Shown here: in pieces, positions 1-63,040 of the stretch
How the letters are laid out: each line of letters begins with the position of its first letter
Position numbering within the stretch: position 1 is the first letter of the stretch
Assembly (NCBI GenBank): GCA_012523545.1
Contig: JAAYIH010000042.1
Coordinates: 1-63,040, forward strand
Source: Bacillota bacterium
GTDB taxonomy: Bacteria; Bacillota; Proteinivoracia; UBA4975
Direction of reading: 5' to 3'
DNA: 63,040 nt
Program-made: the position numbers and the translations under genes
Notes under the pieces: model-generated
Told to the model about the DNA's origin: nothing
Databases searched by the model: none
What the model saw: only the letters and a program-made list of their open reading frames with translations

Positions 1-5
1 AGTTC

Positions 6-122
<117 letters not shown>

Positions 123-123
123 C

Positions 124-152
124 AAAAAACCGCTCGTTTGAGCGGTTTTTTC
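124..152 (+). terminator. Rho-independent terminator of the rRNA operon
   Basis: A perfect 12-bp stem AAAAAACCGCTC / GAGCGGTTTTTT with a GTTT loop, ending in a run of T, sits two bases after the 5S gene. The 220 bases from here to 378 hold no gene I can support. Confidence 0.93.
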
Positions 153-378
153 TTTAAGGGGACGGTTCTTTTTGTCCGGCGAGAGCAAGGGCTGCCTTTT
201 TGGGGCGCGGCATAATGCCTGGCCCGTTGCCAACTTGCACCGCCGGCGGCAAAAGGAACGGGAAGCCAACAGGGCCGGCGAAATGCCGGGATTTTGCCGG
301 CGGGGGAAAATGTCGTTTTCTCGTTGTCAAAAAATGTCGCCGCGTTGGCTTTTAACGGGAAAACCCGGGAAACGGGGA

Positions 379-1899
379 TTAAGTAAAGATGGATTTAAAC
401 CACCTAAGGTCTTCAGTGGTAATGCAGCGCAGTACGCGGAGCAAGAAGTAATAAATCAGACCGGCGCAAGCTATATGAAGCGCCAGGGCCGCAAAGGGAA
501 AGTGTTCGAGACTCAGTTCTTGCAGGAGCAAATTAGTAATGACTACGGCATTGAACAGGCTGAACATCGCTTTGCCAATCATGACCATATCTGGTTTGAA
601 GCCGGTGACTTTAAGGAGGCGGAACAGGCTGAGGATAAAATTGAGCATCCGTGCCGCAAAGATGGTAAAAATATAGCCGCCGACGGCATAACGCGGGAGC
701 AGGACATAGAGCAGGACTGCGCTGAGGCCGGATTCGAGAATGTTAAATCCCATGGAGCTGACTTGCTGGCCAATTCCCTTGAGCATGGCGTCGACAATGC
801 TGTCCACGTAAATAACTATGACCAGCGGCGCCAGGACACGCAGGTAGAGGCCGGCTTCGCCGCTCCTGTAAATCAGGAGGCCCAAATGGCGGGAGTAACG
901 GAAAAAAATGCCCATAATAAATAATGAAGCCAGGGTCCCCAGGTTAAACACCCGTGTGAGGATGTAATTGAGACGCACGTCGTTGCCGACAGCCTGGCAT
1001 TCGGCCAGCTCCGGAACGATGAGATCGGTGACGGCATAGATAAAGGCGGCGGGAAACATGACCAGGGGGATAACCATGCCCTGAATGGTGCCGTAGACGC
1101 CCAGAGCGGCCTGAGCCGTGGCCCCGCTCCTGCGCAGTCCGGCCGGAATCAGCAGTTGTTGCAGGGTGCGCAGGCCAGAGGTAACATACGCACTGGCCGC
1201 CACGGGAACAGAGATCTGCAACATCCGCCGCAACAGGTTGGGCGTTTTGTCTTTATCCGCGTACCGGCTTTGTTCGTTTATGTAGGCATGACGGAGCATT
1301 AGCAACCCGGCTCCCTCGCCAAAGCATGAGCCGACGGCGATGGCCAGGCAAGCTGCCTCAAGGTTATTGGGCAGGCACAGCAGGAGAATGACGGTTGCCG
1401 CAACGCGGACAACCTGTTCGGCAATGTGTATGACGGCAGCTTTGACAGGTTTGCGTACGGCAGTGAAATAGCCGCTGTACACCGAAGATGCGGCCAGCAA
1501 TGGCAGAGTAAAGGCCAGAATGCGCAGGGCCGGAATTGTCCTGGCATCGGCCAGCCAGGCATGGCCCAGGTAATTTGCGCTCAATAACAAAATTGCTCCC
1601 CAGAGGCTGCCCAGGCCAACCCCGTAACGAAGGGCAACTGTCACGGCTTGAAAGGCGCCGGGCCGGTTTCCCCGGCCAGCTTCTTCGGCCACCAGGCGGA
1701 TGACTGCAAGGCGTATGCCGGCGACGGCCAGAGTTACAGACAGATAATAAACCGACAGGATTAACTGAAAAAGGCCCATGCCCTCGGGGCCAATTTTGTT
1801 GGACAAGTAAACCTGAAACATCAGGCCAATTGTGCGCAAAAGCAAGGTGGTCGCAGTTACAAAGAGGACATTGATGAAGATAATCTTTACCCTTTTCAA
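379..1899 (-). CDS. MATE-like polysaccharide flippase of the SpoVB family
   Basis: A 506-residue polytopic membrane protein with about a dozen hydrophobic segments and the SpoVB/MurJ-type N-terminal signature (LSNKIGPEGMGLFQLILSVY at about residues 30-50). Members move lipid-linked sugars across the membrane; SpoVB relatives serve spore cortex formation. The substrate here is unknown. It is one of two SpoVB-type genes in the window (the other at 35716) and is divergent from guaB. The start is taken as TTG at 1899, because GGAGGTG lies six bases upstream. The ATG inside that spacing opens only a two-codon frame (ATG GCT TGA). Family assignment is confident; a sporulation role is inferred. Confidence 0.85.
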   Translation of the reverse strand: MKRVKIIFINVLFVTATTLLLRTIGLMFQVYLSNKIGPEGMGLFQLILSVYYLSVTLAVAGIRLAVIRLVAEEAGRGNRPGAFQAVTVALRYGVGLGSLWGAILLLSANYLGHAWLADARTIPALRILAFTLPLLAASSVYSGYFTAVRKPVKAAVIHIAEQVVRVAATVILLLCLPNNLEAACLAIAVGSCFGEGAGLLMLRHAYINEQSRYADKDKTPNLLRRMLQISVPVAASAYVTSGLRTLQQLLIPAGLRRSGATAQAALGVYGTIQGMVIPLVMFPAAFIYAVTDLIVPELAECQAVGNDVRLNYILTRVFNLGTLASLFIMGIFFRYSRHLGLLIYRSGEAGLYLRVLAPLVIVIYVDSIVDAMLKGIGQQVSSMGFNILESGLSAVLLYVLLPRYAVGGYIFTIFAARMLNFILSLFRLLKVTGFKPDMVMIGKAMFSLFNAVVITNLLLQELSLEHFPFAALALHIACAGLIYYFLLRVLRCITTEDLRWFKSIFT

Positions 1900-1965
1900 G
1901 CCATCACCTCCGGGGCACCCCATAGGACTATATGCAAGAAGGCGATGACTTAAGCATCATTGTAT

Positions 1966-1994
1966 TTGTAACCGGGGAACTTAACTGGTATAAT
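1966..1994 (+). promoter_or_regulatory. SigA promoter of guaB with extended -10
   Basis: TTGTAA at 1966-1971, a 17-base spacer and TATAAT at 1989-1994 preceded by TGG, which gives the extended -10 form TGnTATAAT. It lies 33 bases upstream of the guaB start. I see no purine riboswitch core in the short leader. Confidence 0.7.
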
Positions 1995-1996
1995 AA

Positions 1997-3481
<1,485 letters not shown>

Positions 3482-3492
3482 AATGTACTCCC

Positions 3493-3522
3493 GGAATATC
3501 TTAGGGCAGGCCGGGCAAAATA
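3493..3522 (+). promoter_or_regulatory. Possible forespore (SigG/SigF) promoter of gin
   Basis: GGAATA at 3493-3498, 17 bases, then CAAAATA at 3516-3522, compared with the SigG consensus TGAATA / CATACTA (5/6 and 5/7). The overlapping GGGCAAAATA at 3513 also resembles a SigF -10. Gin (CsfB) is transcribed in the forespore in B. subtilis, which is the main reason to take this seriously. Confidence 0.35.
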
Positions 3523-3548
3523 CCCATGATAATAGAAATTTTTAGAAG

Positions 3549-3743
3549 ATGGTGATTGCGGTGAAGGAGACGCGAGAACTCCATAAATGTCACATTTGCA
3601 CCCAGCTCAACGCCGAAGGCATCTGGCTGGTGCGCGGGTATATTTGCGCCGGCTGCCTCAGCGCCATCAGCGCCACCGATGTCAAAGATCCCAGGTACGC
3701 TTTTTACGTGCGCAAATTAAAGGAGTTGTGGCAGACAGGTTAG
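3549..3743 (+). CDS. gin: Anti-sigma factor Gin (CsfB) family
   Basis: A 64-residue protein with two CxxC pairs (C14/C17 and C33/C36) forming a small zinc knuckle, followed by a basic helix. Gin inhibits SigG (and SigE) during sporulation in Bacillus. The identification rests on the cysteine pattern, size and location: as in B. subtilis, it stands immediately before the Orn/Lys/Arg decarboxylase and tmk. The start could be ATG 3549, or GTG 3561, which has GGTGAT upstream; the second would leave 60 residues. A terminator follows. Confidence 0.8.
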   Translation: MVIAVKETRELHKCHICTQLNAEGIWLVRGYICAGCLSAISATDVKDPRYAFYVRKLKELWQTG

Positions 3744-3788
3744 GCGCGCAATGGGCTGCAACAACAAAAAAGAGCGCAAGAAGTAGGC

Positions 3789-3823
3789 AAAGGGTAGGAG
3801 TAATTGCCCATACCCTTTTTTTT
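3789..3823 (+). terminator. Terminator after gin
   Basis: AAAGGGTA (3789-3796) pairs with TACCCTTT (3811-3818) across a 14-base loop and runs into TTTTTTTT. TTGCCC (3804) and TATAAT (3828-3833) with an 18-base spacer overlap the hairpin and may be the promoter of the next gene. Confidence 0.75.
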
Positions 3824-3856
3824 TATGTATAATAATAGAAAAAAAGGAAGAAACTC

Positions 3857-5185
3857 ATGGAGCTTGCACGGCGATTAACCCGATTGGCCAGACTTGACCG
3901 GTTTCCCTTTCACATGCCGGGACACAAAAACCGGTTTTCCCAGCTGGTGCCCAAATTCGATGCCACGGAACTGCCGGGTTTGGATAACCTCCACAATCCT
4001 CAAGCTGCTATCATGCGCGCCCAGGCCAGGGTGGCAGAAACATACGGGGTGGCCAGGACGTTTTTTCTGGTCAACGGCAGCAGCGTCGGTTTAATGGCGG
4101 CCATAGCCAGTGTTGTCGGGCCCGGAGACAAAATATTGGTGCCCAGGGCCAGTCATAAATCCGTTGTCGCCGGCCTTATCCATTCCGGGGCGGTTCCGGT
4201 CTGGCTGGAGCAGGATTATTGTATCCCGGAACAACGCTGGTTGCCGCCGACAGCGGACCAGGTTGCAAAGCTGATTGCAGGGCACTCGCTCAAGGGCGCG
4301 CTTTTTACCAACCCAGATTACTTCGGGTTTGTACCCGATATTGCAACTTTAACCAGACTCTGCCATTCTGCGGGTGTCGCTGTTATTGCCGACGAGGCTC
4401 ACGGCGCACATCTCAAGTTCGGAGGGGCAGTAAACCTGCCCGTCAGCGCAGTGGATGCGGCATGTGATATAATTGTGCAAAGCCCCCACAAGACCTTGCC
4501 GGCTTTAACCCAGGCGGCATGGTTGCACCTCAACGACGGGGGGCTGGCCGCTGAAATCCAACATTGGCTCAACCTGTTCCATACCACCAGCCCCAGCTAC
4601 CTGCTCCTGGCTTCCCTGGAATTCGCCGGAGAATACGCCCGCAACCATGCAGAAAGGCTGCTCAAACGGCTGGCCCGGTTGGAAAAAGCATTGTCTTTGC
4701 AGTGCAGGGCGCTAAACTTGCAGGTGTTTTCCGGAGCCGCGCCCAGGGACTGGACCAAATTTACCCTGCCTGCCCGTTTGGGCATGGAGAAGCTGTTGCG
4801 TCGCGCCGGTGTGTATCCCGAGTTGGTCCAGGGCAATAAAGTTTTGCTTATGCTGACGCTGGCCGACGCCTACGATGACGCTGGTATCAGAGCACTTTGC
4901 CGGCTCCTGCCCCGGTTGGCCGCCCTCTCCGCGGTGCGGCGCCCGCCGCTGGCAATTCCGCCGTTGCCGGTCCAGGAGGTTTCTCCCCGGGAGGCATGGC
5001 AGCGCGGGGGCAAGAGGGTTGGTTTCAGGGATGCCCGGGGCCGCATTGCCCGTCAGGTAATTGCCCCCTATCCGCCCGGTACTTTGGTTATCGTTCCCGG
5101 GCAAAGGCTCACCGGCGAACATGTCGATTTTCTCGAAGAGCTCCACGCCAGAAAGGTGATAAGCCGATGGATAGAAGTGATATAA
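3857..5185 (+). CDS. Orn/Lys/Arg decarboxylase family protein (YaaO-like)
   Basis: A 442-residue PLP enzyme of the aminotransferase-like fold. Visible signatures are MPGHKNR near the N-terminus, the cofactor-binding ADEAHGAHL, and SPHKTLPALTQ with the Schiff-base lysine. It should decarboxylate a basic amino acid to a polyamine precursor; the substrate cannot be decided from sequence. It corresponds to yaaO, next to gin and tmk as in Bacillus. ATG 3857 follows an AAGGAAGA site. The 3' end overlaps tmk by 19 bases, so translation is probably coupled. Confidence 0.9.
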   Translation: MELARRLTRLARLDRFPFHMPGHKNRFSQLVPKFDATELPGLDNLHNPQAAIMRAQARVAETYGVARTFFLVNGSSVGLMAAIASVVGPGDKILVPRASHKSVVAGLIHSGAVPVWLEQDYCIPEQRWLPPTADQVAKLIAGHSLKGALFTNPDYFGFVPDIATLTRLCHSAGVAVIADEAHGAHLKFGGAVNLPVSAVDAACDIIVQSPHKTLPALTQAAWLHLNDGGLAAEIQHWLNLFHTTSPSYLLLASLEFAGEYARNHAERLLKRLARLEKALSLQCRALNLQVFSGAAPRDWTKFTLPARLGMEKLLRRAGVYPELVQGNKVLLMLTLADAYDDAGIRALCRLLPRLAALSAVRRPPLAIPPLPVQEVSPREAWQRGGKRVGFRDARGRIARQVIAPYPPGTLVIVPGQRLTGEHVDFLEELHARKVISRWIEVI

Positions 5186-5808
5186 AGGGTACTTTCATAG
5201 TATTTGAAGGGCTGGACGGGTGCGGCAAGACTACTCAGGCGCAATTGCTGGCAGATTTTTTTGCCGGACAGGGGGCAGAATATGTCTATGTCCGTGAACC
5301 CGGCGGCACTCCCGTGGGCGACAAATTGCGGGCTATCCTGCTCGACCCGGAGACGGTGCTGACCAAATGGGGAGAGGTGCTGCTGCTGGCAGCGGCAAGG
5401 GCCCAACTGGTTCAGGATATTATCCTGCCGGCATTGACCCGGGGCAAGACTGTAATTTGCGACCGTTACCTGTTCTCCAGCGTGGCCTACCAGGGATATG
5501 GCCTGGAACAAGATGTAGAGCTGGTTAAGAGGGTTAATCTTGAAGCTGTTCAAGGGCTGATGCCGGACATGACTTTCTATTTGGAGGTAAGCGTGCAGAC
5601 GGGTTTGGCCCGTCAGCAGAAGGTCCGGCGTCTGGACAGGATTGAACGGCGGGACAGCGGGTTTTTTTCCCGGGTTGTCCGGGGCTATGAAAAAATGATT
5701 TCCGAATACAATTTTATTCGCCTGGACGGTACTGCTGAGCCGCAAGTCATTCACCGCCAGGTCGTGGATAATGTTACCAAAAAAATGAAGAAGGGAGAGC
5801 GGGGATGA
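5167..5808 (+). CDS. tmk: Thymidylate kinase
   Basis: A 213-residue enzyme phosphorylating dTMP to dTDP. It shows the P-loop FEGLDGCGKTTQ (residues 13-24), the DR[YH] motif in CDRYLFSSVAYQGYG and the LID-region arginines near residue 155. ATG 5167 lies inside the 3' end of the decarboxylase gene, with AAGGTGATAAGCCG in front. It joins darA through an ATGA overlap. Longer in-frame extensions upstream lie within the preceding gene and are rejected. Confidence 0.96.
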   Translation: MDRSDIKGTFIVFEGLDGCGKTTQAQLLADFFAGQGAEYVYVREPGGTPVGDKLRAILLDPETVLTKWGEVLLLAAARAQLVQDIILPALTRGKTVICDRYLFSSVAYQGYGLEQDVELVKRVNLEAVQGLMPDMTFYLEVSVQTGLARQQKVRRLDRIERRDSGFFSRVVRGYEKMISEYNFIRLDGTAEPQVIHRQVVDNVTKKMKKGERG

Positions 5809-6137
5809 ATAAGCTTGTAATCGCTGTTATCCAGGACAAGGACAGCGCAAAGCTAATGGAAAATTTGGTGGGGAAAGGGTACAGGGCCACCAAACTGGCC
5901 AGCACCGGCGGCTTTTTGAAGGCGGGTAATACTACCATGTTGATTGGCGTGCGCGCCGATCAAGTGGAGGACGTGGTGGGAATAATCCGCAACACATGCC
6001 GTTCCCGGGAAAAGATGGTTACCACCATGTCTCCCATCGGCGGAGCGGTGGAATCCTATGTGCCCTATCCGGTGGAAGTCATTGTCGGGGGAGCAACCAT
6101 CTTTGTAGTGGATGTGGAAAGGTTTGAGCATGTCTAA
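5805..6137 (+). CDS. darA: Cyclic di-AMP receptor DarA (PII-like, YaaQ)
   Basis: A 110-residue PII-like protein. It begins MNKLVIAVIQDKDS, with a glycine-rich stretch STGGFLKAGNTTMLIG and a C-terminal VEVIVGGATIFVVDVERF, the pattern of DarA/PstA proteins that bind c-di-AMP as trimers. The downstream partner is not known with certainty in any species. It sits between tmk and holB as in Bacillus, with its start codon overlapping the tmk stop (ATGA). The usual following gene yaaR is absent. Confidence 0.92.
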   Translation: MNKLVIAVIQDKDSAKLMENLVGKGYRATKLASTGGFLKAGNTTMLIGVRADQVEDVVGIIRNTCRSREKMVTTMSPIGGAVESYVPYPVEVIVGGATIFVVDVERFEHV

Positions 6138-7086
6138 TCCTTTTCCGGGTTTCTGGGGAAATGAGCGGGTCGCCCGCATTTTGTTCCGGGCTCTTCAGGG
6201 CGGCACCCTGGCGCATACCTTGTTATTTACAGGGCCTGCCGGTTGTGGCAAGAAAACCCTGGCCCGCAAGGTGGCGGAGAGGCTTTTTTGTCCGGACCTT
6301 TGCGGCAAGTGCAGGAACTGCGCGCTGCTGAAAAGGGGAAGCCATCCTGATTTTCTCATGCTGGGTCCCGAAGCGAATTTCGTCAGGTTGGAACAAGCCC
6401 GCCGGCTTCAGTCATTTCTGACCGTTCCGGCCAATTCTGCTCCGTACAAAGTAGCCGTGCTGGAAGACGCGCACCGGCTCACCCCTGAAGCGGGCAACAG
6501 CCTGCTCAAAATACTGGAAGAGCCTCGGGAAAGGACAGTTTGTATCTTGACAGCCGACAACGTCGACAATGTCCTGCCGACATTGGTTTCCCGCAGCCAG
6601 GTTTACAATCTCGCCCCTTTGCCTCCGGACGAGCTGAAAGAAATTTTGGTGGCCAAAGGGGCGCAGCAAGCACAGGCGGAATTCCTGGCGGCCTTTTCCG
6701 GAGGCATACCGGGAAAGGCTCTGGCGCTTTTGGCAGACTCCGCCTTCAGCCAGCAGCGGGAAAACTTTGCCCGCGACATCTCCGCCGTACTGGCGCGGCG
6801 CCGGGATCCTCTGGAGGTTGCAGAAGCATGGCATTCACAGCCCCAGCTGTTTTTGGATTTGCTGGATTTATGGCTGAGGGATATGCTCATGTTGCAGACC
6901 AGGCAGGACTACAGGCCCGCCAATATCGAGCGCGCAGATTCTTTGGCGGAGTGCAACGCTGTGTGTCCGGTTGACAAGGTTTTGTTCCTCCTGGAGGAGT
7001 CGGTCCTGGCCAGAGAACGCCTGCAGGCTTTGTGTAATTCCCGGCTGGTTTTTGACAGTCTATTGCTGAAAATGTGGGAGGTATAA
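6130..7086 (+). CDS. holB: DNA polymerase III delta' subunit
   Basis: A 318-residue clamp-loader AAA+ protein. It carries a Walker-A-like loop GPAGCGKKTLARKVAERL, a four-cysteine zinc module (CPDLCGKCRNC) and the sensor region LLKILEEPRERT. It works with the tau and delta subunits to load the sliding clamp. ATG 6130 (SNPFPGFWGNERV) is chosen, since GGAAAGG lies seven bases upstream. It overlaps darA by eight bases and is followed by ricT after one base, so this is one operon. Confidence 0.93.
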   Translation: MSNPFPGFWGNERVARILFRALQGGTLAHTLLFTGPAGCGKKTLARKVAERLFCPDLCGKCRNCALLKRGSHPDFLMLGPEANFVRLEQARRLQSFLTVPANSAPYKVAVLEDAHRLTPEAGNSLLKILEEPRERTVCILTADNVDNVLPTLVSRSQVYNLAPLPPDELKEILVAKGAQQAQAEFLAAFSGGIPGKALALLADSAFSQQRENFARDISAVLARRRDPLEVAEAWHSQPQLFLDLLDLWLRDMLMLQTRQDYRPANIERADSLAECNAVCPVDKVLFLLEESVLARERLQALCNSRLVFDSLLLKMWEV

Positions 7087-7087
7087 C

Positions 7088-7885
7088 ATGGAGAAATATA
7101 CGGTGGTGGGCGTTCGTTTTAAAGACGCCGGCAAAATATATTATTTCGACCCGGGTCAACTGGAACTGGCTGTCGGGATGCCGGTAATAGTGGAAACCGT
7201 CCGGGGAGTGGAATACGGCAGGGTGGTGGTGCCGCCCCGGCAAGTGGACGAAACCGAGGTGGTGCTGCCTTTGAAAAAGGTGGTGCGGGTTGCCGATGCC
7301 GCCGACCAAAAAAAGGTTGAAGAAAACCGGGAAAAAGCCCGCCAGGCATTGGCGATTTGCGCCGAAAAGGTGCAGAAACACGGCCTGGACATGAAATTGG
7401 TGGATGCCGAATATACCTTTGACAATTCCAAGGTTATTTTTTATTTTACCGCCGACGGGCGCGTGGATTTTCGCAACCTTGTCAAGGACCTGGCCGCGGT
7501 CTTTAAGACCCGGATCGAGTTGCGGCAAATCGGGGTGCGGGACGAGGCCAAGATGCTGGGCGGCCTGGGCAGTTGCGGGCGCCCCTTGTGTTGCGCCACC
7601 TTTATGTGCGAGTTTGAACCTGTATCCATAAAAATGGCCAAAGAGCAGAATCTGTCCCTCAACCCGGCGAAAATATCCGGCGTTTGCGGACGGCTCATGT
7701 GCTGCCTGCGCTATGAAGCGGACTTTTACCATGAAGCCAGAGCCAAACTGCCCAATGTGGGCAAAGTAATCAGCACCCCGCGGGGTGACGCCAAGGTGAT
7801 TGAAGTCAATGTGCTGAAAGGAATAGTGCGGGCGCAGCTGGAAGACGGAGCTATTATAGCCCTTACCAGCGAAGAACTCAGTTGA
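7088..7885 (+). CDS. ricT: PSP1-domain protein RicT (YaaT)
   Basis: A 265-residue PSP1-domain protein. It has the family's cysteine signature [13 protein letters not shown] followed by [14 protein letters not shown]. In B. subtilis RicT with RicA and RicF forms a complex carrying iron-sulfur clusters that acts on RNase Y cleavage and on sporulation and competence. Only RicT is in this window. It starts at ATG 7088, nine bases after GGAGG, directly behind holB and ahead of yabA, the standard order. Confidence 0.92.
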
Positions 7886-7898
7886 TGGGGGAATAGGC

Positions 7899-8192
7899 TT
7901 GGACGAAAACATTCAAAAACTGGAAGACACCCTGGAAGAATTTTATGTAGCCCTGACCAAGCTGAAAAAGGAATTTTCCCGATTGGCCATGGAGATCCAG
8001 CGGCTGGAAAAAGAAAACAAATGGCTGAGAGAACAAATTCCCGGGCTTGCCGGCAATCCTGAGCCTTACAAGGAAGGGCAAAACGCCCTGGCGCGCCTCT
8101 ACCATGAAGGATTTCACATTTGCCATTTGCAGTACGGCAATCTCCGCACCGAGGGAGAATGCCTGTTTTGTATTGCTCTGTTGAAAAAATAG
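7899..8192 (+). CDS. yabA: Replication initiation control protein YabA
   Basis: A 97-residue protein with an N-terminal leucine-zipper coiled coil (about residues 1-50) and a C-terminal zinc site [19 protein letters not shown]. YabA binds DnaA and the sliding clamp and limits re-initiation of replication. The start is TTG 7899, with GGGGGAATAGGC upstream. Its place between ricT and rsmI supports the call. Confidence 0.92.
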
Positions 8193-8226
8193 CAGACCGC
8201 GGTTGGGCTCACCGGCAGCGAAAGGG

Positions 8227-9069
8227 GTGAGCAGCATAAAGGGAAAATTGTATATATGCCCTACTCCTCTGGGCAATTTAGAGGATATAACGCTGAGGGT
8301 GCTGAGGGTGCTGAAAGAAGCGGATTATGTGGCTGCCGAGGACACGCGGCGCACCCGTAAGCTGTTGAGCTATTACGATATTCATACGCCGGTGCTCAGT
8401 TTCCATCAGCACAGCAGCCAAAACCGGGTGCAAAAGCTGGTGGCCATGATATCGGCGGGCAAAAACATGGCTTTGGTCAGCGATGCCGGTACGCCCGGGA
8501 TTTCCGACCCCGGTCAGGCGCTGGTTGCTGCCTGCATAGCTGAGGGCATAGAAGTTGACCCTCTTCCCGGGCCGTGCGCCGCCATTGTTGCCTTGTCCGC
8601 CAGCGGTTATCCCTTGGCGTCCTTTACTTTTCAAGGGTTTTTGCCGCGCAAGGATCTGGACAAGGCAGTTGCGTCTCTGGCCGCCATAGAGCACCCGGTG
8701 GTTGTGTACGAATCCCCCCGGCGCATAGTGAAATTGTTGCGCAGCATAAATGAGTACATGCCCCAAAGGGAACTGGTGCTGGGCAGGGAATTAACCAAAA
8801 TCCATCAGCAAATTCTGCGCGGGACAGCCAGGGAACTGTTGCCGGCGCTGGAAGAGGGAGACCTGGAGCGGGGAGAATTTACGGTGGTTTTGGGACCATG
8901 GCGCAGCGAGGAGCCGTCGTGGTCGCCGTCAGAAGTTCTGGACCGGGTTCGGGCCCACGTGCTGGCGGGCGCATCCACCCGCGATGCCGTGGCGCTGGTC
9001 AGCGCTGAAATCAAACTGCCCCGCAGGCAGATATACGCCATCGTCAACAAGAGCAAGCAGGACCTGTAG
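8227..9069 (+). CDS. rsmI: 16S rRNA (cytidine1402-2'-O)-methyltransferase
   Basis: A SAM-dependent tetrapyrrole-methylase-fold enzyme of about 280 residues that methylates the ribose of C1402. Motifs are ICPTPLGNLEDITLR, AAEDTRRTRKLL, SDAGTPGISDPG and PLPGPCAA. The start is uncertain. GTG 8227 is used here but has no well-spaced ribosome site. GGGGTG followed six bases later by ATA (8236) is the spacing used by two other genes in this window, so a rare ATA start is possible. TTG 8203 has no ribosome site. Confidence 0.93.
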   Translation: MSSIKGKLYICPTPLGNLEDITLRVLRVLKEADYVAAEDTRRTRKLLSYYDIHTPVLSFHQHSSQNRVQKLVAMISAGKNMALVSDAGTPGISDPGQALVAACIAEGIEVDPLPGPCAAIVALSASGYPLASFTFQGFLPRKDLDKAVASLAAIEHPVVVYESPRRIVKLLRSINEYMPQRELVLGRELTKIHQQILRGTARELLPALEEGDLERGEFTVVLGPWRSEEPSWSPSEVLDRVRAHVLAGASTRDAVALVSAEIKLPRRQIYAIVNKSKQDL

Positions 9070-9119
9070 TCCTTGCCTTGTGCCGGCGGCAACCGGCTGT
9101 GACTGGAGGTGGAATATTG

Positions 9120-10850
9120 ATGGACAAACAAGTGCTGATCAGCGTCGGGCCCTTGAGCAGAAACAGTCAGTGGCACCTGTTGGCAGCCGATGCGCTGGCC
9201 AGGCTTAAGCGGCTGCTGGGAGATGATGTCCGTTTCCGGGCCCGGGACGCGGAATTCGCTCAGGTATTTAAGCTGGAGTACGACGGAGAGTCGCAGAATA
9301 TTGCGGGCCTGCAGTTTCTCAGCCAGTTAATATTCCGTTTGCAACAGTCAGGCAATGTCTACCTCAAGACAGCCAGGTGCCACGTATGCAAAGAGTGCGG
9401 CCACCCCTCGACCAGCCAGTCCTGTTCCTTTTGCGGCGGCGAACTGGAGCTGATGGAAAGGGACTGCTACTTTCTGCGCATACGCCGTCAGGCCGGGGCG
9501 ATAGAAACCATGTTGCGCTCCGACTTTGTACTGCCTGTACACAGCCGCAACGACCTGCTCAATCTCTGGAACAGTTACAGCGGTGATGACGTCCTGATGG
9601 CCCTGGCGGTTTCCAGAGGCGAGAAAGAGTACCTGCCGACAGAATGGCTGCAGGAATTGGCGGAAATACTGGCTGCGTGCAAATATTTCGGGGATGAGAA
9701 AGCTTTTCCCCGGTTGTGGCCCGAGGCCTACATTTTTATTGCCCGGGAATATGCCCACTACATTTTTTACTGGTGGGGAGTAATATCCTCTCTGCACCTG
9801 CCGCGGCCGGGCGGGCTGATATGCCATGCCGGCATGGAGTTCCTGGACAGAAAGGGCAATGCCGTCAGCCCGTTGCTCTTGGCCAAAAACTACGGCTACC
9901 AGGGACTCAGGTATTTTATGCTGGGTGCCAAAACAGGCGCCGGGGAAAACATTTTTGAAGAGGAAAAAGTAATTCAAAAGATTAACCTGGATTTGGCCAA
10001 TGAATTGGGCAACCTGGTTTCCCGTGTCATTGCCATGGTGTATCGCTTTGGGCAGGGGCTGGTGCCGGCGCCGGATATTTTAACCCGGCAGACTGAGGAT
10101 CTGGACTTGCGGGAAAGCGCCCTGGCGTTGCCTGGCAAGGTGAGGGCCAATATTGAAAACCAGGAGCTCCATTTGGCCGTCGCTGCCCTGAAAAACTTTA
10201 TCGGGAAAACCAACCGTTTCATTGAGGTTACCGGACCCTGGCAGCTGGCAGATTACCCCGAGGAGCAAGCGCGGCTGAATACAGTGTTATACAGCCTCTG
10301 TGAAGCGTTGCGGTTTTTGGCTGTGGCTTTGCAGCCATTATTGCCCGAGGCCTCCGGCAGCATTTTTCAGCAGTTGGGCATCGACGGCAACGGCGAGGTA
10401 ACTTCATGGCAATCCCTGGCCCGGTGGGGGATTATGCCTGTAGGCTCCAGGGTAACGGAGCAAACGGTCCTGTTCCCGCGCATTGTTCCCTATGGGGGGA
10501 CGGGGCCTGAGCACGAGCTGATCATGCGGGAAGAACTGGCCAGATTTAAAATAGTAGCTGCCCGGATTGTGTCGGCCGAGCTCCTCCCCGAGTATGAGGG
10601 TTATTACCAAATGATCTTATATGACGGCCGCCAGCGCTTTCGGGTGCTGGCCCCGGCGGCCCATTCCTATACGCCGGAATACCTGTCCGGAAAAAAGGTG
10701 GCGCTGATTGCCAACCTGCATCCCAAAAAAATTATGGATTACACCAGCGAAGGTGAAGTGCTGACAGTTGAAACAGAGACCGGCGCCCTGGACTTGCTGT
10801 TTTTGCCCGACGACTGCCCCGAAGGGAGCAAGATACTGTGCCTGAATTGA
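9120..10850 (+). CDS. Methionyl-tRNA synthetase-like protein lacking both catalytic signatures
   Basis: A 576-residue protein that follows bacterial MetRS from end to end. It has a Rossmann-type segment AADALARLKRLLGDDVRF (22-39), a zinc knuckle with cysteines near 87, 90, 93, 103 and 106, helical anticodon-binding features (NRFIEVTGPW) and a C-terminal OB-fold tRNA-binding domain (about 470-576, with KKVALIANLHPKKI). By alignment the ATP-binding HIGH is SRNS (13-16), KMSKS is EFLDR (240-244) and TDEHG is degenerate (RDAEF). Aminoacylation is therefore unlikely; tRNA binding may persist. It sits exactly where metS lies in Bacillus, before tatD. The reading frame is intact, so it is not simple decay. 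ATG 9120 has GGAGGT nine bases upstream; TTG 9117 is the alternative. A true MetRS must exist elsewhere. Confidence 0.85.
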   Translation: MDKQVLISVGPLSRNSQWHLLAADALARLKRLLGDDVRFRARDAEFAQVFKLEYDGESQNIAGLQFLSQLIFRLQQSGNVYLKTARCHVCKECGHPSTSQSCSFCGGELELMERDCYFLRIRRQAGAIETMLRSDFVLPVHSRNDLLNLWNSYSGDDVLMALAVSRGEKEYLPTEWLQELAEILAACKYFGDEKAFPRLWPEAYIFIAREYAHYIFYWWGVISSLHLPRPGGLICHAGMEFLDRKGNAVSPLLLAKNYGYQGLRYFMLGAKTGAGENIFEEEKVIQKINLDLANELGNLVSRVIAMVYRFGQGLVPAPDILTRQTEDLDLRESALALPGKVRANIENQELHLAVAALKNFIGKTNRFIEVTGPWQLADYPEEQARLNTVLYSLCEALRFLAVALQPLLPEASGSIFQQLGIDGNGEVTSWQSLARWGIMPVGSRVTEQTVLFPRIVPYGGTGPEHELIMREELARFKIVAARIVSAELLPEYEGYYQMILYDGRQRFRVLAPAAHSYTPEYLSGKKVALIANLHPKKIMDYTSEGEVLTVETETGALDLLFLPDDCPEGSKILCLN

Positions 10851-11614
10851 TTGACACCCACGTCCATTTGGACGACGCCAGACTTATTAAGGACCTGGAT
10901 CTGATTTTGGCCCGGGCCCGGGAAAAGGGCGTTACAAAGATGATCAACATTGGCCACGATATGGAATCCAGCCGTTCCTCGGTGCATCTTGCCCGGACTT
11001 ACGGCAACATTTGGGCCGCTGTGGGTATTCACCCCCATTCTGCCCGGGATGCGCGGGAAGCGGATTTTCATCTGCTGGAGGAACTGGCCCGCGAGGACAA
11101 GGTAGTCGCTATAGGGGAGATTGGTCTGGATTACCATTATGATTTTTCTCCCCGGCCTGTTCAGCGGGAGGTCTTCCAACGGCAGCTGGAAATGTCGATA
11201 CGCTTAGGCTTGCCGGTGGTAATCCATCAGCGGGAAGCGGTCCGGGATACCCTGGACATCTTGCAGGAGTATGCCCCTCTCCCGTACGGCGGCGTAATGC
11301 ACTGTTTTTCCGGCACGGTGGATATCATGGAACAGTGCCTGGAGCTGGGTTTGGTCATTGGCCTGGGCGGTACCGTGACCTTTAAAAATGCCCGTGAAAC
11401 CAAGGCCGTAGCCGCCGCCGTCCCCCTGGACAAGCTGGTACTGGAGACAGACTGTCCCTACTTGGCGCCCCACCCATTCAGGGGCAAAGTCAATCAGCCG
11501 GGATACCTGCCTCTGGTGGCCGCGGAAATCGCCCGCCTCAAGGGGGTACCCCTGGACCGGCTTATAGCTGCCTGTGCCGCCACTGCCAGGAACCTGTTCC
11601 AATTGCCCGCATAA
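10838..11614 (+). CDS. tatD: TatD family metal-dependent hydrolase
   Basis: A 258-residue TIM-barrel hydrolase with the metal ligands IDTHVHLDD (N-terminus), GEIGLDYHYD, the HQR and HCFSG histidines, and ETDCPYLAPHP. TatD proteins are 3'-5' DNA/RNA exonucleases. GTG 10838 follows GAAGGGAGC and overlaps the upstream gene by 13 bases, so its expression is tied to the MetRS-like gene. It corresponds to yabD. Confidence 0.94.
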   Translation: MPELIDTHVHLDDARLIKDLDLILARAREKGVTKMINIGHDMESSRSSVHLARTYGNIWAAVGIHPHSARDAREADFHLLEELAREDKVVAIGEIGLDYHYDFSPRPVQREVFQRQLEMSIRLGLPVVIHQREAVRDTLDILQEYAPLPYGGVMHCFSGTVDIMEQCLELGLVIGLGGTVTFKNARETKAVAAAVPLDKLVLETDCPYLAPHPFRGKVNQPGYLPLVAAEIARLKGVPLDRLIAACAATARNLFQLPA

Positions 11615-11656
11615 ATCCGCCTCCGCCTGGCAACAATAAGAGCTGGGAGGCAATAA

Positions 11657-11685
11657 TTGACAGCCATGCCATATTTAACTACAAT
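11657..11685 (+). promoter_or_regulatory. SigA promoter of the 3D-domain protein gene
   Basis: TTGACA at 11657-11662, a 17-base spacer and TACAAT at 11680-11685, about 40 bases before the start codon. Confidence 0.75.
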
Positions 11686-11724
11686 AGGGTATGCCCAATG
11701 GGTTGGCACAGGGGAGGTACAGTT

Positions 11725-12843
11725 ATGCGTTCTATATTTTCCTCCGGCGCCAAAGTCTTTAAGGTATTAGCCTTTTCGGCCTTGGCCATGATTTTGGCAG
11801 GCTTGTCCCTTTTCTATTTTTCTGCCTTCAAATGGGTTACAGTCTACGCAGAAGGCGATGTTTACCGACAACTGACCTTTGCCAAAAGCGTTGAGGAAGT
11901 TCTGGAAGAAATGGGTTTCCAGCTGAGGGAAGAAGATTATGTCTATCCGCCCAGGGAACAGGCATTGCAACGGGTGACGGGAATTGCCCTGGTTAAAGCC
12001 AAACCGTACACCGTTGTTCACGACGGAAAGGTAACGGAGACCTGGGCTGTAGCCGCCAAAGTGGCGGATGTGTTGGTGTATGCCGGGGTAAAATGGCATC
12101 CCCAGGACATTATTTTGCCGCCGCTGGAAAGTCCGCCGCCGGCAGATAAAAATATTGCCGTTGTGCGCGTTACCACGGAAATTATCGAGGAAGAAATTGT
12201 GTTGCCCCACGTTGCGCTTCGCGTTCCCAACAATTCCATGTACCGGGGACAAGAAAGGACAGTCCAGGCGGGGCATGACGGCAAAATGGTCAACACCGTT
12301 GAGCTGGTGTACCATGACGACGAAGTGATGGAACGCACCGTCCTGAACAGCGAGGTCGTCCGCGAAGCCCGGGACACCATTGTGGAGTATGGCACCATCT
12401 CGACCATCAGCCGCGGGGGGTACAAGATAGCAATCAAGTACGCCGTGGATACAAGGGCAACCGCCTATTGCCCCGGCACGCCGGGTTCAGGTTGTCCTTT
12501 GGATGCCAGAGGCCATTCAAAATGTACTGGCCGGTATAACAACGGGTACACCGCCACCGGCCGGCCGGCCAGAGAGGGAAAAGGCACCCGGGAAAACCCG
12601 TACATAATTGCCGTGGATCCCGAGGTGATTCCTTTAAATTCTTTGGTCTACCTGAGCTTTAAAGGCGGCAGCATTTCCTGGTATGGGCACACAATTAAAG
12701 ACGGGTTTGCCATTGCTGCCGATACCGGCAGCGCGATCAAAGGCAACAAAATCGACATATTATTTGACAACCATTGGGTAGCTTGGCATTTTGGCAACAG
12801 GTCTGTGCGCGTTTTTGTGGTAGAGAAGGTACAGGCCGAATAA
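11725..12843 (+). CDS. Cell-wall protein with DUF348, G5 and 3D domains (YabE-like)
   Basis: A 372-residue exported protein: an N-terminal membrane anchor (about residues 10-32), two DUF348 repeats (about 35-75 and 90-135), a G5 domain (about 145-225) and a C-terminal 3D domain. The 3D domain shows the catalytic-type aspartates in VDPEVIPLNS, AADTGSAI and KIDILF, like the Sps/Rpf-stationary-phase family of lytic transglycosylases. It probably trims peptidoglycan outside the membrane. It occupies the yabE position. ATG 11725 follows GGGGAGG by six bases. A terminator follows. Confidence 0.92.
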   Translation: MRSIFSSGAKVFKVLAFSALAMILAGLSLFYFSAFKWVTVYAEGDVYRQLTFAKSVEEVLEEMGFQLREEDYVYPPREQALQRVTGIALVKAKPYTVVHDGKVTETWAVAAKVADVLVYAGVKWHPQDIILPPLESPPPADKNIAVVRVTTEIIEEEIVLPHVALRVPNNSMYRGQERTVQAGHDGKMVNTVELVYHDDEVMERTVLNSEVVREARDTIVEYGTISTISRGGYKIAIKYAVDTRATAYCPGTPGSGCPLDARGHSKCTGRYNNGYTATGRPAREGKGTRENPYIIAVDPEVIPLNSLVYLSFKGGSISWYGHTIKDGFAIAADTGSAIKGNKIDILFDNHWVAWHFGNRSVRVFVVEKVQAE

Positions 12844-12850
12844 AGAAAGC

Positions 12851-12875
12851 GGGACAGGGGAACCTGTCCCTTTTC
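12851..12875 (+). terminator. Terminator after the 3D-domain gene
   Basis: GGGACAGG (12851-12858) pairs with CCTGTCCC (12863-12870) across GGAA, then TTTT. The T run is short. Confidence 0.7.
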
Positions 12876-12889
12876 AGGTGGTGGACATA

Positions 12890-13483
12890 ATGAAGGAACT
12901 GATTGTCGTCGAAGGGGTAAAAGACGCCCAGGCGGTTAAACGGGCTTTTCCCGAAGCAGATGTTTTCATCACCCATGGCTGGGGGCTCAGCCAAAAAGAC
13001 ATTGAGCTGTTGCAGGAGGCCAATCGGCGGCGCGGCGTCATTATTTTTACTGACCCCGATCGGGCCGGAGAAACAATCCGGCGGCGCTTAAATGCTCTCT
13101 TGCCCGGATGCCGCCATGCCTTTATCCCCAGGAGCAAAGCTTACAAAAAGGGCAAAGTTGGCGTCGAAGCGGCGGCCAGCGAGGATGTGCGCAACGCCCT
13201 GGCCCGGGTGCGTACCCCCGGACACCAGGACAGGGTGTTTGGCATGGAGGATTTGCTTGCCCATGGCCTTTGCGGGTTGCCCGGGGCTGCCGCCCGCCGC
13301 AGGCGACTGGGCGAGATCCTGTCCATCGGCTATGGAAACAGCAAGAACTTTTTATGGCGCCTGAATTCATTCGGCATCAGCCGCGCCGAATTCCGCAGGG
13401 CGCTGGAGCAAATGGAGGCTGAGCGGAATGGACCTGACCCGACCCGGTCAAATAGCCCGGCTTCTGCAACAATACGGCATTAA
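12890..13483 (+). CDS. rnmV: Ribonuclease M5
   Basis: A 197-residue TOPRIM nuclease that matures 5S rRNA. TOPRIM motifs are IVVEGVKDAQAV (glutamate near residue 8) and the acidic TDPDRAGE. ATG 12890 lies behind AGGTGG. The C-terminal tail runs 56 bases into rsmA, longer than the usual slight overlap, and its last 20 residues look like low-constraint sequence. The rnmV-rsmA order is standard. Confidence 0.93.
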   Translation: MKELIVVEGVKDAQAVKRAFPEADVFITHGWGLSQKDIELLQEANRRRGVIIFTDPDRAGETIRRRLNALLPGCRHAFIPRSKAYKKGKVGVEAAASEDVRNALARVRTPGHQDRVFGMEDLLAHGLCGLPGAAARRRRLGEILSIGYGNSKNFLWRLNSFGISRAEFRRALEQMEAERNGPDPTRSNSPASATIRH

Positions 13484-14264
13484 AGTGCGCAAGGCATGGG
13501 GCCAGAACTTTATAATCAACCGGGAAATCGTGGACAGAATAGTGTCTGCAGCGGAGCTCACCGGAACGGAAACGGTGCTGGAAATTGGTCCGGGGCTGGG
13601 AACGATGACCGAGTTGCTGTTGCAAAAGGCGGGCAGAGTCATTGCCGTGGAGATCGACCCGTTGCTTTGCCGGGTGCTGAGGGAGCGCATTTCTCATCCC
13701 CGCTTTCAGCTCATTGAAGGCGACGCCCTGAACCAACAGTTCAGCAGTCTGGCAGCGGGGCCATACGTCGTGGTGGCCAACTTGCCTTATTATATAACCA
13801 GTCCCATTATTACCAAGCTGATTGAAGAAGAAAACCCGCCTCAAACCGTTGTCGTTCTGGTCCAACTGGAAGTGGCGCAACGGTTGACCGCTGCGCCGGG
13901 GACTCAACAGTACGGCTCCATAAGCGCCTATGTGCAGTATCATTACGATGTGGAAATGCTGTTCAGGGTGGGCGCCGGGAACTTTTTCCCGCCGCCCAGG
14001 GTGGATTCCGCCGTAGTCAGAATGCGGCGGCAGTGTACCGGTCAACGGCCAAAAAACGAGCAACTGCTGTTTCGGTTAATCAGAATCGCCTTTTCCCAGC
14101 GCCGCAAAATGCTCAAAGGACTGGTGGCCAAGGAAATGGGCATAGATCCCAAACAGGTCGAGGCCGCCCTGGTTGCGACAGGATTGCCGGCGGATGTCCG
14201 GGGCGAGAAATTAACCGTGACAGACTTCATCAACCTGGCAGACCGTTTGGAGGATTGGGCATGA
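13428..14264 (+). CDS. rsmA: 16S rRNA dimethyladenosine transferase
   Basis: A 278-residue SAM methyltransferase (KsgA) that dimethylates A1518 and A1519. Motifs are GQNFIINREIVDRIV, LEIGPGLGTMTE (SAM loop) and the catalytic NLPYYITSPII. ATG 13428 has GGAGG nine bases upstream, inside rnmV. The end joins the next gene through an ATGA overlap. Confidence 0.96.
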   Translation: MDLTRPGQIARLLQQYGIKVRKAWGQNFIINREIVDRIVSAAELTGTETVLEIGPGLGTMTELLLQKAGRVIAVEIDPLLCRVLRERISHPRFQLIEGDALNQQFSSLAAGPYVVVANLPYYITSPIITKLIEEENPPQTVVVLVQLEVAQRLTAAPGTQQYGSISAYVQYHYDVEMLFRVGAGNFFPPPRVDSAVVRMRRQCTGQRPKNEQLLFRLIRIAFSQRRKMLKGLVAKEMGIDPKQVEAALVATGLPADVRGEKLTVTDFINLADRLEDWA

Positions 14265-14734
14265 AATTTGTCAGCCCCAGCTCGGGCCCCATGGATTTAA
14301 AAAAAGTGTTCAACGCCATTGCCCAGTACATTAAAGAAAATCCCGAAGATGAATACCGTTTAATGATCGGCACCGATTCCCGCGTGCGCCAGCACACAGT
14401 CTTTGTCACTGCAATAATAATTCATCGGGTCGGCAAAGGCGGCAAGTACTTTTACTGCAAGCAGCGGCACCGTCCCATGGACAGCCTGAGGCAAAGGATG
14501 TATTTCGAGACGTCCCTCAGCCTGGAAGTGGCGGCCCGGCTCACTGCCATGCTGGCCGAGGCTGAGCTGGATGACCTGCGTTTGGAAATCCACCTGGATA
14601 TAGGCCCTTGCGGCGAAACCAAGAGCCTGATTCGGGAATTGGTGGGTATGGTGATGGGCAGCGGTTTTGCTGCCAGGATAAAGCCGCATTCCATCGGCGC
14701 TTCCAAGGTGGCGGATAAACACACCAGAGGATGA
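14261..14734 (+). CDS. RNase H-like YkuK family protein (DUF458)
   Basis: A 157-residue protein with the RNase H-like pattern YRLMIGTDSRVR near the start and HLDIGPCGETKSLIREL, the two conserved blocks of the YkuK/DUF458 family. The biochemical role of this family is not established. The start ATG overlaps the rsmA stop (ATGA). In B. subtilis, from memory, ykuK is elsewhere, so its place between rsmA and yabG is lineage-specific. Confidence 0.85.
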   Translation: MKFVSPSSGPMDLKKVFNAIAQYIKENPEDEYRLMIGTDSRVRQHTVFVTAIIIHRVGKGGKYFYCKQRHRPMDSLRQRMYFETSLSLEVAARLTAMLAEAELDDLRLEIHLDIGPCGETKSLIRELVGMVMGSGFAARIKPHSIGASKVADKHTRG

Positions 14735-14745
14735 AATGTCTATCC

Positions 14746-14772
14746 ACCCTTCCTCCGCCGTTTCATATGCTG
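14746..14772 (+). promoter_or_regulatory. Candidate SigK promoter of yabG, with hairpin
   Basis: AC at 14746-14747, 16 bases, then CATATGCTG at 14764-14772, against the SigK pattern AC-N16-CATAnnnTA (one mismatch). GTTTCA/TGAAAC (14760-14776) forms an inverted repeat just before the ribosome site. The predicted leader would be very short (about 12 bases), which lowers confidence. yabG is SigK-dependent in B. subtilis. Confidence 0.35.
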
Positions 14773-14789
14773 AAACAGGAGGAGTTGAG

Positions 14790-15641
14790 ATGGACATCAA
14801 AAAAGGAGATATCGTACTGAGGCTGTCTTACGGCAAAGACGTTTTCTTTAAGGTAGAGTCCATTGATATCAAAACCCAGACGGCAAACCTCAAAGGCATC
14901 GATGTCAGATTGTGCGCAGACGCCCCCTTGTCGGACCTGACCAAACCGGGGATTGCAGAGCTGGCCAACTACAGGGCCCGGTCGCTGCGTCTGCGCGTGG
15001 AGCTGGTAAATCGCGCCTTGCGCTATTCCAGGAGTGTGCGCAACGGCAGTAAAAAAAAATCCTCTCCTGACTACATGAATATCCCCGGGCGCATTTTGCA
15101 CCTGGACGGGGATTTGGAATACATGTCGGCGTGCCGCAAAGCATATGAAGAGCTCGAACTGGTCAACCATTGCTTCCACATTCAGGAACAAGAGCAACCC
15201 AGGCACGTCGAAGCGCTGCTGAGAGAATACAAACCGGATATCCTGGTAATTACAGGTCATGATGGCATGGTCAAAGACGCCCGCACCCGGGACGGCGTTG
15301 ACAACTACCATAATTCCAGGCACTTTATCGCTGCCGTTGTCAGGGCCCGGGCATACCAGCCCAGCAAAGATGACCTGGTAATATTTGCCGGCGCCTGCCA
15401 GTCCTGGTATCAAGGTCTTATCAACGCCGGGGCCAACTTTGCCAGTTCCCCCGAGCGCGTGCTGATTCATTGCCTTGACCCCGTGCTGGTCGTGGAAAAA
15501 GTCGCCTATACTCCCATCACCAAAACGGTAAGCATTTACGATACGCTGCAGCAAAGCGTCACCGGCCTGAAAGGCGTCGGCGGCATCGAAACCCGGGGAC
15601 AATTCCGCCTGGGGTTGCCCAATTTGCCAAAAACTCCTTGA
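14790..15641 (+). CDS. yabG: Sporulation-specific protease YabG
   Basis: A 283-residue cysteine-protease-like protein that processes spore coat and morphogenetic proteins. Recognisable blocks are KKGDIVLRLSYGKDVFFKV at the N-terminus, DILVITGHDGMVKDAR and VIFAGACQSWYQGLINAGAN, with a candidate catalytic cysteine in GACQS and histidine in TGHDG. ATG 14790 follows AGGAGGAG by about five bases. It is in the standard position ahead of veg. Confidence 0.93.
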   Translation: MDIKKGDIVLRLSYGKDVFFKVESIDIKTQTANLKGIDVRLCADAPLSDLTKPGIAELANYRARSLRLRVELVNRALRYSRSVRNGSKKKSSPDYMNIPGRILHLDGDLEYMSACRKAYEELELVNHCFHIQEQEQPRHVEALLREYKPDILVITGHDGMVKDARTRDGVDNYHNSRHFIAAVVRARAYQPSKDDLVIFAGACQSWYQGLINAGANFASSPERVLIHCLDPVLVVEKVAYTPITKTVSIYDTLQQSVTGLKGVGGIETRGQFRLGLPNLPKTP

Positions 15642-15667
15642 CATTACCCGCGCTTTCCTGCTATAAT
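15638..15667 (+). promoter_or_regulatory. veg promoter 1 (SigA)
   Basis: TTGACA (15638-15643) overlaps the yabG stop codon; an 18-base spacer leads to TATAAT (15662-15667). Both hexamers are perfect. Confidence 0.85.
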
Positions 15668-15681
15668 TCATGTTTTTAAAT

Positions 15682-15710
15682 TTGACTTCAAGGGGCGACT
15701 GTGGTATAGT
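15682..15710 (+). promoter_or_regulatory. veg promoter 2 (SigA)
   Basis: TTGACT (15682-15687), 17 bases, TATAGT (15705-15710), closer to veg. Tandem strong promoters are also known at B. subtilis veg. Confidence 0.8.
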
Positions 15711-15740
15711 TTAGATATAATATTGCGTGGGGTGATGTTA

Positions 15741-16004
15741 TTGGCAGATATGAATACCTTGGCGATGATAAAACAAGATCTGGATAAATATATTGGCAAA
15801 GAAATCACCCTTAAAGCCAATCGCGGTCGCAAAAAGTCCATCGAGCGCAAAGGCATTCTGGAAAAGACTTACCCTGCACATTTCCTGGTCAGGCTGGACG
15901 AAACTTATTTTAACCGGAAAATGTCCTTCTCCTATGCCGACATTTTGACCAAGACAGTGGAAATCACCTTTGGTGACAAACTATATAAATGCAGTGCCTC
16001 ATAA
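15741..16004 (+). CDS. veg: Veg protein
   Basis: An 87-residue Veg homologue with the family core [19 protein letters not shown], then [10 protein letters not shown] and [12 protein letters not shown]. Veg stimulates biofilm matrix genes in B. subtilis by an unclear mechanism. TTG 15741 is chosen because GGGGTG lies six bases upstream; the ATG at 15735 falls in that spacing and abuts the ribosome site. Two strong promoters precede it and a terminator overlaps its stop codon, so it is monocistronic and probably abundant. Confidence 0.93.
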
Positions 16005-16027
16005 CCGCCGCGGCGGTTTATTTTTTT
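16003..16027 (+). terminator. Terminator of veg
   Basis: A perfect 16-base palindrome AACCGCCGCGGCGGTT (16003-16018) runs into TTATTTTTTT and overlaps the veg stop codon. Confidence 0.85.
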
Positions 16028-16029
16028 GG

Positions 16030-16057
16030 GCATTTATCCTGCCCGTAAGCATATATT
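16030..16057 (+). promoter_or_regulatory. Candidate SigE promoter of sipL
   Basis: GCATTTA (16030-16036), 13 bases, then CATATATT (16050-16057), close to the SigE -10 CATACAnT (one mismatch); the -35 and spacing are imperfect. sipL is SigE-controlled in Clostridioides difficile. Confidence 0.4.
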
Positions 16058-16093
16058 ATTATATCTGAACACTACCGCGGGAGGGGTAAATCA

Positions 16094-17587
16094 ATGGCAA
16101 AGCCAGGCCTGGCCAAGATAAGCCGCCGGCGTTTTAATCTGGAAACGACGGTTTTCAGCGCTCAACAGGAAGTGACGGTACCCGCAGCTTTAAAGATACC
16201 GGTCGACACCCAGTACTTGTTGCAACCCTTGTTGGTTGTTCCCCGGGACAAAATTGCCGTGCAAAAGGGTGCCGGGAAAGTTCGGGTGCAAGGGCAGCTG
16301 ACTGGTTTCATCAGCTGTGTGGACAGCGAAGAAACGGCGCACACTTTCCCTTTGCAACCCTTGGAATTTGTAACGTCCTTTTCTGTTCCTGAGGCTGCTC
16401 CCGACGCCTGCTGGGAAGCTGACGTCGCGCTGGATGGCGTCGAGGTGGACAGGGGAGAAGGGGATACCGCCAATGTCACCGTTTACCTCACAGTTTCCCT
16501 GCGGGGAGCGCAACTGGCTGAAACAGAGCTGGTGACCGCCGCGTCGGGGGCGACATTGTCTGTCGAAACCAGAGGAATAAGACTCCAGAATATTATTGAG
16601 GAAAGAAAAGCAGAAAAGACGCTGTCTGTAAAGCTGTCCCACACCGAAGGCATCCCCGTGGCTGCGGATGTATGTGTAGCCAATTTAAGCTGGCAGGTGA
16701 CCGGCGGCAAGCTGGCGGCCCAGGGTACAGTCAAGGTCAAAGTTTACCGCTTGCAGGAAAAAGGCGGTGCGGTCGCCATTGCCCAGGGCGGCGAAGACTT
16801 CCAGTTTGAGCTGGATTTTGCCAGCACTGATGTGGCCGACTGCACATTGCAGTGTCTGCCCGCGCTCACCATTTTGGAGCCCGAGGCCCCGGAAGTGCTG
16901 GTGACGCTCAGATGCAAGGCAGTTGGATACAGAGAGGAGAGAGAGGAATATGTGGCCGGCGTCTCCGGCGCAGACAGCTTAAGCAGACGGATTTGCCTGC
17001 GCAACCGCATCGGGGAAAGCGAATACAAGCTTAACATAGAAGGCCAGGTTAGCTTTCCCAATCCTTCGGTCCAGATTAACCAGCTTTTGCCCAGGGTCAG
17101 GATCCTCGAAACACAGGCATTGGACGGCAGGGTGTTGATAAGGGGACTCTTGTCTTTGCATATTTATTACTCCGGCGAAGAAGGCCGGAACAAAGTCCTG
17201 GTGCAGGAAGAGGAGTTCAGCCATCACCTGGAACTGAGGGGTTGCGCAGCGGGATATACCGTCAGGGCGTGGGCCTGGCCGGAGAGCGGTTTCTGCACCG
17301 TGGAAGACTATTCTGTGCCAGTTATATTGCGCGTCGAAGCGGTTGAGGACGTGGAGTTTGACGCCGTCACCGACATACATGTGGTGGATCCTGGCTTCGT
17401 CCCCGTCAACGCCAGCGTGGTATTGTATATAGCCGGCAAGGAAGACAGTTTGTTCAGCATCGCCCGCAAGTTCAATGTCAGCCAGGAAATGCTGATGGAA
17501 TACAACGGCTTATCCAGTCCCGAAATCAGTTGCGGCCAAAAGCTGCTGGTGCCGGTCTACCAAATGAAATATAATGACAAGGTGTAG
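16094..17587 (+). CDS. sipL: SPOCS/DUF3794 spore coat morphogenetic protein with LysM (SipL-like)
   Basis: A 497-residue protein made of beta-rich DUF3794 (SPOCS) repeats (about residues 30-150, 165-290 and 310-430) and one C-terminal LysM domain (about 445-490; SLFSIARKFNVSQEMLMEYN, then GQKLLVPV). This matches clostridial SipL, which links SpoIVA to the coat and binds spore surface layers. Its neighbourhood (veg before it, ispE further on) fits SipL loci. ATG 16094 follows GGGAGGGG by about six bases. Domain calls are firm; orthology is likely. Confidence 0.87.
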   Translation: MAKPGLAKISRRRFNLETTVFSAQQEVTVPAALKIPVDTQYLLQPLLVVPRDKIAVQKGAGKVRVQGQLTGFISCVDSEETAHTFPLQPLEFVTSFSVPEAAPDACWEADVALDGVEVDRGEGDTANVTVYLTVSLRGAQLAETELVTAASGATLSVETRGIRLQNIIEERKAEKTLSVKLSHTEGIPVAADVCVANLSWQVTGGKLAAQGTVKVKVYRLQEKGGAVAIAQGGEDFQFELDFASTDVADCTLQCLPALTILEPEAPEVLVTLRCKAVGYREEREEYVAGVSGADSLSRRICLRNRIGESEYKLNIEGQVSFPNPSVQINQLLPRVRILETQALDGRVLIRGLLSLHIYYSGEEGRNKVLVQEEEFSHHLELRGCAAGYTVRAWAWPESGFCTVEDYSVPVILRVEAVEDVEFDAVTDIHVVDPGFVPVNASVVLYIAGKEDSLFSIARKFNVSQEMLMEYNGLSSPEISCGQKLLVPVYQMKYNDKV

Positions 17588-17612
17588 CGGCAAGCTGCAC
17601 CTTGTCGGCTTT
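17576..17612 (+). terminator. Terminator after sipL
   Basis: A 13-bp stem (GACAAGGTGTAGC / GCTGCACCTTGTC, one G-T pair) with a GGCAA loop spans the sipL stop codon; only a short T run follows. Confidence 0.65.
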
Positions 17613-17722
17613 TCTCCGGTAAAAATTTCCCTGAATCCAGGCAAGAAAGAGGAATTGCACGCAATCAGGAGGCAAAAGGGGGGTAATCGGGGGGTAAAGG
17701 GAATTACTCTGGCAAAATCGGC

Positions 17723-17776
17723 TTGGACTACTACATGTTGTGGCTGATATAATACGCAGTACACTACATATAGTAT
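17723..17776 (+). promoter_or_regulatory. nrdJ promoter with two NrdR boxes
   Basis: Two 16-base sites fit the NrdR box consensus acaCwAtATaTwGtgt: 17728-17743 (core CTACATGTTG) and 17761-17776 (core CTACATATAG). Their cores start 33 bases apart, about three helical turns, as is usual for paired NrdR boxes. A TATAAT (17748-17753) lies between them, with TTGGAC upstream at 17723 (spacer 19). Repression of nrdJ by ATP/dATP-bound NrdR is inferred. No B12 riboswitch is visible. Confidence 0.78.
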
Positions 17777-17798
17777 AGCCAGGTAAGGAGGCAGGAGG

Positions 17799-19991
17799 AT
17801 GGAACTAAGCGAAAACGCCCGAACGGTATTGGAACGGCGGTACCTGCGCAAGGAAAACGGCAAAGTGGTGGAAACGCCTGAAGAAATGTTCAGGCGCGTT
17901 GCAGAAAATATCGCTATGGCCGAAGAAAATTACGATGGCGCGCGCCGGGAAGAGTGGGCGGAGAAGTTCTATGAACTCATGACCAGTCTGGATTTTATGC
18001 CCAACTCGCCCACGCTGATGAATGCCGGAAGGGAATTGCAGCAACTGGCCGCTTGCTTTGTGCTGCCGGTGGAAGACTCCATGGAACAGATCTTTGATTC
18101 CATAAAGCACGCGGCCCTGATACATAAAAGCGGCGGCGGCACCGGCTTTTCCTTTTCGCGACTGCGCCCCAAGAACGACATCGTGCAGTCCACGGGAGGC
18201 GTCGCCAGCGGCCCTGTGTCCTTCATGAAGGTCTTTAACGCCGCCACCGAGGCGGTCAAACAGGGCGGCACGCGCCGAGGCGCCAATATGGGTATATTGC
18301 GCGTCGATCACCCCGACATCCTCAGTTTTATCAGCGCCAAGGAAGACAATGAAGAGTTGACCAATTTCAATATCTCGGTGGCCCTGACGGAAGAGTTTAT
18401 GGAGGCTGTAAAGGCCGACCGGGAGTACCATTTAATCAATCCCAGGACGGGACAAGCCGAGTCCAGCTTAGAGGCCCAAAAAGTATTTGACAAAATCGTC
18501 GACGCTGCCTGGCGCAACGGTGAACCGGGGATAATCTTTTTGGACAGGATAAACAAAGACAATCCCACGCCGCAATTGGGCGAAATAGAAAGCACCAATC
18601 CCTGCGGCGAGCAGCCTCTCTTGCCCTACGAAGCCTGCAACTTGGGTTCGATAAATATTGCGCGCTTCGTCAAGGACGGCGGTATAGATTACCGGCGTTT
18701 GGAGCAGGTCATCCACGTGGCGGTGCGATTCCTGGACAACGTCATCGATATGAACAATTACCCGTTGCCCCAGATAAAGGAAATGGTTTTGGGCAACCGC
18801 AAAATTGGTCTCGGTATTATGGGTTTCGCCGACGCCCTTTTGCAACTGGGGATTCCTTACAACAGTTTCCAGGCTGTGGATTTGGCCAAAGAGCTGATGG
18901 AATTTATCCAGCGCACCAGCCGGGAAGCCTCGCGGCAGCTGGCCGAGGAACGGGGTGCCTACCCCAATTACAAGGGCAGCCGTCATGAGCAGCTGGGCAT
19001 GCCACCGCAACGCAACGCCACCACCACCACCATTGCGCCCACGGGCACCATCAGCATAATTGCATCCACGTCCAGCGGCATTGAGCCCATTTTTGCCCTT
19101 TGCTACCATCGCAATGTGCTGGACAACGACAAGCTGGTGGAGGTGCATCCCCTCTTTGCCAAAGTGGCCAGGGAACGCGGGTTTTATTCCGAAGAGCTGA
19201 TGGCCAGGATTGCCCGGCGCGGCAGCATACAGGGCATGGAAGAAGTTCCCGAAGATGTGCGCAGGATTTTTGTAACTGCCCATGACATCGAACCTTACTG
19301 GCACGTGCAGATTCAGGCGGCTTTCCAGCAGTACACTGACAATGCGGTTTCCAAAACCGTTAACTTGCCCCACGATGCCACCCGCGAAGACGTGGCCAAA
19401 GTCTTTACCCTGGCCTATGAGTTGGGTTGCAAGGGGGTTACCGTCTACCGCGACGGCAGCAGAGACAAGCAGGTGCTCAGCGTAGGTTCGGGGCAGAGCG
19501 CCGAAGGAGGCGGCATCGTCCCCCGCCCGCGGCCGGTAATAACCACCGGCAAGACCGAAAAGGTCAGGATCGGTTGCGGAAATCTGTACATCAGCGTCAA
19601 CTCTGATGAACACGGAATATGCGAGGTCTTTACCAACACCGGCAGGGGGGGAGGTTGCGCTTCCCAGTCTGAGGCCACCAGCCGTTTGGTTTCCATTGCC
19701 CTGCGTTCGGGCATATCTGTCGACAGCATCATCGAGCAGCTGCGGGGCATTCGCTGTGTAGCGTGCATACGCCGCCCGGGGGTAGAGGTCACTTCCTGTC
19801 CCGACGCCATCGCCAAAGTCCTCAAGAAAAACTACGATGCTTCCCCCACCGTTTCCCTGCAACAATTTTCCGACCCAATCGGGGTGGGCGGAGAAATTGC
19901 CGCTTCCAAGTGTCCGGATTGCGGGTCGGAAATCAACCACGAAGGCGGATGCACAATCTGCCTGAGCTGCGGGTATTCCCATTGCGGATAA
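17799..19991 (+). CDS. nrdJ: Adenosylcobalamin-dependent ribonucleotide reductase (class II)
   Basis: A 730-residue oxygen-independent reductase making dNTP precursors with a B12-derived radical. Motifs in order: NSPTLMNAG, the first redox cysteine in AACFVLPVEDS (C86), GGGTGFSFSRLRP, the radical-site NPCGE (267-271), PTGTISIIA, and a TSCPD domain (about residues 590-680). The C-terminal tail is cysteine-rich (CPDCG, CTICLSCGYSHC). Length is typical. ATG 17799 follows a GGAGG-rich leader. The NrdR boxes upstream and a terminator downstream make this a single-gene unit inserted between sipL and the cyanophycin genes. Confidence 0.96.
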   Translation: MELSENARTVLERRYLRKENGKVVETPEEMFRRVAENIAMAEENYDGARREEWAEKFYELMTSLDFMPNSPTLMNAGRELQQLAACFVLPVEDSMEQIFDSIKHAALIHKSGGGTGFSFSRLRPKNDIVQSTGGVASGPVSFMKVFNAATEAVKQGGTRRGANMGILRVDHPDILSFISAKEDNEELTNFNISVALTEEFMEAVKADREYHLINPRTGQAESSLEAQKVFDKIVDAAWRNGEPGIIFLDRINKDNPTPQLGEIESTNPCGEQPLLPYEACNLGSINIARFVKDGGIDYRRLEQVIHVAVRFLDNVIDMNNYPLPQIKEMVLGNRKIGLGIMGFADALLQLGIPYNSFQAVDLAKELMEFIQRTSREASRQLAEERGAYPNYKGSRHEQLGMPPQRNATTTTIAPTGTISIIASTSSGIEPIFALCYHRNVLDNDKLVEVHPLFAKVARERGFYSEELMARIARRGSIQGMEEVPEDVRRIFVTAHDIEPYWHVQIQAAFQQYTDNAVSKTVNLPHDATREDVAKVFTLAYELGCKGVTVYRDGSRDKQVLSVGSGQSAEGGGIVPRPRPVITTGKTEKVRIGCGNLYISVNSDEHGICEVFTNTGRGGGCASQSEATSRLVSIALRSGISVDSIIEQLRGIRCVACIRRPGVEVTSCPDAIAKVLKKNYDASPTVSLQQFSDPIGVGGEIAASKCPDCGSEINHEGGCTICLSCGYSHCG

Positions 19992-19996
19992 CAAGA

Positions 19997-20026
19997 CCGG
20001 GCTGCTGAGCCAGCCCGGCCTTTTTT
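19997..20026 (+). terminator. Terminator of nrdJ
   Basis: CCGGGCTG / CAGCCCGG (19997-20004 with 20011-20018), loop CTGAGC, followed by CC and TTTTTT. Confidence 0.9.
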
Positions 20027-20102
20027 GTGCCTGCGCTGCCGTATACCCATTGCCCTGGAGCAAATAATAATTTGAGACAGCGTTTTAGGGAGGCAGGGAG
20101 CA

Positions 20103-20927
20103 TTGAGCGACGCAGTGGACGGCACTTTGCTGATAATTGGCGGCGCCGAGGACAAACAGGGCGAGTGCCGGATACTAAAGGAATTCATCCGCCTGACGGA
20201 GGCCCGGGGCGGGGGCATAGTCATCATGACGGCTGCCACCCAGTATCCGGAAAAAGTCAGCAGTGAATACATAAATATATTTAAACGCCTGGGCGCCGAC
20301 AAAGTGCTGAGCCTGGACATTTCCTCCCGTCGGCAGGCGCAGCGCCCCGAAACCAAGGAAATCATCCTTTCTGCGGGCGGCATCTTTTTTACGGGGGGGG
20401 ACCAGCTGAGAATTACCGGCATCCTGGGGGGCACGGCGGCAGACTGGGCCCTCCACGAAGCCTACAGGCGCGGGACGGTGATAGCCGGCACCAGCGCCGG
20501 GGCATCGGTGATGAGCGCCACAATGATCGTAGGCGGGGACAACGACAGCCCTCCCCAGCAGAGCACCATCAGCATGGGGCCGGGAATGGGCCTGGTGCGG
20601 GGGGTGGTAATCGATCAGCATTTTGCCCAGCGGGGGAGGCTGGGCAGATTGGTGGCCGCCGTTGCACAGCAGCCGGCGACGCTCGGGATTGGGCTGGATG
20701 AAGATACTGCTGTTGTCATCAACAGCAAAGGCGAGATGAGGGTTCTGGGCTCTCAAACAGTCACCATTGTCGACTGCTACGGTTGTGAGCATACAAATAT
20801 CTCCGAAGCCGAGCCCCGGCAACCTCTGGCCCTTACCGAAATAAAGGTGCACATCTTGCCGCAGGGCTACGGCTTTGACTTGCAGGAGCGCAGGCCAATT
20901 CTTAAAGACGAGGATGAGGCCCAGTGA
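20103..20927 (+). CDS. cphB: Cyanophycinase
   Basis: A 274-residue serine exopeptidase (S51 family) that cleaves cyanophycin to beta-Asp-Arg dipeptides. It shows the nucleophile elbow AGTSAGAS (serine 131) and the FTGGDQ motif. It starts at TTG 20103 behind GGGAGG. Its last codon overlaps the start of cphA (GTGA), the usual gene pair. It is predicted cytosolic, with no signal peptide. Confidence 0.94.
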   Translation: MSDAVDGTLLIIGGAEDKQGECRILKEFIRLTEARGGGIVIMTAATQYPEKVSSEYINIFKRLGADKVLSLDISSRRQAQRPETKEIILSAGGIFFTGGDQLRITGILGGTAADWALHEAYRRGTVIAGTSAGASVMSATMIVGGDNDSPPQQSTISMGPGMGLVRGVVIDQHFAQRGRLGRLVAAVAQQPATLGIGLDEDTAVVINSKGEMRVLGSQTVTIVDCYGCEHTNISEAEPRQPLALTEIKVHILPQGYGFDLQERRPILKDEDEAQ

Positions 20928-23512
20928 AAATTGTGGAATCCCGGTTTTTTGCGGGTATAAATATTCACTGCTACAAACCGGTTCTTGAAGCAATAGTGGA
21001 TTTGGAGGCCCTGGCAGGGAAGTCAACCAGCCAGTTCCCCGAATTTGCTCCGGCCCTGGTGGGGTTGATGCCCGGCCTCAAAGAACATGTATGCGGTATA
21101 GGCCGGCGGGGCGGATTTTGGCTGCGTTTGCGCAAGGGCACGTACTTTGGCCATGTGGTGGAACACGTAGCCATCGAGTTGCTCAACATGGCCGGGTACC
21201 AAGCCAGCTACGGCAAGACGCGGGCTGCGGAAAAGGAGGGGCTGTACACCATTGTCATCCAGTGCCAATGGCCCAAATCCGCTTTGCTGGCCTTGTCCAT
21301 GGCCATAACGCTGACAGAGGAGCTGTTGCGGGGCGAGGGCCCGGAGCAGGTCGACATCGCTCCGCTGGAAAAACAGTTGCTGCAAGAAATGCCGGGCCCC
21401 AGCACCCAGGCCATTATTGATGCTGCCAGGAGCCGCGGAATACCCGTCAAACTCATGGAACACGGCAGCCTGCTGCGCCTGGGAACCGGGAAGTACCGGC
21501 AATTCGTAGCGGCTACCATAACCGGTCGGACGCCGTGCATCGGGGTCGACATAGCCTGCGACAAGACCCTGACCAAGAAAATACTGGCCGAGGCCATGAT
21601 ACCCACTCCGCGGGGCGCAATAGCCCGGGATGAGGAGCATGCGCTGGAAATTGCCCGGGAATTGGGGGGCATGGTGGTGGTCAAGCCTGCCGACGGCAAC
21701 CAGGGCAAAGGCGTCAGCCTTAATCTGCAAAGCGAAGCGGAAATCCGGTCGGCCTATAAAGTGGCCCAAAACTACAGTGCCAAAATCCTGGTGGAAGAAC
21801 AGATATTCGGCCGGCACTATCGCATCCTGGTGGTCAACAACCGCGTGGAAGCCGTTTCGGAACGGTTCCCGGCCCGGGTGGTGGGGGACGGCATTCATTC
21901 CATCAAGGATCTGATTGAAATAGAGAACCGTAACCCTTTGCGGGGAGAAGAACATGAGAAGCCGCTGACAAAAATTAAAGTGGATCAGGTTGTTTTCAAT
22001 GTCCTGGCCAGGCAAAACCTGACCATGAACTATGTCCCCCAACGGGGCGAAGAAATAAACCTCAGAGACAACGCCAACCTCAGCACAGGCGGCACCGCCG
22101 CAGATGTCACCGACGACATACACGAGGAAAACAAAATTCTTGCGTGCCGGATTGCCAGGCTGTTGGACCTGGACGTGGCCGGGATTGACGTGGTAACCGA
22201 GGATATCGCCCAGCCCTTGCTGGCAGGCCGGGGGGCTGTCATCGAGGTCAACGCCGCACCGGGCATTCGCATGCACCTGTTCCCGGCCAGGGGGCAGAGG
22301 CGGCCTGTCGGGGATGCCATTGTCGATTATTTGTTTCCCTGGCAGCGCAGGCACAGCATACCCTTGCTGAGCGTAACGGGGACCAACGGCAAGACCACCA
22401 CTTCCCGGCTGATAGCCCACGCCTTTTCACGCCAGGGCAAAAAGGTCGGCCTGGCCTGCACCGACGGCATATACATCGACGGGATTTGCATCAATGCCGG
22501 CGACAACACCGGGCCAGTGAGCGCCGATGTCGTCCTCTCCGATCCCGCCGTGGAGGTGGCAGTGCTGGAAACGGCGCGGGGGGGGCTGGTGCGCAAGGGC
22601 CTGGGTTATACCGAAGCCGATGTCGCCGTTGCCACCAATATTTCCTCCGATCATTTGGGTTGTGACGGCATCAACACCCTGGAAGAATTATGCCATGTCA
22701 AGTCCCTGGTGGTGGAGACGGTGCGCCCCGACGGTTACGCCATATTAAATGCAGACGATGAACGGGTGCTGGCCATGGCCGCAAAATGCCCCGGGCAAAT
22801 CATTATGTTTTCCCTGGCAGCCCAGGGGAACAGGGCTTTGGCCAAGCACCTGGCGGCGGGGGGACGGGGTGTCATCGTCGAGGACGGAGCGATAGTGCTG
22901 GTGGAGGGCAACAGGCGGGACCGCCTGGCGGAGCTGGGCTCTGTTCCCATTACCTTTGGCGGCAGGGCCCGCTACAATGTGGCCAACTGTTTGGCTGCGG
23001 CAGGCGCTTTGTGGGGCATGGGAATGGAAAAAGAAGACATCGCCGCGGGTCTCTGCAGCTTTGATGCCCGCCGTCATAACCCGGGCCGGACAAATATCTA
23101 CGACCTGGGCACCTGCAGGGTTATACTGGACTACGGTCACAATTACGAAGGTTATCGCCACGTCCTTGACCTGATGAATTCCATGGTGCCGCAGCGCAAG
23201 GTCGGTGTGGTGGGCGTGCCCGGTGACCGCCGGGATGCGGACATCATTGCTGTAGGCAAACTGTGCGGGCAACAGCTGGACTGCATATACATTAAAGAAG
23301 ACCAGGATCTGCGCGGCAGGAAACGCGGCGAGGTTGCGGGTTTGTTGCGCCGGGGCATTGAGCAGGCGGAGAGAAAGCCTCAGGTTGAAGAAATTTACTG
23401 TGAACGGGAAGCCCTGGAATCCGCCGTCAGCCGGCATCAGCCTGGCGACCTCATTGTCGTCTTTTACGAGCGGCTGGATGCGCTGCTGTCCGTGCTGGAA
23501 AAATTTAATTGA
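20924..23512 (+). CDS. cphA: Cyanophycin synthetase
   Basis: An 862-residue ligase polymerising Asp and Arg into cyanophycin. The N-terminal domain (about 1-160) is followed by an ATP-grasp domain (about 200-470, with VVKPADGNQGKGVSLNL) and a Mur-ligase-like domain (about 485-860, with the P-loop SVTGTNGKTTTSRL). Length is normal. GTG 20924 overlaps the cphB stop, so synthesis and breakdown genes are translationally coupled. In a spore former the polymer may be a nitrogen reserve; this is inference. Confidence 0.95.
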   Translation: MKIVESRFFAGINIHCYKPVLEAIVDLEALAGKSTSQFPEFAPALVGLMPGLKEHVCGIGRRGGFWLRLRKGTYFGHVVEHVAIELLNMAGYQASYGKTRAAEKEGLYTIVIQCQWPKSALLALSMAITLTEELLRGEGPEQVDIAPLEKQLLQEMPGPSTQAIIDAARSRGIPVKLMEHGSLLRLGTGKYRQFVAATITGRTPCIGVDIACDKTLTKKILAEAMIPTPRGAIARDEEHALEIARELGGMVVVKPADGNQGKGVSLNLQSEAEIRSAYKVAQNYSAKILVEEQIFGRHYRILVVNNRVEAVSERFPARVVGDGIHSIKDLIEIENRNPLRGEEHEKPLTKIKVDQVVFNVLARQNLTMNYVPQRGEEINLRDNANLSTGGTAADVTDDIHEENKILACRIARLLDLDVAGIDVVTEDIAQPLLAGRGAVIEVNAAPGIRMHLFPARGQRRPVGDAIVDYLFPWQRRHSIPLLSVTGTNGKTTTSRLIAHAFSRQGKKVGLACTDGIYIDGICINAGDNTGPVSADVVLSDPAVEVAVLETARGGLVRKGLGYTEADVAVATNISSDHLGCDGINTLEELCHVKSLVVETVRPDGYAILNADDERVLAMAAKCPGQIIMFSLAAQGNRALAKHLAAGGRGVIVEDGAIVLVEGNRRDRLAELGSVPITFGGRARYNVANCLAAAGALWGMGMEKEDIAAGLCSFDARRHNPGRTNIYDLGTCRVILDYGHNYEGYRHVLDLMNSMVPQRKVGVVGVPGDRRDADIIAVGKLCGQQLDCIYIKEDQDLRGRKRGEVAGLLRRGIEQAERKPQVEEIYCEREALESAVSRHQPGDLIVVFYERLDALLSVLEKFN

Positions 23513-23580
23513 GCCCGGCCGGGGGGCAGGAATTTGCCGGCAGCGGGGGAATTATACTAGTATGGCATGGGAGGGGTATA

Positions 23581-24444
23581 ATGAGGGAGTCTATATTTAT
23601 CAAAGCACCGGCAAAGATCAATCTCTCTTTGGATATAATCGGCCGCAGACCGGACGGTTTCCACCTGGTGGAAATGGTAATGCAGACCATCTCCCTCTGC
23701 GACCACATCACCCTGGAAGCTGCGGACGGCGCCATACACTTGCACTGCTCCCATCCTTTTGTGCCTGCCGGTTCCGGCAACATAGTGTGGAAAGCTGCGC
23801 ATTTGCTCAAGAGTACATATGGCTCGGCGGAAATGGGCGCAGTTATAACGGTGGAGAAGCACATCCCGGTTTCCGCCGGCCTGGGCGGGGGCAGCAGCGA
23901 TGCTGCGGCAGTACTGAAGGGGCTTAACGAACTTTGGGATTTACGTCTCAGCCCGGCGCAACTGGCGGAACTGGGCCTGCGCCTGGGCGCCGATGTCCCC
24001 TTTTGCCTGCAGGGAGGAACTGCCCTGGCCCGGGGCATTGGCGAGGAGCTCACGCCGGTTGCTCCTCCCCCCAGCCTGTGGGTGGTATTGCTCAAACCCA
24101 ACATGGGGGTGTCCACCGGCGAAGTCTACCGGGAGTTCGTGCAAGGCAGAGTGCGGACAAGGCCGGACACGCAGAGGCTGGTTTCGGCACTGGAGGCAGG
24201 CGATTACCAGGCCATGGCAGAGTCCATGGCCAACGTCCTGGAATCGGTTACTTTTCGCCGCTTCCCCATCCTGCGCCGCTTGAAGCAAAAGGCGCTGGAA
24301 TTGGGGGCGCTGGCAGCTATGATGTCGGGAAGCGGCCCCACCATCTTTGCCCTGACCCCGGAGTACAAGCGGGCTGCGGCCATATACAACAGGTTGCGTC
24401 ACCAAGTGGAGTTCGCTCATATTACAACGTTTTGGGAGGAGTAA
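23581..24444 (+). CDS. ispE: 4-(cytidine 5'-diphospho)-2-C-methyl-D-erythritol kinase
   Basis: A 287-residue GHMP kinase of the non-mevalonate isoprenoid pathway. It has the substrate-site lysine in KAPAKINLSLDI, the ATP loop PVSAGLGGGSSDAA and the C-terminal MMSGSGPTIFAL. ATG 23581 follows GGGAGGGG; a longer in-frame extension back to 23509 has no ribosome site. Its position downstream of veg/sipL is conserved in Firmicutes. Confidence 0.96.
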   Translation: MRESIFIKAPAKINLSLDIIGRRPDGFHLVEMVMQTISLCDHITLEAADGAIHLHCSHPFVPAGSGNIVWKAAHLLKSTYGSAEMGAVITVEKHIPVSAGLGGGSSDAAAVLKGLNELWDLRLSPAQLAELGLRLGADVPFCLQGGTALARGIGEELTPVAPPPSLWVVLLKPNMGVSTGEVYREFVQGRVRTRPDTQRLVSALEAGDYQAMAESMANVLESVTFRRFPILRRLKQKALELGALAAMMSGSGPTIFALTPEYKRAAAIYNRLRHQVEFAHITTFWEE

Positions 24445-24448
24445 GAAT

Positions 24449-25198
24449 ATGGACCCGGTATATGCAGTGGTCCTGGCTGGAGACAGTGAGGACAGCAAAA
24501 TTGTTAAAGGAGCTGTCATCCCCAACAAGGCTTTTATGCAAATCAACGGGCGCAATATGGTGGAATACGTCCTGGATTGCTTGAAGCGCACCAGGGGAAT
24601 TGCCGACATAGCAGTCCTGGGCCCCGCCGACAGGATTAACGCCAGGGATTGGGGCGTCCGGTGCATTCCCCAGCAGGGGGATATGATTGCCAATGTGGTC
24701 GCCGCCGCCGAGATTTACAAAGACGGGTGGCTGCTCCTGAGCTCATGCGACATTCCCCTGCTGACGCCACAGGCCGTTGAGGACTTTGTGGCCAATTGCC
24801 GCGGGGCCGAAATGTACTATCCATTGGTGGCCCGGGCGGATTGCGAAAAAATATTCCCCGACATGCAACGGACATGGGTCAGCCTGAAGGACGGCGTTTA
24901 TACCGGGGGCAACCTGGTGTTGATCAGGACCAGCCAGGTCAAAGTCGCTGCCGAGCCGGCCAGGGCCTTTTTCGAAGCCCGCAAAAGCCCGTTGCAGCTG
25001 GCCGGGCTGATTGGTCCGGGCACCTTGCTCAAGCTGGTGATGCGGCGCCTGACCATTGCCGAAGTGGAGAAAAAGATGAGCAAGATCCTGGGTATTGCCT
25101 GCAAGGCGGTGCTCACTGCATATCCCGAAATCGGCGCCGATGTGGATAAAGAGAGCGATTACAACCTTATCAGCGCCAGGCTCAGGATGGCCAGATAA
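24449..25198 (+). CDS. MobA-like nucleotidyltransferase of unknown substrate
   Basis: A 249-residue protein with an NTP-transferase fold. The N-terminus YAVVLAGDSEDSK is a variant of the usual LAGGxGxRMG loop, the lysine is in IPNKAFMQING, and DIPLLTPQAVEDF resembles the metal-binding block. The remainder (about 150-249) is not familiar to me. The loop lacks the typical double glycine and arginine, so the substrate may be unusual. It sits where purR stands in B. subtilis, 4 bases after ispE, and its stop overlaps the start region of ilvA. Molybdenum cofactor chemistry is possible but not shown. Confidence 0.7.
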   Translation: MDPVYAVVLAGDSEDSKIVKGAVIPNKAFMQINGRNMVEYVLDCLKRTRGIADIAVLGPADRINARDWGVRCIPQQGDMIANVVAAAEIYKDGWLLLSSCDIPLLTPQAVEDFVANCRGAEMYYPLVARADCEKIFPDMQRTWVSLKDGVYTGGNLVLIRTSQVKVAAEPARAFFEARKSPLQLAGLIGPGTLLKLVMRRLTIAEVEKKMSKILGIACKAVLTAYPEIGADVDKESDYNLISARLRMAR

Positions 25199-25224
25199 TG
25201 CCGCTCCCGGGGAGGAGGGGGAAA

Positions 25225-26424
25225 ATGACGGTATCTTTGGCGGATGTGGAAGCGGCCAGGGCAAAGATTCGCGGCGTTATCAGACAAACGCCGTTGCGCC
25301 GGTCGGAGACTTTGAGCAGAATGGCTGGGTTTCCGATTTACGTTAAGATGGAAAACCAGCAAAAGACCGGCTCCTTCAAATTAAGGGGTGCGGTCAACAG
25401 AATTCTGGGCCGCGTCGGGGACAGGGGCGTCATTGCCGCTTCGGCCGGCAACCATGCGCAGGGAGTGGCCTATGCCGCCCAGCGGGCCGGCGTGCCGGCT
25501 GTTATTGTGATGCCCAAGGGGGCCTCCATAACCAAAGCAGATGCCACGCGGAACTATGGCGCCCGGGTGATTCAGGAAGGAGATAATTACGACGAGTGCT
25601 TTCAGATTGCCTGGCGCATGGCGGAGGCGGAGGGCTATGAATACATACATGCCTTTGATGACCCGCTGATCATTGCCGGTCAGGGCACCATTGCCCTGGA
25701 GGTGCTGGAAACGCAACCGGAGATCCGCCAACTGGTGGTTCCCATCGGCGGGGGCGGTCTGATTTCCGGAATTGCCGTCGCCGCCAAAGCGCTGAACCCG
25801 TCCGTCAGGGTGGTGGGAGTCCAGGCCCGGGGCGCCGACGCCGTGTTTCAGACCTTTCGCCAGGGTACATTAGTTGAGGCCGACATCGTCACCGCCCTGG
25901 CCGACGGAATTGCCATCAAAAAACCGGGGCAGCTGACATCAGAACTCATATGGGAATATGTCGACGACGTGCTTACCGTCAGCGACGAAGAAATCGCCTC
26001 GGCAATGCTGGCGGCACTGGAGCGGCTGAAGACATTGGTGGAGGGGGCCGGCGCAGCCGCATTGGCGGCGGCGCTGTACAGGAAAGGTTTGTTGTCTCCT
26101 CTGCCTACTGCCGTCGTCCTCAGCGGCGGCAATGTGGATGCCAACATAATTGCCCATATCATCCAGCGGGGCCTGGTGCAAACCGGCCGCCTGGCCACCC
26201 TGGAGGTCAGCATTCCCGATAAACCCGGCAATCTGCACAGGGTCCTGGACGTTATTTCCCGACAGGGGGCAAATGTCATTTCCGTGGTTCATGAACGCCT
26301 GGGGCAGGAAGTACCCCTGGGCTGGACCAGTGTTACCCTGACTCTGGAGACCAGAAACCGGGAACACATCGAAAGGCTGCAGAATGCCTTGCACGAACAG
26401 GGATTAAAAGTAAAAATAAGTTAA
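25225..26424 (+). CDS. ilvA: Threonine ammonia-lyase, catabolic type with ACT domain
   Basis: A 399-residue PLP enzyme converting threonine to 2-oxobutanoate and ammonia. Landmarks are the Schiff-base lysine in TGSFKLRGA, ASAGNHAQGVAYAA, the phosphate-binding GGGGLISGIA and a single C-terminal ACT domain (about residues 325-399). The one-ACT layout resembles TdcB-ACT forms rather than E. coli biosynthetic IlvA. ATG 25225 follows GGGGAGGAGG; the ATG at 25198 has no ribosome site. It may be co-transcribed with the nucleotidyltransferase. Confidence 0.93.
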   Translation: MTVSLADVEAARAKIRGVIRQTPLRRSETLSRMAGFPIYVKMENQQKTGSFKLRGAVNRILGRVGDRGVIAASAGNHAQGVAYAAQRAGVPAVIVMPKGASITKADATRNYGARVIQEGDNYDECFQIAWRMAEAEGYEYIHAFDDPLIIAGQGTIALEVLETQPEIRQLVVPIGGGGLISGIAVAAKALNPSVRVVGVQARGADAVFQTFRQGTLVEADIVTALADGIAIKKPGQLTSELIWEYVDDVLTVSDEEIASAMLAALERLKTLVEGAGAAALAAALYRKGLLSPLPTAVVLSGGNVDANIIAHIIQRGLVQTGRLATLEVSIPDKPGNLHRVLDVISRQGANVISVVHERLGQEVPLGWTSVTLTLETRNREHIERLQNALHEQGLKVKIS

Positions 26425-26440
26425 AAATTTCATTAACCTT

Positions 26441-26467
26441 GCAGGGATTTCATGCTAAATGCAGAAT
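26441..26467 (+). promoter_or_regulatory. SigH promoter of spoVG
   Basis: GCAGGGATT (26441-26449), 11 bases, GCAGAAT (26461-26467). This fits the SigH consensus RnAGGAwWW-N11/12-RnnGAAT with one mismatch in the -35. spoVG is the classic SigH gene in B. subtilis. Confidence 0.75.
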
Positions 26468-26504
26468 AGTATATTATGACTTAATTATTCAAGGTGGTGA
26501 AATC

Positions 26505-26774
26505 GTGAATATTACAGACATCCGCATCAGAAGGGTTAATTCGGCCGGCAGGATGAAGGCAGTGGTTTCGGTTACCTTTGATGATCAGTTCGTCGTCCAC
26601 GATATCAAGGTTGTAGAAGGCAATAACGGCTACTTTGTCGCCATGCCGAGCCGCAAGGGCGCAGACGGCGAGTTCAGAGATGTGGCCCACCCCATTACCA
26701 CGGAAACCAGAAACATGCTGCAGACGATGATTCTGGAGGCCTACAACCAGCTGGAAGTTGCTGAAGAAGCTTAG
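26505..26774 (+). CDS. spoVG: Septation regulator SpoVG
   Basis: An 89-residue SpoVG: NITDIRIRRVN at the start, then the conserved GYFVAMPSRK and FRDVAHPI. It binds nucleic acids and affects septation, capsule and virulence genes in various Firmicutes. The start is GTG 26505, with GGTGGTG upstream; the in-frame extension to 26439 would overlap the promoter and is rejected. It is monocistronic, between a SigH promoter and a terminator, ahead of glmU as in Bacillus. Confidence 0.96.
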   Translation: MNITDIRIRRVNSAGRMKAVVSVTFDDQFVVHDIKVVEGNNGYFVAMPSRKGADGEFRDVAHPITTETRNMLQTMILEAYNQLEVAEEA

Positions 26775-26797
26775 AGGAGCCGGTGCTCCTTTTTTTG
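26775..26797 (+). terminator. Terminator of spoVG
   Basis: AGGAGC / GCTCCT with loop CGGT, then TTTTTTT, directly after the stop codon. Confidence 0.88.
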
Positions 26798-26802
26798 TTT
26801 TC

Positions 26803-26831
26803 TTGACCCCGTTCAGGCGTTGGGGTATATT
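26803..26831 (+). promoter_or_regulatory. SigA promoter of glmU-prs
   Basis: TTGACC (26803-26808), 17 bases, TATATT (26826-26831), starting six bases after the spoVG terminator. Confidence 0.8.
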
Positions 26832-26857
26832 TTTAGCAGGGCCAAAGGAGGGATGAA

Positions 26858-28216
26858 ATGAAGTCATTAACTGCGGTTATTTTGGCAGCAGGCAAAGGAA
26901 CCAGGATGAAATCAGACATTCCCAAAGTTCTGTTTCCCGTGGCGGGCAAGCCCATGCTTCAGCATGTCATCGACACCCTGGGCAAACTGGGGGTTAGCGA
27001 TATATTTGTTGTGGTGGGATACGGGGCCGAGCAGGTGCGGGCCGCCATTACCGGTCCCGTCACCTGGGTGGAGCAGCGCCGGCAGTTGGGAACGGGGCAT
27101 GCTCTGGCCCAGGCTGCACCTGAACTGGACGGCGTAGGCGATCTCCTGGTCCTCTTCGGCGATACGCCCTTGCTCACTGCAGAAACCCTGCAGGGTCTGA
27201 TCCGGGAACACCAAGGCCGCGGCAATGCGGCAACGGTGCTCACCGCCCGTGTGCCCGAACCCTCCGGATACGGCCGGATTATCCGCGGCAGCGACGGGTG
27301 CGTCCGGGCTATCGTGGAAGAAAAGGATGCCAATCCGGAGCAAAAAGCCATCACCGAAATTAACAGCGGTACCATGTGTTTTGCCTGGCCCAAGGTCAAG
27401 CCTGTGCTGGCCCGGCTTAATACCGATAATGTGCAGGGAGAATACTACCTCACCGACATATTTGCCCTCCTGGTTGCCGAAGGCGAGCGCACAGGGGCTT
27501 ATTTGACCGGCGACTGTGACGAGGTGGCCGGTGTCAACGACAGAATTCAGCTGGCATGGGCGGAAAAGGTCATGCGCAGCCGCATCAATCGTGTCCATAT
27601 GCGGCAGGGGGTGACCATTGTCGACCCCAGTACCGTCTGGATTGACGCCGATGTTGAGATCGGCAGGGATACAGTGATTATGCCCAACACTCATATCCTG
27701 GGTGCCAGCAAAATAGGCGGCAGGTGCAGGATTGGCCCCAATGCGTTTTTGGACAGCTGCGTGTTGGGTGAAGGCGTCGCCTTCCGCTACGCGGTGGCTG
27801 AGCAGGCCGCCATTGGCGACAACAGCGTCGTGGGTCCCTTCGCATACATACGTCCGGGGTCCAATATCGGCAGTGCAGTGCGGGTAGGCGACTTTGTGGA
27901 AATTAAGAATTCGGAAATCGGCGACGGGACCAAGGTGCCCCATCTGGCCTATGTCGGCGACGCCAAAATTGGCAGCAATTCCAATATCGGCTGCGGGGTA
28001 ATTACTGCCAACTATGACGGGAAGAAGAAAAATCCCACTTATATTGGCAACAATGTATTTGTCGGCTGCAATACCAACCTGGTGGCGCCGGTTAAAATTG
28101 AGGACGGCGCTTATATTGCCGCCGGTTCGACGATAACAGAGGACGTGCCTGCGCAGGCCCTGGCCATTGCCAGAAGCCGACAGACCGTTAAACCGGATTG
28201 GAGGAAAGGTAAGTAA
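26858..28216 (+). CDS. glmU: Bifunctional UDP-N-acetylglucosamine pyrophosphorylase / glucosamine-1-phosphate acetyltransferase
   Basis: A 452-residue enzyme making UDP-GlcNAc for cell wall synthesis. The N-terminal uridyltransferase domain has ILAAGKGTRMKSDIPKVLF. The C-terminal half (about residues 250-450) is a left-handed beta helix of hexapeptide repeats, ending in the acetyl-CoA site region around TITEDVPAQALAIARSRQ. ATG 26858 follows AAAGGAGGG. prs begins at the next base after its stop codon. Confidence 0.97.
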   Translation: MKSLTAVILAAGKGTRMKSDIPKVLFPVAGKPMLQHVIDTLGKLGVSDIFVVVGYGAEQVRAAITGPVTWVEQRRQLGTGHALAQAAPELDGVGDLLVLFGDTPLLTAETLQGLIREHQGRGNAATVLTARVPEPSGYGRIIRGSDGCVRAIVEEKDANPEQKAITEINSGTMCFAWPKVKPVLARLNTDNVQGEYYLTDIFALLVAEGERTGAYLTGDCDEVAGVNDRIQLAWAEKVMRSRINRVHMRQGVTIVDPSTVWIDADVEIGRDTVIMPNTHILGASKIGGRCRIGPNAFLDSCVLGEGVAFRYAVAEQAAIGDNSVVGPFAYIRPGSNIGSAVRVGDFVEIKNSEIGDGTKVPHLAYVGDAKIGSNSNIGCGVITANYDGKKKNPTYIGNNVFVGCNTNLVAPVKIEDGAYIAAGSTITEDVPAQALAIARSRQTVKPDWRKGK

Positions 28217-29167
28217 ATGTATTACGACCGCAAGTTAAAAATCTTCAGCTGTACTTCTAACCTCCCTTTGGCGCAAGCCATTGCCGACAAAGTGGAAATA
28301 TCCCTGGGCAAGGGCGAAGTGGTGCGGTTCAGTGACGGAGAGGTCACTGTGCGGATAGAGGAAAGCGTCCGCGGGGCCGATGTTTTCATCATCCAGTCCA
28401 CCAGCCAGCCCGCCAACGAAAACCTCATGGAATTGCTGGTCATGATCGACGCCCTCAAGCGGGCGTCGGCCAAGCGCATAACAGCAGTTATTCCCTATTA
28501 CGGTTACGCCCGCCAGGATCGCAAAACGCGGCCGCGGGATCCCATCACCGCCAAACTGGTGGCCAATTTGCTTACAGTGGCAGGCGCCAACCGCATCCTC
28601 TCCATTGACCTGCATGCCGGCGCCATTCAGGGTTTCTTTGATATTCCCGTGGACCATATGACTGCCGTGCCCATACTGGCTGAGCACTTTGCCGGCAGAG
28701 ACACCTCCGATATGGTGGTGGTTTCTCCCGATATGGGCGGCGTGACCAGGGCCAGGGATATGGCCCAGCGGCTGGGCGTGCCCATCGCAATCATTGACAA
28801 ACGGCGTCCCAGGCCCAATGTAGCTGAAGTCATGAACATAATCGGCGATATAAAGGGCAAGCGGGCGATATTGGTAGACGATATTATTGATACCGCCGGC
28901 ACCATCACTTTGGGCGCCCAGGCCCTGCTGGACCGCGGGGCCAAGGAAGTCTTTGCCTGTTGCACTCATCCTGTTTTTTCCGGCCCCGCCATAGAACGCC
29001 TGGCTGCAGCCCCCATCAGCGAGCTGGTGGTCTGCGATACCATTCTGCTGCCTGAAGAAAAGCGCATCCCCTCCCTGAAGATTTGTTCTGTGGCCGCGTT
29101 GCTGGCTGAGGCCATTGTCAGAATCCACGAAGACCTTTCCATAAGTAAGCTGTTTGACGCCACGTAA
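28217..29167 (+). CDS. prs: Ribose-phosphate pyrophosphokinase
   Basis: A 316-residue PRPP synthetase (ribose 5-phosphate + ATP). It has the metal/ATP site [17 protein letters not shown], the flexible-loop region [14 protein letters not shown] and the PRPP-binding [13 protein letters not shown] 28217 immediately follows the glmU stop codon, with GGAAAGG as ribosome site. PRPP feeds the purine, histidine and NAD pathways found elsewhere in the window. Confidence 0.97.
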
Positions 29168-29168
29168 T

Positions 29169-29197
29169 TTGACTTGAATTATTGCAAAGAGTATACT
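29169..29197 (+). promoter_or_regulatory. SigA promoter of rplY
   Basis: TTGACT (29169-29174), 17 bases, TATACT (29192-29197), directly after prs. Confidence 0.78.
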
Positions 29198-29229
29198 GTA
29201 TTGGAAATCGTGCAGAAGGAGAGAGAGAT

Positions 29230-29850
29230 ATGGAACGATACACGCTGAATGCTTCCATTCGCACAGCCAAGGGCCGCAAGGTGCGCAGGGAAAAACTGGT
29301 TCCTGCGGTCCTTTACGGACGCAAAGTCCAAGCCAGGAATATTGCTGTTCCCGAGTCTGAGCTCAACCATTTTATCAACCACGGCAGCCCCAATGCCCTG
29401 ATCAACCTGGCAGTTGGCGGGGAATCTTATACTGTCATGCTCAAGGAGCTCCAGCGGGACCGGATTAAGGGCAACGTCATTCATGCCGACTTTTACTCGG
29501 TGGACCTCAGCCAGAAGATTACCGTCACCGTTCCCATTCATCTTGTGGGCGAGGCTCCGGCAGTGAAGGAAGGCGGGGTTTTGCAACTGCAGACCCGGGA
29601 AGTGGAAATCAAGTGCTTGCCGACGGAAATCCCCCAGAGCTTTGACCTGGATATCAGCGCTTTGCAGATTGGCGACACCAGGACCGTTGCCGACCTGTCG
29701 GTGACCGGGGACATTGAGATGTTAACCCCTGCCGACGAAGTAATCGTTTCAGTCCTGGCGCCGCGCCTTGCTGATGAGGTGGAGACCGAGACAACGGAAG
29801 CCGAAGAGACAACGGCAACCTCTGAAGAAGCGGAGGAAGGAGCCGAGTAA
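29230..29850 (+). CDS. rplY: Ribosomal protein L25/TL5/Ctc
   Basis: A 206-residue two-domain L25. The N-terminal 5S rRNA-binding domain (about 1-92) includes KLVPAVLYGRK and HADFYSVD. The C-terminal beta domain (about 95-185) and an acidic, Glu/Thr-rich tail follow. Ctc of B. subtilis is a stress protein, but the promoter here looks SigA-type. ATG 29230 follows AAGGAGAG. It stands between prs and pth as usual. Confidence 0.95.
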   Translation: MERYTLNASIRTAKGRKVRREKLVPAVLYGRKVQARNIAVPESELNHFINHGSPNALINLAVGGESYTVMLKELQRDRIKGNVIHADFYSVDLSQKITVTVPIHLVGEAPAVKEGGVLQLQTREVEIKCLPTEIPQSFDLDISALQIGDTRTVADLSVTGDIEMLTPADEVIVSVLAPRLADEVETETTEAEETTATSEEAEEGAE

Positions 29851-29852
29851 TT

Positions 29853-29874
29853 GGGCGCTGAGCGCCCTTTTTTT
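29853..29874 (+). terminator. Terminator of rplY
   Basis: GGGCGC / GCGCCC with a TGA loop and TTTTTTT, two bases after the stop codon. Confidence 0.88.
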
Positions 29875-29890
29875 GACAGGAGGCGTAAGT

Positions 29891-30466
29891 ATGAAACTAA
29901 TAGTGGGCCTGGGCAACCCCGGGCGCCGGTACGAACGCACCCGCCATAACATCGGCTTTGAGACGGCAACCCGGCTGGCATATGGCCTCAAAGCGGCGGA
30001 CTTGGGCCGCCGCTGGCACGGGGTTGTTGCCGAAGCGGATTTTGCCGGGGAAAAGGTATTCATTCTCAAGCCCCAAACCTATATGAACAACAGCGGCAAG
30101 GCCGTGGCTGCGGCCTTGCGGGAATTAAATCTTCCCCTGGAAAACACGTTGATTATATACGACGATCTTGCCCTGCCCCTGGGGACCTTGCGCTTCCGTC
30201 CCGGCGGCTCCGACGGAGGACAGAAGGGTATGCGCTCGATAATAGAGCAGCTGGGCGAGAATGTGCCCAGATTGCGTCTGGGGATTGGCGCCGACAGCGC
30301 CCTGACTCCGCAGGAGTTTGTGCTCAGCCCCTTTGATTCGGCTGAACTGCATCTTTTGGAAGCCATGCTTAACCGCGCCGTCATGGCGGTAAAATGCTGG
30401 CTGGACGAGGGAATCACGGCTGCCATGAATAAATTTAACGGACCGGTGCCGCCGGACAGCGACTGA
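29891..30466 (+). CDS. pth: Peptidyl-tRNA hydrolase
   Basis: A 191-residue enzyme (SpoVC in Bacillus) that frees tRNA from stalled peptidyl-tRNA. Visible are VGLGNPGRRYERTRHNIGF with the catalytic histidine, LKPQTYMNNSG and IYDDLALPLG. ATG 29891 follows GGAGG with eight bases between; upstream in-frame codons lie in rplY. In Bacillus fin/yabK follows, but here mfd follows after 13 bases. Confidence 0.97.
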   Translation: MKLIVGLGNPGRRYERTRHNIGFETATRLAYGLKAADLGRRWHGVVAEADFAGEKVFILKPQTYMNNSGKAVAAALRELNLPLENTLIIYDDLALPLGTLRFRPGGSDGGQKGMRSIIEQLGENVPRLRLGIGADSALTPQEFVLSPFDSAELHLLEAMLNRAVMAVKCWLDEGITAAMNKFNGPVPPDSD

Positions 30467-30479
30467 AGGAGGGAAGGTA

Positions 30480-33400
30480 TTGGAGCTCAGGCAAATCGTC
30501 TCCTCCAACCAGGGCATAGCTCAGGTCCTGTCCCGGCTGGCTGGCGGCGGTCATCATCTGCTGGCGGGAGTCTCGGGCAGCCAACGTGCCCTCCTCCTGG
30601 ATATCCTGGTGGACCGGGAGCAGGCCCCGGTTTTGTATATCGCCGCCAGCCTCAAGGATGCAGAATCCGTTCTGGCGGATTATGAATTTTTCAGCGGCCA
30701 AAAGGGGTACCTGTTCCCCAGCCGGCCCACGTTGGGAGTGGTGGTGGACGCCGAAAGCTACGAGCTGGAAGCCCAGCGCGTACTGGCTTTGGAGCAGGTG
30801 ACGGCGGGCCGGCCGTGCCTGGTGGCTGCACCCGCCGCAGCTCTTTTGGAGCTGTTGCCTCCCCCGCAACACCTGGGGGCCGAAGCTATGACTCTGAAAG
30901 CCGGAGATATAATGCCCCGGGAAGAGCTAACTGCCCGCTTGCTCCGCCTGGGGTACCAGCGGGTGGAACGGACGGAAGGGCCGGGCCAGTTCAGCGTCAG
31001 GGGGGACATTACGGATGTCTGTCCCCCGGGAGGCCAACCGTGCCGCATCGAGTTTTTCGACATCCAAATCGAATCCCTGCGCGCCTTTTCCCTGGAAACT
31101 CAACGCTCACTGCAACCGCTGGATTCCGTATACCTTGGGCAGGTCAGGTTGCTGGTGCTCAACGACGACATCAGGGGCAGGGTGCTGGAAAAATTGGCCG
31201 AACGGGCCAGGACTGTTTCACCGCTGTTTTTGCCTCAGCTGGAGCAGGATCGGGAACGCTTTGCCCGGTTGCACTACTGGCCGGGCTGTCAGCTTTACTT
31301 GCAGTACATGTTTGACGGCGCCTGGAATTTGCTGGATTACTTCGCCGCCGGCAAGGTGGTGGCGGCGGAAACCGCCGACCTCCTGCAACACCTGGATTTG
31401 CTGTCGGGAGAATTGCTGGAGCGCCACCAGGCTCTGCTGGAAAAGGGCAAGCTGTTGCCCGACGTGCAACCCTGGTTGACGCTGCCCCAGGTGGAAGGAA
31501 AATGGCAGCAAGTTCCTACCCTGCACCTGACGCTGTTGATGCGCTCCCTCAAGCAGTTCCGCCTCAGCAGCCTCGACTCTCTGTCTTTTCGACAGGTGCC
31601 CAGCTTCTATGGGCAGCAACAACTTGTGGCCGACGAGATTCAGGCCTGGCTAAGGCGCCGGGCCACGGTGGTAGTATGCGGAGCGGGGCAGCAACTGGCC
31701 CGGTTCCTTAAACTAAAGGATATACCTGTTCACCATGGCCACATTAAGCAATTGCGCCGGGAAACGGTTAACTTTGTGCCCGGGACAATCAGCACAGGTT
31801 TTGAACTGCTGGAGCAGGGCCTGGTGGTGCTCAGCCTCAACGAGCTTGCCCCCCGCCGGCAGCGGGAAAAAAGGCCTCCCTCCCGGGAACGGGGGATGAC
31901 AGAAGGCGAGCTGCAAAGCCTCAAGCCGGGAGAGTATGTGGTTCATTCTGCCTACGGCATTGGCCAGTTCCTGGGCATTGTGACCCGGGATATTGCCGGC
32001 GTGCAAAGGGACTATTTGTACATCAGGTATGCCGGCAAGGATCGCCTCTACCTGCCTACAGATCAGGTGCATTTATTGCAGCGTTACCTGGGCGGCGGCG
32101 ACAAGGCGCCCAAGCTGTATTCCCTGGGCGGCGGCGAATGGCGCAAGGTCACAACTAAAGTGCGGGAATCGGTTCAGAAGCTGGCCTTCGATCTTCTGCA
32201 ACTCTACGCCAAACGGCGGATGACGGCCGGGCATGCCTTTTCCCCGGACACCCCGTGGCAGCGCGAGCTGGAGGACAGTTTCCCCTTTCAGGAAACCCCC
32301 GACCAGCTTAAGGCCATTGCCGAAGTTAAGAAAGACATGGAATCCCGGCGCCCTATGGACCGACTGCTTTGCGGCGATGTGGGTTACGGCAAGACCGAGG
32401 TTGCCCTGCGCGCGGCCATGAAGGCGGTAATGGACGGCAAACAGGTTGCTTTGCTGGCGCCCACCACCATTTTGGCGCAGCAGCATTACAATACCTTCAG
32501 CGAACGGTTTGCTCCCTTTCCCATAAAGGTGGAAGTGTTGAGCAGGTTCAAATCCCCGGCCCAGCAGAAAGCGATTTTGGCCGAAGCTGCACAGGGGAAA
32601 GTGGACATCATCATCGGGACCCATCGCTTGCTGCAAAAGGATGTCTTGTTGCCCAACCTGGGATTGCTCATCATTGACGAAGAACAGCGCTTTGGCGTCG
32701 AGCACAAAGAAAAATTTAAGCAGCTCAAAGGCAGTGTGGACATTTTAACCATGACGGCGACACCCATCCCCCGCACTCTGCAGATGGCGCTGTTGGGGAT
32801 CAGGGATCTCAGCGTCATCAACACTCCGCCCGAGGGCCGGTATCCGGTGCAAACCTATGTCATGGAGTATTCCGACCAGTTGGTGGTATCGGCGGTGCGC
32901 CGCGAGCTGGACCGGGGCGGACAGGTGTATATAATTTATAACCGCGTGCAGGGGATAGACGCCATGGCTTCCCGCCTGCGCAACCTGTTGCCCGACGTCC
33001 TGATTGGCGTCGTCCACGGGCAGATGTCCGAGGGGCTGCTGGAGCGCAGGATGCTGAGTTTCTACCAGGGGGAGTTTCAGGTTCTTCTCAGCACGACGAT
33101 AATCGAAAACGGCCTGGACATTCCCAACGTCAACACCGTCATTGTCTACGATGCCGATAAGCTGGGCCTGGCCCAGCTCTACCAGCTCCGGGGCCGGGTG
33201 GGCAGGGGGAGGCGTCGGGCCTATGCTTACTTTACTTATCGCAAAGACAAAGTTCTCAATGAAAAGGCCCAAAAGCGACTGGCGGCCATAAAAGAGTTCA
33301 CCGAGCTGGGTTCGGGTTACAAAATTGCCCTGCGCGACCTGGAAATCCGGGGCGCCGGCAACATTCTGGGGCCCGAGCAACACGGTTTTATTGCCGCCGT

Positions 33401-33938
33401 GGGCTTTGACCTGTATTGCCAGTTGCTGGAGCAGCAGGTGCGGGCGCTGCTGGGGCAGCCCAGTGAAAAAAAGCCCCTTCCCGAAGTCAGCATCGACCTG
33501 CCCGTCAGCGCCTTTATTCCCGATGGCTATATGCCGGAGCAGGAAAAGATTTACGTGTACCGCCGCATAAAAAACGCCGCCGAGTTGCAGGCGGTGGATG
33601 ATTTGCAGGATGAACTGCACGACCGCTTTGGCGCCTTGCCCCAGGCGTTGCAAAATCTGTTGGACATCGGCCGCATCAGGATATTAGCCGCTGCCCTGGG
33701 CGTAAAAAGCATCGGATGGGTTACCGACGCTTTAAGGGGGACGGAAGCGGTGTCCCTGGCGTTCAGGCCCGACCGGGGTCCCCGGCCGGAATTCTTGCAA
33801 CAGTTATGGGCGCGCAATCCGGGGAAATTTGACTTCAGCCGCAAAGACGGTCTCACTGTTCTGGTCAGGGCGACCAAGGAGGATGTCCTGCCGGAACTGG
33901 AGTACGTCCTGCATCAGTTCGCCAAAAACAGCCATTGA
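30480..33938 (+). CDS. mfd: Transcription-repair coupling factor
   Basis: A 1152-residue DNA translocase that removes stalled RNA polymerase and recruits UvrA. UvrB-like N-terminal domains are followed by the polymerase-interacting RID domain (about residues 475-560, near YVVHSAYGIGQFLGI), a RecG-like motor with Walker A GDVGYGKTEVALRA (about 632-645) and DEEQRFGV, and the C-terminal TRCF domain (about 1000-1100). Length is normal. TTG 30480 follows GAAGGAGGGAAGG. Confidence 0.97.
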   Translation: MELRQIVSSNQGIAQVLSRLAGGGHHLLAGVSGSQRALLLDILVDREQAPVLYIAASLKDAESVLADYEFFSGQKGYLFPSRPTLGVVVDAESYELEAQRVLALEQVTAGRPCLVAAPAAALLELLPPPQHLGAEAMTLKAGDIMPREELTARLLRLGYQRVERTEGPGQFSVRGDITDVCPPGGQPCRIEFFDIQIESLRAFSLETQRSLQPLDSVYLGQVRLLVLNDDIRGRVLEKLAERARTVSPLFLPQLEQDRERFARLHYWPGCQLYLQYMFDGAWNLLDYFAAGKVVAAETADLLQHLDLLSGELLERHQALLEKGKLLPDVQPWLTLPQVEGKWQQVPTLHLTLLMRSLKQFRLSSLDSLSFRQVPSFYGQQQLVADEIQAWLRRRATVVVCGAGQQLARFLKLKDIPVHHGHIKQLRRETVNFVPGTISTGFELLEQGLVVLSLNELAPRRQREKRPPSRERGMTEGELQSLKPGEYVVHSAYGIGQFLGIVTRDIAGVQRDYLYIRYAGKDRLYLPTDQVHLLQRYLGGGDKAPKLYSLGGGEWRKVTTKVRESVQKLAFDLLQLYAKRRMTAGHAFSPDTPWQRELEDSFPFQETPDQLKAIAEVKKDMESRRPMDRLLCGDVGYGKTEVALRAAMKAVMDGKQVALLAPTTILAQQHYNTFSERFAPFPIKVEVLSRFKSPAQQKAILAEAAQGKVDIIIGTHRLLQKDVLLPNLGLLIIDEEQRFGVEHKEKFKQLKGSVDILTMTATPIPRTLQMALLGIRDLSVINTPPEGRYPVQTYVMEYSDQLVVSAVRRELDRGGQVYIIYNRVQGIDAMASRLRNLLPDVLIGVVHGQMSEGLLERRMLSFYQGEFQVLLSTTIIENGLDIPNVNTVIVYDADKLGLAQLYQLRGRVGRGRRRAYAYFTYRKDKVLNEKAQKRLAAIKEFTELGSGYKIALRDLEIRGAGNILGPEQHGFIAAVGFDLYCQLLEQQVRALLGQPSEKKPLPEVSIDLPVSAFIPDGYMPEQEKIYVYRRIKNAAELQAVDDLQDELHDRFGALPQALQNLLDIGRIRILAAALGVKSIGWVTDALRGTEAVSLAFRPDRGPRPEFLQQLWARNPGKFDFSRKDGLTVLVRATKEDVLPELEYVLHQFAKNSH

Positions 33939-33992
33939 GAACAAATGCGGTTTTTGATACAATTTGTAGCATTGAAAGGGGTGGCAGAAGGA

Positions 33993-34967
33993 ATGGGAAA
34001 ACGATTTCGGTTGTTCGCCTTGTTATTGGCAGTCGCTATTTTGGCCGGCTGCGCCGCCAAGGATCCGTCGGTGTACGCCGTTGTCAACGGGGTGGAAATT
34101 ACCCGGGAGGATGTTAACCGCTATGCCAGTTTGGTGTGGTTTGAACCGGATGTGGAACTGACTGCCGAAGACAAGGCCTATATCCTCGACGCGCTAATTC
34201 GAATGCAGGTTTATTCCCAGGCCGCTTTGGCCCGGGGTTTGGAGTTCGACAGCGAAAAAGCTGAAGAAGAGTATGACTTTTTCCGGGATCAGGTCACTGC
34301 CGAGAAATTCGCCGGCAATGTCACAGCGTTCTATGCCCGCATGGAGGAACTCGATCTTACCAAAGAATGGTTGCTGGACTTTTTCCGGCGTTCCATCATC
34401 ATCGACGACATGCTGGCAGAGGAACTGGAAAAGGTGCAGGAACCGGATGATGCCGACGTAGAGGACTATTACAATCAAAACAAGGAAAAATATGCCCATG
34501 ACGAACTGCGCCGGATCAGACACATCCTCGTAAACAAAGGCAACTTCCCCGATGCCGAAGAGGATGAGGTGGCAGACCTTACCAAGAATCTGGCCAACGA
34601 AATTTACCAGCGCCTCCTGGACGGGGAAGATTTCGCCGAGCTGGCCAAGGAATATTCCCAGGATGTCAGCGGTAAAGCCGGTGGCGACATCGGCTGGTGG
34701 GAAAAAGAAGACCTGGTCGAAGAGTTTGCCGAAGTGGCGTTTTCCCTTGAGCCCGGCGTCATTTCCGAACCAGTGGAGAGCACCTACGGCTGGCATGTTT
34801 TAGAGGTATTGGAGGTCAAGGAAGCCGGCTATTACGAACTGGACGAAGCGCTGCGCGAGGAGATTCATGCCGAACTCCAGTACAAGCGGCGGCAAACACG
34901 CTTGAACGACCTGTTGTCATTGCTGATGGAGCAAGCAGACATTGTCAAATATTATAAGTCCCCGTAA
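33993..34967 (+). CDS. Peptidylprolyl isomerase lipoprotein (PrsA/SurA-like parvulin)
   Basis: A 324-residue lipoprotein with a signal peptide ending in the lipobox LAGC (residues about 17-20), a SurA-type helical N-terminal domain, and a parvulin domain (about 180-290; RIRHILV, GGDIGWW, EPVESTYGWHVLEV). It should assist folding of exported proteins outside the membrane. ATG 33993 has GGGGTGGCAGAAGGA upstream. An mfd - parvulin - spoVT order is common in Clostridia. Confidence 0.9.
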   Translation: MGKRFRLFALLLAVAILAGCAAKDPSVYAVVNGVEITREDVNRYASLVWFEPDVELTAEDKAYILDALIRMQVYSQAALARGLEFDSEKAEEEYDFFRDQVTAEKFAGNVTAFYARMEELDLTKEWLLDFFRRSIIIDDMLAEELEKVQEPDDADVEDYYNQNKEKYAHDELRRIRHILVNKGNFPDAEEDEVADLTKNLANEIYQRLLDGEDFAELAKEYSQDVSGKAGGDIGWWEKEDLVEEFAEVAFSLEPGVISEPVESTYGWHVLEVLEVKEAGYYELDEALREEIHAELQYKRRQTRLNDLLSLLMEQADIVKYYKSP

Positions 34968-34978
34968 GGGGGCTTTTC
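34956..34978 (+). terminator. Terminator after the parvulin gene
   Basis: AAGTCCCC / GGGGGCTT (one G-T pair) with loop GTAA spanning the stop codon, then TTCCTTTT. Confidence 0.7.
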
Positions 34979-35001
34979 CTTTTGCAATTGCTGGTAAAAA
35001 A

Positions 35002-35032
35002 TGAATAAATGTTGCTGAACAGTTATATACTA
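35002..35032 (+). promoter_or_regulatory. SigG promoter of spoVT
   Basis: TGAATA (35002-35007), 18 bases, TATACTA (35026-35032). This matches the SigG consensus TGAATA-N17/18-CATACTA with one mismatch. spoVT is a forespore SigG gene in B. subtilis. Confidence 0.78.
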
Positions 35033-35073
35033 GCTATGACCGGGACACAATTTACTGACTGTAAGGAGGCAAG

Positions 35074-35634
35074 ATGGTGAAAGCGACGGGCATTGTCAGA
35101 CGCATCGACGATCTTGGGCGAGTGGTAATACCCAAAGAAATTCGCCGCACCCTGAAGATCCGCGAGGGGGATCCCCTGGAGATTTTCGTCGATCGGGACG
35201 GTGAAGTCATACTCAAGAAATATTCTCCCATTGGGGAATTGGGCGATTTTGCCAAGGAATATGCTGACTCCCTCTATGAAGCGTTGGGACATATATCATG
35301 CATTGCCGACCGGGATGTGATCATTGCTGTCGCCGGGGCACCCAAAAAGGAGTTTCTCAACAAGGCTATCGGACCTGCAGTGGAAAAGGCAATGGAAGAG
35401 CGCCGGATCTTGAAAATCGATAAGCCGGGACAACAAAAAGAATGCCTCAGTTGTCTCGCTGATGATGAAGAATGCAAATTTACCTCCGAAGTTATTGCTC
35501 CGATTATATCCGGAGGCGACCCCATAGGGGCCGTAATCCTGTGTTCCCGGGAGCCCAATGTCAAGATGGGAGAGATGGAAGTAAAGCTGGCCGAGACGGC
35601 AGCAGGATTTTTGGCCAAACAAATGGCACAATAA
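35074..35634 (+). CDS. spoVT: Stage V sporulation protein T, forespore regulator
   Basis: A 186-residue transcription factor. The N-terminal AbrB swapped-hairpin domain (about 1-50; TGIVRRIDDLGRVVIPKEIR) binds DNA. The C-terminal GAF domain (about 55-186) carries a small cysteine group (CLSCLADDEEC). It modulates SigG-dependent genes late in sporulation. ATG 35074 follows AAGGAGG by six bases. A SigG-type promoter stands 42 bases upstream, and a terminator overlaps the stop codon. Confidence 0.97.
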   Translation: MVKATGIVRRIDDLGRVVIPKEIRRTLKIREGDPLEIFVDRDGEVILKKYSPIGELGDFAKEYADSLYEALGHISCIADRDVIIAVAGAPKKEFLNKAIGPAVEKAMEERRILKIDKPGQQKECLSCLADDEECKFTSEVIAPIISGGDPIGAVILCSREPNVKMGEMEVKLAETAAGFLAKQMAQ

Positions 35635-35658
35635 AAAGGGACGCCAGTCCCTTTTTTT
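35634..35658 (+). terminator. Terminator of spoVT
   Basis: AAAAAGGGAC pairs with GTCCCTTTTT across GCCA, ending in a T run. Confidence 0.85.
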
Positions 35659-35715
35659 CTGGAAATAGTTCGGTTTGTCAGGTATAATAGTTCGGGCATG
35701 AGGGGGGAGAAGCGT

Positions 35716-37341
35716 ATGCAGACAGGCAGCAAGTTTTTAAAAGGAGCAATGATTCTCACGGCGGCCGGAGTCGTTGTCAAAGTTCTCGGCGCCGTGTACA
35801 GAATTCCCCTGTACGGCATCCTGGGCGAAGTGGGTATGGGGCTGTTTATGGCCGTCTACCCGGTGTACTCCATGATGTTGTCCATTTCCACCGCAGGAGT
35901 GCCTGTAGCAGTTTCCAAGCTGGTGGCGGAGCGCCTGGCCCGGGGAAACTATCGGGGCGCCCACCAGGTTTTTCGGGTAGCCCTGGGTTTAATGGCGGCC
36001 TCGGGACTGGCTGTCACCGGTCTGTTGTTGCTCAGCGCCCGGTACTATACCGCCAATATATTGGAAGCGCCCGGCGCCCTGTTGCCCCTGGTAGCCATTG
36101 CGCCCTCGATTATTTTTTATGCCACCAAGTCGGCTTTTCGCGGCTTTTTTCAGGGACAGCAAACCATGGTCCCCACAGCGGTATCCCAGGTCGTCGAGCA
36201 GGTATTCCGGGTAATTACGATTTTCATTTTGTCCGCGCTGCTCGTTAAGTACAGTGGGGAGTTGGGCGCTGCCGGAGCAGCCCTGGGCACGGTTGTCGGC
36301 GCCGCAACGGCGTTGCTTTACCTGGCCTGGGCGTACTGGCGCCAGCGCACCAAATTCTTAAGTCTGGCGGGGGAGGAAGGCAACACCGTTGCGCCCGCCG
36401 GGCAAGTTCTCAGGGAAATCCTGGTTTTGGCCCTGCCCATTACCATTGGCAGTATCGTAGTGCCGCTGGTCAATATGGTGGACTCAACGTTAATTTTGCC
36501 GCGGCTCCAGGCAGGAGGGTTCAGTGAGGAACAGGCCCTGGCCATGTACGGAAACTTTTCCGGGGCAGCCATGCCCCTGGTCAATGTGCCCACCATATTC
36601 ACCATGGCTTTGGCCACTTCACTGGTTCCGGCCATTGCCGACGCTCATGCCCATGAAAATGCCGGACAGATCAGAACGCTCAGCAGTCTGGCAATCCGCA
36701 TCGGCCTGATGCTGGGGTTGCCTGCCGCCCTGGGTTTATATCAATTGGCCCGGCCGGTCAGCATATTGCTTTACAATAATGCCGAAGTTGCCCGCTCTTT
36801 GCAGGTGGCGGCATTTGCAATCATATTTATCAGCTTAAAGCAAACAACCGCCCCGGTTTTGCAGGGCCTGGGCAAGACGTATCTGCCGGTTTCGCACATG
36901 TTTGCCGGATTGATTGTCAAGGTAGTTCTGAATTATTTTTTGACGGCTGTACCTGCCATCAACATCATCGGCCCTGCTATTGGCACCATCGTTGCCTTTG
37001 CCATTGCCAGTTTGCTGAACTTGCGCTCCATCTTCAAACTTGTCGGCGGCGGGCTTTCCGTTTTCCGGAGCATGCTCAAACCGGCCATATGCGCTGCAGC
37101 CATGGGCATCGTCGTTCATTTTGCGTACCCCTTGCTGGCAGGCGCCTTTTCCGGTTTGACCAGCAACCAGCGTTACCTGGTGGGGGTGCCCGCCCTGCTG
37201 ACGGTGGCAGTGGGGGTTGTCTTCTACGGACTGGCTATCCTGGCCACCGGAGCCATATCCCGGTCTGAGCTGGAAATGGTGCCCCGAATCGGGCCCAGGC
37301 TGGCCAAAGTCCTGGGCGACATCGGCCTGTTGAGGAGATAG
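35716..37341 (+). CDS. spoVB: SpoVB/YabM-type polysaccharide flippase
   Basis: A 541-residue membrane protein with about 14 hydrophobic segments and the family start FLKGAMILTAAGVVVKVLG plus YRIPLYGILGEVGMGLF. It probably flips lipid-linked precursors for peptidoglycan or spore cortex. It lies between spoVT and mazG, as yabM does. ATG 35716 follows GAGGGGGAGA; the upstream ATG 35698 is in frame but has no site. TATAAT at 35683 lacks a good -35. Confidence 0.9.
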   Translation: MQTGSKFLKGAMILTAAGVVVKVLGAVYRIPLYGILGEVGMGLFMAVYPVYSMMLSISTAGVPVAVSKLVAERLARGNYRGAHQVFRVALGLMAASGLAVTGLLLLSARYYTANILEAPGALLPLVAIAPSIIFYATKSAFRGFFQGQQTMVPTAVSQVVEQVFRVITIFILSALLVKYSGELGAAGAALGTVVGAATALLYLAWAYWRQRTKFLSLAGEEGNTVAPAGQVLREILVLALPITIGSIVVPLVNMVDSTLILPRLQAGGFSEEQALAMYGNFSGAAMPLVNVPTIFTMALATSLVPAIADAHAHENAGQIRTLSSLAIRIGLMLGLPAALGLYQLARPVSILLYNNAEVARSLQVAAFAIIFISLKQTTAPVLQGLGKTYLPVSHMFAGLIVKVVLNYFLTAVPAINIIGPAIGTIVAFAIASLLNLRSIFKLVGGGLSVFRSMLKPAICAAAMGIVVHFAYPLLAGAFSGLTSNQRYLVGVPALLTVAVGVVFYGLAILATGAISRSELEMVPRIGPRLAKVLGDIGLLRR

Positions 37342-37343
37342 AC

Positions 37344-37952
37344 ATGCAAACGCCCAAGTCAAAGCAGGGCATTGAAACCCTGCTCTCCATCATGAAATTG
37401 TTGCGTTCTCCTGACGGGTGTCCCTGGGATCGCCAGCAAACCATGGAGAGCCTGCTCCCCCACGTATTGGAAGAGGCTTACGAACTGGCCGATGCTGTAC
37501 TGTCCGGCGACGGGAATAAAATTTGTGAAGAATTGGGAGACTTGTTACTGCAAGTGGTTTTTATTAGCCAACTGGCAGAGGAAAAAGGCTTGTTTACCTT
37601 CGGCGACGCAGTAACGTGCATCACTGAAAAGCTTATCAGGAGACATCCCCATATTTTCGGCGCTGCCCATGCCGACGATCCCGGTCAGGTCAACGAGCTG
37701 TGGGCTCAGGTTAAGGCCCGGGAAGCCGGGGAAGCGGCAGCGGCCAAGGTGCCCCCTCTGCCTGGGCTGCTCTTGCTGGAGAAGATGGCGCAAAAGGCCG
37801 ACGCTGACTGCATAGAAGACCCTTTGGTCAGGCAATTGTTGCGCCTGGTCCAGGAGGCTCGGAAGGATAACCGGAGCATTGAAGGGGAAATCAGGCGGTG
37901 CTATGCAAAAATTGGTATTTCGGGCAGGAATTTCAACGCCGATGGAGAATAG
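37344..37952 (+). CDS. mazG: MazG family nucleotide pyrophosphohydrolase
   Basis: A 202-residue protein with the MazG signature GCPWDRQQTMESLLPHVLEE, then AYELADAV and CEELGDLLLQVVF (the ExxE/ExxD metal sites). It hydrolyses NTPs. In B. subtilis the equivalent YabN carries an added N-terminal tetrapyrrole-methylase-like domain; here that domain is absent. The C-terminal half (about 125-202) is weakly conserved. ATG 37344 follows the spoVB stop codon by two bases. Confidence 0.92.
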   Translation: MQTPKSKQGIETLLSIMKLLRSPDGCPWDRQQTMESLLPHVLEEAYELADAVLSGDGNKICEELGDLLLQVVFISQLAEEKGLFTFGDAVTCITEKLIRRHPHIFGAAHADDPGQVNELWAQVKAREAGEAAAAKVPPLPGLLLLEKMAQKADADCIEDPLVRQLLRLVQEARKDNRSIEGEIRRCYAKIGISGRNFNADGE

Positions 37953-37998
37953 TAACATAGCGATATCCTTAACCAATTCTTAATCTGGAGGGAATGGA

Positions 37999-38271
37999 AT
38001 GAATAAAACTGACCTCATCCAACTGGTTGCCGAGAAGACCGCTTTGAGCAAAAAGGATAGCGAAAAAGCCGTAAACGCCGTTTTGGAAGGGATTATGGAC
38101 GCAGTAGCGGCTGGCGAGAAAGTGCAACTTATCGGGTTTGGCACCTTTGAAAAGCGGCAGCGCGCAGCGAAAATGGGACGCAACCCCAGCACCGGAGAGC
38201 AAATTCGTATTCCTGCCACCAGTGTTCCCGCGTTTAAAGCCGGCAAGAGTTTCAAAGAGCGCATTAAGTAG
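37999..38271 (+). CDS. hup: DNA-binding protein HU
   Basis: A 90-residue HU with [20 protein letters not shown], the [17 protein letters not shown] turn and the basic arm [16 protein letters not shown]. It is a nucleoid architectural protein. ATG 37999 follows GGAGGG by about seven bases. A hairpin terminator follows, so it is likely a single-gene unit. Confidence 0.97.
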
Positions 38272-38279
38272 CGATTTAG

Positions 38280-38312
38280 GCCAGGTTCCCCAGGGACCTG
38301 GCTTAAATTTTC
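38280..38312 (+). terminator. Terminator of hup
   Basis: GCCAGGT / ACCTGGC with an inner CC/GG pair, followed by TTAAATTTT. The T run is interrupted. Confidence 0.65.
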
Positions 38313-38363
38313 GTGCATAATTACATCTCCCTGGTTCCAAGCTAAAACAAAGGAGGGAGATGT

Positions 38364-39335
38364 ATGCGGCGCCGGTTGCTGTTGCTGGCAATTATCGCCA
38401 TGACTTTGGCATTATGCGGCTGCCGGTTGTTTCGGCGTTCCGCACCCCAGCCGCCTCAGGTGCAGAAAGCGGAAATCCCGGAAGCCATAGCCGGAGAAGA
38501 AGGCCAGGAACCGCAGTTGCGGGTATACATTGCCGAAGAAGACAGAATTGTGACGATGAACTTTGAAGATTATGTTATGGGCGTGGTGGCGGCAGAGATG
38601 GATCCGGAATGGCCAGCTGCCGCTTTGGCCGCCCAGGCCATTCAGGCCAGGACTTTTGCCTTGCAAAAAATAGCCGAACAGGGCACTCTGCCCGGCCGGG
38701 ATGCCCACGCTTCCACCAATGTCGAAGAGTTTCAGGCTTACGATGCTTCCCGGATCAACGGCAACGTCCGCAAGGCCGTGGAGGATACCCGGGGTGTGGC
38801 GGCGGTGTACCAGGGCGAATTTGTCCGCAGCTGGTTTCACGCCTATTGCGGGGGAATTACTGCCACTCCTTCCGCCGGCCTAAATTACCAGGGGGAGGAC
38901 CCCCCTTACCTGAAACCGGTGGAGAATCCCTGCCGCCAGTACGTGGATGAAGACCAGGAATTCTGGTCGGCCACTTTCAGCAAGGCCCGGGTGCGTTCGG
39001 CTGTGCAAAGCATTGTCAAGCGGGACCCCGGCAACTTTCAGTCCATTCAGATTGTCGCCGAGGAAAACGGGCGGGCTGTTACCTTCAAGGTAGGCGATGT
39101 GGAGGTTCCGGCGCCCGAATTGCGGCTGGCCCTGGGCAGCACCGAGATGCGCTCCGCTTGGGTAGATCCGCCGCAGGTTTCAGGAAGTACAGTAAAGTTC
39201 ACCGGCCGCGGTTACGGACACGGGGTTGGCTTATGCCAGTGGGGCGCCAAGGGATGGGCGGAAGAAGGCCGCTCGGCCGAAGAAATAGTCAAGTCCTTTT
39301 TCCCGGGAGTTTCCCTGCAAAAATTGTGGGACTAA
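38364..39335 (+). CDS. SpoIID/LytB-domain lipoprotein
   Basis: A 323-residue exported protein. A signal peptide ends in the lipobox LCGC (about residues 17-20). The SpoIID domain (about 60-320) carries the conserved VVAAEMDPEWP, whose glutamate is the proposed catalytic residue, and GYGHGVGLCQWGA near the end. SpoIID-type enzymes are lytic transglycosylases acting on stripped glycan during engulfment or germination. It lies between hup and yabP, where B. subtilis has rqcP (yabO). A paralogue of the main spoIID is the safest reading. ATG 38364 follows AAAGGAGGGAG. Confidence 0.88.
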   Translation: MRRRLLLLAIIAMTLALCGCRLFRRSAPQPPQVQKAEIPEAIAGEEGQEPQLRVYIAEEDRIVTMNFEDYVMGVVAAEMDPEWPAAALAAQAIQARTFALQKIAEQGTLPGRDAHASTNVEEFQAYDASRINGNVRKAVEDTRGVAAVYQGEFVRSWFHAYCGGITATPSAGLNYQGEDPPYLKPVENPCRQYVDEDQEFWSATFSKARVRSAVQSIVKRDPGNFQSIQIVAEENGRAVTFKVGDVEVPAPELRLALGSTEMRSAWVDPPQVSGSTVKFTGRGYGHGVGLCQWGAKGWAEEGRSAEEIVKSFFPGVSLQKLWD

Positions 39336-39360
39336 TAACCAGGCACTGCCCTGGGTTTTA

Positions 39361-39389
39361 TTCTATTTTTTCCATTTTCGCCATATACT
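39361..39389 (+). promoter_or_regulatory. Candidate SigE promoter of yabP-yabQ
   Basis: TTCTATT (39361-39367), 14 bases, CATATACT (39382-39389), versus the SigE consensus kmATATT-N14/15-CATACAnT. The -10 matches at seven of eight positions and the -35 at five of seven. yabP and yabQ are SigE genes in Bacillus. Confidence 0.5.
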
Positions 39390-39409
39390 GCACTAGGAGG
39401 TGCAGTACC

Positions 39410-39697
39410 ATGGCGGAAAACAAGACGCCTGCCCAGGACCACAAGCTGGTTCTTGTCAACCAGGAGCAAATGGAGTTGACGGGGATAATTCGCGTGGAAA
39501 GTTTTAACCCGGAAGAAATAGTGTTGGAAACCGATTGCGGCGTGCTTGCCATCAGAGGCGAAGAGCTGGACATGAGCAACCTCAACCTGGAAAAAAGGCT
39601 GGTGGAAATCGAAGGACATATAACCGAAATAGTTTATACCGGTCAGGACAGCTTCGGCCAGGGCAGAAAGGGATGGCTGGAACGCATTTTTAAATAG
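39410..39697 (+). CDS. yabP: Sporulation protein YabP
   Basis: A 95-residue YabP (PF07873-type) with HKLVLVNQEQMELTGIIRVE and LAIRGEELDM followed by LEIEGHI-like strands. YabP is needed for sporulation, perhaps in the mother cell; its biochemical role is unknown. ATG 39410 follows AGGAGG by eight bases. yabQ follows after 14 bases, and the pair precedes divIC as in Bacillus. Confidence 0.93.
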   Translation: MAENKTPAQDHKLVLVNQEQMELTGIIRVESFNPEEIVLETDCGVLAIRGEELDMSNLNLEKRLVEIEGHITEIVYTGQDSFGQGRKGWLERIFK

Positions 39698-39711
39698 CCG
39701 GAGGGCACAAG

Positions 39712-40164
39712 TTGAGTCTGCTGACCCAGGCGATTATCTTTGCGGTAATGCTGGCCACCGGCCTGGCACTGGGGCTGTGGTTTGACTTGTTCAGGTTCAT
39801 CAATTGCCGGGGCCGTTGGGCACCCTTTTTGGATTTGTTATTGTGGGCTGCAGCTACATGCGCGGTGTTTGTCGTTTTGATGAATGTCAACTATCTGGAG
39901 CTGCGCTTCTATGTTTTTTTGAGCCTGACCCTGGGGTTGCTGTTGTATTTTAAATTGTTCAGTCGCCATGTTTTGCATTTGTATAGATTCCTTTTTACCT
40001 TTATACTTAGGGTGGCGAAGTTCTTGCGGCGGTTGCTGGTGCCGCCGCTGGGTGTCGCCGCGTGGCTTGTCGACGGGCCGGTTGAGCTGGCGATGGCTCT
40101 GGCGGCACGGGCAGCTGCTGCACTTTTTCCGGACCCGAAGCAGGATAATTTGCCCCCGGTGTAG
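39712..40164 (+). CDS. yabQ: Spore cortex biosynthesis protein YabQ
   Basis: A 150-residue membrane protein with at least three hydrophobic segments (about residues 3-27, 38-60 and 64-84) and the family feature GLWFDLFRF. It is required for cortex formation in B. subtilis. It starts at TTG 39712, with GGAGGGC upstream. The sequence is poorly conserved, so position and topology carry much of the call. Confidence 0.88.
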   Translation: MSLLTQAIIFAVMLATGLALGLWFDLFRFINCRGRWAPFLDLLLWAAATCAVFVVLMNVNYLELRFYVFLSLTLGLLLYFKLFSRHVLHLYRFLFTFILRVAKFLRRLLVPPLGVAAWLVDGPVELAMALAARAAAALFPDPKQDNLPPV

Positions 40165-40190
40165 AACTACTCCCGAACGGAGGTGAGACT

Positions 40191-40505
40191 ATGCCGGGGA
40201 AGGTAAAAAGGGTCGACTTTACGCGCAAGAGCCGGTGGCTGAGACTGCTCTTTTTTGCCTTTGTTATTTACTTTGCCGTCATAATCATCAATCAGCAAAT
40301 TACCTTGGGCAACCTGCGCCAGCGCCGTCACAATATCAGAGAAGAAATAGACGAGCTGGAAAAGGCCAATGAGCAATTGCGCACGTACATCGAGCTGTTG
40401 CAAACCGATCCTGATTACATTGAAGGCATTGTCCGCCGCGAGCTGGGTCTCGTCAGGGAGGGCGAGATAATTTACATTTTGCCGCAACGGGACCCGGTAA
40501 AGTGA
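40191..40505 (+). CDS. divIC: Septum formation initiator DivIC/FtsB family
   Basis: A 104-residue bitopic protein: a basic N-terminus, one membrane segment (about 18-40) and an extracytoplasmic coiled coil (about 40-75), then the conserved DPDYIEGIVRRELGLVREGE. It works with FtsL and DivIB in the divisome. ATG 40191 follows GGAGGTG by five bases, in the yabQ-divIC order. Confidence 0.93.
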   Translation: MPGKVKRVDFTRKSRWLRLLFFAFVIYFAVIIINQQITLGNLRQRRHNIREEIDELEKANEQLRTYIELLQTDPDYIEGIVRRELGLVREGEIIYILPQRDPVK

Positions 40506-40535
40506 GCAATCATTCAGGGGAGGAATCTTTTCGGG

Positions 40536-40904
40536 ATGTCATCACTGCAGGTTGGGCAGGTACTAACCGGCGAAGTTACCGGAATAACGGACTTTGGGGC
40601 ATTTGTCCTGCTCCCGAACAAGGTTACGGGCCTGGTGCACATTTCCGAAGTTGCCGACACTTATGTCCGGGACATCAAGGATTACCTGCAATTGCATCAA
40701 GAGGTCAAAGTCAAGGTGATTTCGATTTCCGACGGCAAGGTTGGGTTGTCCATTCGTCGCGCCAATGAAAAAGATATCGATGCGCAGAAGGCCTTCGAGG
40801 ACAAGTTGAGCAAATTTATCAAAGAAAGTGAAGAAAGGCAGATGGATCTGCGCCGTAAAATCGACAATAAGCGCGGCGGCCGCGGCGGTCGGCGCGCGTG
40901 GTAG
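40536..40904 (+). CDS. S1-domain RNA-binding protein (YabR-like)
   Basis: A 122-residue protein with one S1 domain (about residues 5-73; VGQVLTGEVTGITDFGAFV, GLVHISEVAD, KVKVISI) and a basic, Gly/Arg-rich tail. It probably binds RNA or ribosomes. It matches yabR, between divIC and the tRNA genes. ATG 40536 lies 12 bases after GGGGAGGA, a longish spacing. Confidence 0.92.
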   Translation: MSSLQVGQVLTGEVTGITDFGAFVLLPNKVTGLVHISEVADTYVRDIKDYLQLHQEVKVKVISISDGKVGLSIRRANEKDIDAQKAFEDKLSKFIKESEERQMDLRRKIDNKRGGRGGRRAW

Positions 40905-40930
40905 GATAAAACTTGGCAGTGCGCCCTCGC

Positions 40931-40959
40931 TTGACACTGATGGCGATGTGGTGTAAAAT
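40931..40959 (+). promoter_or_regulatory. SigA promoter of the tRNA pair
   Basis: TTGACA (40931-40936), 17 bases, TAAAAT (40954-40959), 12 bases before the first tRNA. Confidence 0.82.
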
Positions 40960-40971
40960 ACTCTTTGGCAT

Positions 40972-41047
<76 letters not shown>

Positions 41048-41050
41048 TCA

Positions 41051-41126
41051 GGGCGAATAGCTCAGCTGGGAGAGCACCTGCCTTACAAGCAGGGGGTCAC
41101 AGGTTCGAGCCCTGTTTCGCCCACCA
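41051..41126 (+). tRNA. tRNA-Val, anticodon TAC
   Basis: A full cloverleaf with acceptor stem GGGCGAA / TTCGCCC and encoded CCA. The anticodon loop CTTACAA contains TAC. It lies three bases after tRNA-fMet and is co-transcribed. tRNA genes also lie between yabR and spoIIE in B. subtilis, from memory. Confidence 0.96.
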
Positions 41127-41138
41127 TATTATCACTGA

Positions 41139-41163
41139 CGCCCTTAGGGGCTTTTATTTTTTG
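41139..41163 (+). terminator. Terminator of the tRNA operon
   Basis: GCCC / GGGC with loop TTAG, then CTTTTATTTTTT. Confidence 0.7.
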
Positions 41164-41170
41164 TCTTAAC

Positions 41171-41246
41171 TGTCGAAGGTTCGCGAATTTCCTTGTGCTT
41201 TGTTTGCACAAAGCAACAAAATCCACCCCTTGCCCTTGGGTATAAT
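41171..41246 (+). promoter_or_regulatory. spoIIE promoter region with a Spo0A box
   Basis: TGTCGAA (41171-41177) is a perfect Spo0A-box core. TATAAT lies at 41241-41246, without a good -35 at 17 bases, which is the usual picture for Spo0A-activated SigA promoters. TTCGCGA at 41180 is a weaker inverted partner. spoIIE is directly activated by Spo0A~P in Bacillus. Confidence 0.55.
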
Positions 41247-41274
41247 GGCGTTACCACGCAGGGGAGGGGTTCCG

Positions 41275-43602
41275 GTGATAAACAAACACAGTATGCCTGT
41301 GACCAAGGTAATGGGTTGCGGAGCCGTTGCCGAAAAGCTGTTCAGGCAACGGACCTTAATCAACGCGCTGTTGGCAGCCATGCTGGCGGGAGTGGTCATC
41401 GGGGAAGGACTAAGGCCCTTCGCCATACCCTTTTTCGCCGGTACGGCACCGGCCAGCCCCGTCTTGATTGCGCTGGCCTTGAGCGCGGGTCACGTGGCCT
41501 CGGGCGGCCGGCGTCTGATTTGGCTGCTGGCGCCGCTGGTGCCCATCAGCCTGTTGCGGATCCGGGCGCCTACACTGAAGGCAACGGCGCTGGTCTTAAT
41601 CACTGTGGGCGGGCAAATTGTGTTCAGGTTGCCCGACATCCTTTCCGGCGCCATGTTGGGATACGATTGGCTGTTGTTGATGATGGAGCTGAGCTTGGCC
41701 GCTACTGGTGTCCTGATCTTTGCCCAGGCCGGTTGCGCGTTGCGACAAGGCCCTGACGGGGCGGAGGGGCTGGAACAATCCCTGGCATTGGTCGTCACCT
41801 GCGCGCTGGCCCTGACCAGTATAGCGGCAATACGCTTGGGTCCCCTGCACTTGCTGACAATTGCGGTATGTTGGCTGGTGATGATGGCTGCCCAGGCCGG
41901 GGGCGGCGGAGCAGGAGCCTGTGCTGGGATAATCGCAGGGATTTTGGCCGGGTACGGCCAGCTCCACCCTTCGGCACTGGTGGCAGCCCTGGCCATGGCC
42001 GGGTTGTTGGCCGGGGTGTTTGGCGTGTGGGGGCGCGGAGGAACTTTTTTGGGCTTCGCAGTGGGCATAGTTGCCATGCTTATCTACGGAGGGTACCCGA
42101 CTCTGGGCGTTGGGATTGCCGATTTGGCGGGAGCAGGAGTGCTGTTCCTGCTCACCCCCCGGGCGGTAAGGGACAAAGCGCGCGCATTGCTGTCCGGTTC
42201 AACGGCGGAATGGGCCTGGGAATACCAGCGTCGCTTGCGCCGAGCCGCCGTTCTCAAGTTGCAGAAACTGGCCATGGTATTTTCCCGCCTTTCCGCTTCC
42301 TTCGCCCAAACAGGCGGAGTCAGGGAGATGGCCGGCAGCCACTTGCAGATGTCCCGGATGTTTGAACAGTTGGCCGGAATGGTTTGCACCGGTTGCGTCA
42401 ATTACAAGCGTTGCTGGGAAAGAGAACTGTACAGCACGTACAGCCAGTTGATGGGTTACCTGACCCGGGAGGACGGGCAGGATGATTTCGATGGGCTGTT
42501 GTCCCGGCGCTGTCACAATATCGAGCAGTTGTTGGGACAAGCGGAAAACTTGTACCGGCAATTTGCCAGCGAACGGCGCTGGTTTGAAAAAATGCGGCAG
42601 TGCCGGGATGTTGTGTCGGAGCAGCTGCGCGGGGTATCCGAAGTGCTTGGCCAGCTGGCCAGGCAAATCCGCCTGGATGTCAACTGCCGCCAGGATCTGG
42701 AAGAAGAGCTGGCAGAAAGGTTGTCCCGCTGGGGGGTGGAGGTGCATGACCTCACGGTGGAGGGAACGGAGCGGAAGTTGCCCGAGGTTCGTTTGCGGGC
42801 CAAGGTTCCCGCCGGCGAAAACCCCCTGGGCGTAATTCAGGCAATGGTGTCGGAAGTAATGGGACAACCCTTGCAGCTGGTGGAAAATTCCGTTCAGGGT
42901 GATGTAAACCGGATGATCTTTGCTCTGCCCGTCAAATTCGACTTGGATATGGGCGTGGCGCAGTCTGCCCGGGATGAAGTGAGCGGGGACAGTTATTGCC
43001 GCCTGCACACCGCCGCCGGAAATTATGTCTACATGTTGAGCGACGGGATGGGCAAGGGAGAAGGGGCCCGGGCGGAGAGCAATCAGGCCCTGCTGCTGGC
43101 CCGGGATATGCTGGAGGCCGGTTTCAGCGCCGAAACGGCCATCAAGGCCCTGAATTCTTTGCTGGTACTGCGGGGCAAAGAGAAATTTGCCACTCTGGAC
43201 ATGGCGGTAATTGACAGCACTTTGGGTATAATGAAGGTTTTTAAAACCGGCGCAGCGCCCAGTTTTATCAAAACCGGAAACAAGATTGAACTGATTTCCG
43301 GAGCAGGTTTGCCCATCGGCATTGTGCCGGGGGTGGAGCCCCGCTTGATAACCCGGACCGTGCATCCCGGTCAGTACCTGATAATGGTGTCGGACGGGGT
43401 TATTGACGGCCGGGGCAGAGACGAAGGCTGGCTCACCCAGCAACTGGCCAAAATGGGCAATGTCAGCGCATCGGTGATGGCCCGCCAGATTCTAAACAGG
43501 GCGCAAAGAATGGGCAGTCCTCTTCAGGATGACGCCACGGTGTTGGTGGTTCGGGTGCGGGAGTCCAAGAACGAGGCCTATTGGACCCGCCGGGCGGTCT
43601 GA
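41275..43602 (+). CDS. spoIIE: Stage II sporulation protein E (SpoIIAA-P phosphatase)
   Basis: A 775-residue membrane phosphatase that activates SigF in the forespore by dephosphorylating SpoIIAA. The N-terminal third (about 40-310) has some ten hydrophobic segments, then an FtsZ-interacting middle region with a CxxC pair (TGCVNYKRCWE). The C-terminal PP2C domain (about 555-775) shows SGDSYC, LSDGMGKGEGA and MVSDGVIDGRG. GTG 41275 is chosen for the GGGGAGGGG site 6 bases upstream; the ATG at 41200 lies upstream of the TATAAT. A strong terminator follows. Confidence 0.95.
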   Translation: MINKHSMPVTKVMGCGAVAEKLFRQRTLINALLAAMLAGVVIGEGLRPFAIPFFAGTAPASPVLIALALSAGHVASGGRRLIWLLAPLVPISLLRIRAPTLKATALVLITVGGQIVFRLPDILSGAMLGYDWLLLMMELSLAATGVLIFAQAGCALRQGPDGAEGLEQSLALVVTCALALTSIAAIRLGPLHLLTIAVCWLVMMAAQAGGGGAGACAGIIAGILAGYGQLHPSALVAALAMAGLLAGVFGVWGRGGTFLGFAVGIVAMLIYGGYPTLGVGIADLAGAGVLFLLTPRAVRDKARALLSGSTAEWAWEYQRRLRRAAVLKLQKLAMVFSRLSASFAQTGGVREMAGSHLQMSRMFEQLAGMVCTGCVNYKRCWERELYSTYSQLMGYLTREDGQDDFDGLLSRRCHNIEQLLGQAENLYRQFASERRWFEKMRQCRDVVSEQLRGVSEVLGQLARQIRLDVNCRQDLEEELAERLSRWGVEVHDLTVEGTERKLPEVRLRAKVPAGENPLGVIQAMVSEVMGQPLQLVENSVQGDVNRMIFALPVKFDLDMGVAQSARDEVSGDSYCRLHTAAGNYVYMLSDGMGKGEGARAESNQALLLARDMLEAGFSAETAIKALNSLLVLRGKEKFATLDMAVIDSTLGIMKVFKTGAAPSFIKTGNKIELISGAGLPIGIVPGVEPRLITRTVHPGQYLIMVSDGVIDGRGRDEGWLTQQLAKMGNVSASVMARQILNRAQRMGSPLQDDATVLVVRVRESKNEAYWTRRAV

Positions 43603-43609
43603 GTTTCCC

Positions 43610-43639
43610 GGTCCCGTCAGCATTGACGGGACCTTTTTT
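43610..43639 (+). terminator. Terminator of spoIIE
   Basis: A 10-bp stem GGTCCCGTCA / TGACGGGACC with loop GCAT, then TTTTTT. Confidence 0.92.
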
Positions 43640-43662
43640 CTGCTCCGGGCAGGATATTGACG

Positions 43663-43690
43663 TTGTTTGGAGAAAGACTTAAGTTATAAT
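43663..43690 (+). promoter_or_regulatory. Likely SigA promoter of tilS-hpt
   Basis: TTGTTT (43663-43668), 16 bases, TATAAT (43685-43690). A nearer-consensus TTGACG at 43657 is 22 bases away and too far. Confidence 0.55.
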
Positions 43691-43725
43691 TATTTTACCG
43701 GCAAGGAATTGGTGGTAGTATAGCT

Positions 43726-45060
43726 ATGTCAGAACGCATTTTGGAGCGGTGCAGGAATGTGGTTAAACCGGGCGACAGGATCGTGGCCGCCGTGTCCGGA
43801 GGGGCGGATTCCGTCTGCCTGGCCCATGCCTTGTACCAGGTATGCCGCCAGAACTCTGCCTGGCTGATGATAGCCCATATTAACCACCAATTGCGGGGAG
43901 AAGAAGCCGATGCCGACGCCAGGTTTGTCTGCGCCTGGAGCGCCCGGCTGGGCGTGCCCCGCATTGTCGTGCGCATCCGGGTGCCCCGGCGCAGCGGGCA
44001 ATCTCTGCAGGATGTGGCCCGGAAGGAGAGATATCGCGCTCTCACCCGAATATGTATAGAACACAGGGCCGCCAAACTTGTCACTGCCCACCATGCCGAC
44101 GACCAGGTGGAGACTTTTTTGCTCAACCTGCTGCGGGGCAGCGGCAGCAAGGGGTTGCAGGGTATTCCGGGACAGCGGGCTTTGACGGAGCAGATTACGC
44201 TGTTGCGGCCCCTGTTGGATGTTTCACGGGCCGAGATCGAGGCTTATTGCCGCAAGCACGGCCTGCAGTGGAGGACCGATGCCAGCAACGACAGCCTGGA
44301 TTACCTGCGCAACCGGATTCGGCACCACTTGCTGCCCATCCTCAGGCAATATAATCCCGGCATCGATGGGGTGCTGTTAAACACCATCAATAATTTGCGC
44401 ATGGACGAAGAAGTGCTGGCCGCTCAGGCCGAAAAAACGCGGGCGGAAATTGAGACCGACAGCCCCCTGCCCTTTGCCGCCCGCGCGCTGCTCGTCGCTC
44501 CCCTGGCGGAGCTGCCCCCGGCTTTGCAAAACAGGGTAATTTTGCAGTGGCTTCCCCCCGGGTGTGAAACCCGCCATATCGGGGCGGTGCTGAAGTTGTT
44601 GTGGGCAAAAACCGGCGCCAGCATCGATTTGCCCGGCGGGAAAAGGGTTTACAGGTTACATGACAGCATCGCCCTGGGCGCCAGACCCGGGATTGTCCGG
44701 GTGCCTGCGGTGCGGGTTCACCTTCCGGGCTACAGGGAAGCTGGGGCTCTGGCGGTGCGCACCGCCCTCCGGGAGTTTCCCGGGAGCAGGGAATTCTGGC
44801 TTCCCCGGCAGGTGGAATGGATAGAGGTGAGCTCCCGCAAGCCGGGGGACTATTTTCGCCCTCCCGGCGGCGGCAAAAAGCTGAAAGAATACATGATTGA
44901 CCGGAAGATCCCCCGCTGGTTGCGGGAAAGCTACCCGGTGGTACGGGCAGGCGGAGAAATATTCTGGGTGGTGGGCCTGGCCCATGATCCGCGTTTCACC
45001 ACGCCCGGACCGGACAAACGGGCAGTGTATATAAAGGTTCAATGGACAGGAGGATTATAA
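43726..45060 (+). CDS. tilS: tRNA(Ile)-lysidine synthetase
   Basis: A 444-residue N-type ATP pyrophosphatase that converts C34 of tRNA-Ile(CAU) to lysidine. The PP-loop SGGADS is at residues 24-29, followed by [13 protein letters not shown] and [17 protein letters not shown]. The C-terminal TilS domains run from about 225. ATG 43726; the preceding site GGTGGTAGTATAGCT is weak. The stop codon shares a base with the hpt start (TAATG), so the pair is coupled as in Bacillus. Confidence 0.96.
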
Positions 45061-45596
45061 TGGAAAAGAACATCGGAGAAATTCTAATAACCCGGGAGGA
45101 AATTGCAGCAAAGGTTGCCGAGCTGGCCCGCCTGTTGGATGAGGAATATGCCGGCAAAAATCCCCTCATGATTTGCGTGCTCAAGGGCGCACTGATGTTC
45201 ATGGCGGACCTGACCCGGGCCATGAAGATACCCCTGGAGCTGGATTTCATGGCAGTTTCCAGTTACGGGGTATCCACCCGTTCGTCAGGGGTGGTGCGCA
45301 TCCTCAAGGATTTGGAAACGGGGATTGAAGGCAGACATGTGGTTATTGTGGAGGATATCATTGACACCGGTTTGACCCTGAAGTACCTGGTCCAGAATTT
45401 ACAGTCCCGCAGGCCGGCCTCCCTTAAGATCTGCACCCTACTGGATAAGCCTTCCCGGCGCCAGGCAGATCTGCAACCCGACTACTGCTGCTTTGAAATC
45501 CCCGATAAGTTCGTGGTAGGGTATGGTCTGGACTATGCCGAGGAGTACCGCAACCTGCCCTTTATCGGCGTCCTCAAGCCGGAAGCGTATCAATAG
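45060..45596 (+). CDS. hpt: Hypoxanthine phosphoribosyltransferase
   Basis: A 178-residue purine salvage enzyme. The PRPP motif [14 protein letters not shown] and the N-terminal [19 protein letters not shown] are clear. ATG 45060 follows AGGAGG by five bases. In Bacillus HprT with TilS also activates ftsH, the next gene here too. A CGGGCT/AGCCCG hairpin after the stop codon lacks a T run. Confidence 0.96.
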
Positions 45597-45601
45597 CCCG
45601 G

Positions 45602-45630
45602 TTGTTTGCGACAGCGGGCTGTGTTACAAT
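45602..45630 (+). promoter_or_regulatory. Possible SigA promoter of ftsH
   Basis: TTGTTT (45602-45607), 17 bases, TACAAT (45625-45630). A 6-bp hairpin (45595-45620) overlaps it. Confidence 0.5.
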
Positions 45631-45658
45631 GTACTGACGGCTGAGAGGAGGTTGCCCG

Positions 45659-47482
45659 TTGAACAGATACAGGAAGATTATCATCACAATTTTCATAATC
45701 CTCATCGCAATTGCTTTTATTCAAGGGGGCTTTAGCATTCCCGGCCAGGTAACCAAAGAGTTGAATTACCTGGAGTTCAGGGAATTAATGGAAAAGAGAC
45801 AAGTAGCCAGTGTCAAGATCGACGGCTATACCGCCAAGGGCAAACTGGCCGACGGTACGCCCTTTGTAACCAACATTCCCGATCGCGCTGCCGTCGCCGA
45901 GCGGTTGGCTGATTTGAATATTCCCGTAACCATGGATGACCCCAATCGGGGCAGCTTCTGGCTGACCTTGCTCGGCTGGGCGCCGGTTATCATTTTGGTG
46001 CTGGTTGTTTTTCTGTTTATGCAACAGGCCCAGGGCGGCGGCTCCCGGGTCATGAACTTTGGCAAGAGCAGGGCCAGGTTGCATCAGGAAACTGGCCAGA
46101 AGGTTACCTTTGCCGATGTGGCGGGGATCGACGAGGCCAAGGAAGAGCTGGAAGAAATCGTCGAGTATTTGCGCTCCCCCCGCAAATTCATCCAGCTGGG
46201 CGCCCGCATTCCCAAGGGTGTGCTGTTGTTCGGCCCTCCGGGCACAGGCAAAACCCTGTTGGCCAGGGCGGTTGCGGGAGAAGCCGGGGTCCCGTTCTTC
46301 AGCATCAGCGGCTCCGATTTTGTTGAGATGTTCGTCGGCGTCGGAGCTTCCAGGGTCAGGGACCTCTTTGAACAGGCCAAAAAGCATGCCCCGTGCATCG
46401 TCTTCATCGATGAAATAGACGCGGTAGGCCGTCAGCGGGGCGCCGGCCTGGGCGGCGGTCACGACGAGAGGGAGCAGACCCTTAATCAGCTTTTGGTGGA
46501 GATGGACGGGTTTGGCCCCAACGAAGGAATTATCGTCATCGCTGCCACCAACCGTCCCGACATCCTCGACCCCGCTTTGTTGAGGCCTGGCCGGTTTGAC
46601 CGGCAAATTACCGTGGACATTCCCGACGCCAAAGGGCGGGAGGAAATTCTCAAAGTGCATGCCCGCACCCGTCCTTTGGAACCCACCGTCGATCTCAGCG
46701 TGCTGGCGCGCAGGACTACAGGCTTTACGGGAGCCGATCTGGAAAACATGATCAATGAAGCTGCGTTGCTGGCCGCCCGCAGAAACCTCAAAATGGTTAC
46801 CATGAACGAGTTGGAGGATGCCATTGACCGGGTCATAGCCGGCCCGGAGAAAAAGAACCGCATACGTACTGAGCACGAAAACCGCCTGGTGGCCTATCAT
46901 GAAGCCGGCCACGCCCTGGTGGCCCATCTGCTGGAAAAAACCGATCCGGTGCACAAGGTTACCATTGTGCCCAGGGGCAGGGCTGCCGGTTATACCCTGG
47001 CTTTGCCTGAGGAGGATCGCTACTTTGCCACCAGGGGCGAGCTCCTGGATAAGATTTGCTATTTTTTGGGGGGCCGGGTGGCGGAAAAGATTGTCTTCAA
47101 TGAAATCAGCACCGGAGCCCAGAACGACCTGGAAAGGGTCACCCGCCTGGCGCGCCAGATGATAATGGAGTACGGCATGAGCGATAAGCTGGGTCACCTG
47201 ACCTTTGGCCGCAAGCATGACCAGGTCTTTTTGGGCCGCGATTTGGGCCGGGAAAGGGACTACAGTGAAGATGTGGCATCCGCCATCGATCAGGAAACCC
47301 GCCGGATGGTGGACGAATGCTTCCGGCGCACCGAAGAGCTGTTGACCAAATATTTGGATAAGCTCCATGCCGTGGCCGAGGCGGTACTGGAAAAAGAGAC
47401 GCTGGATGCCGCTGAATTTGTCCGGATTGTCGGCATCGGCAAGGGCGGCAAGCCTCTGGACTCTGTTGACAGTGAGGAATAG
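45659..47482 (+). CDS. ftsH: ATP-dependent zinc metalloprotease FtsH
   Basis: A 607-residue membrane-anchored AAA+ protease. Membrane segments lie at about residues 5-24 and 103-124, with a small extracytoplasmic domain between. Walker A is GPPGTGKT (192-199), the AAA second region is near 300-320, and the zinc site HEAGH is at 414-418. It degrades membrane and regulatory proteins, including sporulation regulators in Bacillus. TTG 45659 follows GAGAGGAGG. Confidence 0.97.
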
Positions 47483-47495
47483 ATTACGGTATAAT
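47466..47495 (+). promoter_or_regulatory. SigA promoter of the hut operon
   Basis: TTGACA (47466-47471, inside the end of ftsH), 18 bases, TATAAT (47490-47495). Both hexamers are perfect. The expected start is near 47502, upstream of a terminator hairpin. Confidence 0.78.
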
Positions 47496-47521
47496 TTCCA
47501 CAAAGTTACCCTAAGCTGAAA

Positions 47522-47567
47522 GGGGGTTGGTCTTGTGCATACCGCAATACCAACCCCCATGTTTTTT
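47522..47567 (+). terminator. Strong hairpin terminator before hutH, probable attenuator
   Basis: A perfect 10-bp stem GGGGGTTGGT (47522-47531) / ACCAACCCCC (47549-47558), then ATG and TTTTTT (47562-47567). It lies between the promoter at 47466 and hutH at 47600, and no promoter fits in the 32 bases after it. CCCT (47509-47512) can pair with AGGG (47521-47524) and would break the terminator stem. It may also serve to end ftsH transcripts. Confidence 0.8.
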
Positions 47568-47599
47568 GTCCTGCAGTCTGCTAAAGGAGGAAAGGCCAA

Positions 47600-49096
47600 G
47601 TGAAGGTTGTTTTGGACGGAGCAAGTATGACTTTGGCCGATGTGTATGCGGTGGCTCGCGGCGCCCGTGTGGAGCTGGCCGCTTCAGCTCTGGAAGCCAT
47701 GACCAGGTCCAGAGAGTTTGTGGATAATTTGGTCCAAGAAAAAAAACCTGTCTACGGCATTACCACCGGGTTTGGACGCTTCAGCGATGTGGCCATACAG
47801 GCAGAGGATGTGGCAACCTTGCAGCAAAACCTCTTGCGCAGCCATGCCTGCGGAGTGGGGGAGTACCTGCCTGAGGCCGAAACCCGGGTCCTGATGGCTC
47901 TAAGGGCCAATGCGCTGGCACTGGGTCATTCAGGTATCCGGCCGCAGGTAGTACAGATGCTGCTGGATTGCCTCAACAGCAATGTTCTGCCCCTCATCCC
48001 GTGCCAGGGTTCTCTGGGCGCCAGCGGCGATCTGGTTCCTTTGGCGCACATGGGGTTGTTGCTCATGGGCGAAGGTCAGGCCCGCTGGCACGGCCAGATC
48101 CTGCCCGCCGGCGAGGCCCTGGCCAGGTGCGGCCTCAAGCCTGTGACCCTGGAGGCCAAAGAAGGCCTGGCTTTGGTCAACGGCACTCAGTTTATGGCCG
48201 CCCGGGGATGTGTTACCCTCTGCCATGCCCGGAACATGGCCCTGGCCGCCGACGCCATTGCCGCATTGACTTGCCAGGCTTTGCGCGGTATTCCCGACGC
48301 CTTTTCACCCCTGGTCCAGCAGGTGCGGCCCCATCCCGGCCAGCAGGAGAGCGCTGCCAACCTGCGCAAATTCCTGGCGGGCAGCCGCCTGGTCAGCGAG
48401 CCCGGGGAACTGCGCACCCAGGATGCTTACTCGTTGCGGTGCGTCCCCCAAATCCACGGCGCCAGCCGGGATGTGCTGACCTGGGTGGGGGAAGTGCTGG
48501 AAAGGGAAATTAATTCCGCCACCGACAACCCCCTGATTTTCCCCGACGAAAACCAAGTCATTTCCGGAGGCAATTTCCACGGGCAACTTCTGGCCATGGC
48601 TTTGGATTTTTTGGCCATCGCCATGGCGGAGCTGGCCAACATTTCCGAACGCCGCATTGAGCGCCTGGTCAACCCGCAGCTCAACGACCTGCCTCCGTTT
48701 CTTACCGAAAACGGCGGTCTCAACTCAGGGATGATGATTCCCCAATACGTCGCCGCAGCGCTGGTATCGGAAAATAAAGTGCTCTGCCATCCGGCCAGCG
48801 TCGATTCCATTCCCTCTTCAGGCAATCAGGAAGACCACGTCAGCATGGGCGCCAATGCGGCCAACAAGGCCAGCAGGGTGGGGGAAAACCTGTGCCATGT
48901 ATTGGCTATTGAATTGCTGGTTGCCTGCCAGGCTGTGGATTTCCGCGGTCCTGAGCTCTTGAGCGCTGCCAGCCGGAAACTCTATGAACTGGTGCGCAGC
49001 CGCGTGGATTTTATGGGCCGTGACCGCTCGTTGCATCAGGATATTCTGGCGCTGGCCGAGCTTTTAAAGAGCGGAAAAATTAACGAAATACTTTAG
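47600..49096 (+). CDS. hutH: Histidine ammonia-lyase
   Basis: A 498-residue lyase turning histidine into urocanate and ammonia. The self-made MIO cofactor arises from A141-S142-G143 in [16 protein letters not shown]. The active-site [10 protein letters not shown] stands near residue 50. GTG 47600 follows AAAGGAGGAAAGG. First gene of the hut operon, behind a putative attenuator. No hutP is in the window. Confidence 0.97.
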
Positions 49097-49113
49097 CGAG
49101 GAGAGTGATATTG

Positions 49114-50763
49114 ATGGAGCTGAAGGGAGCGCCCCGGGGCACAGAACTCCGGTGCAAGAGTTGGCAGCAGGAAGCTGCATTGCGCATGCTGTTAAACAAT
49201 TTGGATCCCGAAGTTGCTGAAGACCCGGCGCGGTTGGTGGTATACGGCGGGACGGGCAAGGCAGCCCGCAACCACGAGGCTCTGGCCGCCATCATTCGCT
49301 CGCTGCAAGAGTTGGAAAATGACGAAACCCTTTTGATCCAGTCAGGCAAGCCGGTGGGAGTTTTTCGTACCCATGAACTGGCACCCAGGGTTTTGCTGTC
49401 CAATTCCATGCTGGTTCCCGCCTGGGCGACGTGGGAAAACTTCTGGGATCTGGAAGCCAAGGGCCTGACCATGTTTGGCCAGATGACTGCCGGCAGCTGG
49501 ATCTATATAGGCACCCAGGGCATTCTGCAGGGGACCTACGAGACTTTTGCCGAAGCTGCCCGCCAGCATTTTGGCGGTTCCCTGGCCGGCAGGCTGGTGG
49601 TCAGCGCTGGTTTGGGCGGCATGGGAGGAGCACAGCCCCTGGCCGTCACCATGAACGAGGGCGTAGCCATCATAGTGGAGGTGGACCCCAAGCGGGCCCG
49701 GCGCCGGGTGGAAACCCGCTATTGCGACAGGCTGACCGACAGCCTGGACGAAGCCCTTGCCCTGGCCCGGGATGCTGTGGCCAGGAAGCAGCCTCTTTCC
49801 ATTGGCCTGATCGGCAATGCCGCAGAAATACTGCCGGAAATGGTCCGCCGTGGCGTTACCCCCGATTTGGTCACCGACCAGACGTCGGCCCACGACCCGC
49901 TGGGCGGCTATATCCCTGCCGGGCTGACAGTGGAGCAGGCCGCAAAGCTGAGGGAAAGCAATCCCCGGGAGTACATCGCCCGTTCCATGGAGAGCATGGC
50001 CGTTCATGTCCGGGCCATGTTGGATATGCAGAAGGCCGGGGCCATTGTCTTCGATTACGGCAACAACATACGCCAGAATGCCTATAAACAAGGCGTCAAA
50101 GATGCCTTCGCCTTCCCCGGGTTTGTCCCCGCCTATATCCGGCCCCAGTTCTGTGAAGGGCGCGGTCCCTTCCGTTGGGTAGCCCTGTCCGGCGACCCCG
50201 CCGACATCGCCGTCACCGATGACCTTGTGCTGGAACTGTTCCCTGAAAAGAAGGACCTGCGGCGCTGGATTGAAATGGCGCGGCAAAAGGTTGCCTTCCA
50301 GGGGCTTCCGGCCAGAATCTGCTGGCTGGGATACGGCGAACGCGTCAAGTTTGGCCTGGCCATCAATGACCTGGTCAGGAGCGGCAAGATCAAGGCTCCC
50401 ATCGTCATCGGGCGCGACCACCTGGACTGCGGGTCTGTCGCCTCGCCCAACCGGGAGACCGAAGCCATGAAAGACGGCAGCGACGCCATTGCCGACTGGC
50501 CCATTCTCAACGCCCTGATCAACGCAGTCAACGGGGCGAGCTGGGTATCGGTCCACCACGGCGGCGGAGTGGGCATCGGTTATTCCATTCATGCCGGCAT
50601 GGTGGTTGTGGCAGACGGCACCGATGGGGCCCGGTTCCGCCTGGAGCGCGTTCTCACCAGCGACCCCGGCATGGGCATCATCCGCCATGCCGATGCGGGT
50701 TATGAGCAGGCCATAGCGGCTGCCCGTCGCCACGGCATTAAAATACCCATGGGAGGGGAGTAG
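49114..50763 (+). CDS. hutU: Urocanate hydratase
   Basis: A 549-residue urocanase forming imidazolone propionate with tightly bound NAD+. Typical blocks are [34 protein letters not shown] (active-site cysteine) and [20 protein letters not shown] 49114 is chosen (TTG 49111 is the close alternative), with GAGGAG upstream. It lies 17 bases after hutH. Confidence 0.96.
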
Positions 50764-50767
50764 GTTT

Positions 50768-51673
50768 ATGCAACCAATCGTTCAGTGTGTCCCCAATATA
50801 AGTGAAGGGCGCAACCGGGAGATCGTCGAGGCGGTGGTGGCCGTTGTACGGGAAACACCCAATGTCAAGTTGCTGGACTGGTCCTCCGACGCCGACCACA
50901 ACCGCTCGGTGATAACATTTGTGGGGACCCCCGACGGCGTGGAAGAGGCGGCCTTTGCCCTCTGCGCCAAGGCCGCAGAACTCATCGACATGAGCGCCCA
51001 CACCGGCGAGCACCCGCGCATGGGCGCCACCGATGTTATTCCCTTCATCCCCATCCAGGGGATTTCCATGGAGCAGTGTGTCGAACTGGCCCACCGCGTG
51101 GGCAAGCGCATTGGCGAAGAGTTGAAAATCCCGGTGTACATGTACGAGTATGCCGCCAGGACCCCTGCGCGCAGAAACCTGGCCGATGTGCGCAAAGGGC
51201 AATATGAGGGGCTGCCCAAAAAACTCCAGCAAGAGGACGGCATTCCCGACTACGGTCCCCGCGCTTTCAACGCCAAAAGCGGCGCCACGGCTGTGGGAGC
51301 GCGGATGCCCCTGGTTGCCTTCAATGTCAACCTGGGCACCGACAACCTGGAAATTGCCAACCAGATTGCCCGCAACGTGCGCCTGTCCAGCGGCGGGCTC
51401 AAAGCTGTAAAAGCCATGGGCGTTAAACTGGAGGAGCGGGGAATAGTCCAGGTGTCCATGAACATGGTTAATTTCAAGGAAACTCCCCTGTATCGCGCAG
51501 TTGAACTGATCCGGGCCGAGGCCAGAAGGTACGGGGTCAGCATCGTGGGCAGCGAAATAATCGGCCTGGTTCCCCTGGAGGCCATAGTGGACAGCCTGCG
51601 GTACTATATGGGTTTGGAGGGCTTTCAAACGAAGCAAATCCTGGAAACCCGGCTGTGGTCCCATGAAGAATAA
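50768..51673 (+). CDS. ftcD: Glutamate formimidoyltransferase
   Basis: A 301-residue enzyme moving the formimino group of N-formimino-glutamate to tetrahydrofolate. It shows VPNISEGRN at the start, SDADHNRSVITFVG and EHPRMGATDVIPFIP. It contains only the transferase domain; the cyclodeaminase that would finish the conversion to methenyl-THF (FchA/FtcD C-terminal part) is not encoded here. ATG 50768 follows GGAGGGGAG. It overlaps hutI by 11 bases. Confidence 0.95.
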   Translation: MQPIVQCVPNISEGRNREIVEAVVAVVRETPNVKLLDWSSDADHNRSVITFVGTPDGVEEAAFALCAKAAELIDMSAHTGEHPRMGATDVIPFIPIQGISMEQCVELAHRVGKRIGEELKIPVYMYEYAARTPARRNLADVRKGQYEGLPKKLQQEDGIPDYGPRAFNAKSGATAVGARMPLVAFNVNLGTDNLEIANQIARNVRLSSGGLKAVKAMGVKLEERGIVQVSMNMVNFKETPLYRAVELIRAEARRYGVSIVGSEIIGLVPLEAIVDSLRYYMGLEGFQTKQILETRLWSHEE

Positions 51674-52946
51674 GGCGCAACTGCTGATTGTCAACGCAAG
51701 ACTGGCAACTCTGGGCGGCTTCAGCGCACGGCCCCAGCGGGGCTCTGATTTCGGCCGTTTGGGGTTGGTGGATAACGGTGCTGTGGCCGTCGGCGCCGGC
51801 CAGATACTGGCCGCCGGCCCCCTGGAAAAAGTCAGAGCAGAAGCGGATGTCAGTGCGGCTACGATCATCGATGCCGGCGGCCGCCTGGTGACGCCGGGAT
51901 TGATAGACCCCCATACCCATGTTGTTCACGCCGGCAGCCGGGAAAGGGAATATGAACTGCGCCTCTCCGGTACGCCGTACATCGAGATCCTCAAGGCTGG
52001 AGGAGGCATTCTCAACAGCGTCGCCGCTGCACGGGCGGCGTCTCTGGCTCAGCTGGTTGCTCAGGCCAAAAAGAGCCTAAGGCGCATGCTGGCCTTTGGC
52101 GTTACCACCGTTGAGGCCAAGAGCGGTTACGGTCTGGATTTGGCCACCGAAATAAAGATGCTGCAAGCTGTCGACGTCTTGAACCAGGTCCAGGATGTCA
52201 CCCTGGTTCCAACCTTTCTGGGCGCTCATGCCATTCCCCGGGAATACAGTGAAAACAGCGATGCATTTGTCCGGGTTGTGGTGGAAGAAATGCTGCCGGC
52301 AGTTAAAGACATGGCCGTGTTCTGCGACGTTTTCTGCGAGGATCATGTCTTTACCGTCGCCCAGTCCCGCACCATTCTGCAGGCGGCCAAAGCTCTGGGC
52401 ATGGAGCTGAAAATTCACGCCGACGAACTGGCGCCCACCGGCGGCGCCCAGTTGGCGGCAGAACTGGGCGCGGTTTCGGCCGATCACCTGTTGCACACCG
52501 ACACAGAAGGGATAAAAGCACTGGCTGCGTCTTCCACCATTGCTGTCCTGCTCCCGGGCACGTCTTTTAATCTCATGACGGGGCGCTATGCTCCGGCCCG
52601 GGAAATGGTGGAGGCCGGGGTGGCCATAGCCCTGTCCACCGACTACAACCCCGGCAGTTGTCCCACCGAAAACCTGCAGCTGATTATGACCCTGGGTTGC
52701 TTGAAACTGGGCCTGACGCCCGCCCAGGTCTTGGCTGCCGTTACAATTAATGCCGCCCATGCCCTCAAGATGGGCGACCGGATCGGCAGCATTGAAGCCG
52801 GCAAGCAGGCGGACCTGGTTATCTTTGACGCCGACAACGAGGCTTACCTGCCCTATCACTTTGGCGTCAATCACACCTGGATGGTGATCAAGTCCGGCCG
52901 CATTGTCTATTCCAATTGTGAGGAGGATTATTGCTGTGAAAACTGA
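51663..52946 (+). CDS. hutI: Imidazolonepropionase
   Basis: A 427-residue amidohydrolase opening imidazolone propionate to N-formimino-glutamate. Metal ligands appear in [13 protein letters not shown] and later in [12 protein letters not shown] and [16 protein letters not shown] 51663 lies within the end of ftcD, and its own end overlaps fhs by 11 bases, so the genes are tightly coupled. The last residues (CEEDYCCEN) come from the ribosome-site region of fhs. Confidence 0.95.
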
Positions 52947-54606
52947 TATTCAGATTGCTCAGGAAGCAAAGATGTTGCCCATCACCGAGATTGCCAGGAA
53001 AATCGGCCTTGATGACCAGGATATAGAGTTGTACGGGCCTTATAAGGCCAAGGTCAGCCTGGACGTATACAAGCGCCTGGCCGACAAGCCCGACGGCAAA
53101 TTGGTTCTGGTTACCGCCATTAACCCCACTCCTGCCGGGGAGGGCAAGTCTACCACAACAGTAGGTTTGGGGCAGGCCTTGCGCAGGTTGGGCAAGAATG
53201 CCGTTATAGCCCTGCGGGAGCCTTCCCTGGGTCCGTGCATGGGCGTCAAGGGCGGCGCCGCAGGCGGCGGTTATGCCCAGGTCGTGCCCATGGAAGACAT
53301 CAACCTCCACTTTACCGGGGACATCCATGCCATTACCACAGCCCACAACCTGTTGGCGGCGCTGTTGGATAATCATTTGCACCAGGGCAATCAGTTGAAT
53401 ATCGATCCCCGCCGCATCGTGTTCAAGCGGGTCATGGACATGAATGAGCGGGCCCTGCGCAACATCGTCGTCGGCCTGGGCGGCAGGAACAACGGAGTCC
53501 CCCGCGAAGACGGGTTTGACATCACCGTAGCTTCGGAAGTCATGGCCATACTGTGCCTGGCTTCAGATTTGGAAGACCTCAAGGAGCGCCTGGGCAAAAT
53601 TGTCGTGGCTTACAATACCAAGAGAGAGCCTGTTACGGCGGCAGATCTCAAGGCGCAGGGCGCCATGGCGCTGCTCCTCAAAGACGCCATTAAGCCCAAC
53701 CTGGTGCAGACTCTGGAAAACGGCCCGGCCTTTGTCCACGGCGGTCCCTTTGCCAACATTGCCCATGGCTGCAACAGCGTCGTCGCCACCAAGCTGGGGC
53801 TGAAAGTAGCCGACTACCTGATTACCGAAGCCGGTTTTGGCGCTGACCTGGGCGCTGAGAAGTTCTTTAACCTCAAGTGCCGCCTGGCGGGGCTCAAACC
53901 CGATGCCGTCGTGGTGGTAGCCACCGTTCGGGCCCTCAAAATGCACGGCGGCGTCGCCAAGGCTGATTTGGCTGCCGAAAACCTGGAGGCCTTGCGGGCC
54001 GGCATTGCCAACCTGGCCAAGCACGTGGAGAACGTGCGTAAGTTCGGCCTGCCTTTGGTAGTGGCCATCAACCGCTTCCCCACCGACACCGAGGCAGAAT
54101 TGGATTTGGTGGGCAAGAGCTGTGCAGAAATGGGAGTGCCCTGGGCCTTGTCCGAAGTCTGGGCCAAAGGGGGCGAAGGCGGAATTGCCCTGGCCGAAGA
54201 ACTGCTTAAGATTTTGGAGACCGAAAAAGCCGAGTTTAAGTTCCTGTACCCCGCAGAGGCCCCCATTAAGGAAAAAATCGCCGCCATTGCCCGGGAAATC
54301 TACGGTGCCGACGGAGTGGAGTACACCAAAGCTGCGTTGCAGAACATCCGGGATCTGGAAAAGAACGGCTTTGACAAGTTGCCCGTTTGCATGGCCAAGA
54401 CCCAGTATTCCTTGTCGGACGATCCCACCCTTTTGGGGCGCCCCTCCGGCTTTACCATTACTGTCAGAGAGCTGAAAGTATCCGCCGGCGCAGGTTTCAT
54501 CGTAGCCATTACCGGCGACATCATGACCATGCCCGGCCTGCCCAAGGTACCTGCTGCCTGCAACATGGATATTACCAGCGACGGAAAGATAACAGGACTG
54601 TTCTAA
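52936..54606 (+). CDS. fhs: Formate-tetrahydrofolate ligase
   Basis: A 556-residue ligase joining formate to THF with ATP, reversible and central to one-carbon metabolism in acetogens. The P-loop is TPAGEGKS (65-72), followed by [22 protein letters not shown] 52936 has GAGGAGG upstream, inside hutI. Placing it last in the hut operon suggests that formyl-THF from histidine is converted to formate and ATP, or that hut carbon enters the folate pool; this is inference. Confidence 0.96.
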
Positions 54607-54637
54607 AAAATGGGGAGGCGTAACGCCTCCCCATTTT
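54607..54637. terminator. Bidirectional terminator between fhs and the convergent membrane protein gene
   Basis: A 14-bp stem AAAATGGGGAGGCG / CGCCTCCCCATTTT with loop TAA. T runs follow on both strands, which suits the convergent genes. Confidence 0.9.
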
Positions 54638-54640
54638 ATA

Positions 54641-56035
54641 TTAGTATATCAGTGCCAGCGGCCCCACTTCCATCAGGGCGGCCAGCAAACTCGCCGCCCA
54701 GAGGTTGTCGGAGGAGTAATACAGAAAGCCCACCAGCACAGAGCGGCCCAGGGCTGAAATCAGCGCCAGCCCCCAGCCCGGGCCAAAGCCGGCCGCCGAT
54801 ACCGAGATAACAGCCCATGCGCAAGAAACCAGGGCAAGTCCTGCCAGCGGGTGGACCCAGTGCGAAATGATACGCTGGCAAAAGCCCCGCAACAAAAACT
54901 CCCGGAATAGTACCGCCAGGATGAGAATGAAGTAGGACATGTTCCAGTCAAATCCCGCCGGCCAGGAGAAGGTCGAACCCAGGACCAGCAGGGCAAAGGC
55001 GCTGACGGCGGCTGCACTGCCGGGCAGCAAGCCTCGGGCAGACAGGCCGAAGAACTCCGGCTCGAGCCGGGCATGGCGGGCCCAGGCGGCGACGATGAGC
55101 AGGGGCAACAGCCACAGGAGGGCAAGCCCCAGGGGTGGCGGCTGGAAGTACGCCGCAAATACGGTCAGGAGCCATGCATACAATAGAGTTCCCGCCAGGG
55201 CGAGCACCGTCCAAAGCGGCTGGTACTCCCCCGCGACTTCCCGTTGTTTGTTTTCAGTACCGCCGACCATAAAGGAAATCACGGCCATGGCCGTCGCCGC
55301 CAGGAAAAACATATAGAGGCCAGCTCTGAGGTTGTAGCCTTCCGGCGGGTAAAACTGTCTGGTCAATTTCGGGTGTTTAAAACGAATATCCAATTCGGCT
55401 CCGGCAAACCGAACCTCGGTATCTTCATAGTACGAGATGGGACCGAGGCGTTGCCCCCAGAGGCGCAGCAATACAGTTTGCTGGGTCGGGAGCAGCCAAT
55501 TGGTGAAGCCAAAGAGGTTGTAATTGATCAGCAAACTGTAACCGTGATCCAACTGGCGGCTGATATATTGGGTGGGTATTTCCTGCTCCTGCAGGTCTTC
55601 AGCCCGGAGCAGGATTGTGTCCCCGGAGTCCTGGATAAAGTGCTTATAATCTATGTAATCCATCATAATCAGCGCCTGATCCAGGTTGTCTTTGATAACG
55701 GAAGGCAGATCGCCCCGATGTTCCCGGGGCAGAGAGATATTGAGTATGCCCGGGGAATCGGCCGGCGGTATCATCAGCACGGCAACGACCCGGCCATGGT
55801 GGTATGCTGGTATGACCAGAGTCCCGGAATAGAACCGGAGCTCAAGATAATCATAGGCCAGGCTCCAGTCGTCGGCAAAATAATAGATGGCGTCGGTTGC
55901 AAATTGCACATCGGTTTGGCCAAAGCTGGCCGGCGCTGTAACATAAATCAGGAATGTGCCCAAGGCTGCGACCACTGCAATAATCAGAGCCAAAAAAATG
56001 CGGCTGACCGGATTAGAAACCAGAGTTTTCAGCAT
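54641..56035 (-). CDS. CPBP-like membrane protein with degenerate protease motifs
   Basis: A 464-residue protein: an N-terminal membrane anchor (about 13-34), an extracytoplasmic region (35-235) that I do not recognise, and about eight hydrophobic segments (237-464). The C-terminal part recalls CPBP/Abi intramembrane proteases, with FREFLLRGF at 377-385. The canonical EExxxR here reads R378-E379...R383; the FxxxH and HxxxN histidines are missing (W407...S411; LLAALMEV at 451-457). Catalysis is doubtful. ATG 56035 follows GGAGGGG by five bases. It is one of two minus-strand genes. Confidence 0.6.
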   Translation of the reverse strand: MLKTLVSNPVSRIFLALIIAVVAALGTFLIYVTAPASFGQTDVQFATDAIYYFADDWSLAYDYLELRFYSGTLVIPAYHHGRVVAVLMIPPADSPGILNISLPREHRGDLPSVIKDNLDQALIMMDYIDYKHFIQDSGDTILLRAEDLQEQEIPTQYISRQLDHGYSLLINYNLFGFTNWLLPTQQTVLLRLWGQRLGPISYYEDTEVRFAGAELDIRFKHPKLTRQFYPPEGYNLRAGLYMFFLAATAMAVISFMVGGTENKQREVAGEYQPLWTVLALAGTLLYAWLLTVFAAYFQPPPLGLALLWLLPLLIVAAWARHARLEPEFFGLSARGLLPGSAAAVSAFALLVLGSTFSWPAGFDWNMSYFILILAVLFREFLLRGFCQRIISHWVHPLAGLALVSCAWAVISVSAAGFGPGWGLALISALGRSVLVGFLYYSSDNLWAASLLAALMEVGPLALIY

Positions 56036-56106
56036 TTTTTCCCCTCCAATGTCTGGACAAACTCTTATTCGACCCAAAGGCAGTCAATCCCTGCCGGCAA
56101 GTGAAA

Positions 56107-56134
56107 TTGACTGCTTGCACATATATGGTAAACT
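56107..56134 (+). promoter_or_regulatory. Possible SigA promoter of nadABC
   Basis: TTGACT (56107-56112), 16 bases, TAAACT (56129-56134), 26 bases before nadA. No NiaR-type operator is obvious to me. Confidence 0.5.
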
Positions 56135-56160
56135 GAAGGAAATATTAAAGGGAGGTCAGG

Positions 56161-57072
56161 GTGGTGAACCTCAATCAACTGCGACGGCAGATTTACCAGT
56201 TAAAAAAAGAACGCAATGCCATTATTTTAGCGCACTACTACCAGCGCCCGGAAATTCAGGACGCAGCTGATTTGGTCGGCGATTCTTTTGCCCTCAGCCT
56301 AGAAGCTGCCCAAACCGACGCCGAAATAATTGTATTCTGCGGCGTCCGTTTTATGGCTGAAACTGCCAGCATCCTATCCCCCGACAAAATAGTCCTGCTG
56401 CCGGATCTGGAGGCGTGTTGCCCCATGGCGGAAATGGCTGTTGCGGAAGATCTGGTTGCCCTCAAGGAGAAGCATCCCCATGCGGCCGTGGTCAGTTATG
56501 TCAACACCTCTGCCGCCGTCAAAGCCGAGTCAGACATTTGCTGTACTTCGGCCAACGCTCTCCAGGTGGTGGAATCGCTTCCCCACCAAACCATCATCTT
56601 TTGCCCCGACCGCAACATGGGGCGCTATGTGGCAGCCAGAACCAAAAAAGAAGTTATACTCTGGGATGGTTACTGTGCCACCCACGATCATTTGACTGCC
56701 GAGGACATTCTGGCTGCGAAACAAAGACATCCCCGCGCTGTGGTCATGGTTCACCCTGAATGCCGGCCGGAAGTGACGGAATTGGCAGATTATATCCTGG
56801 GTACCCGGGGCATGCTGGAACTGGTAAGCCAATCTTCCGCCAACGCTTTCATTGTGGGGACCGAAGCGGGATTGAGCCATGCTTTGTACAAGGCCGAGCC
56901 AGAAAAAACGTATATCTTCCCCAGCAGCCGCCTGATTTGTCCCACCATGAAGCTCAACGCGCTGGAAAGGGTATTGGAAGTTTTGGAAACCCTGGAACCC
57001 AGGATTACCGTTCCCGCCGACATTCAGCGGCGCGCCCGCAAGGCATTGGACAAGATGCTGGCAGTCAGGTAA
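56161..57072 (+). CDS. nadA: Quinolinate synthase
   Basis: A 303-residue [4Fe-4S] enzyme condensing iminoaspartate with dihydroxyacetone phosphate. Start block AIILAHYYQRPEIQDAADLV; cluster cysteines are expected in LEACCPMAEM, the central CCTSANA/CPDRNMG region and HPECRPEV. GTG 56161 or GTG 56164 follow GGGAGGTC; the first is used. First gene of nadA-nadB-nadC. Confidence 0.95.
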   Translation: MVNLNQLRRQIYQLKKERNAIILAHYYQRPEIQDAADLVGDSFALSLEAAQTDAEIIVFCGVRFMAETASILSPDKIVLLPDLEACCPMAEMAVAEDLVALKEKHPHAAVVSYVNTSAAVKAESDICCTSANALQVVESLPHQTIIFCPDRNMGRYVAARTKKEVILWDGYCATHDHLTAEDILAAKQRHPRAVVMVHPECRPEVTELADYILGTRGMLELVSQSSANAFIVGTEAGLSHALYKAEPEKTYIFPSSRLICPTMKLNALERVLEVLETLEPRITVPADIQRRARKALDKMLAVR

Positions 57073-57085
57073 GGGAGTGAGAGCC

Positions 57086-58696
57086 TTGGGCGACGGCAGT
57101 CTTCGCTGTGCCGATGAATATGCAGATATTGTCGTTATAGGCGCCGGGTTGGCAGGATTGTATGCCGCCCTCCTGGCTGCCGAATCGGGAAAAAAGATAA
57201 TTGTGCTGGCCAAAGGCAGCCTTGAGGACAGCAACACCAACCACGCCCAGGGCGGAATCGCTGCTTCAATATGTGCCGAGGACTCGCCGGACTTGCACTT
57301 TCAGGATACCCTGTCTGCCGGCGCCGGCTTGTGCCATGCCAAAGCAGTGCGCCAACTGGTGGTGGAGGGACGGCGGGAAATCTGGCGCCTCATCGACTTG
57401 GGCGTACCCTTTGACAAGGAGCAGTCCGGCCTGGCTTTGACCAGGGAAGGAGCGCACAGCCGCAGGCGAATTCTCCATGCCCAGGGCGATGCCACCGGCC
57501 GGGTCATCCTGGAAACCCTGAAGGAAAAAATTGCCGTTGTCCCCAATATTATATTGCTGGCCAACACCTTTGCGCTGGAACTGTTAGGCGACAGCCGGGG
57601 TTGCACCGGGGTCCTGTGCATGGACGCCCGGGGCAATCCTTTCTGTATCCGGGCCGCCGACGTGGTCATCGCCAGCGGTGGCGCTTGTCAAATCTATGCC
57701 AATACCACCAACCCTCCCGGCGCCACCGGGGACGGCATTGCCATGGCCTGGAGACTGGGGGCCAGGATAGCAGATATGGAATTTGTTCAGTTCCATCCCA
57801 CTGCCCTGATGCTGGAAGGAGCCCCGCGGTTTCTCATTTCCGAAGCGGTGCGGGGCGAAGGGGCAATATTGTTAAACAGCCGGGGAGAACGTTTCCTGTT
57901 CAAGTACCATGCGCAGGGCGAGCTGGCGCCCAGGGATGTGGTCTCCCGGGCCATGCTCCGGGAGATGCAAGAGACCCAAGCCCGGCATTTGTGGCTGGAC
58001 GCCCGTACAGTCAGCGACTTTGAACGGCGGTTTCCCACCATCTACAGCCAATGCAAGCGGTTTGGGCTCAATTTGCCCGGAGATTTGATTCCCGTAGCCC
58101 CCGCCGCCCATTATTTTATTGGCGGCGTGGTGGTGGACCAGCGGGGGTGGACTGGGATACCGGGCCTGTACGCCTGTGGAGAGGCCAGTTGCACCGGTGT
58201 GCACGGCGCCAACAGGCTGGCCAGCAACTCATTGCTGGAGGCTTTGGTTTTTGGCAGGCGGGTTGCCCTGGCCCTGGCCCGGTCGGGCAGGCAAAAGCCC
58301 CGGCCGGCCGGCGCCCGGTTCCAATTTCTGCAGGGTATTGCCAACGCCCAGGAATACAAAGCCCGGTTGCGCGCCATAACGTGGCGGTGGGCCGGCCTTA
58401 ACCGGGACAAAGCGGGTTTGGAAAAGGGGTTGGCTGAACTGGAAGCGCTGGAGCAGGACCTGGCCCGGGGCGTGTATTTATGCCGGGCCAGCATGGAGCT
58501 GGCCAACATGCTAACGGTTGCAAGGCTGCTGTTGCAGGCGGCGCTGTTGCGGGAAGAGAGCAGAGGCGGGCATTTTCGTACCGACTTTCCTGCGCCAAAT
58601 CACGCGCACAGGGGCCACTGGCTTCTGACGCGAAACAGTCCCCCGCGTTTTGTCAAAATCAGCGAGGAGGAAGATGATGTTCTACCCCAAGCTTGA
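57086..58696 (+). CDS. nadB: L-aspartate oxidase
   Basis: A 536-residue FAD enzyme making iminoaspartate for NadA. The FAD site is VIGAGLAGLYAALLA, with TNHAQGGIAAS and HAQGDATGR downstream and the helical C-terminal domain from about 425. TTG 57086 is chosen because AAGGGAG lies eight bases upstream; GTG 57077 overlaps that site. It overlaps nadC by 20 bases. In an anaerobe fumarate may replace oxygen as acceptor. Confidence 0.95.
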   Translation: MGDGSLRCADEYADIVVIGAGLAGLYAALLAAESGKKIIVLAKGSLEDSNTNHAQGGIAASICAEDSPDLHFQDTLSAGAGLCHAKAVRQLVVEGRREIWRLIDLGVPFDKEQSGLALTREGAHSRRRILHAQGDATGRVILETLKEKIAVVPNIILLANTFALELLGDSRGCTGVLCMDARGNPFCIRAADVVIASGGACQIYANTTNPPGATGDGIAMAWRLGARIADMEFVQFHPTALMLEGAPRFLISEAVRGEGAILLNSRGERFLFKYHAQGELAPRDVVSRAMLREMQETQARHLWLDARTVSDFERRFPTIYSQCKRFGLNLPGDLIPVAPAAHYFIGGVVVDQRGWTGIPGLYACGEASCTGVHGANRLASNSLLEALVFGRRVALALARSGRQKPRPAGARFQFLQGIANAQEYKARLRAITWRWAGLNRDKAGLEKGLAELEALEQDLARGVYLCRASMELANMLTVARLLLQAALLREESRGGHFRTDFPAPNHAHRGHWLLTRNSPPRFVKISEEEDDVLPQA

Positions 58697-59531
58697 CGCC
58701 ATACTGTTGGAATTCCTGGCCGAAGATTTGGGCAGCGGCGACATTTCCAGTTCCGCCCTGGAAGGATTGGGAGAGAGACGGGGCTGGTTAACTGCCCGCA
58801 AGCCCGGGGTCATCGCCGGTTTGCCCTTTGCCCGGCGCATTTTCGAACTGGCGGGGGCGACCACGTGGACCAGCCTGGTCACCGACGGTGACGAAGTGGA
58901 AGCGGGCAAGGTTTTGGCATATGTCGATGGTCCCGGCCATTTGTTGCTCCAGGGGGAGCGGACAGCATTAAATCTGTTGCAGCGCCTTAGCGGCATCGCC
59001 ACAAAGACCAGGCGCATGGTGCGCATCGCCGCAGCCCATGGCCATGCCCGCATCGCGGATACGCGCAAAACTTCTCCGGGACTGCGTTGGTTTGAAAAGT
59101 ACGCCGTGCGCATCGGCGGAGGCTGCAACCACCGCTGGGGCTTGTACGATGCCGTGCTGCTCAAGGACAACCACATTAAGCTGGCGGGGGGAATCGACCG
59201 GGCCGTGGCCGCAGTGCGCGAAACCATTGGCCTGGCGCATAAGATAGAGGTTGAAGCAGAGAGCCTGGAGCAGGTCCGCCAGGCCCTGGCGGCCGGGGCC
59301 GACATCATTATGCTGGACAACATGAGCCCGGAGCAGGTTGCCGAAGCTGTAAAAATAGTGGCCGGGCAGGCTGTAACTGAGGCCTCCGGCGGTATCGACG
59401 AGCAAAATCTCGCGCGGTACGCCTCCACCGGTGTCGACTACATTTCCATGGGCGCCCTAACCCACTCGGTATCTGCCCTGGATATCGCTTTTGATTTGGA
59501 TGAGCCAAAACAGAAGGTGGGGCAACGGTGA
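58677..59531 (+). CDS. nadC: Nicotinate-nucleotide pyrophosphorylase (carboxylating)
   Basis: A 284-residue quinolinate phosphoribosyltransferase giving nicotinate mononucleotide. Signatures are EDLGSGDISS near the N-terminus, RKTSPGLRWFEKYAV, GGGCNHRWGL and EASGGI near the end. ATG 58677 is six bases from AGGAGG; ATG 58674 is too close. It completes the de novo NAD set. Confidence 0.96.
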   Translation: MFYPKLDAILLEFLAEDLGSGDISSSALEGLGERRGWLTARKPGVIAGLPFARRIFELAGATTWTSLVTDGDEVEAGKVLAYVDGPGHLLLQGERTALNLLQRLSGIATKTRRMVRIAAAHGHARIADTRKTSPGLRWFEKYAVRIGGGCNHRWGLYDAVLLKDNHIKLAGGIDRAVAAVRETIGLAHKIEVEAESLEQVRQALAAGADIIMLDNMSPEQVAEAVKIVAGQAVTEASGGIDEQNLARYASTGVDYISMGALTHSVSALDIAFDLDEPKQKVGQR

Positions 59532-59571
59532 GCCCAGGCATGCTTGTACATTATTACGGAGGCAACCGGAC

Positions 59572-60525
59572 ATGACGGCCCCTTTGCACGGCAAGACGCT
59601 GTGGATGGCGCCCATGGCGGGAATCACTGACAAGCCTTTCCGCCAGCTGGTCCGCGAGCAGGGTTGCCAGCTGGCTTTTACCGAAATGGTCAGCGCCAAA
59701 GCGATCCTGTACAACAATCGCAGGACGTGGAACATGCTGGATTTAAACGGGGAGGACGCTGTGGGGGTCCAGCTCTTTGGTTCCGAACCCGAAGTCATGG
59801 CTGAGGCTGCACGCATCGCCCAGCAACAAGGGGCGCAGGTGATAGACATCAATATGGGCTGCCCGGTGCCGAAAATTGTAAACAACGGTGAAGGCGCTGC
59901 CCTGATGCGCCAGCCGGAGCGGGCCTTTGCCATCGTCAAAGCCGTTGCAGAGGCCGTCTCCGTACCCGTCACTGTTAAGATCCGGGCGGGTTGGGATGCC
60001 TCCAGCATTAACGCAGTCAGCTTTACCCGGGGCATAGCCCAGGCAGGCGCCCGGGCTGTTACCGTTCACGGCAGAACCAGGGCGCAGATGTACAGCGGGC
60101 GGGCATGCTGGGAAATCATCGCCCGGGTTGTCCAGGCAGTAGACATCCCGGTAATTGGTAACGGCGATGTCTGGAGCGGCGCAGCTGCCAAAGAGATGCT
60201 GCGGCAAACCGGTTGCCACGGGGTGATGCTGGCACGCGGGGTCTTGGGCAATCCCTGGCTCTTTGCCGAGGCGGCCAGCGCGCTGGCAGGCAGAGAGTAC
60301 TCGCCGCCTTCCCTGCGGGACAGAATCTTCATGGCAATCAGGCATCTGCGTATGGAGGTGGCGTACAGAGGCGAAAAACAGGCGGTGTTGTTCATGCGCA
60401 AACATCTGGCGTGGTATTTGAAAGGCCTGCCCGGCGCCTCGCACCTGAAAAGGAAAATTTTTGCCGAACAATCTGCCGACGTCATCGCAAACTTGTTGTA
60501 CCGGTATATTGAAAGTGCAGAGTAA
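59572..60525 (+). CDS. dusB: tRNA-dihydrouridine synthase
   Basis: A 317-residue FMN enzyme reducing uridines in tRNA D loops. MAPMAGITDKPFR at the start, NMGCPVPKI with the active cysteine, KIRAGWD and VHGRTRAQMYSG are typical of DusB. ATG 59572 follows GGAGG by nine bases. It lies 40 bases after nadC without a visible promoter, so it is probably co-transcribed. Confidence 0.94.
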   Translation: MTAPLHGKTLWMAPMAGITDKPFRQLVREQGCQLAFTEMVSAKAILYNNRRTWNMLDLNGEDAVGVQLFGSEPEVMAEAARIAQQQGAQVIDINMGCPVPKIVNNGEGAALMRQPERAFAIVKAVAEAVSVPVTVKIRAGWDASSINAVSFTRGIAQAGARAVTVHGRTRAQMYSGRACWEIIARVVQAVDIPVIGNGDVWSGAAAKEMLRQTGCHGVMLARGVLGNPWLFAEAASALAGREYSPPSLRDRIFMAIRHLRMEVAYRGEKQAVLFMRKHLAWYLKGLPGASHLKRKIFAEQSADVIANLLYRYIESAE

Positions 60526-60555
60526 GCTCCCAAGGAGCTTGCTCTGTTGTTTTTT
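60519..60555 (+). terminator. Terminator after dusB
   Basis: A 12-bp stem AGAGTAAGCTCC / GGAGCTTGCTCT (one G-T pair), loop CAA, then GTTGTTTTTT. It spans the dusB stop codon. Confidence 0.82.
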
Positions 60556-60587
60556 GGTGAAGATAATAGTATACTTAACTGTATACA
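60547..60587 (+). promoter_or_regulatory. Promoter with paired palindromes before the regulator gene
   Basis: TTGTTT (60547-60552), 17 bases, TATACT (60570-60575). Two 8-base palindromes, AGTATACT (60568-60575) and TGTATACA (60580-60587), are separated by TAAC. The first contains the -10 box, which suits an autorepressor site. Confidence 0.55.
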
Positions 60588-60612
60588 TTTTTGTGCACAC
60601 GGGGTGATGGCC

Positions 60613-61155
60613 TTGGAATTGCTCCGGATTGGGGAAAAAATCATCAGCCGCCAGCAGATTGAAAAATGTATTGCGCACATTCTGGAATTGCGCAGCCAGG
60701 GTTTTTCGCAACAAGAAGTGGCCCAGCGCCTGAAGGTCGACCGCACCTTTATCTCGAGGCTGGAAAGCATCGGCGAGTTGCGCAAAGGCAGGGGGGTTGC
60801 GGTTGTTGGTTTTCCGGTGGCCAACGGGCCGGAACTGGCCGACCTGTGCGCCCGCTACGGCGTCGATTGGTATATGTTTCTCAGCGAGGAAGAAAGGCTG
60901 GCCTTTGTTGAGAATAAGTCGGGCCTGGATTTATTTAACGAAATAATGGACATCCTCGCTGCCATAAGACAGTACGACACTGTTATTGTTATGGGCTCCA
61001 ATAAGCGGGTGCGCGGCGTCGAAGCTCTGTTGGACAGGGATGTAATTTCCATGGAACTGGGGGAATCACCGCTGAAGCACGATGTTGTAGTCGATGTCAA
61101 AGCATTGGAAAACATTCTCAGAGTGCTGTGCACCAAGGAGGAAAACGGCCAATGA
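60613..61155 (+). CDS. Helix-turn-helix transcriptional regulator of unknown ligand
   Basis: A 180-residue protein. An N-terminal helix-turn-helix (about 10-55; GFSQQEVAQRLKVDRTFISR) is followed by a conserved-looking domain (about 60-175; VAVVGFPVANG, TVIVMGSNKRVRGVEALL) that may be alpha/beta. I do not know a characterised member. TTG 60613 is chosen, with GGGGTG six bases upstream; ATG 60607 falls in the spacing. It overlaps the next gene by ATGA, so the two act together. Confidence 0.75.
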   Translation: MELLRIGEKIISRQQIEKCIAHILELRSQGFSQQEVAQRLKVDRTFISRLESIGELRKGRGVAVVGFPVANGPELADLCARYGVDWYMFLSEEERLAFVENKSGLDLFNEIMDILAAIRQYDTVIVMGSNKRVRGVEALLDRDVISMELGESPLKHDVVVDVKALENILRVLCTKEENGQ

Positions 61156-62048
61156 AACGCGTAGTCAGCATCAGCCTCGGCTCCAGCCGCAGAAACCACA
61201 AAGCAGAAGTAAATTTAAAAGGCGTTTCTTTTTCAGTGGAGAGAATCGGCACCGACGGCGACATGAATAAGATGATTGCCCTGCTTAAAGAGCTGGACGG
61301 CCAGGTGGACGCCTTTGGTCTCGGCGGCATCGATTTGTACATAGGCACCCCCGCCCGCCGGTACACTTTAAGAGACGGCAAAAAAATTGTCTCCGCCGTG
61401 CGCAAAACCCCCATTGTCGACGGCAGCGGGCTCAAGGATACCCTGGAGCGCATGACCATCAGCTACTTGATTAAGCAGGGCTGGGATTTACGCGGCAAAA
61501 CAGTCTTGTTGACCAGCGCCATGGACCGGTGGGGAATGGCGGAAAGCTTTGTCGAAGCAGGTTGTGAGCTGGAAATAGGGGATTTTATCTTTGCCCTGGG
61601 CATTCCCATTATCCTGCGCAAACTTACTACCCTGGAGCGTGCGGCGAGATTTATTGCCCCTCTGGCAGTGTTATTGCCTTTTTCCGTTCTTTATCCCACC
61701 GGGCACAAGCAGGATGCCAGCGCCGGCAAATTTGGCAGGTATTTTTCCGGCAAAGACATTATTGCCGGGGATTTTAACTATATCTACAGGCACATGCCTG
61801 AGGGTATGAAGGGAATGATTGTAATAACCAATACCGTCACCCCCGGGGATGTTGAAGAATTACGCCGGCGGGGCGTGCGGACTTTGGTTACCACCACGCC
61901 GGTGCTTAACGGGCGTTCCTTCGGTACCAATGTTATGGAGGCGTTGCTGGTGGCTTATTCCGGTGGGCGCGGCCCGCTGTCTAACGCGGAGTACACCCGG
62001 CAGTTGCAGGAGCTCGATTTTCGCCCGCGCATAGAACAACTTCAATAA
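61152..62048 (+). CDS. Conserved protein of unknown function, Rossmann-like
   Basis: A 298-residue protein, often labelled quinate/shikimate dehydrogenase-like in related Clostridia as I recall; I see no catalytic evidence for that. Features: MKRVVSISLGSSRRNHKAE at the start, VDAFGLGGIDLYIG, a nucleotide-fold-like stretch GKTVLLTSAMDRWGMAES (about 116-133), a hydrophobic segment near 180-195 and a C-terminal TNTVTPGDVEELRRRGV. ATG 61152 overlaps the regulator stop codon. Coupling to the regulator and the gap before greA define a two-gene unit. Confidence 0.6.
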   Translation: MKRVVSISLGSSRRNHKAEVNLKGVSFSVERIGTDGDMNKMIALLKELDGQVDAFGLGGIDLYIGTPARRYTLRDGKKIVSAVRKTPIVDGSGLKDTLERMTISYLIKQGWDLRGKTVLLTSAMDRWGMAESFVEAGCELEIGDFIFALGIPIILRKLTTLERAARFIAPLAVLLPFSVLYPTGHKQDASAGKFGRYFSGKDIIAGDFNYIYRHMPEGMKGMIVITNTVTPGDVEELRRRGVRTLVTTTPVLNGRSFGTNVMEALLVAYSGGRGPLSNAEYTRQLQELDFRPRIEQLQ

Positions 62049-62072
62049 CCTTACTTTTTACTTTTCCTAACC

Positions 62073-62117
62073 ACAACAAAAATTGTTGTTGACAAATAAT
62101 AAGCCCCGGTCTATAAT
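62073..62117 (+). promoter_or_regulatory. SigA promoter of greA with an overlapping inverted repeat
   Basis: TTGACA (62089-62094), 17 bases, TATAAT (62112-62117), both perfect. ACAACAA-AAA-TTGTTGT (62073-62089) is a 7-bp inverted repeat touching the -35 box and could be an operator. Confidence 0.82.
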
Positions 62118-62147
62118 TTGGTTTAGCTTTCAGGCTGAAGCCATATA

Positions 62148-62180
62148 TTGCCGCTGCTTTACTGAATAAAGCAGCGGCAA
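62148..62180 (+). promoter_or_regulatory. Strong hairpin in the greA leader
   Basis: A perfect 14-bp stem TTGCCGCTGCTTTA / TAAAGCAGCGGCAA with loop CTGAA in the transcribed leader, followed by only TTT. It may attenuate transcription or shield the mRNA. E. coli greA also has a leader terminator, from memory. Confidence 0.75.
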
Positions 62181-62235
62181 TTTACATATGATTTTCTAAC
62201 AGGCAACCCAGTGTGCAATTAAAGGAGAGTGTGGC

Positions 62236-62712
62236 ATGAACGGAAAGGAAGTAATTCTTACCCCTGACGGATACAAACGCTTGGAAGAAGAACTGGAGCA
62301 GTTGCGCACCGTCAGGCGCAAAGAGGTTGCAGAACGGATAAAGAACGCCATATCCTTTGGCGATATCAGTGAGAACTCAGAGTACAATGAAGCCAAACAA
62401 GAACAGGCCTTCCTCGAAGGGCGCGTAATGGCCCTGGAGAAAATGCTGCGCAACGCGCGGGTGCTGGATGCAGATGAAATCAACACCGAAAAAGTCGGCA
62501 TCGGCTCCATAGTGTTGCTCAAAGACCTGGAATACAATGAAGAGGTGGAGTACACCATAGTTTCCAGCGCCGAGGCCAACCCCAATGAAAATAAAATTTC
62601 CATCGAATCTCCGGTGGGCAGAGCGATTATTAACAAACCCGTCGGCAGTGTTGTTGAGGTCAACGTTCCTGCCGGTACCCTTAAATATGAAATTCTCGCC
62701 ATCCGCAGGTAA
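62236..62712 (+). CDS. greA: Transcription elongation factor GreA
   Basis: A 158-residue GreA that rescues backtracked RNA polymerase. The N-terminal coiled coil (about 1-75) carries the acidic tip near [18 protein letters not shown], and the C-terminal FKBP-like domain ends with [21 protein letters not shown] 62236 follows AAAGGAGAG. It has its own promoter and a structured leader, just before the rRNA operon. Confidence 0.97.
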
Positions 62713-62733
62713 TATTTGGCGAAATTTTAGGGT

Positions 62734-62762
62734 TTGACACGGCCGGCGCTTTGTGTTAAACT
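62734..62762 (+). promoter_or_regulatory. rRNA operon promoter P1
   Basis: TTGACA (62734-62739), 17 bases, TAAACT (62757-62762). Confidence 0.82.
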
Positions 62763-62823
62763 GCTCTTTGCGTCGGCAAAACAACACTTTAGCCTTTTGG
62801 CTGCGAGTTTTGCTGAAACACTG

Positions 62824-62852
62824 TTGACACATCGATGATTGTGTGCTATTAT
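62824..62852 (+). promoter_or_regulatory. rRNA operon promoter P2 and leader
   Basis: TTGACA (62824-62829), 17 bases, TATTAT (62847-62852). The leader beyond it has a hairpin GCCGTC/GACGGC (62860-62876) and the segment TTTGAAAACTGAACAGTG, common in Firmicute rRNA leaders. Nothing else is coded between greA and 16S. Confidence 0.85.
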
Positions 62853-62992
62853 ATCTCTCGCCGTCGATTTGACGGCAAATTATTCGAGGTCAGCATTGGG
62901 CTGGCATTTTCATGGGTTCTTTGAAAACTGAACAGTGATTAGAAGGGCACCAAGTTCAATTAGTTAATTTGAGTCACGAATCGGCTCTTGTT

Positions 62993-63040
62993 TTTTTGGA
63001 GAGTTTGATCCTGGCTCAGGACGAACGCTGGCGGCGTGCC
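62993..63040 (+). rRNA. rrs: 16S ribosomal RNA, 5' end only
   Basis: GAGTTTGATCCTGGCTCAGG (63001-63020) and the following GACGAACGCTGGCGGCG are the universal start of bacterial 16S. The gene runs off the right edge; the mature 5' end is estimated eight bases before GAGTTTG. Confidence 0.97.

Follow-up and report, generated by a model that had tools for sequence, protein, structure and literature searches.

Can a methionyl-tRNA synthetase (MetRS) that has lost its catalytic motifs be maintained in the place of the original enzyme, and what might such a protein still do? This question is raised by a gene at positions 9120..10850 (forward strand) of the window, i.e., the whole stretch of 63,040 nucleotides that was analysed, which comes from a Bacillota order represented almost exclusively by metagenomic data. 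The gene encodes a 576-amino-acid homologue of type-1 MetRS, here called dead MetRS1 with reference to its lost motifs. The resident enzyme has been replaced, its catalytic motifs have disappeared, and the protein has been retained across the order under purifying selection, with a degree of conservation that differs from domain to domain.

The gene at the metS locus and its product

The reading frame starts with ATG at 9120, ends with TGA at 10848-10850 and contains no stop among its 576 codons. It is preceded by a GGAGG ribosome site, and the ribosome sites of this gene are conserved across relatives. The upstream neighbour is rsmI (8227..9069, forward strand), encoding a 16S rRNA methyltransferase, which occupies the same position in relatives; downstream lies tatD (10838..11614, forward strand), again in a gene order found in relatives. 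As tatD starts with GTG at 10838, and thus overlaps the 3' end of the dead MetRS1 gene by 13 nt, the translational coupling proposed in an earlier sequence-only reading of the window is plausible.

In profile searches, the protein matches PRK12267 (E 8e-74), PF09334 (1.6e-13), tRNA_bind (5.8e-10) and Anticodon_3, the PRK12267 score of 249 bits being below the NCBIfam equivalog cut-off of 598. The closest solved structures, as judged by sequence match to the PDB (5e-43), are type-1 MetRS. Moreover, an AlphaFold2 model built from 16 sequences (mean pLDDT 87.6, pTM 0.76) finds its best fold matches in the MetRS of M. tuberculosis and S. aureus (E about 1e-30; TM about 0.67 by query and 0.73-0.78 by target), the fold match to MetRS1 structures having E 4.5e-30. 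Homology to MetRS is certain, and the reading frame, profiles and fold match bear out the earlier view of an unbroken 576-codon homologue that is collinear with MetRS over its whole length. With type-1 MetRS (MetS/MetG, PRK12267; S. aureus 4qrd/7wpi, M. tuberculosis 6ax8), the protein shares this collinearity, the fold, a Cys4 knuckle, the anticodon triad, the OB domain and the rsmI-tatD locus. In contrast to type-1 MetRS, it lacks HIGH, TDEHG, the Met/ATP pocket and KMSKS, is about 60 amino acids shorter, has a changed OB pocket and carries a new loop. The dead proteins of the order are acidic (pI 5.2-5.8), as are live MetRS.

Losses and conservation along the protein

The seven full-length dead proteins were compared with 20 live MetRS1 at columns at least 90% conserved in the live set; a column was counted as lost or kept when this held in 7/7 dead proteins, and the remaining columns are kept in some. 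In what is left of the Rossmann/CP catalytic domain (residues 1-245; 9120..9854, forward strand), 71 such columns are lost and 12 kept. HIGH is absent in all seven proteins. Its place (9156..9167) had been read as SRNS; the motif is missing under either placement of the adjoining 6-residue deletion, but the exact correspondence with SRNS requires that deletion to be placed just upstream. KMSKS is likewise absent in 7/7, its place (9837..9851) being taken by EFLDR, as proposed earlier, or by KILDR-type sequences in relatives. TDEHG is gone too, although it aligns to DAEFA rather than to RDAEF as had been claimed, and the aromatic and His positions of the Met pocket have disappeared with it, so that no ATP or amino-acid motif survives. 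The destruction of the catalytic motifs is shared by all seven full-length proteins found in the order, including the one in the window. What remains invariant in the Rossmann part, namely A23, D24, R28, G34, P139, W200, W218, P230 and the Cys4 zinc-type knuckle C90-C93-C102-C105 (9387..9434; 7/7), is mainly structural. Judging from sequence, it is near certain that the protein is a non-catalytic MetRS1 derivative that was kept after replacement of the enzyme.

A different pattern is seen in the stem-contact and anticodon-binding helical domain (residues 246-462; 9855..10505, forward strand), the most conserved part of the protein, in which 33 live-conserved columns are kept and 6 lost; in the AlphaFold2 model, its pLDDT is mostly >90. 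N298 and R302 (10011..10025) and W374 (10239..10241) correspond to E. coli N391, R395 and W461, respectively, which are base-specific readers of the Met anticodon (PMC10535265 Table 4). The triad is present in 7/7 dead proteins; together with the zinc cysteines, the anticodon-helix features have thus persisted, as the earlier reading stated. Since about half of the conserved columns in this domain (about 54%) stay in any case, survival of all three residues by chance is possible (probability about 0.16), and the triad alone is weak proof. The decisive point is the domain-wide contrast in conservation.

The same domain contains an invariant loop from P316 to V341 (10065..10142, forward strand) that follows the family motif P-x-P-[ND]-[IV]-LTR-x(3)-DL-[DE]-LRE-x-AL-x(2)-P. 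The motif holds a 2-residue insertion relative to live MetRS1 and is absent among the live sequences listed; the column of L321 is a gap in 20/20 of them. Given the topology of the surrounding model helices (281-310, 325-346, 350-371 and 380-404), the loop and W374 would share one end of the bundle, which would place the loop near the anticodon site. Such a conserved, family-specific loop suggests an additional partner.

The C-terminal Trbp/EMAPII-type OB domain (residues 478-571; 10551..10832, forward strand; PF01588, E 5.8e-10) is modelled with pLDDT blocks mostly at 78-93, and 9 of its live-conserved columns are lost and 9 kept. The pocket residues of Trbp111 were placed on the MetRS1 alignment by motif spacing, and we take the positions so obtained to be equivalent. 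The EMAPII-type OB fold is shared with Trbp111, CsaA and Arc1p; these proteins grip the terminal CA of tRNA with residues of the type K33, R75, F78, S82 and M85 of Trbp111, and the OB domains of MetRS are known to dimerise (PMC11286949). Live MetRS1 have S82 and M85 in 20/20 sequences, mostly Arg at position 78, and Lys at K33 among the sequences listed. In the dead proteins, the Met that stacks on A76 (M85) is replaced by Glu in 7/7 (E546; 10755..10757), position 78 is Glu, Asp, Gln or Met (7/7), the Lys of K33 is lost in 7/7 (mostly Gly, R in one), and S82 is kept in 4/7. R75 was dropped from the list of losses, as live MetRS1 lack it too. The charge of the OB domain is -6 to -9 in the dead proteins of family f1. 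Because the pocket residues are mostly gone, the domain probably does not hold the tRNA 3' end and probably serves dimerisation or protein contact. The fold of the 'tRNA-binding OB' described earlier is thus present, but most of its tRNA-contact residues are not; tRNA binding may be ascribed to the anticodon domain and its triad rather than to the C-terminus.

Distribution, descent and the second MetRS

Eight genomes of the order, from three families, were searched, and all contain dead MetRS1, always in the arrangement rsmI-X-tatD. The gene is an intact single frame in seven, and the eighth copy (G005) is split into two pieces by an N-run, with the frame open to either side of it. Among 84,980 species genomes scanned, the dead form turned up solely in UBA5496, UBA5509, UBA5286, AS09scLD_363, CSSed10_237R1 and UBA4975, all of them MAGs; as short peptide patterns were used, distant or independent dead MetRS1 could be missed. 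When 398 genomes of the phylum were searched with a dead-protein profile, the seven intact members scored >800 bits; the two parts of the G005 copy reached 380 and 321, and no sequence from outside the order exceeded 390 bits. Independent dead MetRS1 in other lineages were rejected, clear members occurring in this order alone in both the pattern scan and the 398 genomes, although independent losses that have diverged further would escape these searches. Seven Bacillota genomes (G019, G051, G052, G054, G127, G189 and G355) gave no match to the dead-protein/MetRS1 profile. In the rest of the class examined (family f4, G008-G012), MetRS1 has the length of the live enzyme, and live motifs are present in the four sequences read.

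In a maximum-likelihood tree of 35 proteins, the seven dead proteins group together (100/100) within MetRS1 and apart from MetRS2 (100/100); their exact sister is unsure because the dead branches are long. Tree, locus and domain order support a single origin from the resident metS. Among near relatives, the overall dN/dS of the gene (Nei-Gojobori) is 0.11, 0.10 and 0.09, with 0.15-0.16 for the catalytic remnant, 0.05-0.08 for the anticodon domain and about 0.08 for the OB domain; comparable values were obtained for MetRS2 (0.07-0.08), rsmI (0.08-0.14) and tatD (about 0.09-0.10). Therefore, the whole protein is constrained, its C-terminal two thirds most of all. The proposal of a non-catalytic paralogue under selection in the ancestral metS place agrees with the tree, in which 7/7 members of a single clade share the same losses, and with the locus and dN/dS.

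A working MetRS had been predicted elsewhere in the genome, and a second MetRS, of type 2 and with HLGH, was indeed found in 8/8 genomes of the order, although it is partial in two. In the genome of the window, it lies on contig C34, whose end cuts the frame after 177 codons (fragment and preceding T-box with AUG specifier at L001:1-531 and 572-788, both reverse strand). A family search of this genome gave no further piece, so the absence of the 3' portion is attributed to a gap in the assembly. MetRS2 comprises 547-550 amino acids in six of the other seven genomes and is broken by an N-run in the seventh (G002). The MetRS2 of the order carry the signatures HLGH and KLSTS and have no OB domain; T-box leaders above the Rfam threshold, with specifier AUG, precede them in 7/7 loci tested. 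Besides dead MetRS1, PF01588 domains occur in the order only in a long frame taken as PheT and in one CsaA-like protein, G006 being the sole genome with a free CsaA/Trbp-like OB protein (110-amino-acid frame; L059, G006:C76:9340-9627).

In the f4 genome G011, a live-type MetRS1 is accompanied by a MetRS2 whose sister group is the MetRS2 of the order. MetRS1 and an OB-less MetRS2 coexist in G011, G158 and G033 (L127/L134, L131 and L135, respectively); the coexisting MetRS2 carry a K[IF]STS-type signature for KMSKS, and in G158 the simple patterns gave no match. Two genomes of family f126 (G353 and G392) have a MetRS2 of the same OB-less type, 54-55% identical to that of the order, and profile and locus searches found no full MetRS1 in either. 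There, rsmI and tatD are separated by 340-500 nt (L155:2283-2784 and L152:1098-1441) without any sizeable ORF; hence MetRS1 is absent rather than kept dead. Thus, MetRS1 can be lost after the same replacement, and its retention in the order is not forced by the operon. G353 has a free OB protein of 117 amino acids, and no PF01588 domain was found in G392, a genome that is 72% complete.

Candidate roles of the retained protein

It is proposed that the lineage acquired a second, T-box-regulated type-2 MetRS, whereupon the resident type-1 enzyme would have lost catalysis before the order diversified and have been retained as a non-catalytic protein. Most likely, dead MetRS1 still grips CAU-anticodon tRNAs by the anticodon arm; the candidate targets are elongator and initiator tRNA-Met and perhaps tRNA-Ile2 before lysidine. 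The tRNA 3' end would no longer be handled, either by an active site or by the OB pocket, and the protein might act as a tRNA-Met-binding accessory, i.e., as a buffer, an escort or a complex partner. Points against this reading are the weakness of the triad as proof, the acidic character of the protein (shared, however, by live MetRS), the negative charge of the OB domain in f1, and the family-specific loop with its hint of a further partner. While binding of CAU tRNAs through the anticodon arm is likely, the reading as a whole, a non-catalytic tRNA-Met accessory, has about an even chance of being correct. More tentative still, and somewhat less probable than not, is the idea of a 'reader without a writer', a dedicated, non-catalytic CAU-anticodon binder that would govern what happens to tRNA-Met, tRNA-fMet or unmodified tRNA-Ile2.

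Alternatively, dead MetRS1 may have left tRNA-Met and now bind another RNA or a protein (mRNA, rRNA or an assembly partner) via the helix bundle of the anticodon domain together with the new, family-specific and invariant LTR...DLELRE loop. The OB pocket remodelled with Glu would fit such a change, but the anticodon triad and its helix are invariant, and this explanation is considered unlikely. The neighbouring rsmI, ksgA and rnmV act on rRNA; they were nevertheless rejected as a functional clue, since this set of neighbours goes back to the ancestral metS operon, is found with live enzymes too, and so says little about the role. Slightly less probable again is that dead MetRS1 serves the OB-less MetRS2 as a subunit, structural or tRNA-binding, comparable to Arc1p/Trbp or to PheRS beta. 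The latter combines a dead synthetase core with an EMAPII OB, as dead MetRS1 does, and is the partner of a live subunit, albeit in an obligate class II tetramer. Such a role would suit a MetRS2 of 547-550 amino acids in an order with few other PF01588 domains, and MetRS dimerises via OB interfaces (PMC11286949). An OB supplied in trans seemed attractive at first; it is weakened by the loss of the 3'-CA pocket and by family f126, which runs the same OB-less MetRS2 without MetRS1 and, in G392, without any PF01588 domain found.

It is improbable that the old fold now houses an enzyme with a different chemistry. MetRS-derived proteins outside translation do exist, such as the MetRS-like domains of PyrN and Spb40, which form N-N bonds, but these are ATP-dependent enzymes that activate amino acids and are paired with a cupin (PMC8664883), whereas dead MetRS1 retains no such motif and its invariant Rossmann residues are mainly structural. 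Least credible of all is a slowly decaying pseudogene or an assembly error: although its branches are longer than those of live MetRS1 and, at long distance, it is less conserved than rsmI, tatD and MetRS2, the gene is intact in seven independent genomes with dN/dS about 0.1, shows identical losses everywhere and has conserved ribosome sites, and this explanation was rejected.

Few synthetase paralogues without catalysis are known, most of them of class II; HisZ and PoxA/GenX, both class II paralogues, are analogies only. To our knowledge, dead MetRS1, if correctly interpreted, is the first non-catalytic MetRS paralogue fixed order-wide in the place of the original enzyme; a literature search found neither such a paralogue in bacteria nor class I pseudo-synthetases. 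HisZ, a HisRS paralogue that regulates HisG, has likewise kept its fold without catalysis and acquired a new job, but it functions in histidine synthesis and does not bind a tRNA anticodon; MetRS is nowhere mentioned in a review of duplicated synthetases (PMC9437257). In the present case, one can establish in which order the enzyme was replaced, catalysis was lost and the protein was retained, and what a synthetase does besides aminoacylation becomes testable on one protein, with natural controls in the live sister families (G008-G012), the genome with both copies (G011) and the MetRS1-less G353 and G392.
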